This document shows, piece after piece, positions 1-33,469 of a stretch of 33,469 nucleotides of DNA. Made by a program: the position numbers and the translations under genes. This DNA is from Oscillospiraceae bacterium (lineage in GTDB: Bacteria; Bacillota; Clostridia; Oscillospirales; Ruminococcaceae), in the NCBI GenBank assembly GCA_029068025.1, contig JAIEDJ010000304.1, forward strand, positions 1 through 33,469, given 5' to 3'. The number at the start of each line of letters is the position of its first letter. The stretch's first letter is position 1. The notes under the pieces are model-generated. The model ran no database searches. It was not told where the DNA came from and was given only the letters and a program-made list of their open reading frames with translations.

Positions 1-1
1 C

Positions 2-424
2 CTAAAACGAATCGTATATAAGCGTAGTCCCGCCGACGACGATCCTCTGTTCCTCGCTGATCTTGCTGCGCCGAAGGATCGCCTTGATCCTCAGCAGCAT
101 TTCGGTCTCGTCGACGGGCTTGGTCATATAGTCGTCCGAGCCCAGCATAAACGACTTCCGCAGATCCTCCGCCGAGTCTCTGGCAGTGATGATCAGCACG
201 GGAACGTTTATCCCGCTCTCGCGCATAGCCTTCAGACAGCCGTAGCCGTCCAGCTTGGGCATCATCACATCCAAAATCACCAGATCTATATGCTGCCGCT
301 CCAGAACCGCCAGTACCTCTTCGCCGTCAGCCGCGACAAACGGACGATACCCGTTTTTTTCGAGAGTATACTCATACAGCCGGCGAATATTCGGCTGATC
401 GTCGGCGACCAAAATATTAAACAT
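2..424 (-). CDS. Response regulator receiver domain (OmpR-like N-terminal half only; stop codon at window edge)
   Basis: ORF MFNILVADDQPNIRRLYEYTLEKNGYRPFVAADGEE...LVILDVMMPKLDGYG...LIITA...GSDDYMTKP; phosphoacceptor D in LDVMMP, conserved K in TKP. Ends ...GGTTLIYDSF-stop with no DNA-binding domain. Confidence 0.85.
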   Translation of the reverse strand: MFNILVADDQPNIRRLYEYTLEKNGYRPFVAADGEEVLAVLERQHIDLVILDVMMPKLDGYGCLKAMRESGINVPVLIITARDSAEDLRKSFMLGSDDYMTKPVDETEMLLRIKAILRRSKISEEQRIVVGGTTLIYDSF

Positions 425-429
425 AGTTA

Positions 430-1686
430 TCAGTACGCTTCCCAGCTGTTAAGATACTTTTCCTGATCGGGGTTGAGCTTGTCTATACGGATCCCCCACG
501 CGTTCAGCTTGCGCTCGGCTACCTTTCTGTCGATAGTCTTGGGAACGTTGACGGTCATACGCTCGCCGCCCTTGAGGTTGTCCGAGTTCTTCGCGATGTA
601 CTCTGCCGACAGCGCCTGAATAGCAAAGCTCATATCCATGATCTCCGCGGGATGTCCGTCTCCCGCCGCCAGATTTACAAGTCTGCCCTCGGCAATAACG
701 AACACGGTCTTTCCGTTGCTCAGCTTGTAGCCCATGATGTTGTTGCGCGCCGTGTAGCTTTCAACGGCGATCTCGCGGAGCTTAGCCATGTTGACCTCAA
801 CGTCGAAATGCCCCGCGTTGCAGCAGATAGCGCCGTCCTTCATGTTCATAAACGCGTTTTCGCCGATAACATCCGCGCAGCCCGTCACAGTAACGAAGAA
901 ATCTCCGACCGCCGCTGCCTCGTTCATCGGCATTACCTTAAATCCGTCCATGACCGCTTCCATAGCCTTGATAGGATCTATCTCGGTAACGATGACCTCC
1001 GCTCCCAGACCCTTCGCGCGCATGGCAACGCCCTTGCCGCACCAGCCGTAGCCCGCGACAACAACGTTCTTTCCCGCGACGATAAGATTCGTCGTGCGGT
1101 TGATGCCGTCCCAGACAGACTGACCGGTTCCGTAGCGGTTATCAAACAAATGCTTGCAGTCCGCGTCATTTACCAGCACCATCGGGAACTTCAGCGCCTT
1201 TGCTCTGTCCATCGCCAGCAGACGGATAATTCCCGTTGTCGTCTCCTCGCAGCCGCCGAGAACGTTCGGGATAAGATCCGTGCGCTCGTTATGGATCAGG
1301 TTCACCAGATCGCCGCCGTCGTCAATGATGATATTCGGGCCGCAGTCGATGACCTTTGAAATATGGCGGTGGTATTCCTCATCGGTGGAGTTGTACCACG
1401 CGAACACGTTCAGTCCGTCGTGAACGAGCGCCGCCGCAACGTCGTCCTGAGTCGACAGCGGATTGCTGCCTGTAACGTACATCTCCGCGCCGCCCGCTGC
1501 CAGCACCTTGCACAGATACGCTGTCTTTGCCTCAAGATGTACCGACAGTGCCACCTTCAATCCCTTGAACGGCTTTTCGGCCGCAAATTCCTTCTCGATA
1601 CCATTCAGCAGCGGCATATTGCGCTTTACCCATTCGATCTTGCGCGCTCCGCTCTCCCACAGCTTTTCATCACGAATCTCACTCAT
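430..1686 (-). CDS. ahcY: Adenosylhomocysteinase (S-adenosyl-L-homocysteine hydrolase)
   Basis: 418 aa; EAKTAYLCKVLAAGGAEMYVTGSNPLSTQDDVAAAL, VVVAGYGWCGKGVAMRAKGLGAEVIVTEIDP, HPAEIMDMSFAIQAL and C-terminal family signatures. Confidence 0.93.
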   Translation of the reverse strand: MSEIRDEKLWESGARKIEWVKRNMPLLNGIEKEFAAEKPFKGLKVALSVHLEAKTAYLCKVLAAGGAEMYVTGSNPLSTQDDVAAALVHDGLNVFAWYNSTDEEYHRHISKVIDCGPNIIIDDGGDLVNLIHNERTDLIPNVLGGCEETTTGIIRLLAMDRAKALKFPMVLVNDADCKHLFDNRYGTGQSVWDGINRTTNLIVAGKNVVVAGYGWCGKGVAMRAKGLGAEVIVTEIDPIKAMEAVMDGFKVMPMNEAAAVGDFFVTVTGCADVIGENAFMNMKDGAICCNAGHFDVEVNMAKLREIAVESYTARNNIMGYKLSNGKTVFVIAEGRLVNLAAGDGHPAEIMDMSFAIQALSAEYIAKNSDNLKGGERMTVNVPKTIDRKVAERKLNAWGIRIDKLNPDQEKYLNSWEAY

Positions 1687-1749
1687 AGTTTTTGTCCTCC
1701 TGAATTTTTGATCCCGCTCAAACGAGATATTATCTGAAATTAATTTAAC

Positions 1750-2178
1750 TCACAGCACACGCTGAAACAATCCGCAGGCAACAGTGATCTCATCGCCGTT
1801 TGACTTAAGGTGCAGTACGATCGGTCTGCCGGCGATCTGCGTATGATCCGCTCGGTCAAGATAGATCTGAGCGGACGCGTTTCCTGTTCCGTCCGAAAAA
1901 ACGTCCGGCAGCAAAAGGATCTTCTCGCCCTTGTTCTCGCATAGCAGGCCCTCGTGAACATGAAACGCGAAGTCGCTGTTTATCGGCATATTTTCAAAAT
2001 CGCCCTGCAAATAGAGCCCGTCGGGCAGCGCGTAAGCATACACCTTTCCCCTGATATCGGGGTATTCCTCTCCGCCGCGAAGCTCAGCCTCCAGCACCGG
2101 TCTGTCCTGTTCAATAAAAGCGTAATCTGTTACATTTTCCATAGAATATACACCTCTCTTCAAGAGAAGTATATTCAA
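1750..2178 (-). CDS. Cu/Zn superoxide dismutase-like protein lacking the zinc loop
   Basis: LRGGEEYPDIRGKVYAYALPDG, FAFHVHEG, GRPIVLHLKSNGD and ACGLFQ match SOD_Cu beta-barrel motifs. Start may be the internal MENVTDYAF. Confidence 0.6.
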   Translation of the reverse strand: MNILLLKRGVYSMENVTDYAFIEQDRPVLEAELRGGEEYPDIRGKVYAYALPDGLYLQGDFENMPINSDFAFHVHEGLLCENKGEKILLLPDVFSDGTGNASAQIYLDRADHTQIAGRPIVLHLKSNGDEITVACGLFQRVL

Positions 2179-2270
2179 ATACCGCGCGTCCGATTACTAT
2201 CAGTCTGTCGATAACCCATTATTTGCATAAGTTCCCGGCATCCGATGGCTTCCCGACAGCCCGAAAATAA

Positions 2271-3107
2271 TCACTTTCGTATAAACAGCACCCCGAGCGT
2301 GTCCTCGCCGCAGTGACACGCCACCGTGCAGCCCGCGTCGGTCGCCGCGATCTCCGAGAAGCTCTTGTACTTCGCGATCTCGGCGGCGGCGTGATCGGTG
2401 TTCTCCTTGGATGTGGTATGCGTGATAAAGATCAGATCCTCGTCCACATCCACGCCTGTCAGTCTGTCCTTCACATAATCATTGATGGTCTTTTCGATAC
2501 TGCCGCGGTACTTCTTGATAACCTTCATCTTGCCGTCAATAACAGCGATACACGGCTTAAGCTTCAAAAGATTCGCTCCCAGCGCCGCGATGGACGAGCA
2601 GCGCCCGCCCTTGTGGAGATACTCCACATTAGCAACGAAGAATGTCGCGTCCACCTTGGGAATGATCTCCCCGAGAGCGGTGACGATCTCATCGGCGGAC
2701 AGTCCCTTTGCCGCCAGCTTAGCCGCCGAAACGGCGACCAGACCCTCGCCCGTGGAAAGATTCCTCGAATCCACCACCCTGACGTTCGGGAAGTCCTCCG
2801 CCGCGATCACCGCGTTCTGATACGTGCTGGAGAAATCCGAGCTGATCGTGATCAGCACAAGCTCATCGCACTCCTTGAGCTGCTCGGTGAAAAACCTTGT
2901 GAAATCGTCGATATTTACCGCCGCCGTTGAGCACAGCTTTCCGGTAGACCGATAATGCTCGAACACGTCCTTCTGTGTGATCTCAACGCCGTCCTTGAGC
3001 GTTTCGCCGCCCTTGTTCACATACAGCGGAACAACACTGATATCATACCTCTTCTTCAATTCCTCGGACAGATCGCAAACGCTGTCCGCACATATCTTGA
3101 CTTTCAT
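2271..3107 (-). CDS. DegV family (fatty-acid binding) protein
   Basis: MKVKICADSVCDLSEELKKRYDISVVPLYV...; STAAVNIDDFTRFF; HKGGRCSSIAALGANLLKLKPCIAV. Start placed at the internal Met with AAGGAGGAT just upstream rather than the longer ORF start at 3155. Confidence 0.9.
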   Translation of the reverse strand: MKVKICADSVCDLSEELKKRYDISVVPLYVNKGGETLKDGVEITQKDVFEHYRSTGKLCSTAAVNIDDFTRFFTEQLKECDELVLITISSDFSSTYQNAVIAAEDFPNVRVVDSRNLSTGEGLVAVSAAKLAAKGLSADEIVTALGEIIPKVDATFFVANVEYLHKGGRCSSIAALGANLLKLKPCIAVIDGKMKVIKKYRGSIEKTINDYVKDRLTGVDVDEDLIFITHTTSKENTDHAAAEIAKYKSFSEIAATDAGCTVACHCGEDTLGVLFIRK

Positions 3108-3118
3108 TTTATCCTCCT

Positions 3119-3300
3119 TATCTAAAAGAATTTCAAATTTCTCACTTGACTGCACGCTCCGCGCCTTTGGCGCTCCGCTTAGCAGCCAAGTGAGAACCGG
3201 TCGAAATTAAAATTTCGACCTATTTGAAATTCACTGGGTTATCGTTCGTTGCTCTTGGCATAAGATCCTTTGCTGCGTATTTTAAGCGTTGATCTTGGCT
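3119..3300. repeat. Structured dispersed repeat, copy 1 (three-way junction + GTTGNTCTTGGC tail x2)
   Basis: Outer stem GAATTTCAAAT 3128-3138 / ATTTGAAATTC 3222-3232; hairpin I TTCTCACTTG 3139-3148 / CAAGTGAGAA 3187-3196; hairpin II GGTCGAAATT 3199-3208 / AATTTCGACC 3211-3220; tail motifs at 3248-3259 and 3288-3299. Confidence 0.85.
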
Positions 3301-3322
3301 TAATGCGCGCAATACTTGTTCG

Positions 3323-3967
3323 TCACGCCTGTGCCGAGAGCGATTCCAGCAGGCGCTCCAGTTCTTCTTCAAGCGAGCTGTAAAACAGCGTGAACAGTAT
3401 ATCGCAGCTCCCCAGCAAAAAAAGATTCCTGTTGCTGATAGACGCGAGTGCGGGAACATATCCGTAAACATAACCCTTGAACCACTCCGCGTCATAGGCG
3501 GGCACACCTCTGCCCATCTTCACCATGCGGCGCACTTCCTCAAAATCGTCCGCGATGACGTTTTCGTAGTTTCCCGCGCCCTTCGCGACCACCATGTCGT
3601 ATATCGCCTTGATCTGCTTGTCGTTCAGCGTGCCGCCGCGTGTTTTCACGCTCTTAAGCTCCGGCAGCCGCACCGCGAACGAATACACCATAAGCGACAG
3701 CACACGCTCATATTCGGGAGAATTCATCTCCTTGCAGCGTTCCTTGTCCAGCTTGATACCCGTGTTGAACAGGCTGGTGGTGTCGGTAATGTTTTTGAGA
3801 GAGATCTTGAAAATGTCCTTTACGTTTATGTTGTAGAAATCCTTATCTGCGATCATGTAGATATATTTTACTGCGTTAAACAAGGAAACTCCTGCCTTTA
3901 CTACGGTATCCGAGATCATTGTAAAGGCGGTTCGTTCGCTGATAAACTCCATAGCTGTGTCCTCCAT
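3323..3967 (-). CDS. Hypothetical protein
   Basis: 214-aa ORF with codon usage similar to neighbours and a well-formed promoter upstream; no family recognised. The start may be the second Met (MEFISERT). Confidence 0.65.
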   Translation of the reverse strand: MEDTAMEFISERTAFTMISDTVVKAGVSLFNAVKYIYMIADKDFYNINVKDIFKISLKNITDTTSLFNTGIKLDKERCKEMNSPEYERVLSLMVYSFAVRLPELKSVKTRGGTLNDKQIKAIYDMVVAKGAGNYENVIADDFEEVRRMVKMGRGVPAYDAEWFKGYVYGYVPALASISNRNLFLLGSCDILFTLFYSSLEEELERLLESLSAQA

Positions 3968-3993
3968 AAAGATGTAAAAAAGCCCTTACTTTA

Positions 3994-4022
3994 TTATACA
4001 ATTTTTTTCCGTAATTTGCAAG
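3994..4022 (-). promoter_or_regulatory. SigA-type promoter for the 3323-3967 gene
   Basis: On minus strand TTGCAA (4017-4022) - 17 nt - TATAAT (3994-3999). Confidence 0.7.
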
Positions 4023-4121
4023 AACATTTTGAAAATAATCGGACAAATATGCCAAAACCGCAAATATATTTGTGGATCTCCTTATTTTTACAGAAAAAAA
4101 CGATCTTTTTTCAATTTATAC

Positions 4122-4150
4122 TTGAATTTTAAGGGAAAAAAGTTTATAAT
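4122..4150 (+). promoter_or_regulatory. SigA-type promoter for nadE
   Basis: TTGAAT (4122-4127) - 17 nt - TATAAT (4145-4150). Confidence 0.7.
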
Positions 4151-4188
4151 AAAAGATGAATACTATTATATCAGTCAGGAGAAAGAAT

Positions 4189-6108
4189 ATGCTGGACGGA
4201 TTTATAAAAGCCGCCGCCGCAACGCCTAAGATCCGCGTTGCCGACTGCGCTTACAATACAAAAGCGATAATCGAGCTTATCAAAGAGGCACACCAAAAGC
4301 GCGTAAAGCTGCTGGTGTTCCCCGAGCTGTGCATAACAGGCTATTCCTGCGGCGACCTGTTCTATCAGCCTGCGCTGCTGAGCGCAGCTTTAAGCTCTCT
4401 GAACGAGATCTCCGCCGCTTGTGTCGGTATGGATATGCTTATCGCGGTCGGCTGCCCGCTTGTGTTCCGCGGCGAATTGTATAATTGCGCGGTAATTATA
4501 CAGAACGGCGAGATACTCGGGGTTATCCCGAAGAAGTTCCTGCCGAATTACAACGAATTTTATGAAGCGCGGCAATTTACATCTGCTCCCGATAATGAAA
4601 ACAACAATATAACGCTTTTGGGCAGATCCGTGCCGTTCGGAACCGACCTTCTGTTCGAGTGCGAAAATATGCCAGACCTTGTATTTGCGGCGGAGATCTG
4701 CGAGGATCTCTGGGCGCCCGATCCGCCGTCAACACAGCTGGCGCTCGGCGGCGCGACGGTCATCGCGAACCTCTCCGCGTCCAATGAGACCATCGGCAAG
4801 GACGACTACCGCAGAACGCTTGTCACCGGACAGTCCGCGCGGTTGATATGCGGATATATATTCGCGAGCGCCGGCGACGGAGAATCCACCCAGGATCTGG
4901 TATTCGGAGGACACAGGATCATCGCCGAAAACGGCACAGCTATCGCGGAGAGTGAGCTTTACACGACGGGGCTTACTGTCACCGAGATAGACGTTCAGAA
5001 GCTGACGACGGAGCGCCGCAGAAACACCTCGTTCCGCAGCGGCTCCGAACGTCCTGAAATGCGGCGTATTTCCTTTAATATGAACATAGAGACGACCGAG
5101 CTTACAAGATCTATCGAAGCAATGCCGTTCGTTCCGCAGGACAGCACCAAAAAGAACGAGCGCTGCTCCAAGATACTGAAAATGCAGGCGCACGCGCTTG
5201 CTCAGCGCGTAACGCACACACACTGCAAGACGCTTGTCGTCGGGATCTCAGGCGGACTGGATTCCTGCCTTGCGTTGCTTGTCGCCGCCGAGGCAATGAA
5301 GCTGCTTGACCGTCCCGCGAGCGACATTATTACGATAACCATGCCCTGCTTCGGAACAACGAAGCGCACCCGCTCCAACGCCGAGATACTCTGCGGATGT
5401 CTTGGAACGACACTGCGCGTGATCGACATCTCCGACAGCGTAAAGCAGCATTTTGCGGACATCTCCCACAGCGAAAGCGATCATAACGTGACCTACGAGA
5501 ACGCCCAGGCGCGCGAACGCACGCAGGTCCTGATGGACGTTGCGAATGAAGAAAACGGCTTGGTGGTCGGCACGGGCGATCTCTCGGAGCTTGCTCTCGG
5601 CTGGGCGACCTACAACGGCGATCATATGAGTATGTACGGTGTAAACGCGTCCGTTCCGAAAACGCTTGTCCGCCATATTGTGCAGTACTTCTCCGAAACC
5701 ACTGACAACGCCGAGCTGAGCTGCGTGCTCACAGATATTCTCGATACGCCAGTCAGCCCGGAGCTTCTGCCCGCCAAGGACGGCGAGATATCGCAGATCA
5801 CCGAGGATCTGGTAGGGCCCTATGAGCTCCACGACTTCTTCCTGTACAACGGGATCCGATGGGGATATCCGCCGCGCAAGGTCTACAGACTGGCGCAGTA
5901 CGCTTTCGGCGACAGCTATAGCTCCGACGTGATCCTCAAGTGGCTCAGGACCTTCTACAGACGTTTTTTTGCGCAGCAGTTCAAGCGGAGCTGCCTGCCC
6001 GACGGAGTCAAGGTCGGCTCGGTATCGCTTTCACCGCGCGGCGACCTGAGAATGCCGAGCGACGCGTCCGCCGCCGTTTGGCTGGACGAGCTTGAAAAAT
6101 TAACTTAA
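4189..6108 (+). CDS. nadE: NAD+ synthase (glutamine-hydrolysing): nitrilase-type amidase + synthetase domains
   Basis: FPELCITGYSCGDLFYQ, AEICEDLWAP, VVGISGGLDSCLALLVA, GTGDLSELALGWATYNGDHMSMYGVNASVPKTLV. Start chosen at ATG 4189 with AGGAG upstream. Confidence 0.93.
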   Translation: MLDGFIKAAAATPKIRVADCAYNTKAIIELIKEAHQKRVKLLVFPELCITGYSCGDLFYQPALLSAALSSLNEISAACVGMDMLIAVGCPLVFRGELYNCAVIIQNGEILGVIPKKFLPNYNEFYEARQFTSAPDNENNNITLLGRSVPFGTDLLFECENMPDLVFAAEICEDLWAPDPPSTQLALGGATVIANLSASNETIGKDDYRRTLVTGQSARLICGYIFASAGDGESTQDLVFGGHRIIAENGTAIAESELYTTGLTVTEIDVQKLTTERRRNTSFRSGSERPEMRRISFNMNIETTELTRSIEAMPFVPQDSTKKNERCSKILKMQAHALAQRVTHTHCKTLVVGISGGLDSCLALLVAAEAMKLLDRPASDIITITMPCFGTTKRTRSNAEILCGCLGTTLRVIDISDSVKQHFADISHSESDHNVTYENAQARERTQVLMDVANEENGLVVGTGDLSELALGWATYNGDHMSMYGVNASVPKTLVRHIVQYFSETTDNAELSCVLTDILDTPVSPELLPAKDGEISQITEDLVGPYELHDFFLYNGIRWGYPPRKVYRLAQYAFGDSYSSDVILKWLRTFYRRFFAQQFKRSCLPDGVKVGSVSLSPRGDLRMPSDASAAVWLDELEKLT

Positions 6109-6176
6109 AACTAACGGCACGTTGGCGATTTGTTAAAAAATTAATGACCGTATCATTATAATTGACGGGAGCTATT

Positions 6177-6839
6177 ATGTTAGAAAAAATCGAAAAAAAG
6201 CTGTTAGATTTTAAAACGGCAGGCAGCACAGCCGAGGACTTTTTTGCTGCCCGCCGTGCCAGAACAGCTAAATTCCGAAGGGTGATCCGCGCGTGCTTCT
6301 ATCTGCATTGTATCGCGGCGCTTGCCTGCATAGTGCTGTCCATTGCGTTCAGCGCGGGTTTCGATATAGTTAAGATCTCCGTCTGCGCATTGACCTCGGT
6401 GATCTTCGCGTTCTTTGCCGTCGGAGATCTTGAGCACGTGAAAGCGATCTCCTGCGTGATAGACTTTGCGTTTGCGGCAGGGGCGTTTGTCACAGCGGCG
6501 CTCGGCACACACAGTACGCTGTATATTATCTGCGGTATCATAATGTGCGTGCTGGGGCTGTCAATGATCCTTTCGGCAGCTGCAGCTGCCTGCAAGCGTT
6601 TTCTTGAAAACGCCTCGCCGTTTATGATACGGCGTGAGAACAGCACACAGCCTGCGGATGAATATGATGATATTCCTGACCTTCCCGAGGAATACAGGAT
6701 CAATCTCCTGATGGCGCAGGCTCAGGAACAGCAGCTGATCCCTTCACCACCTCCGCCTCCACCGATAAGCAAGATGCGGGAGCTGGCAGATCAGGTATGT
6801 GAAATAATCTGCGGCGGATCGGACAAAAGCGAATCATAA
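6177..6839 (+). CDS. Hypothetical membrane protein with proline-rich C-terminal linker
   Basis: Several hydrophobic segments (FYLHCIAALACIVLSIAF, VSICALTSVIFAFFAVG, etc.); PSPPPPPPIS near the C-terminus. Confidence 0.65.
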   Translation: MLEKIEKKLLDFKTAGSTAEDFFAARRARTAKFRRVIRACFYLHCIAALACIVLSIAFSAGFDIVKISVCALTSVIFAFFAVGDLEHVKAISCVIDFAFAAGAFVTAALGTHSTLYIICGIIMCVLGLSMILSAAAAACKRFLENASPFMIRRENSTQPADEYDDIPDLPEEYRINLLMAQAQEQQLIPSPPPPPPISKMRELADQVCEIICGGSDKSES

Positions 6840-7024
6840 CTATCTGATTTTTTATGATCAAAAACATGGCGAAAAAACGAGCGTTTAAGCCGTAAACCGC
6901 GCTTGAAATTCTCTGAATAAAAAGAATTGCATTTCTTTGTGATTTTGGCTCTATCAAACAATTCATACGATATTAATAATCAAGTCTTTCATGATTTTTC
7001 AACGCCGAAACGGAGGTGTGAAAA

Positions 7025-7579
7025 CTGTCTGCAAAAAAGCTCTCCTTTTCGGCGATTTTTATATGCTTTGCAGCGGCGCTTTCCGCCCTTGAAACAATGC
7101 TTCCGCCGATATGTCCGATACCCGGCGTGCGTGTCGGTCTCGGAAACATTGTCACGATGTTTTTGCTGTACATAGGCGGCAGCTGGAGGGCGTTTGACGC
7201 GCTGTTCGTTATAATACTGCGGTGTGTGCTGGCGGCGCTGATCGTCGGTTCTCCGATGAGCGCCATATACGGACTTGCGGGCGGCATAGCCTCATGGCTC
7301 GCCATGCTCTGCCTTTGCCGTATCTTCCCAAAAGACAGCGAAACAAAGCGCTTTGACGAACGTTTTCTTCCGTTTACGGCGGTAGGCGGCGCGGTATTTC
7401 ACATAGCGGGGCAGATGGCTTGCGCAGTGCTGCTCTACGGCACAAAATACGTCCTAGCCTATACTCCGATACTGTTGGCGAGCGCCATTATCGGCGGACT
7501 GTTTACGGGGTTTCTCACCATGCTGATACTTCGCAAATTTCCCGAGAAGCTGCTGAACAGTATACGAAATGTAAAATAG
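7025..7579 (+). CDS. Gx transporter / heptaprenyl diphosphate synthase component I-like membrane protein (ECF-type S-component fold), apparent CTG start
   Basis: SAKKLSFSAIFICFAAALSALETMLPPICPIPGVRVGLGNIVTMFLLYIGG; the first ATG (7097) would remove the first TM helix; GGAGG at 7012-7016, 8 nt before CTG 7025. Confidence 0.7.
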   Translation: MSAKKLSFSAIFICFAAALSALETMLPPICPIPGVRVGLGNIVTMFLLYIGGSWRAFDALFVIILRCVLAALIVGSPMSAIYGLAGGIASWLAMLCLCRIFPKDSETKRFDERFLPFTAVGGAVFHIAGQMACAVLLYGTKYVLAYTPILLASAIIGGLFTGFLTMLILRKFPEKLLNSIRNVK

Positions 7580-7610
7580 CCCACAAATATAACGCAAAGG
7601 AGCAAAGACC

Positions 7611-10187
7611 GTGAAATTATTATTGATAGACGGCAACAGCATAATGAACCGCGCGTTCTACGGGATCCGTATGCTCACCAATAAAAGCGGATTCCCGACA
7701 AACGCGCTGACAGGATTTTTAAACATATATGTCAAGCTCCTGAATGAGGATAAGCCCGACAGGATAGCTGCCGCGTTTGATCTCAAAGCGCCGACCTTCC
7801 GTCATAAGCTGTACTGTCAGTACAAGGCAGGCCGTCACGCCATGCCCGATGAGCTTGTAAGGCAAATGCCCGTGATCAAAGATATTCTGCGCGGTCTCGG
7901 CATTTCCATCGTCGAGACAGAGGGTTACGAGGCTGATGACATAATCGGAACCCTTTCCGCCGCTGCTGCCGCACAAAACGCGGAATGTGTTATAATGACA
8001 GGCGACCGCGACAGCTTCCAGCTTGTCAACGAACACGTTACGGTACGGCTTGCCTCCAACAAGGACGACATTTATTACACACCAGAGAAAATAAACGAGG
8101 TATACGGCGTTACGCCGCGCGAAATGCTTGAGGTCAAGGCGCTTCAGGGCGACAGCTCCGACAATATCCCGGGAGTTGCAGGCATCGGAGAAAAGACCGC
8201 GCTTTCGCTTATACAGCGCTATCACACCATTCAATATATCTATGAACATCTTGAGGAGCTTGACGTGACAAAGAGCGTCCGCGCCAAGCTGGAAGCCGGA
8301 AAGGGCAGCGCAGAACTGTCGCGCACGCTTGGCGAGATCTGTCTGTCCGTGCCGATCTCAACGGCTCTTGACGACTACAAGCCCGGCAGCGGAAACAGAT
8401 CCGAGGTCGTCGGGATACTGCGTGAGCTGCAAATGAACGGCGCGATAAAAAAGCTCGGCCTTGAGGGAATAGCGCCGCAGTTCCCACTTAACTGTTCCTC
8501 TCTGACTGCTGCTTCCGCAAATTCGTCCACGGACGCACAGACAGCCGTCAGCACCGAAGAAAACGCGGAAAATATAACGTCCGTCGGCTCCGTAATTGTA
8601 AAAGACGAAGTTCCGTATGACGAATCCGCCATAGATATTATTAGTATTAACGATGAAATTTGCGCTTTTCGGGGCTGCAAGAAAATTGAAGATGATCTCA
8701 AATCAATACTTGAAAGCGACTCCCATAAACATACAGACAACGCCAAGGCACTTTATACCTATTGTATAGAACGCGGAATAGAGCTACGCAATGTTACGTT
8801 TGACACAACGCTTGCCGCTTATCTTCTTGATGTCAACGCGAAGTCCTACGAGATAGACCGGCTTTTTGATGAATATCATATAGCGTATGAACCCGACCGT
8901 CCTAATTCCCGGATCCTCGCTCAGACCCTGCTCAACAAGACGCTGTACGCGCAGATCTGTGATCAGGGAATGTTGAAGGTTCTGCGTGAGATCGAAATAC
9001 CGCTGGCGGAGGTTCTTGCTTCCATGGAGCACGAGGGCGTGCTGCTCGACACAGCCGCGCTTAACGCGTTCGGCGAGGATCTGTTGCCTAAGATCTCCGA
9101 GATAACAGAAAACGTTTACAGGCTTGCGGGACACGAGTTCAACATCGGCAGTCCGAAGCAGCTTTCCGCCGTGCTTTTCTCCGAGCTGGGACTTCCTGCC
9201 GGAAAGAAAAAGAGCACAGGCTACTCCACCGACTCCGAAACGCTCGAAGCCATTGCCGACAAGCACCCTATAATCGCGCCGATACTTGAGTACAGAAGGC
9301 TCACCAAGCTCTACAACACCTATGTCAAGGGGCTTCAAGGCGCGGTTTCCGCGGACGGGCGAATGTACACGACCTTTAAGCAGACCGAGACTCGCACAGG
9401 TCGTATCAGCTCCGCGGAACCTAATATTCAGAATATCCCCGTCCGCACGGAGATCGGACGGAACTTCCGCAAGTTCTTTATTGCCGCACCCGGGAAGGTG
9501 CTCTGCGACGCGGACTACAGCCAGATAGAGCTGCGTGTTCTCGCTTCGCTCGCCAAGGACGAGGTGATGATACGGACGTTCCTTGACAACCGCGATATTC
9601 ACGCGGAGACCGCCGAAAGTGTGTTCCGCAAGACCGAGGGTCAGGATCCGCACGATCTGCGCCGCAAGGCGAAAGCGGTAAACTTCGGCATTGTCTACGG
9701 CATCGGACCGTTCTCGCTGGCGAAGGACATCGGTTCGACGCTCTCCGACGCAAAGCAATATATCGAGGACTACCTTCGCCATTTCTCGGGCGTTGACAAG
9801 TATATGAACGCCATTACCAAATCAGCCGAAGCGGACGGATACGCCGTGACATATTTCGGACGGCGGCGCTTCATTCCGGAGATCTTATCCACGAATAAAA
9901 CCGTCAAGGCTCTCGGAACGCGTATCGCCCGGAACACGCCGATACAGGGCACCGCCGCCGACATCATCAAGCTGGCGATGGTAAAGGTGTACCAAAGATT
10001 GAAGCGCGAGCTTCCCGAAGCGAAGCTGATACTCCAGGTTCACGATGAGCTGATAGTTGAAGTTCCGGAAGCGTCTTCACAGAAAGCTCTGGAGATACTC
10101 AAGGAGGAAATGCAGAACGCCGCGAAGCTGGACGTTCCCCTGCTTGTGGACGCCAAGACCGGAAAGAATTGGTTTGAAACACATTAA
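7611..10187 (+). CDS. polA: DNA polymerase I
   Basis: 5'-nuclease MKLLLIDGNSIMNRAFYGI...GYEADDIIGT...GDSSDNIPGVAGIGEKTA; Pol A motifs DADYSQIELRVLA, RRKAKAVNFGIVYGIGPF, QVHDELIVEV. GTG start. Confidence 0.96.
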   Translation: MKLLLIDGNSIMNRAFYGIRMLTNKSGFPTNALTGFLNIYVKLLNEDKPDRIAAAFDLKAPTFRHKLYCQYKAGRHAMPDELVRQMPVIKDILRGLGISIVETEGYEADDIIGTLSAAAAAQNAECVIMTGDRDSFQLVNEHVTVRLASNKDDIYYTPEKINEVYGVTPREMLEVKALQGDSSDNIPGVAGIGEKTALSLIQRYHTIQYIYEHLEELDVTKSVRAKLEAGKGSAELSRTLGEICLSVPISTALDDYKPGSGNRSEVVGILRELQMNGAIKKLGLEGIAPQFPLNCSSLTAASANSSTDAQTAVSTEENAENITSVGSVIVKDEVPYDESAIDIISINDEICAFRGCKKIEDDLKSILESDSHKHTDNAKALYTYCIERGIELRNVTFDTTLAAYLLDVNAKSYEIDRLFDEYHIAYEPDRPNSRILAQTLLNKTLYAQICDQGMLKVLREIEIPLAEVLASMEHEGVLLDTAALNAFGEDLLPKISEITENVYRLAGHEFNIGSPKQLSAVLFSELGLPAGKKKSTGYSTDSETLEAIADKHPIIAPILEYRRLTKLYNTYVKGLQGAVSADGRMYTTFKQTETRTGRISSAEPNIQNIPVRTEIGRNFRKFFIAAPGKVLCDADYSQIELRVLASLAKDEVMIRTFLDNRDIHAETAESVFRKTEGQDPHDLRRKAKAVNFGIVYGIGPFSLAKDIGSTLSDAKQYIEDYLRHFSGVDKYMNAITKSAEADGYAVTYFGRRRFIPEILSTNKTVKALGTRIARNTPIQGTAADIIKLAMVKVYQRLKRELPEAKLILQVHDELIVEVPEASSQKALEILKEEMQNAAKLDVPLLVDAKTGKNWFETH

Positions 10188-10213
10188 ATTAAATATTGAA
10201 AGGATAGTATATT

Positions 10214-11464
10214 ATGGTTGCTTTTTCTGCCGCCGATATTCTATTACCCAAGCTCGAAAGCGAGGACATGCAAAAATGGTCGGTCGTCGCGTGTGATCAG
10301 TACACAGGCGAACCCGACTATTGGGCAAAGACCGCCGAGATCGTCGGTGATTCGCCCTCTACATTGAAGCTCACGCTGCCCGAGATCTTTCTGGAAAGCG
10401 ATGACTGTGACCGCCGCATAGCGCAGATCAACGACACCATGCGCGCGTATCTCGACAATCACCTTTTCGGGGAATATAAAAACTGCTTTATACTCACCAA
10501 GCGCACACAGGCGGACGGCAGCCTGAGAGCGGGTCTTGTCGGAGTAATAGACCTTGAGCAGTACGATTACACTAAGGGCAGCAAATCGCAGGTTCGCGCC
10601 ACGGAAGCGACCGTCGCCTCCCGTATCCCGCCGCGCGTTAAAATACGCATGAACGCGCCGTTGGAGCTGCCGCATATCATGATACTTATCGACGATCCCA
10701 AATGTACGGTGATCGAGCCGCTTCTGAACAAAAAATTACGCTCGGTATATGATTTTGAGCTTATGCAGAACGGCGGTCATCTGTCGGGAGAGATCGTTGA
10801 CGGAGAAGCCGCGGACGGTGTTGTCAGCGCACTTGAAAAGCTGCGGAAAAAAGAGCTTGACGCTCTCCATCAGCTCGGTCTTGAAAAGCAGGAGCCGCTG
10901 CTGTTCGCTATGGGCGACGGCAATCACTCGCTCGCGACCGCCAAGGAGTGTTACGAGCAGCTTAAGAAATCCGGCTCGCCCGACGCGGAGCTTGCGCGGT
11001 ACGCGTTGGCGGAGGTCGTTAATCTCCACAGCCCCGCGCTGGAATTTGAAGCTATACACAGAGTAATAACTGAGGTAAACGCGGAAGATATTCTGAACAA
11101 AATGACAACCGCGCTGAAGCTCTCCGAGAGCGGGGAACAGCGGTTCACGTTAATTTTAAACGGCAAACCGCACGAGTACGGTATCGGCGCGCCGACCTCC
11201 AACCTGACTGTAGGATCGGTACAGTCATTCCTTGACAAATATCTCGCCGAAAATCCCGGAAAGATCGACTATATTCACGGCGATGACGTTGTGAAGGCGC
11301 TCTGCAGGGACGATAACACAGTAGGAATACTGCTGCCGTCCATGAAGAAATCCGAGCTGTTCCCGACCGTGATCAAAGACGGAGCATTGCCGCGAAAGAC
11401 GTTCTCAATGGGTCACGCCCACGACAAGCGGTTCTACTGCGAGGCAAGAATGATCAGAAAATAA
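10214..11464 (+). CDS. DUF1015 family protein
   Basis: KWSVVACDQYTGEPDYW, LFAMGDGNHSLATAKECYEQLK, ALAEVVNLHSPALEFEAIHRV. Confidence 0.85.
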   Translation: MVAFSAADILLPKLESEDMQKWSVVACDQYTGEPDYWAKTAEIVGDSPSTLKLTLPEIFLESDDCDRRIAQINDTMRAYLDNHLFGEYKNCFILTKRTQADGSLRAGLVGVIDLEQYDYTKGSKSQVRATEATVASRIPPRVKIRMNAPLELPHIMILIDDPKCTVIEPLLNKKLRSVYDFELMQNGGHLSGEIVDGEAADGVVSALEKLRKKELDALHQLGLEKQEPLLFAMGDGNHSLATAKECYEQLKKSGSPDAELARYALAEVVNLHSPALEFEAIHRVITEVNAEDILNKMTTALKLSESGEQRFTLILNGKPHEYGIGAPTSNLTVGSVQSFLDKYLAENPGKIDYIHGDDVVKALCRDDNTVGILLPSMKKSELFPTVIKDGALPRKTFSMGHAHDKRFYCEARMIRK

Positions 11465-11488
11465 CCGTTTTTATTAGGGGGCACGATT

Positions 11489-11902
11489 ATGTGGTTCGTG
11501 TTTGCTCTGCTGTCTGCGGTTTTCGCGGCGGCAACGTCGATCCTAGCAAAAGTCGGGATCGAGGGCGTGAACTCCAACCTCGCGACTGCCATCCGCACGA
11601 TAGTTGTGCTTGCGGCGGCATGGGGAATGGTATTCATCACAGGCGCTCAAAGCGGGATCACGGAGATACCGCGCAAAAGCTGGATCTTTCTGATACTGTC
11701 GGGTCTGGCAACGGGAGCGTCGTGGCTGTGTTACTACCGCGCGCTCCAGCTCGGAGAAGCTTCCAAGGTCGCTCCGATAGACAAGCTGAGCGTTGTTATA
11801 ACGGTAATTTTAGCGGTGATCTTCCTGCACGAGCAGCTGACTGTAAAATCGGTGATCGGCTGCGCGCTTATCGCGGCGGGAACGCTTGTAATGGTATTAT
11901 AA
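11489..11902 (+). CDS. EamA/DMT family half-size transporter
   Basis: 137 aa; MWFVFALLSAVFAAATSILAKVGIEGVNSNLATAIRTIVVL...SGLATGASWLCYYRALQLGEASKVAPIDKLSVVITVILAVIFLHEQLTVKSVIGCALIAAGTL. Confidence 0.85.
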   Translation: MWFVFALLSAVFAAATSILAKVGIEGVNSNLATAIRTIVVLAAAWGMVFITGAQSGITEIPRKSWIFLILSGLATGASWLCYYRALQLGEASKVAPIDKLSVVITVILAVIFLHEQLTVKSVIGCALIAAGTLVMVL

Positions 11903-11906
11903 CCAA

Positions 11907-12006
11907 GCAGTTTTCGCAGCGCGACCGAGCGAAGCATAAAAACGTTAAAGCGGAGCACACGCATTATCCGCTGCGCGGAAAACGCTGAGTGAGGCGAGAA
12001 AACTGC
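11907..12006. repeat. GC-rich imperfect inverted repeat
   Basis: GCAGTTTTCGC (11907-11917) pairs with GCGAGAAAACTGC (11994-12006), nested CGCAGCG/CGCTGCG. Confidence 0.55.
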
Positions 12007-12027
12007 AAATTAAAATAGGTGATACAT

Positions 12028-12360
12028 ATGAAGTATTTTATTAGTAACGGCGAACGACACGGAACGGTCTATCACGAGTTCGTACAAGGCGAGTGGGACG
12101 AAGAAGCGATGATCTTCTGGAGCGACGATTCGCTTTATCTCCATGACAATGTTATGTTCGAGCTTCACAAGCTTTTCAAGGCGGCTAATGTCGAATTCGA
12201 CCGCTTCGATGAGACTGTGATCACGCTCGACGACTGGAACGCTCTTGTAAAACGCGCCGGCGAGCTCGGCGGCGAAATTCTTGAATTAATTGAAGAACTG
12301 AAACCGTGGGCAGAGGAAAATTTCCGAAATAACAAGATTTTTACGATTCTCGGAATATAG
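12028..12360 (+). CDS. Small acidic protein, unit 1 of a tandem paralogue family
   Basis: MKYFISNGERHGTVYHEFVQGEWDEEAMIFWSDDSLYLHDN...WAEENFRNNKIFTILGI; homologous to both halves of the next ORF. Confidence 0.75.
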   Translation: MKYFISNGERHGTVYHEFVQGEWDEEAMIFWSDDSLYLHDNVMFELHKLFKAANVEFDRFDETVITLDDWNALVKRAGELGGEILELIEELKPWAEENFRNNKIFTILGI

Positions 12361-12368
12361 GTGATCGA

Positions 12369-13037
12369 ATGAAATTCTTTGAAACCGGAATTAAAGGCAG
12401 CTGTTACATCGAATTTGTTCAAGGAAAGTGGACCGGAGAACATTGGAATGTTGATTCGCTGTATCTGCACGATGATGATTTCTTTGGACTTGAGGCATAC
12501 ACAAATCCGTTTACAGAGGTGATCCCGAACTTTGCACATTGGGGTGTGACAGAGGTCACTTTTGATGATTGGAAGCGCATTGTCGAGGTCTCTCGGAAAC
12601 TCGACAATGAAACCAAGAAAATTATCAAAGAGCTGCGTCCATGGGCTGAGAAGAATTTCCGCAGCAATGATGTTTTCACGATCATCGGGATCATGGAAGG
12701 TCGGAAATTTTTCAGAACCGGGATCAAAGGCGGCTGTTACAACGAGTTTGTTCAGGGCAAATGGACGGACGGTGATCGGGAGCATTGGAGCGCCGATTCG
12801 CTGTATCTTTATGATGAGGTGTTTGAATTCCTTGATCTTTACACAAATTTGTTTGCAAAAGTGATCCCCAATTATGCGCATTTTGGCGTGACCGAGGTCA
12901 CCTGTGATGATTGGAAGCGGCTGGTTGAGATCTCACGCGAACAGGGCGGCGAAATTGAAATGCTTATCGAAGAATTGCGTCCATGGGCAGAGGAAAATTT
13001 CCGTAAAAACAAAATTTTTACGATCCTTGGAATTTAG
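12369..13037 (+). CDS. Two-unit fusion protein of the same family (units 2 and 3)
   Basis: Unit 2 MKFFETGIKGSCYIEFVQGKW...RPWAEKNFRSNDVFTIIGI followed in frame by MEGRKFFRTGIKGGCYNEFVQGKW...RPWAEENFRKNKIFTILGI. Confidence 0.8.
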   Translation: MKFFETGIKGSCYIEFVQGKWTGEHWNVDSLYLHDDDFFGLEAYTNPFTEVIPNFAHWGVTEVTFDDWKRIVEVSRKLDNETKKIIKELRPWAEKNFRSNDVFTIIGIMEGRKFFRTGIKGGCYNEFVQGKWTDGDREHWSADSLYLYDEVFEFLDLYTNLFAKVIPNYAHFGVTEVTCDDWKRLVEISREQGGEIEMLIEELRPWAEENFRKNKIFTILGI

Positions 13038-13046
13038 GAGGAAGCT

Positions 13047-13415
13047 ATGGAACTTTCATCATATTTTAAAAGCGTAATTGATCAGGATCACGCGTCGGTC
13101 GTGATCTGCGACCTCGATCACAAGATCATCTACATGAACCCCGCCGCCGTGAAGAAGTATCAGAAGCGCGGTCCCCTGCTCGGAAGCAGTCTGCTCGACT
13201 GTCACAACGAGCGATCCAACGAACTGATAAAGCAAGTTGTCGCATGGTTCGCGGAGGACATATCGCACAACAAGATCTACACCTTCCACAACGACAAGGA
13301 GAACCGCGACGTATACATGATAGCGCTGCGCGGCGAGGACGGAGAGCTTATCGGCTACTACGAAAAGCATGAATACCGCGACCGCGAAACGGCGAAAATG
13401 TACGACTTCACATAA
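13047..13415 (+). CDS. Stand-alone PAS domain protein
   Basis: SVVICDLDHKIIYMNPAAVKKYQKRG-PLLGSSLLDCHNERSNELI; PAS fold signature, no output domain. Confidence 0.7.
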   Translation: MELSSYFKSVIDQDHASVVICDLDHKIIYMNPAAVKKYQKRGPLLGSSLLDCHNERSNELIKQVVAWFAEDISHNKIYTFHNDKENRDVYMIALRGEDGELIGYYEKHEYRDRETAKMYDFT

Positions 13416-13419
13416 AATA

Positions 13420-13446
13420 AAGCCGCCCAAACCGGGCGGCTTTTCC
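13420..13446 (+). terminator. Rho-independent terminator
   Basis: AAGCCGCCC (13420-13428) / GGGCGGCTT (13434-13442) then TTTTCC. Confidence 0.8.
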
Positions 13447-13452
13447 TGCTTA

Positions 13453-14148
13453 TTAATGCCAGCTTGCCGATGTGATCGTGCTGTAGCCCTGCTCCGAGAG
13501 CATGGGCTTGGAAATGCGCCTTATCGTTTCTTCGGACAAGCACTTGTTCTCCGCGAACTCCGCGCCCGCCCTTGTGATATCCTTAAGATACCCGTCGCGC
13601 TGACGCTTTGCCATTTCCGATACGAAGATCTCTCCTTCGGGGCAAAGTATTGCGGTGTGTCTGCCGCCGCTTATCATCTCCAGCTGCTTTAACAGCGCGG
13701 GAAATACCGGCTCCGCCTCAACATAGCCGCAGGAGCTTATCACAACAAAACGCTTTTTCAGCATAGACTCATCACGCAGCTTGTGGAAGCACACATCGCT
13801 GTCCGAAACGCGATCCCCCATGTACGGCATCATAAACGGCAGACAGCGGTCTGTTACCGTTTTCATAGTGCCGGGCATTCCGAAAAAAAACAGAGGAAAG
13901 CTCTCTATCACGATATCAGCATCGGAGATCTTCCCGTAAATCGCCTGCATATCGTCTTGGATAACGCATTTCCCGTTTGTTTTCTTCCAACAGGAATAAC
14001 ACCCCGCACATGGCTTTATATTCAGCTTTGCAAGATGAACAAGCTCGATCTGAGTATCCGAAGGGAAGCCCTCAAGAAACGCCTTTGTTACATTGAGCGT
14101 GTTGGAGCGCTCCGCCTTGGGACTGCCGTTCAGAACCAATATCTTCAT
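13453..14148 (-). CDS. Flavodoxin-family NAD(P)H-dependent oxidoreductase
   Basis: MKILVLNGSPKAERSNTLNVTKAFLEGF...LNIKPCAGCYSCWKKTNGKCVIQDDMQAIYGKISDADIVIESFPLFFFGMPGTMKTVTDRCLPF; start placed at 14148 after GGGGAGAACGA. Confidence 0.85.
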   Translation of the reverse strand: MKILVLNGSPKAERSNTLNVTKAFLEGFPSDTQIELVHLAKLNIKPCAGCYSCWKKTNGKCVIQDDMQAIYGKISDADIVIESFPLFFFGMPGTMKTVTDRCLPFMMPYMGDRVSDSDVCFHKLRDESMLKKRFVVISSCGYVEAEPVFPALLKQLEMISGGRHTAILCPEGEIFVSEMAKRQRDGYLKDITRAGAEFAENKCLSEETIRRISKPMLSEQGYSTITSASWH

Positions 14149-14161
14149 TCGTTCTCCCCCC

Positions 14162-14232
14162 ATACTAATTCACGATCTGCGTATAGACATCTTTGCGGAA
14201 ATCCCGTCTATACTACGATTGTAAATTAGTAT
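14162..14232. repeat. 71-nt long-stem palindrome
   Basis: ATACTAATTCACGATCTGCGTATAGAC (14162-14188) pairs imperfectly with GTCTATACTACGATTGTAAATTAGTAT (14206-14232). Confidence 0.75.
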
Positions 14233-14885
14233 CATACTGTTTCGCCAACCTCGCCGTCAGGCATTTCATCTTCGATCGGCGGAAGAGTGTTTATGCTGTA
14301 GAAATAGCGTTTCCCGCACGCGTGTATTACGCCCTCGCGGAAATATTCGCCGTCAAGCTCTGCGGATTTCAGATTGTCGAAAATATCCGAGCCGACGCGC
14401 TTTACATAAGCTTCGCGGCGCGTCCACGCGGTAAAAAATTCGGCTGATCTGTCGTGAGAGCTTTCAAAATCTGATAGCTCGGGAACATTCATAAACGTCT
14501 TCGCAAGCGTTGACATCTTTTCCTCGGAATAATCACGCGCGTGCTGAACGTCGCAGCCCACCGCCGCGCCTTCGCCTATAGCAAGAACGCACAAAGCGCA
14601 GCCGCCGCTGTGCGATACGCTGAAATCCAGCGTTGGATCGTCAATATACGGACGACCGTGCGAATCAAGAAGGATCGCCGTTTCAAGGCGGTCGATCCCG
14701 TTTTTCTGGAGCAGGCTGTCCAGCAGCAGAAAGCCGCTTGCGGAATCGCAGAACGCGCTGCCGCGCCGCTTGAGTATATCCTCAAAGTAATCCACGCATC
14801 TCGGATCGTAACAGATCCGCAGCTCCTCTATCCGGGTGCGAAGCCCGCCGCCCGTAACAATAGAGGCTGTGAAATCAATTCTCAT
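14232..14885 (-). CDS. 4'-phosphopantetheinyl transferase (Sfp/AcpT-type)
   Basis: LDFSVSHSGGCALCVLAIGEGAAVGCDVQHAR...FTAWTRREAYVKRVG. Start MRIDFTAS chosen at 14885; the ORF extends to 14939. Confidence 0.85.
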   Translation of the reverse strand: MRIDFTASIVTGGGLRTRIEELRICYDPRCVDYFEDILKRRGSAFCDSASGFLLLDSLLQKNGIDRLETAILLDSHGRPYIDDPTLDFSVSHSGGCALCVLAIGEGAAVGCDVQHARDYSEEKMSTLAKTFMNVPELSDFESSHDRSAEFFTAWTRREAYVKRVGSDIFDNLKSAELDGEYFREGVIHACGKRYFYSINTLPPIEDEMPDGEVGETV

Positions 14886-15327
14886 AAACCGCACCCTTAT
14901 CCATCGAGGTGAACAGCATACTGCCCTTAGCCTTAACAACGCCGTCCACGGAGATCACCGCCGAAAATTCGTATGCCCCACCGCCGCTCATAGTGCACTT
15001 TACCTCGATATTCAGCGTATCGCCGGGGATCACGGGCTTTAAGAACTTGAATTCCTTCACCTTCAGCAAAACGTACAGCTTGCCTTCCTCGTCCGCCGCG
15101 TTATCGGGAGCGATCACAAGGCTGCACAGCTGCGCCGCCGACTCGATCAGCAGCACGCCCGGCATTATCGGCGCTTCGGGGAAGTGACCGACAAAGTACG
15201 GCTCATTGACCGAAACGTTTTTTATCCCCACGGCGCGTACGTTTGGTTCAAGCTCCGTTACTCGCTCGATCATCTGAAACGGCGGGCGCTGCTTTATGCG
15301 CTTGTTGATCTCAAGAAGATTCATCAT
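14875..15327 (-). CDS. fabZ: 3-hydroxyacyl-ACP dehydratase (FabZ-like)
   Basis: RPPFQMIERV, GHFPEAPIMPGVLLIESAAQLCSLV, FKFLKPVIPGDTLNIEVKC. Confidence 0.9.
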   Translation of the reverse strand: MMNLLEINKRIKQRPPFQMIERVTELEPNVRAVGIKNVSVNEPYFVGHFPEAPIMPGVLLIESAAQLCSLVIAPDNAADEEGKLYVLLKVKEFKFLKPVIPGDTLNIEVKCTMSGGGAYEFSAVISVDGVVKAKGSMLFTSMDKGAVYEN

Positions 15328-16070
15328 AAGCTGAGCCCTCCGTCCGCGATGATCACCTGTCCCGTAACGTAGTCAAACGCTTCGGAGCAGAGCATAGCAA
15401 CAATGTCCGCGACACCCCTAGCTGAGCCGAATTTTCCCATGGGGATAGCCTTTATGTATTCGGCCTTTTTCTCCTCGGGGATAGCGTCCATCATCTCAGT
15501 CTCGATAAACCCGGGAGCCACTGCGTTTACGGTGATCCCGCGCGGAGCAAGCTCCTTGGCGAGCGTCGCGGTCATGGAATTTACCGCGCCCTTTGTGGCA
15601 GAGTACACGCCCTGACCCTCGACCGCAAGCACCGAGCTTACCGAGCTTACATTGATTATCTTGCCGTGCTTCTTGCTCATCATCTTGAGCGCCGCCTGCT
15701 GCGCGCAGTGAAAATATCCCTTTATGTTGATATCAAGACTGCGGCTGAGCGAATCCTCGTTGATCATCAGCAGATACGCGTCGTCAACCACGCCCGCGTT
15801 GTTGATCAGCACATCAAGCTGCCCGAACTCCTTCTGTACATCACGAAACATCTGCTGAACCGCCTTAAGATCCGCCGTATCCGCTTTGAAAGCAGCCGCG
15901 CGGCGTCCGAGCGCCTCGATCTCGGCAACGACCTCGGCAGCCTTCGCTTCATTTGAATTATAGTTCACCGCAACATCATAGCCGCACTCCGCAAGCCGCA
16001 CCGCGCATGCTCTTCCGATACCGCGCGAAGCCCCTGTAACAAGCGCAACTTTTGTCTGAATTTCACCCAT
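15324..16070 (-). CDS. fabG: 3-oxoacyl-ACP reductase (FabG-like SDR)
   Basis: VALVTGASRGIGRACA, DVLINNAGVVDD, INVSSVSSVLAVEGQGVYSATKGAVNSMTATLAKELAPRGITVNAVAPGFIETEM. Confidence 0.93.
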   Translation of the reverse strand: MGEIQTKVALVTGASRGIGRACAVRLAECGYDVAVNYNSNEAKAAEVVAEIEALGRRAAAFKADTADLKAVQQMFRDVQKEFGQLDVLINNAGVVDDAYLLMINEDSLSRSLDINIKGYFHCAQQAALKMMSKKHGKIINVSSVSSVLAVEGQGVYSATKGAVNSMTATLAKELAPRGITVNAVAPGFIETEMMDAIPEEKKAEYIKAIPMGKFGSARGVADIVAMLCSEAFDYVTGQVIIADGGLSL

Positions 16071-16280
16071 AAGATCTCCTGTAAAACATCCATGATTTCA
16101 ACGGAAATACGGCGCTTTATTCCGGCTGTTTTTCAGCCGTGTTTTTCGCCGTATTTTCATCGAATAATATAACAAATAATTCTTTTGTTTAAGCCAAAAT
16201 ACTGACTTTGTGCAAGCTGTTTTATTCGCGTGTTATCAAGCCTGTTTCCACGCGGATTTCAGGCTTGATTTTCAACGTTT

Positions 16281-18509
16281 TTACTCGGCTTTTTTCAGCA
16301 CTACAGCGGAGTACTGTCCGCCTACGCCGAACGAAGCCGCGAGAACATACTTATACTTGCCCTCGGCGATCAGTTTTGCGGCAGCTGCCGCCTGCTCCGT
16401 GCTTGCCGCGGCACGAGATTCTCCGATCTCACTCTTGACATCGACAACGGGAATATCGCCGAACAGCTCATTGTACGCGTTCTTTTCAAGCTCGTCAACC
16501 GCGGGAACGCCGTTTGCGAAGCCGCATACCGCTTCAATATCCTTTGCCGAGATACCCGCCGCCCTGCACGCTTCCTCACAGACCGCTTTCAGCGCGCTCT
16601 CCGAACCGGTGATCTTGCCGAAATCAACGCTCTTGTGCGTGCACGCCCAGCCCGCAAGCTCAGCGTACTTTTTCGCGCCGCGTGCGGAAGCACTGTGCTC
16701 GTTCTCGAGTATCAGTGAAACCGAACCCTCGCCAAGCCCGTCCTTCAGCAGACCGAGCGTATTATAAAGATATCCCGTGATATCCGTATTTTCATCCGTG
16801 CCCGAGGCTACCATGATCTTCTCGTCGCCGTTTCTGAGAACATCGGCGGCGTAGCAAAGGCTCTGCAAGCCCGCCTGAACGCTGTTCGCGTTGGTAACGT
16901 TGTAGCCTTTGATGCCCGCGAATATACTGAAATATCCGCCCGCCGCATTGTAGACGGTATTCGGGAACGAGAACGCCGAGCCGCTTGCCGTGCCGTTCTC
17001 GATAACGTTCTTTTGGAATCCGACGATCTCAGTCAGAGGTCCGTCCGCCGTTCCGATAATAATACCGATATCGGCGGCGTTGTTGTCGGATACCGTGATA
17101 CCCGCGTCAGCAAGCGCTCTCATGCCGCTGATAAGCTGGAGCTGAGAGAACCTATCCAACTTGCGGTAGAACGCCATCTTTATTCCGTGCTCCTTATAAT
17201 CGTCCGAGGAGATCTCACAGCGCGGCTTTCCGAGCAGCTCACCAATACCCGTCACAAATATCCTGTCGGAATTCGTGCGGTCGGGGATCTCGCGCGGCTC
17301 CTTAGCAAACACGATAGACGCGTTGTTTCCGCCGAACGCAAATGAGTTGGAGGCCGCGAAATTTACCTTTTTCTCGCGCTTGGTGTTCGGAACAAAATCG
17401 AAATCGCCCGCCTTTTCTTTGAGCGTTTCGAGGTTTTCCTCCGTATATCCGATAGTCGGGGGAATAACGTCCTCACATACCGCCTTGACCGTCAGAACCG
17501 CTTCAATAGAGCCTGCCGCGCCCAGACAGTGTCCTGTCATGGACTTGGTGGAGCTTACCGAAAGATGATCGTTCCCGTCGAAAATCGTGTGCAGTGACAA
17601 AAACTCCGCTTCGTCATTCTTCGCGGTGCCGGTGCCGTGCGCGTTGATATAGTCGATATCCGACGGCTCCAGACCCGAATTCGCGACAGCGCGGCTGATA
17701 GCCAGCATCTGTCCCTTGCCCTCGGGATCGGGAGCGGTAATGTGATGAGCGTCGGAGGAAACGCCGCTGCCCAACACCTCACAGTAGATCTTCGCGCCGC
17801 GAGCCTTAGCGTGCTCGTAGCTCTCGATTATCAGCACGCCCGCTCCCTCGCCGAGCGTAATGCCGCCCGAACGGTTGAACGGTGAGCAGCCGTCCGCGTC
17901 AAGCGCGTGAAGCGCGTGGAATCCCGCGAACGCAAGCGAAGTGAAGCTGTCGGAACCTCCCGCGACAAACGCATCCGCCTTGCCCGCGCGGATAAGATCC
18001 GCGGCGTATGCCAGGCTGATGGTTCCCGCGGCACAGGCATTCACCACGTTTGCGGTAACGCCGTTCAGTCCGAAGTGCTTTGCCACATTGTTTGCAATGG
18101 CCGCAGCGGGCATTTTCAGCACGTCCTCCGCAACAGCAGCGCCGTTCTTTTCGGCTGTATAGTACACGTCAATGGAAGCCGCACCGCCGACACAGTTGCC
18201 GACGATAACGCCTATTTTATCGGAATTGCTGTCGTTGACGGTGTACCCCGCATCGTTCAGCGCTTCTCCCGCGGCCTTTATGCACAGCAAGGAAGAACGG
18301 TCAAAGTTCTCATCGGACAGCTCCTTTGAGGGAATGTCCACCTCCGCGCCGACGTTCGCGTAGCAGTTATCGGTGTTTACGGAATTCACCTTGCGGATCC
18401 CCGAAACGCCGTTTACAGCGGCATTCCAGCACTCGTTAACGTTTCCGCCGAGAGCGCAGACCAGTCCCAGACCCGTAACGACAACTCGTCTGTTATTTCC
18501 CACTATCAC
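16281..18509 (-). CDS. Fused beta-ketoacyl-ACP synthase (N-terminal, active) + degenerate KS / chain-length-factor-like domain (C-terminal)
   Basis: N-half NVVNACAAGTISLAYAADLIRAG (Cys), INAHGTGTAKNDEAE (His), STKSMTGHCLGAAGSIEA (His); C-half NSVQAGLQSLCYAADVLRNG, CGFANGVPAVDELE, VKSEIGESRAAASTEQ lacks all three. GTG start overlapping the ACP stop. Confidence 0.88.
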   Translation of the reverse strand: MIVGNNRRVVVTGLGLVCALGGNVNECWNAAVNGVSGIRKVNSVNTDNCYANVGAEVDIPSKELSDENFDRSSLLCIKAAGEALNDAGYTVNDSNSDKIGVIVGNCVGGAASIDVYYTAEKNGAAVAEDVLKMPAAAIANNVAKHFGLNGVTANVVNACAAGTISLAYAADLIRAGKADAFVAGGSDSFTSLAFAGFHALHALDADGCSPFNRSGGITLGEGAGVLIIESYEHAKARGAKIYCEVLGSGVSSDAHHITAPDPEGKGQMLAISRAVANSGLEPSDIDYINAHGTGTAKNDEAEFLSLHTIFDGNDHLSVSSTKSMTGHCLGAAGSIEAVLTVKAVCEDVIPPTIGYTEENLETLKEKAGDFDFVPNTKREKKVNFAASNSFAFGGNNASIVFAKEPREIPDRTNSDRIFVTGIGELLGKPRCEISSDDYKEHGIKMAFYRKLDRFSQLQLISGMRALADAGITVSDNNAADIGIIIGTADGPLTEIVGFQKNVIENGTASGSAFSFPNTVYNAAGGYFSIFAGIKGYNVTNANSVQAGLQSLCYAADVLRNGDEKIMVASGTDENTDITGYLYNTLGLLKDGLGEGSVSLILENEHSASARGAKKYAELAGWACTHKSVDFGKITGSESALKAVCEEACRAAGISAKDIEAVCGFANGVPAVDELEKNAYNELFGDIPVVDVKSEIGESRAAASTEQAAAAAKLIAEGKYKYVLAASFGVGGQYSAVVLKKAE

Positions 18510-18751
18510 TCACCCCGGTGCTCTTCAACATACTTCGCGAGAGTTTCGATAGACTTGAAGTTCTCTCTCGCCGCGCCTGTCATCTGTACTCCGAACAGGC
18601 TGTCGATACCCGCGATGATCTCGATGGAGTCGATGGAATCCAGACCGATATCGTCGCCGAACAGCTCGGAATCGAACTCCAGCTCGTCCTCGGGAATACG
18701 CAGATTCTCAACCAGCATTGCCTTGATCTTCTCACAAATTTCGGTATTCAT
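18506..18751 (-). CDS. Acyl carrier protein
   Basis: 81 aa; phosphopantetheine motif GLDSIDSIEII in a typical ACP fold length. Confidence 0.92.
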   Translation of the reverse strand: MNTEICEKIKAMLVENLRIPEDELEFDSELFGDDIGLDSIDSIEIIAGIDSLFGVQMTGAARENFKSIETLAKYVEEHRGE

Positions 18752-18796
18752 AGCTTTATTCTCCTTGATGTTGATAATATATTACGGCAAGAGCCG

Positions 18797-19489
18797 TCAC
18801 TTACTGTTAAATCCCGCTGTTTCCTCGGGAAGATACGTCCCGCAGTCGCCGAAACGTCTTAAAAGACTGCCGTACAGCTGCCATACCTCGCCGCGCGACT
18901 TCTCTATAAGCTGACGCGCGTATTTGCTGTGGCGCATATCCTCGGGGCAGCGACTCTCGATAGGCTCTCCTATCAGGATCTTCTGCCTCATCCCGAACAC
19001 GGAGGAATATGTACCGTACACCGCGCACGGCACTATCGGAACGCCCGTTTTCGCGGAGATCAGCGCCGCGCCGGGCTTGAATTCTCCGAGCCTTCCGTCC
19101 CGCGACAGCCCCCCCTCGGGGAATATCATCAGACTGCCGCCGTTCTTCACTATCCTTTCGGATATCTCAAACCATTCGCCGTCAGGCTCGTCCAGGCTTA
19201 TCGGAACAGTCCTGCACCACGCGATAAACTTGCCCGTCCGCTTCTTCTCATACCATGACCGCTTCACCAGCACCCACGGCTTATAGCGCCACAAGACAGC
19301 TCCGCAGAACGCGCCGTCAAAATGGTGCGTATGATTCGCCACATAAACGCAGGGCAGACCCTTCAGACGCTTTTTCAGCGTTTTATTCGCGTATATGATC
19401 TTCGGACGGAACAGAAAATATACCGTCCAGGTTATCAGCATTTGCCAGAACCTGCCCCACAGGCTCTGCTTACCGGGAGATCCGGCCAA
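18797..19489 (-). CDS. PlsC-like 1-acylglycerol-3-phosphate acyltransferase
   Basis: VANHTHHFDGAF (HX4D), MIFPEGGLSRDGRLGEFKPGAALISAKTGVPIVPCAV. Confidence 0.88.
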   Translation of the reverse strand: MAGSPGKQSLWGRFWQMLITWTVYFLFRPKIIYANKTLKKRLKGLPCVYVANHTHHFDGAFCGAVLWRYKPWVLVKRSWYEKKRTGKFIAWCRTVPISLDEPDGEWFEISERIVKNGGSLMIFPEGGLSRDGRLGEFKPGAALISAKTGVPIVPCAVYGTYSSVFGMRQKILIGEPIESRCPEDMRHSKYARQLIEKSRGEVWQLYGSLLRRFGDCGTYLPEETAGFNSK

Positions 19490-19502
19490 TTCAACCCGCC
19501 CC

Positions 19503-19680
19503 TTTATTTAAAAGAATTTCAAAATACACGTCACCACGGCACGCTGCGCTTAGCCGTGCTGACGGTACCGGTCAAAATTTTTCTTGAGAAAAATTTTGAC
19601 CTTTTTGAAATTCCTGCGTATTTTAAATGTTGATCTTGCCACAGTTTCTTTGTCGCAAATTTAAAGTGTTGTTCTTAGCT
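19503..19680. repeat. Structured dispersed repeat, copy 2
   Basis: Outer stem GAATTTCAAAA 19514-19524 / TTTTGAAATTC 19603-19613; hairpin I CGTCACCACGGC 19529-19540 / GCCGTGCTGACG 19553-19564; hairpin II GGTCAAAATTTTTC 19570-19583 / GAAAAATTTTGACC 19588-19601; tail GTTGATCTTGCC 19629-19640 and GTTGTTCTTAGC 19668-19679 (39-nt spacing). Confidence 0.85.
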
Positions 19681-19738
19681 ATAATGCTTTTGCCGCGTGA
19701 AAAAAGCCTCAACGGCAATGTTACCGCCAACATTAAAT

Positions 19739-19767
19739 ATTATAGTACAAACGGCGGTTTTTTTCAA
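19739..19767 (-). promoter_or_regulatory. SigA-type promoter of the acyltransferase-ACP-KS operon
   Basis: On minus strand TTGAAA (19762-19767) - 17 nt - TATAAT (19739-19744). Confidence 0.75.
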
Positions 19768-19804
19768 TGGACAAATAAGCTACACTTTGTCCCTTATTGT
19801 CCAT
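19767..19804. promoter_or_regulatory. Inverted repeat abutting the -35; possible operator
   Basis: ATGGACAAATAAG (19767-19779) / CTTATTGTCCAT (19793-19804), one-base bulge. Confidence 0.5.
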
Positions 19805-19946
19805 CTTGACGCTTTTTGTGGTTCTTTTATGCTTTTTTCTCCGATTTTAACAATTTTTTAAATGAATAAGGTCTATGTTCGTTATTTTGCATAAAGTTTG
19901 TTAATTTTTATTAATATTATTGATACCGGCTATAGATTCACACGCA

Positions 19947-20240
19947 AAGATCATTGTGACAAAAACGGCGCAAAGCTCCCAAGCCAAGATCAACGTGTCA
20001 AAAGTGTCACAAAGCACTAAAGCCAAGATCAACAGTCTAAACGCGCAGGAGAAATTTCAAAAAGCAGTCCAGAACGGAGAAGCGGAACGAAGTGAAGCGG
20101 AGCCGAGCGGGGCTGGCTAGGGCAGAGCAAAGCTCTGCCCGCTTTTGAAATTTCTTTTAGATAAACAGCCCTTTGTCAACATTATAAAACCAGCTTAGAT
20201 CGACGTGACAAAACCGTTACAAGCCCAGATCAACGTGAAA
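19947..20240. repeat. Structured dispersed repeat, divergent copy 3 (reverse orientation) with extended iteron tail
   Basis: Outer stem GAAATTTCAAAAAGC 20051-20065 / GCTTTTGAAATTTC 20141-20154; inner GGGCAGAGC-AAA-GCTCTGCCC 20120-20140; GATC cores of the tail iterons at 19949, 19988, 20027 (39-nt period) and degenerate ones at 20198 and 20228. Confidence 0.7.
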
Positions 20241-20252
20241 AACGGCAAAACT

Positions 20253-20534
20253 TTACTCCAGCTCCAGATCCTGAACAAGGCGCGAGACCTCCGCACGGCT
20301 GATCAGTCGGATTCCTTTTCTGATAAGCTCCGCGTCGGACGGATACAGCGAGCTTATCGGCGTTTTGTAGACTGCCAGAGGCTCGTCCGTACCCTCTTCC
20401 ATCAAAGCGATCTTACCGTTATATTCCTTCAGCACAAAGCATACCGCGTCGGCGGACGCGTCCGCGAGCCTTATAGTCTGTGCCGTCAGAAGCAGCGCAG
20501 CCGCCAGCGCTATGTGTTTTCCGAATTTTTTCAT
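20253..20534 (-). CDS. Small secreted/membrane-anchored protein, BofC C-terminal-domain-like
   Basis: MKKFGKHIALAAALLLTAQTIRLADASADAVCFVLKEYNGKIALMEEGTDEPLAVYKTPISSLYPSDAELIRKGIRLISRAEVSRLVQDLE; GGAGGG just upstream of ATG 20534. Confidence 0.6.
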   Translation of the reverse strand: MKKFGKHIALAAALLLTAQTIRLADASADAVCFVLKEYNGKIALMEEGTDEPLAVYKTPISSLYPSDAELIRKGIRLISRAEVSRLVQDLELE

Positions 20535-20605
20535 TGATGATCCCTCCTTGAAAAATGTAATAATATTGTTATTGGTCAAGGAGAAATTATTCCGGATATG
20601 TCGAA

Positions 20606-21637
20606 TTATGTTTTGCTCTTCCGCGTTCCCGCCAACAGGATCGCGCACATTATCAGCACGCACAGTGACAGCACCGCATTCTTCGAGAACGGCTCCGAAA
20701 CGGCGTTAGGAGCCATTACCGGGATCTCTGCCGCCGCGAATTCCCGTGAAAACGGCATTGCGATCAGCGCCGAAAGCGCCGCGCCCCCCGCCCTCGAAAC
20801 AAAGAATCTTCCAAGCGGGATCCCCTTTGCAAGCGACTTTATCTGCAAATGCACACATACTCCCCCGAAGCTCAGCAGCGCGGCGCACAGCGGCATTGCG
20901 TACCGTGTCGGAAGCACGCCATTTATGCGTGTGACCTCCATCATCGCGGGGAATATCTCGGCGCTGCCGAACAGCTTTTCAAACAGCATAAACACGCCGA
21001 CTTGTCTTAGTATCGCGGTTATAGCCGAAAACCCGACTATCATCACGCATACTGTGAACATCACCCTCGCGCTGCCCGTAACGGACGACAGGAACGCATC
21101 CGCGGACAGATCGAACCGCTCGTCCGAACTTGTGAGCTTAATTTCCCCGCCCGCGCGAACCGCCGCCGCGACCAGCAGCGACGAGAAAAAGCATGCCGCA
21201 AACAGCACAAGTCCCGCGCCGATGCTTTGAAACACGCACATTCCCGCGATCCCCACCACGAACGACGGCCCGCTCCCAAAACAGCAGCATAACATTCTCC
21301 CGGCGTCCTTTGCGGAAAGTCTGCCCTCAGCAACAAGCTCCGACAGGAGACGCGCGCCCACGGGATATCCGCCGATATTCGCGAGAACGAACACCGCACA
21401 CAACTCCTCGTCCATTCTCAGGAGCTTGGACATGGGAAAAGTCAGCGGACGCAGCGCAACGCGGTATAAGCCGCTTTTCTGCAAGTATATCGACAGTGCC
21501 GTAAACGCGAAAAGCGACGGAACTATCACATTAAGGCAATCCATGACCGCCCCGCCGACCGCCTCGGAAACCACCTTCGGCTCCGCTATCAGAAACACAG
21601 CGAATACCGCCAATACAATTGAGATCAAATACTTCAT
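20606..21637 (-). CDS. ylbJ: Sporulation integral membrane protein YlbJ-like (nucleoside recognition/gate domain)
   Basis: VMDCLNVIVPSLFAFTALSIYLQKSG, LANIGGYPVGARLLSEL, MLCCCFGSGPSFVVGIAG; multiple TM segments. Confidence 0.8.
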   Translation of the reverse strand: MKYLISIVLAVFAVFLIAEPKVVSEAVGGAVMDCLNVIVPSLFAFTALSIYLQKSGLYRVALRPLTFPMSKLLRMDEELCAVFVLANIGGYPVGARLLSELVAEGRLSAKDAGRMLCCCFGSGPSFVVGIAGMCVFQSIGAGLVLFAACFFSSLLVAAAVRAGGEIKLTSSDERFDLSADAFLSSVTGSARVMFTVCVMIVGFSAITAILRQVGVFMLFEKLFGSAEIFPAMMEVTRINGVLPTRYAMPLCAALLSFGGVCVHLQIKSLAKGIPLGRFFVSRAGGAALSALIAMPFSREFAAAEIPVMAPNAVSEPFSKNAVLSLCVLIMCAILLAGTRKSKT

Positions 21638-21655
21638 AATCACATACACCACATT

Positions 21656-22036
21656 TCAGCTGTCGGTCGAATTAACTCCCGCCACTCCGCCTGCCGTCCC
21701 GAAGAATACGCACAGCAGGGGTTTTATCAGCATCATTATGCTTCCTAATTGCCCGAAGATCACCGACAAAATCAGCGGAACCGCCGAGAACATCAGCCCG
21801 CAGAGTGCGCCCGTGCGCATCCCGTCCCGATGACGCAGCATTCCGGCGATCCTGCCGCACACAAAGCTCCCGAGCGACAGCGCGATCACAGAAGCCGCAC
21901 CCGCCGACCTTCCCGCTGAGTCCGAAAACGACAGCACCACGGCGGAAGCAATACTTATCAACAGCGTTGTCGCGCACCCTACCGCCATTCCGGCAAGGTA
22001 CGGCACATATCGTGAATTGATCTTCTTTTTCCGCAT
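21656..22036 (-). CDS. TIGR04086-like small membrane protein
   Basis: Four hydrophobic segments, LSLGSFVCGRIAGMLRHRDGMRTGALCGLMFSAVPLILS; AAGGAG just upstream. Confidence 0.6.
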   Translation of the reverse strand: MRKKKINSRYVPYLAGMAVGCATTLLISIASAVVLSFSDSAGRSAGAASVIALSLGSFVCGRIAGMLRHRDGMRTGALCGLMFSAVPLILSVIFGQLGSIMMLIKPLLCVFFGTAGGVAGVNSTDS

Positions 22037-22046
22037 ATTAGCTCCT

Positions 22047-22257
22047 TATCTGAAAAGAATTTCAAAATTCTCAATTGACCGCATTATGCTTCGCAAAACG
22101 CTCACGCTCCTCTCCGCTTGCGCTCCGTTACGCTTAGCCGTCAAGTACGAACCGGTCGAAAAAAATTTTTTTAATTTTTTCGACCTTTTTGAAATTCCTG
22201 CATCCTTATCGTGTTGATCTTGGCAAAGAAATCGCATTTATAGCATTGATCTGACCG
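22047..22257. repeat. Structured dispersed repeat, copy 4
   Basis: Outer stem GAATTTCAAAA 22057-22067 / TTTTGAAATTC 22187-22197; hairpin I TTGACCGC 22075-22082 / GCCGTCAA 22137-22144; hairpin II GGTCGAAAAAAATT from 22154 / AATTTTTTCGACC 22173-22185; tail GTTGATCTTGGC 22213-22224 and ATTGATCTGACC 22245-22256. Confidence 0.85.
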
Positions 22258-22350
22258 GTTAGACTAAATGAATCTGACCCTATTTGCACAGATGCGCAAA
22301 CAATCGCCGGGCACTGAACTAACCTTTGGATCTGCCTGTCGGCAATGTTC

Positions 22351-22379
22351 ATTATATTACAGAGAGCCGAACTTGTCAA
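22351..22379 (-). promoter_or_regulatory. Consensus SigA promoter for the TIGR04086-ylbJ-bofC-like locus
   Basis: On minus strand TTGACA (22374-22379) - 17 nt - TATAAT (22351-22356). Confidence 0.8.
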
Positions 22380-22618
22380 GCATTTTACATCAACATAATA
22401 CCAAACAGTACAAATTAAGCGCTCCCCACACGGCACACTTAATTATATGCTGCAGCATCTGTTCGGAGAACAAGCCTTTGGAAAATCTCCCGCATATATG
22501 AAAAAACTGTAAAAAGCTCATTCCGGGCAGGTATTAATACACACATGTTCATTTTTACAGCTTGATAACGACACTTGTCATATTTCACTAAATTTTTTAA
22601 AAAAATTTGAGAATTCTA

Positions 22619-22647
22619 TTGCAAATTCCAAAAAATTGTGATACAAT
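22619..22647 (+). promoter_or_regulatory. SigA promoter for pyruvate:ferredoxin oxidoreductase
   Basis: TTGCAA (22619-22624) - 17 nt - TACAAT (22642-22647). Confidence 0.75.
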
Positions 22648-22763
22648 ATAAGGTGTAATATTCAAGGCTTGTATACTACAGGCTCTTGATGTATGATCGG
22701 GACGAGGAATATTCAGCTGTTCTGTTGTCCCTGAAATTTTGATTCACACAGGAGGAAAAACCA

Positions 22764-25700
22764 ATGGCAAGAGAAAAGCTTACGATGGACGGTAACAACG
22801 CCGCGGGTCATGTGTCCTATGCGTTCACCGATCTGGCAGCCATTTACCCCATCACCCCGTCTTCCGTTATGGCGGAAGTCACCGATTCCTGGGCTACCGC
22901 AGGAAGAAAGAATATCTTCGGCGAGCAGGTTAAAGTCGTAGAGATGCAGTCCGAGGCAGGCGCTGCGGGCGCTGTTCACGGCTCGCTCTCCGCAGGTGCG
23001 CTCACCACGACCTACACCGCTTCCCAGGGCTTGCTTCTGATGATCCCCAATATGTATAAGATAGCGGGCGAGCTGCTCCCGAACGTTATCCATGTATCCG
23101 CTCGTGCGCTGGCTTCTCACGCGCTGTCGATCTTCGGCGACCACAGCGACGTTTACGCTTGCCGCCAGACCGGTTACGCTATGCTCTGCTCCACCAACCC
23201 TCAGGAGGTTATGGATCTGGGCGCTGTAGCTCACCTTTCCACCATTAAGGGCAGAGTTCCTTTCCTGCACTTCTTCGACGGCTTCAGAACCTCTCACGAG
23301 ATCCAGAAGATCGAGGTCTGGGACTACGACACTCTCGCAAAGATGGTTGACTGGGATTCCATTCAGGCATTCCGCGACAGAGCGCTCAACCCCGAGCACC
23401 CCGTTCTTCACGGTACTGCTCAGAACCCGGATATCTTCTTCCAGGCACGTGAGGCTTGCAACAAGTACTACAATGAGATCCCGAACGTTGTTACCGAGTA
23501 CATGAACAAGGTAAATGCGGAGATCGGCACCGATTACAAGCTGTTCAACTACTACGGCGCTCCCGACGCGGAAGAAGTAATCGTAGCAATGGGCTCCGTT
23601 TGCGACACTATCGAAGAGACTATCGACTTCATGCTCAAGCAGGGTCGCAAGGTTGGTCTCGTTAAGGTTCGTCTGTACAGACCGTTTGTTTCTTCCGCTC
23701 TGGTTGACGCTATCCCGTCTACCGTTAAGAAGATCAGCGTTCTTGACAGAACCAAGGAGCCGGGTTCTCTCGGCGAGCCGCTGTACCTCGATGTAGTAGC
23801 AGCTCTCAAGAAGGAGAACAAGTTCCAAGATGTTCCTGTATTCACCGGTCGTTACGGTCTCGGTTCCAAGGACTGCAACCCGGCACAGATCATCGCAGTT
23901 TACAACAACAAGGACAAGGCAGTATTCACTCTCGGTATCGAGGATGACGTTACCAAGTTGTCTCTCCCGATCGTTGAGAACCCGAACACTACTCCCGAAG
24001 GCACTACCTGCTGCAAGTTCTGGGGTCTCGGTTCCGACGGTACCGTTGGTGCGAACAAGAACTCCATCAAGATCATCGGCGACCACACCGATATGTACGC
24101 TCAGGCTTACTTCGCATACGACTCCAAGAAGTCCGGCGGCGTAACTATCTCTCATCTGAGATTCGGTAAGTCCCCGATCAAGTCAACATACTTCGTAAAC
24201 AAGGCAAACTTCGTTGCCTGCCACAACCCGTCTTACATCGATAAGTACGATATGGTTGAGGACGTTATCCCGGGCGGCTCGTTCCTGCTGAACTGCCAGT
24301 GGACAGTAGACGAGCTTGACGAAAAGCTCCCTGCTCCCGTAAAGGCATACATCGCAAAGAACAACATCAACTTCTATATTATTAACGCTATCAAGGTAGC
24401 TAAGGAGATCGGTCTGGGCAACAAGACCAACACCGTTCTTCAGTCGGCATTCTTCTCGATCGCTAACATCATTCCCGCGAATGACGCTATCGAGTATATG
24501 AAGAAGGCTGCTTACAAGTCGTTCGCTAAGAAGGGCGACGATATCGTAAACATGAACTACGCCGCTATCGAAAAGGGCGCAGGCGAGGTCATCAAGGTTG
24601 ACGTTCCCGCTTCTTGGGCTAACTGCACCGGTGAGCTTTCTCATCCGAAGTTCGAGCAGGGCGAGGGCGACAGCAAGTTCCTCATCGACTTCGTAAACAA
24701 CATTCAGGTTCCCGTAAACGCACAGCGCGGCGACAAGCTCCCTGTATCTACTTTCGTAGACATCGCAGACGGCACATTCCCGCAGGGCTCCGCTGCATTC
24801 GAGAAGCGCGGTATCGCGGTTGATGTTCCCGAGTGGATCCCCGAGAACTGCATCCAGTGTAATCAGTGCGCATTCGTTTGCCCGCACGCTGTTATCCGTC
24901 CGTTCGCTATGAACGACGCTGAGGCTTCCGCTGCACCCGCAGCTACCAAGTCCAAGGCTATGACAGGCGTTGACGGCTTGAAGTACACCATGGCGATCTC
25001 CACTCTTGACTGCACAGGCTGCGGCGTTTGCGCAAACATCTGCCCGGCAGGCGCAAAGGACAAGAGCAAGAGCGCTCTCGTTATGAAGCCCATCGATTCT
25101 CAGATGGATCAGCAGGAAGTATTCAATTATGCTGTTAAGAAGGTTTCCGAGAAGGACGAGGTTCGCGCTAAGTTCGCTGAGAACACTGTAAAGGGTTCGC
25201 AGTTCAACCAGCCGTTGCTCGAATTCTCCGGCGCATGCGCAGGCTGTGGCGAAACTCCGTATGCTAAGCTGATCACTCAGCTCTTCGGCGACAGAATGTA
25301 TATCGCAAACGCAACAGGCTGCTCCTCTATCTGGGCAGGTTCCGAGCCCTCCACTCCGTACACCACCAACAAGGCAGGTCACGGACCCGCTTGGGCTAAC
25401 TCCCTCTTCGAGGACAACGCGGAGTTCGGTCTCGGTATGTTCCTCGCTCAGGATACTCTCCGTACCAGAGCACAAGGCAAGCTCAAGGAGATCGCCGCTA
25501 TGGACGGTCACGAGAAGGCTAAGGGTCTCATCGACGAGTACTTCAAGACCGTAAACGACGGCAAGGCAAACGCTGTTGCTACCAAGAACCTTGTTGAGGC
25601 GTTCGAGAACTGCCAGTGCGCTAACGAGCCCGCAGTCAAGGAAGTATTGAAGCTCAAGAACTACCTCTCCAAGAAGAGCCAGTGGATCTTCGGCGGCGAC

Positions 25701-26342
25701 GGCTGGGCTTACGATATCGGCTACGGCGGACTTGATCACGTTATCGCTTCCGGCAAGAACGTAAACATCTTCGTATTCGATACCGAGGTTTATTCCAACA
25801 CCGGCGGTCAGGCTTCCAAGGCTACCAACGTAGGCGCGGTTGCTCAGTTCGCGGCAGGCGGTAAGGACGTTAAGAAGAAGGATCTCGCAGGCATCGCAAT
25901 GAGCTACGGCTATGTATACGTCGCTCAGATCAGCATGGGCGCAGACAAGGCACAGTGCCTGAAGGCTATTGCCGAGGCTGAGGCTTATGACGGTCCTTCC
26001 CTGATCATCGCATACGCTCCGTGTATCAACCACGGTATCAAGGGCGGTCTGACCATCGCTCAGCAGGTTGAGAAGGAAGCTGTAGAGGCGGGTTACTGGC
26101 ACCTGTTCCGCTTCAATCCCGCTCTCGCTGACGAAGGCAAGTCTCCGTTCTCGCTCGACAGCAAGGCTCCGACCGGCGACTACAAGGCATTCATGATGAG
26201 AGAGGTTCGTTACAACTCGCTCATGCGTGCTAACAAGGAAAGAGCTGAGGTTCTGTTCGACAAGGCAGTTGCAAACGCAAAGGCTAAGTACGATCACCTT
26301 GTTGAAATGCAGAATATGTACAAGGCAGAGTTCGAGAAGTAA
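22764..26342 (+). CDS. nifJ: Pyruvate:ferredoxin (flavodoxin) oxidoreductase
   Basis: 1192 aa; AAGHVSYAFTDLAAIYPITPSSVMAE, two 4Fe-4S motifs CIQCNQCAFVCPHAVIRP and CTGCGVCANICPAGA, TPP-domain GDGWAYDIGYGGLDHVIASGKNVNIFVFDTEVYSNTGGQASKAT. Strongly biased codon usage. Confidence 0.97.
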   Translation: MAREKLTMDGNNAAGHVSYAFTDLAAIYPITPSSVMAEVTDSWATAGRKNIFGEQVKVVEMQSEAGAAGAVHGSLSAGALTTTYTASQGLLLMIPNMYKIAGELLPNVIHVSARALASHALSIFGDHSDVYACRQTGYAMLCSTNPQEVMDLGAVAHLSTIKGRVPFLHFFDGFRTSHEIQKIEVWDYDTLAKMVDWDSIQAFRDRALNPEHPVLHGTAQNPDIFFQAREACNKYYNEIPNVVTEYMNKVNAEIGTDYKLFNYYGAPDAEEVIVAMGSVCDTIEETIDFMLKQGRKVGLVKVRLYRPFVSSALVDAIPSTVKKISVLDRTKEPGSLGEPLYLDVVAALKKENKFQDVPVFTGRYGLGSKDCNPAQIIAVYNNKDKAVFTLGIEDDVTKLSLPIVENPNTTPEGTTCCKFWGLGSDGTVGANKNSIKIIGDHTDMYAQAYFAYDSKKSGGVTISHLRFGKSPIKSTYFVNKANFVACHNPSYIDKYDMVEDVIPGGSFLLNCQWTVDELDEKLPAPVKAYIAKNNINFYIINAIKVAKEIGLGNKTNTVLQSAFFSIANIIPANDAIEYMKKAAYKSFAKKGDDIVNMNYAAIEKGAGEVIKVDVPASWANCTGELSHPKFEQGEGDSKFLIDFVNNIQVPVNAQRGDKLPVSTFVDIADGTFPQGSAAFEKRGIAVDVPEWIPENCIQCNQCAFVCPHAVIRPFAMNDAEASAAPAATKSKAMTGVDGLKYTMAISTLDCTGCGVCANICPAGAKDKSKSALVMKPIDSQMDQQEVFNYAVKKVSEKDEVRAKFAENTVKGSQFNQPLLEFSGACAGCGETPYAKLITQLFGDRMYIANATGCSSIWAGSEPSTPYTTNKAGHGPAWANSLFEDNAEFGLGMFLAQDTLRTRAQGKLKEIAAMDGHEKAKGLIDEYFKTVNDGKANAVATKNLVEAFENCQCANEPAVKEVLKLKNYLSKKSQWIFGGDGWAYDIGYGGLDHVIASGKNVNIFVFDTEVYSNTGGQASKATNVGAVAQFAAGGKDVKKKDLAGIAMSYGYVYVAQISMGADKAQCLKAIAEAEAYDGPSLIIAYAPCINHGIKGGLTIAQQVEKEAVEAGYWHLFRFNPALADEGKSPFSLDSKAPTGDYKAFMMREVRYNSLMRANKERAEVLFDKAVANAKAKYDHLVEMQNMYKAEFEK

Positions 26343-26372
26343 TTTCCGGATAATACCTTAACCGAATAACCC

Positions 26373-26404
26373 AATCCCCCGACAGCAATGCCGGGGGATT
26401 TTCT
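26373..26404 (+). terminator. Rho-independent terminator after PFOR
   Basis: AATCCCCCG (26373-26381) / CGGGGGATT (26392-26400) then TTCTT. Confidence 0.75.
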
Positions 26405-26455
26405 TGTTTCGCATCCCGCCCCCGCTCCTTACCAAACGGCATTTCTCCGGGAAAA

Positions 26456-26509
26456 ATTACAAAATTGTAATGGAATTGTAATGCAATAGTAATTTTTATG
26501 TGTTATGAT
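26456..26509 (+). promoter_or_regulatory. Repeated response-regulator-like box plus -10 of the ABC operon
   Basis: ATTACAA-aa-TTGTAAT (26456-26471), direct repeats TTGTAAT 26465-26471, TTGTAAT 26476-26482, TAGTAAT 26487-26493; -10 TATGAT 26504-26509. Confidence 0.65.
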
Positions 26510-26591
26510 ATAAAAAACAAAAGGAAAGAGAACCGCCGAAACGCGCGGTAAATACACATGATCGTACAAGCCGGTCAAGGAGGACAGATCA

Positions 26592-27311
26592 ATGGAACTT
26601 TTAAAAATCGAAAATTTATGCAAGACTTACGGCAAGGGAGAAAACGAGGTAAGGGCGCTGGATGACATTTCGTTTATCGTGCCCAAAGGGCAAATGGCGG
26701 CAATAATAGGTCCGTCCGGCTCGGGAAAATCAACGCTTCTGCACATTCTGGGCGGAGTTGACCGCCCCACTTCGGGAAAGGTGTTTCTCGACGGACAGGA
26801 CGTTTACAAGCAGAACAATCACAATCTCGCCGTATTCCGCCGCCGTCAGGTAGGACTTATCTATCAGTTTTACAACCTCATACCCGTGCTCAACGCGGAG
26901 GAAAATATCACGCTGCCCATGATAATGGACGGCAGAACTCCGAAGCTCGAGCAGCTCTATGATATGCTGAAAATGCTGGATCTCGTCGAGCGGCGGCATC
27001 ATCTTCCGTCTCAGCTTTCGGGAGGACAGCAGCAGCGCGTCTCGATAGGGAGGGCGCTTTTCAACTCGCCCGGCGTGATCTTAGCGGACGAACCTACTGG
27101 AAATCTCGACAGCAAAAACAGCGCCGAGATAATCGCGCTGCTGAGAAAATCGAACCGTGAGATGGATCAGACCATGCTGATAATCACCCATGATGAAAAC
27201 ATTGCCCTTCAATGCGACAGGATCATCACGCTGAGCGACGGAAAGATCGTCAGCGACAAGCTGACAGGGCAGTCCGGAATGCTTGACGATAGGAGGCAGG
27301 ACGATGTTTGA
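26592..27311 (+). CDS. ABC transporter ATP-binding protein (MacB/LolD/BceA type)
   Basis: IGPSGSGKSTLLHILGGVD, LSGGQQQRVSIGRALFNSPGVILADEPTGNLDSK. Confidence 0.95.
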   Translation: MELLKIENLCKTYGKGENEVRALDDISFIVPKGQMAAIIGPSGSGKSTLLHILGGVDRPTSGKVFLDGQDVYKQNNHNLAVFRRRQVGLIYQFYNLIPVLNAEENITLPMIMDGRTPKLEQLYDMLKMLDLVERRHHLPSQLSGGQQQRVSIGRALFNSPGVILADEPTGNLDSKNSAEIIALLRKSNREMDQTMLIITHDENIALQCDRIITLSDGKIVSDKLTGQSGMLDDRRQDDV

Positions 27312-29544
27312 GAGAATGCTCGCGAAAAAATACATCCTCGCGCAGAAGCGCCACTCCGCGCTTACCGTATGCAGCATAGTGATCGCCATCGCGCTGATCG
27401 TAATGCTGTTTACCATGTTTTCCACAGTAATGGGGATCATGCGCAATATCGCTTATTCCGAAGGGGATTATCATATCATGGTAGTCGGAATTGAACACGG
27501 GGCAAATAATATAGATAAAGAGCTATGCGATACTATCACGGAAGCATTGAGTGAATACGGTACATGTACGCCGGAAGAAACGTTCATTGACGGAAAGGTT
27601 TATTACAATATAAAACTGATGCTGAACAAAAGCATAGACAGCGCAAACCTGTTTATGAACCGTATTGCCGCAAAAACGAATGTCAAGGACTTCTATTTCT
27701 ACACAAACGATATGCTTATTTTCTGCGATCTGAAGGATGCCAAAGCGGGAATGAATATGTCGATGATCATTGCGTTGTTCTATGTGGTCGTGCTGGTTCT
27801 TATAATCATGCTGAGACTGATCATAGACACAGCCTTTGAGATCTCGTCAAAGGAGCGCGAGCGGCAGTTCGGCGTTCTCCAGTCTATCGGCGCTACCCCG
27901 AAACAGATCGTCCGAATAATGACCCATGAGGGACTTATGCTGTCCGCAGTTGGGATACCGCTCGGAACAGCTGTCGGCATAGGTCTCGGATATCTGGTAT
28001 ACCGCGCGGTGCTCGGCACGGGACTTATGGATCTGTACCTCACCCCGTCAAGGGCGGCTGAGCTCGTACACTTCTCCGTCAGTCCGTGGCTTACGTTACT
28101 GGGCATTGTCACGGGATTGGTCTGGGTGCTGCTTTCCGCTTACGGAACGGGAATGAGAGTTATAAAAATGAGCCCTGTTCAGGCGATCAGCCAACGCGCG
28201 GGCACAGTAAGGAAGGTACACCGCGCGTCTCTGTTCGGAAAGCTGTTCGGCTGGACGGGAAAGCTGGCTTCACGCAATAATATGCGCCAGCCGAAGCGCT
28301 TCATCGCTACCGTGGTATCGCTCACGCTGTCGATAGCGATCTTCTCGGCAGTCACCGTGGTGGTAAACGACCTGAGCGGCGCTATTGACGATCACTACGC
28401 CGAGAGAGCCGGTCTGCCAGATATCACTGTTTATGCTCCTTACTACGATAACGATCCGCTAGCCGCCTGCAAAGAGTTCAGGAAGATCGAAGAAAGCGGT
28501 CTGTTCAGCGAAATTCATTTTAATTTATCGTTTTACGGGGGTATGAAAAACACCGATCCTATGAGTGACAAAACTTTCAATGGCAGTATCGATCTTGTTT
28601 TTTACAACAGAGATGATTATGACCTGAGATTCAACGGTCACCCGACGATATCCTATGATGAGCTTACCGCAAGCGGCGGATACATTATCAGCAAGGATGC
28701 CGCGGATATTCTCGGCTCCGAAAAAAGCGTCACAGTCAGCTTCAGTGAAAGAACGCCTATACTTTACAGCGAAGAAGAATACAACGCCCTCACGCCCAAG
28801 GAACAGGAAAAATTCAATGGCAAACAGATAATAAACGGCGTAACAAGCTATACGTATTACCCGGAATATACTGTTGATTTTGACATTTACGGCACAACAG
28901 ACGAAAGCTACCTGCACCTGACGGGAACCGTAGATCAATACGAAAACGGCGCTTATCTGCTGCTTGAAAGATCCAGGACGACAGGACTTGACGATATATA
29001 CTGCCTCATTGCCGAGGATGCCGACTACTACGAGGTCATAAACTTTCTGGAGCGGAACGATATGACTTATAACGACAGCACCGCGGAAAACCGCCGTATT
29101 CACGCGCTGCTGACCTCCGCGAATATCGTAGCCGCGTTCCTGAGTGTATTGATCGCGCTTATCGCTGTAGTCAATATGGTGAATATCCTCGCAACCGGGA
29201 TCCTGAACCGCCGCGCGGAGCTTGCGGCTCTGCAGTGCGTGGGAATGACCGAAAAGGAGCTTCGCAAAATGACCGTGATCGAGTGCCTGCAATACGCGCT
29301 GACATCGGGTATCGCGGCGGTAGCGGTATGCGAGCTTATGATGCTGCTCACGGAAAAAATGCTGCATATCGTGCTCGGGGAGGAAATGCAGCGGCTGGAG
29401 GTGTTCATCAACTATGCCCAGCCGCTCCCGATAATCGCGGCAGCCGCGCTCTGCGCGTTTGCGGTCGCGCTCGCGGCTTCGTTCACCGCCCAGCGGACAA
29501 TGAAAAAAACCTCGCTCGTGGAGCAGATACGCTCGGTAGAATAA
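27304..29544 (+). CDS. ABC transporter permease, FtsX family
   Basis: ISSKERERQFGVLQSIGATPKQIVRIMTHEGLMLSAVGIPLG; C-terminal LNRRAELAALQCVGMTEKELRKMTVIE; ATG 27304 preceded by AGGAGG, overlapping the ATPase stop. Confidence 0.92.
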   Translation: MFERMLAKKYILAQKRHSALTVCSIVIAIALIVMLFTMFSTVMGIMRNIAYSEGDYHIMVVGIEHGANNIDKELCDTITEALSEYGTCTPEETFIDGKVYYNIKLMLNKSIDSANLFMNRIAAKTNVKDFYFYTNDMLIFCDLKDAKAGMNMSMIIALFYVVVLVLIIMLRLIIDTAFEISSKERERQFGVLQSIGATPKQIVRIMTHEGLMLSAVGIPLGTAVGIGLGYLVYRAVLGTGLMDLYLTPSRAAELVHFSVSPWLTLLGIVTGLVWVLLSAYGTGMRVIKMSPVQAISQRAGTVRKVHRASLFGKLFGWTGKLASRNNMRQPKRFIATVVSLTLSIAIFSAVTVVVNDLSGAIDDHYAERAGLPDITVYAPYYDNDPLAACKEFRKIEESGLFSEIHFNLSFYGGMKNTDPMSDKTFNGSIDLVFYNRDDYDLRFNGHPTISYDELTASGGYIISKDAADILGSEKSVTVSFSERTPILYSEEEYNALTPKEQEKFNGKQIINGVTSYTYYPEYTVDFDIYGTTDESYLHLTGTVDQYENGAYLLLERSRTTGLDDIYCLIAEDADYYEVINFLERNDMTYNDSTAENRRIHALLTSANIVAAFLSVLIALIAVVNMVNILATGILNRRAELAALQCVGMTEKELRKMTVIECLQYALTSGIAAVAVCELMMLLTEKMLHIVLGEEMQRLEVFINYAQPLPIIAAAALCAFAVALAASFTAQRTMKKTSLVEQIRSVE

Positions 29545-29547
29545 AAG

Positions 29548-29580
29548 AAACGCGCCCGGCTCTTTTCCGGGCGCGTTTTA
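29548..29580. terminator. Bidirectional terminator between convergent ABC and two-component operons
   Basis: AAACGCGCCCGG (29548-29559) / CCGGGCGCGTTT (29567-29578). Confidence 0.8.
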
Positions 29581-29618
29581 CATACAAAAACTAACTACTA
29601 ACAACAATTCTCTAACAA

Positions 29619-30626
29619 CTATCTGTATATTCTTATTTCAAATTCCGCGCCGAGCGGCGGAGCGTTTCGCACTTGAAGGCTGCCGTTATGCAGCGCGATA
29701 ATTTTTCGGGCGAACGCAAGCCCTATCCCATAGCCGTTTTTGTTGAACTCGGAGCCGCGGTAAAATCTCTCGAAAACGTGCGGAAGCTCCTGCTCCGAAA
29801 TTCCGCTTCCGCTGTCGGTAACGGTGATCCCCGTGTAGATCGCGTTTTCGGCGGCGGATATCCTGATAGTTCCGCCTTCTGGGGTGTGCTCCATACAGTT
29901 TTTCAAAACATTAACGACCGCCTCGGTGCAGTACTGTCTGTCGCCGCTGAAAACCGGGCTGCCCTCGATCTCGGTGCGCACTGTGATATTTTTCAGTTCG
30001 ATTGAGATCGAAAGCGGCTCGAGAGCGTCCTTGATAAGTTCTTTGACGGAAATTTCCTCCGTTCTGAACTCGACCGCACCCGCTTCAAGCCGGGAAAGAT
30101 TCAGCATAGTTTCAAGCATCCACTGCATTCTCGACAGCAGCCTGTAAAGCTCACGGGTATGCTCCGCGCGTTCGCGGGCAGGCAGCCCGGGATCCCGCAG
30201 CAGGCCAAGAACAAGCAGCATTGCCGTAAGAGGTGTGCGCAGCTGGTGAGACATATCCTCCAGCGCTTCCTTCATAAACTGCTTGTCCATGTGCAGCGCG
30301 GAATTCTGCTCGCGCAGGCGCACTGTCATCTTGCGTATCTCATCGGACAGTATGCTGAGCTCGCCCTCGCTGTATTCGCTGAGATCCACCATATCCGATC
30401 CGCGAAGTATATCATCTATGTTATTGCAGAGCTTCATGATCTTTTCATTGCGCTTTGACAGCGGCACAAATTGTATGAGCAGAATAACAGCCGCCGCGGC
30501 GAGCAGCACGAACGCCGCGGGAACGCTGAAAAAAAGACAGCCACCAAAGCCTATTGCAGCAGCCCCCAGCTGGCAGAAAAACGAAGCACGTATCTCGGGA
30601 CTGCGCATTATATTCATAACATTCAT
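29619..30626 (-). CDS. Sensor histidine kinase with short intramembrane input region
   Basis: EDMSHQLRTPLTAMLLVLGLL (H-box), NVLKNCMEHTPEGG (N-box), VTDSGSGISEQELPHVFERFYRG; two N-terminal TM segments with almost no extracytoplasmic loop. Confidence 0.93.
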   Translation of the reverse strand: MNVMNIMRSPEIRASFFCQLGAAAIGFGGCLFFSVPAAFVLLAAAAVILLIQFVPLSKRNEKIMKLCNNIDDILRGSDMVDLSEYSEGELSILSDEIRKMTVRLREQNSALHMDKQFMKEALEDMSHQLRTPLTAMLLVLGLLRDPGLPARERAEHTRELYRLLSRMQWMLETMLNLSRLEAGAVEFRTEEISVKELIKDALEPLSISIELKNITVRTEIEGSPVFSGDRQYCTEAVVNVLKNCMEHTPEGGTIRISAAENAIYTGITVTDSGSGISEQELPHVFERFYRGSEFNKNGYGIGLAFARKIIALHNGSLQVRNAPPLGAEFEIRIYR

Positions 30627-31303
30627 TCGTCCACCGCCTTATAACCCAACCCACGCACGGTTTTAAGTATGCGCGGATCCGTCGGATCGTCCTCTATCTT
30701 GTCGCGGATACGCTTGATGTAAACGTTGAGCGTGTTGTCCTCTACAAACTCTCCCGAGATGGTCCACAGCTCGTCCGCGATCCTGTCACGCGAAAGCAGT
30801 ATCCCCTTATTGGTGAAGAACAGCAGCAGAAGCCGGTATTCCAGCGCGGACATCGAAAGCTCCGCACCGTCTTTTGTGACGATCCCCTTTACGGGATCGA
30901 TACAGATGTTTCCGCATCGGAGCGCAGCCGGCATTGAAGCTCCGTGCTTTCGCATGGCGTTTTTGATACGCGCCACAAGCTCGCGCGGACGAAACGGCTT
31001 GCTGATATAATCGTCCGCTCCGGCTTCAAAGCCCGCGACGGTGCAGGCTTCATCGGCGGACGCGGTAAGAAATATCACAGGAACATCGCTCTTTTCCCTT
31101 ATCCTTGAGCAGATCGAAAAACCGTTCCCGTCATCCAGAGACAGATCGAGCAGAACGCAGCCGAATTCCCCGTTACCGAACGCCGCAATTCCGTCGGTCT
31201 TGCCGAAAGCGTGCGTAACGGAAAAATCCTCGGTCTTGAGATACTTCACCAGATTTTCGGCAAGCGCTCTGTCGTCCTCCACAAGCAAAATATTAGCTGA
31301 CAT
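30623..31303 (-). CDS. OmpR-family response regulator
   Basis: MSANILLVEDDRALAENLVKYLK...VLLDLSLDDGNGFSIC...DDYISKPFRPRELVARI plus winged-helix SALEYRLLLLFFTNKGILLSRDRIADELW...VDENTL-like region. Start after GGAGGATATC. Confidence 0.93.
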   Translation of the reverse strand: MSANILLVEDDRALAENLVKYLKTEDFSVTHAFGKTDGIAAFGNGEFGCVLLDLSLDDGNGFSICSRIREKSDVPVIFLTASADEACTVAGFEAGADDYISKPFRPRELVARIKNAMRKHGASMPAALRCGNICIDPVKGIVTKDGAELSMSALEYRLLLLFFTNKGILLSRDRIADELWTISGEFVEDNTLNVYIKRIRDKIEDDPTDPRILKTVRGLGYKAVDE

Positions 31304-31346
31304 GATATCCTCCGTTAAAGGCAGTGTTTTGAAGATCTTCAATTAT

Positions 31347-31375
31347 ATTATACTATGAATGGCGGATTTTTTCAA
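31347..31375 (-). promoter_or_regulatory. SigA promoter of the two-component operon
   Basis: On minus strand TTGAAA (31370-31375) - 17 nt - TATAAT (31347-31352). Confidence 0.75.
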
Positions 31376-31445
31376 GTGATCTGAAGAAAGATACGCCGAT
31401 TAAACGCGTAAAAGCCGCCGTATCGAAAAAAATTTTTCTGGAGCT

Positions 31446-31478
31446 GTGACCAAACGCGTTTTTTCCGCGACAATATAA
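31446..31478 (+). promoter_or_regulatory. Putative ECF-sigma promoter motif A
   Basis: GTGACC - 17 nt - GACAATATAA then GCAGAGAAGCAAA. Confidence 0.55.
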
Positions 31479-31730
31479 GCAGAGAAGCAAAGCGTTCACT
31501 GATCATTTTGACCTCGAGTATGAGTATATCGGGCTTAATGACGGCACACAAGCGAAGCTACACCGCTCGGTATCCGGAGATTATATATATCGCCGAGTTT
31601 GAGCACGGCGGCGCGTATTATGCGTTCAAGACGGGCGTTGACCGAAGCGGCGTGTTCCGGATACCGGCAGATCTCGGAATTCTTGACGCATAAAATTTCC
31701 ACGGATCTTGATTTTTTGAGTGAAAAATAT

Positions 31731-31763
31731 GTGACCACTCCCATCTCGTCGGTGTCTATATAA
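31731..31763 (+). promoter_or_regulatory. Putative ECF-sigma promoter motif B (drives the sigma operon)
   Basis: GTGACC - 17 nt - GTCTATATAA then ACAGAGAACCAAA. Confidence 0.65.
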
Positions 31764-31784
31764 ACAGAGAACCAAAAACGCGTT

Positions 31785-31971
31785 TGATACTTATCCCGCT
31801 TAGAGTTTCCTATAAAAAGATAGGAAACTGTGCGGAAAGAGCCGCAATTATTTCAATAATCTAAAGCGGAATTAGTATGATACTTATACCGCTTAGAGTT
31901 TCCTTATAAAAAGATAGGAAACTGTGCGGAAAGAGCCGCAATTATTTCAATAATCTAAAGCGGGATTAGTA
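31785..31971. repeat. Two tandem copies of a palindromic element (93 and 94 bp) in the sigma-factor leader
   Basis: Copies 31785-31877 and 31878-31971 nearly identical; ends TGATACTTATMCCGCTTAGA ... TCTAAAGCGGRATTAGTAT form imperfect terminal inverted repeats; internal AGTTTCCTA/TAGGAAACT and TGCGG/CCGCA hairpins. Confidence 0.9.
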
Positions 31972-32004
31972 TAATCTCTCAATAAAAGCAAGGAGGTTTG
32001 TCCT

Positions 32005-32640
32005 ATGAACGACACCAAAGCAGCCGAACTGCGGTTTGACCGCCGCGAACGCAGCACAACATCAGAGCCGATCAAGGAGAAAACCGTTATGGACGACAAG
32101 GAAATAGTCGAGCTGCTGTACAACCGCGACGAGCGCGGCATAAAAGCCGCCCAGGATAAATTCTCAAAGCTCGTGAAAAACGTCTGCCGCGGCATACTCC
32201 GCTCGCCCGAGGAAGCCGAGCAGTGCGCGAACGACACCCTGCTCAGGCTCTGGGAAGCTATTCCGCCCGACCGTCCCGAGAACCTCACGGGCTACATCTG
32301 CAAGATCGCGCGGCGGCTGACTTTGAATCAACTGCGCTACAACACCGCGAAAATGCGAAATTCCGATCTGCTCACCGAGCTTGACGAGTGTATACCTTCC
32401 GACTGTTCGGTGGAAAAGCAGGCGGAGCTGTCCGAGCTTACCGAGGTGCTGAACGTGTGGCTGCGCAGTCTGCCCGAGAAGCAGCAGACGCTGTTCACCC
32501 TGCGTTACTTCTACGCATACGGCGTTAAGGAAGCCGCAAAAGCCTGCGGCATGAGCAAGACCGCCGCGACTACCGCGCTTATGCGCCTCAGAGACTCACT
32601 TAAGCAATATCTGACCGAGAGGGGAGTTTATTATGACTAA
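32005..32640 (+). CDS. ECF-type RNA polymerase sigma factor
   Basis: Region 2 ICRGILRSPEEAEQCANDTLLRLWEAIP-like segment, region 4 LRSLPEKQQTLFTLRYFYAYGVKEAAKACGMSKTAATTALMRLRDSLKQYL; AAGGAGG upstream of ATG 32005. Confidence 0.9.
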   Translation: MNDTKAAELRFDRRERSTTSEPIKEKTVMDDKEIVELLYNRDERGIKAAQDKFSKLVKNVCRGILRSPEEAEQCANDTLLRLWEAIPPDRPENLTGYICKIARRLTLNQLRYNTAKMRNSDLLTELDECIPSDCSVEKQAELSELTEVLNVWLRSLPEKQQTLFTLRYFYAYGVKEAAKACGMSKTAATTALMRLRDSLKQYLTERGVYYD

Positions 32641-33379
32641 ACATATCCAATTATTCAAAGCAATAGGCAATATTGACGACGATATAGCGGCGAACGCTAT
32701 CGAAGCCGCTCAGCACAAGCGTAAGCCGCTGAAGCTGATAATAATCGGAACGATAGTGGCAGCGGCGGTTATCGTAATGGGCTGCGCCACAGTCATAAGG
32801 AGCAGTCTCATGTTTGACGACAAGCCGGTTCTGGAATTCAACTATTATCCGCTGACACAAGCGCATATTCCCACTGTCGATGAACTTAAAGAGCTCGGCA
32901 CTGTAACAGACGGAAAGTACTACTCGGGCAGCTATACGCTGACCGCCCTTCCTTCGGAGCTGTTCGCGTGTTTCAATGTTGCTCCGCTTATGAACGCCGA
33001 ATTTTTCAGCGAGGAGAGGTCGGAATTGACCGTCAAACCTTACTCTACACAAACGATATTGCAATACACGCTTACGGACAAAAACTCCAACAAGCCGATC
33101 AATTTCGAGATACAGTTCCACAGCGAGGGCGAAGATTCTTTCAGCATGGGCTACCAGCTATTGGGCGATGGAAAAGCGACAGATATGTTCAGCCACTATG
33201 AATTTATCACCCTCTCGGACGGCTCTCAGGCGCTTGCAGCGGACAGATATCTGCATGGATATGAATATTACACTGCCGAAGCGGTGCTTTGCTATAACGG
33301 TATCGGCTACCGGATAAATGCCCGGAACGTTGACATCAATGAAATGAAGCAGATACTCGCAAACCTCGGAGCAATGTAA
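32633..33379 (+). CDS. Putative membrane-anchored anti-sigma factor
   Basis: Overlaps the sigma stop by 8 nt; short cytoplasmic N-terminus, one TM segment LKLIIIGTIVAAAVIVMGCATVI, large extracytoplasmic domain. Confidence 0.65.
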   Translation: MTKHIQLFKAIGNIDDDIAANAIEAAQHKRKPLKLIIIGTIVAAAVIVMGCATVIRSSLMFDDKPVLEFNYYPLTQAHIPTVDELKELGTVTDGKYYSGSYTLTALPSELFACFNVAPLMNAEFFSEERSELTVKPYSTQTILQYTLTDKNSNKPINFEIQFHSEGEDSFSMGYQLLGDGKATDMFSHYEFITLSDGSQALAADRYLHGYEYYTAEAVLCYNGIGYRINARNVDINEMKQILANLGAM

Positions 33380-33385
33380 AAGAAG

Positions 33386-33416
33386 TTCCCCGACTGAAAA
33401 AGTCGGGGAATTTTTT
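33386..33416 (+). terminator. Rho-independent terminator
   Basis: TTCCCCGACT (33386-33395) / AGTCGGGGAA (33401-33410) followed by TTTTTT. Confidence 0.85.
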
Positions 33417-33424
33417 GCTGTTAT

Positions 33425-33457
33425 GTGACAAAAGCCGCCCAACTCGTGACTATATTA
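33425..33457 (+). promoter_or_regulatory. Putative ECF-sigma promoter motif C at window edge
   Basis: GTGACA - 17 nt - GACTATATTA then ACAGAAC. Confidence 0.5.
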
Positions 33458-33469
33458 ACAGAACATCGA

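Follow-up and report, generated by a model that had tools for sequence, protein, structure and literature searches.

The window analysed here is a stretch of 33,469 nucleotides on contig C228 of a draft Oscillospiraceae genome (G000; 2.58 Mb, 395 contigs, 81% complete). It carries three copies of a structured intergenic repeat, each directly before a gene (Table 1). A first-pass annotation made from the sequence alone had placed copies at 3119–3300, 19503–19680 and 22047–22257, and all three were confirmed by direct reading and re-found by repeat search. The motifs CTTAGC and ACCGGTC, listed there as shared, occur in every copy. The head and tail also said to be shared are less uniform. The head is exact in copy 1 but slightly different in copies 2 (TTATTTAAAAGAATTTC) and 3 (TTATCTGAAAAGAATTTC), and the tail reads exactly GTTGATCTTGGC in copies 1 and 3, whereas copy 2 has GTTGATCTTGCC together with an additional GTTGTTCTTAGC. 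This tail is a unit repeated a different number of times from copy to copy. The structure is as described in that annotation, but the informative strand is the minus strand, opposite to the earlier reading.

Table 1 Features of the window that bear on the repeat (positions within the window).
Feature	Position	Strand	Remarks
DegV-family gene, 3' of copy 1	2271..3107	-	Pfam PF02645
Shine-Dalgarno sequence (SD) GGAGG and start codon ATG (3107-3105) for DegV, right after copy 1	3105..3117	-	
Copy 1 core	3114..3234	-	99.2 bits in covariance model search
Order of parts in copy 1 core	3114..3234	-	Outer stem (P1); hairpin II (P2); CCGGT with its conserved GG; hairpin I (P3); TTTTAGATAA against GGAGG
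Copy 1 upstream repeat units	3235..3300	-	GCCAAGATCAACG...CGCAGCAAAGGATCTTATGCCAAGAGCAACG; small hairpin possible in each
Acyltransferase gene, led by copy 2	18797..19489	-	PF01553; TTG start at 19489; ACP and ketosynthase genes next
Copy 2 core	19500..19615	-	78.3 bits in covariance model search
Copy 2 upstream repeat units	19616..19680	-	
Promoter match 5' of copy 2	19739..19767	-	TTGAAA-17-TATAAT (11/12)
Type 2 relative with flanking repeat units	19938..20240	+	GATCAAC-type units
Divergent relative, type 2	20049..20168	+	GAAATTTCAAAAAGC...GCTTTTGAAATTTCTTTTAGATAA; 28.5 bits, E 0.0039; no SD after it here
DUF3792 protein gene, directly 3' of copy 3	21656..22036	-	ATG at 22036
Copy 3 core	22042..22199	-	76.8 bits in covariance model search; apical part of P3 longer
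Copy 3 upstream repeat units	22200..22257	-	
Promoter match 5' of copy 3	22351..22379	-	TTGACA-17-TATAAT, perfect (12/12)

On the minus strand each copy follows one order: a variable number of units of roughly 40 nt (GCCAAGATCAACG...CACGCAGCAAAGGCTCTT), the 5' arm of P1 (GAATTTCAAA), P2 (GGTCG...CGACC), the junction GGT, P3, the 3' arm of P1 (TTTTGAAATTC), and a terminal TTTTAAATAA that touches the Shine-Dalgarno sequence and initiation codon of the gene that follows. Not counting the variable upstream units, the element measures about 110–150 nt. Its placement against the SD in sense orientation, absent from the first-pass annotation, is its most telling feature. For the DegV gene we prefer the ATG at 3107 because the listed GTG start at 3155 falls within copy 1, which lies between two co-directional genes. 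Copies 2 and 3 are predicted 5' leaders because strong same-strand promoter matches precede both. No transposase was found among eight neighbouring proteins scanned in the window. On the strand opposite the acyltransferase gene, P2 followed by TTTTT at 19570–19601 (+) matches a terminator.

The common fold proposed earlier, an outer stem with two hairpins, appears in the minimum-energy fold of each copy (z -6.4, -6.5 and -2.5). The divergent reverse copy noted at about 19940–20240 folds similarly (z -3.0) and is detected by the covariance model (Table 1). It belongs to a second family (window 20049–20168; L360, L365, L349) with ends AAATTTCAAAAA/TTTTTGAAATTT and other hairpins but with the tail in common; its other copies also adjoin AATAAGGAG.

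Compensatory change that keeps pairing, proposed from the three window copies, is upheld by strong covariation across genome-wide and cross-species copies. In an arm-swap test, own-partner pairing of P2 and P3 arms (91–99% of positions) exceeded every one of 5000 shuffles, with the same outcome when the test was run separately in G000, G023 and G006. When 26 copies representing 11 species were aligned, with loops trimmed and short fillers in their place, 92.1% of cells paired and 22 of 32 pairs showed double changes. The alignment has 124 doubly changed cells against 37.5 in shuffles, and its score drops from 0.420 to <=0.147 when the 3' partner is slid by one column. As the copies are related, none of these controls gives an exact probability. 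In the alignment the GG left unpaired at the junction is also conserved. The A-tract preceding P2 is conserved from species to species, and whole arms have been exchanged between subtypes. These results support a dispersed family in which selection or structure-dependent replication preserves the fold by way of compensatory changes.

The element is abundant in G000. Its 20-nt outer end occurs 109 times (<=3 mismatches) in the 2.58-Mb genome, against once for a reversed control, and the exact pattern TTTGAAATTN{3,14}AATAAGGAG occurs 62 times and never in reverse. A covariance model made from 22 copies with trimmed loops (R1) matched 100 places at E up to 0.01. An ORF starts within 40 nt downstream in 56 of 65 parsed copies, and in 53 of the 65 an SD-like motif also directly follows the element. 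A stricter SD rule, satisfied by 10% of random positions in the same loci, is satisfied by 50 copies; the SD begins exactly 9 nt after the TTTGAAATT of P1 in 44 of them, and the other 15 copies are not at an SD. Among the 56 SD-class copies, 46 have a same-strand ORF within 300 nt upstream and 14 a promoter match. The downstream genes, as named from their sequences, are a mixed, functionally unrelated housekeeping set that includes tRNA synthetases and DNA repair, lipid, cofactor and membrane proteins. The SD may in G000 come from the element itself, because it reads AAGGAG in 82% of element genes and in 24% of 17 others. Predicted SD accessibility is higher in element genes (0.54) than in 17 other genes (0.34; p 0.002), weakly suggesting an opening or insulating role. 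Inspection by eye showed no pairing between the upstream repeats and the SD.

R1 also detects the element in other species of this uncultured gut-bacterial genus: it is present in 12 of 43 same-genus genomes, at 2 to ~100 copies per genome (in that run 83 in G000, 44 in G044, 42 each in G023 and G047, 23 in G006, 15 in G055, 10 in G054, and fewer in others). Beyond the genus, 294 genomes of the order gave no match in a shallow R1 search that scored only 13 candidates per genome. By one protein, the nearest relatives are uncultured Clostridia and Ruminococcus MAGs. Copies adjoin an SD in 13 of 19 cases in G006 and three of four in G018 (stricter rule), in all four sampled in G054, but in only 13 of 36 in G023 (stricter rule) and none of six sampled in G047, two species in which larger repeat units hold most copies. 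In G055, four units with a 124-bp period stand head to tail before one SD.

Larger units were seen in G023 (L211, L215, L217), where copies lie beside terminator-like hairpins inside a unit with ends near TCAGACTGTA...TACAGTCTGA, and 15–26 nt of the hairpin recur on the unit's other side. Ends of this kind number ~96 in G000, 36 in G023 and 51 in G006.

Comparison with other species points to turnover at individual sites. For 15 G000 genes that carry the element, orthologues were looked for in G006 and G013, and most of those found are without it. G006 and G013 are themselves sister species (~92% identical), and at most of 13 G006 element sites compared the G013 orthologue lacks the element. 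In six cases the SD and spacer of G013 are kept in G006 beside the element (GAAAGGATATTGTATG, AAGGAGTTGATTTATTATG, GGAGAATTGTGATG, GAGGAAATTATG, GAAAGGA..ACTTATG and GGAGC..ATG), and therefore the element in G006 commonly adjoins a native SD. These empty sites gave no clean target-site duplication, because of intergenic divergence, blurred left boundaries and an apparent G013 remnant (TGAAATTCAAATCAAAACAAGGAG, at the site of L247). Duplication of AGG/AAGG is hinted at three G000 sites only, e.g., AAAAGG|TAAGATC ... AAATAAGG|TAAAATTTATG. Between species, nine orthologous pairs of element-bearing genes were found, where independent placement among 2000 genes predicts 2.6, although the nine represent seven genes and are not fully independent. 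Copies are homogeneous within genomes, resembling those of their own genome. Elements standing at orthologous genes resemble each other no more than do copies picked arbitrarily from the two genomes, a pattern that accords better with repeated insertion or within-genome homogenisation than with simple inheritance.

Several known systems were compared. Small interspersed repeats are common in bacteria. REP and REPIN sequences are palindromic extragenic repeats mobilised by RAYT (Y1) transposases, and their folding matters for mobility. Mobilisation of this type was rejected here, as Y1 transposase does not follow the element's distribution: PF01797 is absent from G000 (81% complete), G023, G013, G018 and G024, five of the six genomes in which the element was first detected, and occurs once in G006. 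The window and seven related loci gave no Rfam match at the gathering threshold or at relaxed E-values, so the element is not already named there, and a blastn search with copy 1 gave no match in phages or plasmids. BOX, RUP and SPRITE of Streptococcus pneumoniae are intergenic repeats of ~100–200 bp whose strongly folded RNAs have paired ends and are cotranscribed with neighbours; BOX is modular, with one module variable in number, and the three are overrepresented between convergent genes, with abutment on SDs not reported (PMC3049150). In general architecture, the only level compared, our element resembles BOX in being modular, intergenic and folded, but most G000 copies stand at an SD in one orientation and cross-species covariation lies behind the fold. 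The bacterial MITEs Correia/NEMIS, ERIC and RPE are small, multicopy sequences with terminal inverted repeats and stable stem-loops, and Correia transcripts are proposed RNase III substrates (PMC2229807). The element is MITE-like in its ~100 copies, short length, lack of an ORF and P1 arms that form terminal inverted repeats. In contrast to those MITEs it showed no clear target-site duplication and no TA ends, and its junction with the SD is sharp and oriented. No transposase-bearing relative with matching ends was found, though some copies sit in the units with TCAGACTGTA ends. In marine Beggiatoaceae, 169 sets of TAACTGA direct repeats were reported in one genome, most just 5' of the start codons of unrelated genes, with a proposed role in translation; these are heptamers that often replace the SD (PMC4679880), whereas our element is a three-way junction next to an intact SD. 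A conserved fold in a predicted 5' leader, beside an SD and 3' of promoters, recalls riboswitches and other cis-regulatory leaders, and structure conserved by compensatory change is what a cis-acting leader RNA would show. Riboswitches, however, serve a coherent gene set tied to one ligand, which is not seen here; the element has ~100 copies before unrelated genes in one genome, is confined to part of one genus among the genomes searched and has no Rfam match. No described family was found that joins a covariation-backed three-way junction to near-exact, oriented SD placement at many unrelated genes, and no description of the element was found in a literature search that left most subscription papers outside its reach.

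We tentatively interpret the element as a dispersed, probably mobile, structured 5' leader whose action is in cis, on the cistron that follows, a reading held with slightly less than even confidence. Its fold is conserved, its position at SDs and its orientation are consistent, its copy number is high and its distribution among species patchy; its place in a transcribed 5' leader is predicted from promoter matches and operon layout. What we infer beyond this is mobility, action at the RNA level and the direction of that action. The element would be transcribed from the promoter or operon of its host gene and fold into the three-way junction, the 3' arm ending in an A/U-rich single strand that runs into the SD. 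Most likely, upstream RNA kept folded away would then leave the SD open, and/or an RNase or protein site on the element would set message stability and translation. Action would thus fall at translation initiation or mRNA processing, with the fold maintained by compensatory mutation. Some genes carry the element in several species, which favours such a leader. Against it, the downstream genes are unrelated and show no regulon logic, many copies lie away from an SD (15 of 65 in G000, 23 of 36 in G023 and six of six sampled in G047), nearly all copies are absent from the sister species, and long retention at one site is unsupported, orthologous copies being no more alike than random ones.

The main rival is a selfish mobile repeat, non-autonomous and inserting at the 5' edge of SDs, that would bring the gene no benefit and would need its structure for mobilisation, by way of an intermediate of folded single-stranded DNA or RNA. 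The element's spread over 12 of 43 genomes of the genus at such varied copy number, the six native SDs and spacers kept in G006, the four head-to-tail units before one SD in G055, the match of copies to those of their own genome and not to orthologous ones, and the hints of AGG/AAGG duplication all agree with it. However, no mobilising enzyme was found, with Y1 transposase lacking from the five genomes named above, copies within larger repeat units are not at AAGG sites, and target duplication is only hinted. We consider a purely selfish repeat a serious possibility, though one we would not favour. An attenuator or terminator of transcription before the gene is improbable: the A-tract/U-tract stem P1 lies around strong hairpins, and P2 with its TTTTT is terminator-like, yet the latter lies on the opposite strand, the U-tract is interrupted, P1 is A/T-rich and the element is common to unrelated genes. 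Attenuation is made less likely because copies 2 and 3 have no terminator-like site on the gene's strand. Within-genome homogeneity and the exchange of whole arms could reflect a functionless palindrome family, whose arms would stay paired through palindrome repair or inter-copy gene conversion and not through selection, but the many single pairs with both bases substituted in several species, the conserved unpaired GG and the precise SD placement leave this account little credence.

The cis-acting leader can be taken further, as a mobile RNA or DNA element that targets SD sites and spreads itself, bringing scores of unrelated genes under one structured translation-initiation leader with a new or rewired post-transcriptional network of global reach as the outcome in part of one genus. 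We regard this extended version as rather unlikely. Should the element act in cis, it would exemplify translational control assembled across a genome by mobile elements. A purely selfish element with such a leaning towards SDs would be unusual in how it chooses its targets. Both ideas are open to test in closely related species that differ in whether they carry it.

Smaller units recur around the element and elsewhere. In several copies (e.g., L009, L010, L024, L029) the apical loop of hairpin I encloses a further palindromic module, AATGCAGCG...CGCTGCATTTGG. A small palindrome, GCATTATGCG...CGCAAAACGC (window 22085–22130; L031:790–820), recurs in loops and at intergenic sites, including one locus without the main element. 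In a species without the three-way junction near the locus, a short unit at L031:700–880 has ends TCAGACTGTATA...TATACAGTCTGA, its right end directly before an SD (AAAAAAGGAGG) and start codon. Elsewhere in the window, 12019–13037 holds a tandem run of three paralogous coding segments (~110 codons each), of which two form a single fused ORF, and 31782–31975 holds two direct repeats with a 94-bp period 5' of a sigma-factor-like ORF.
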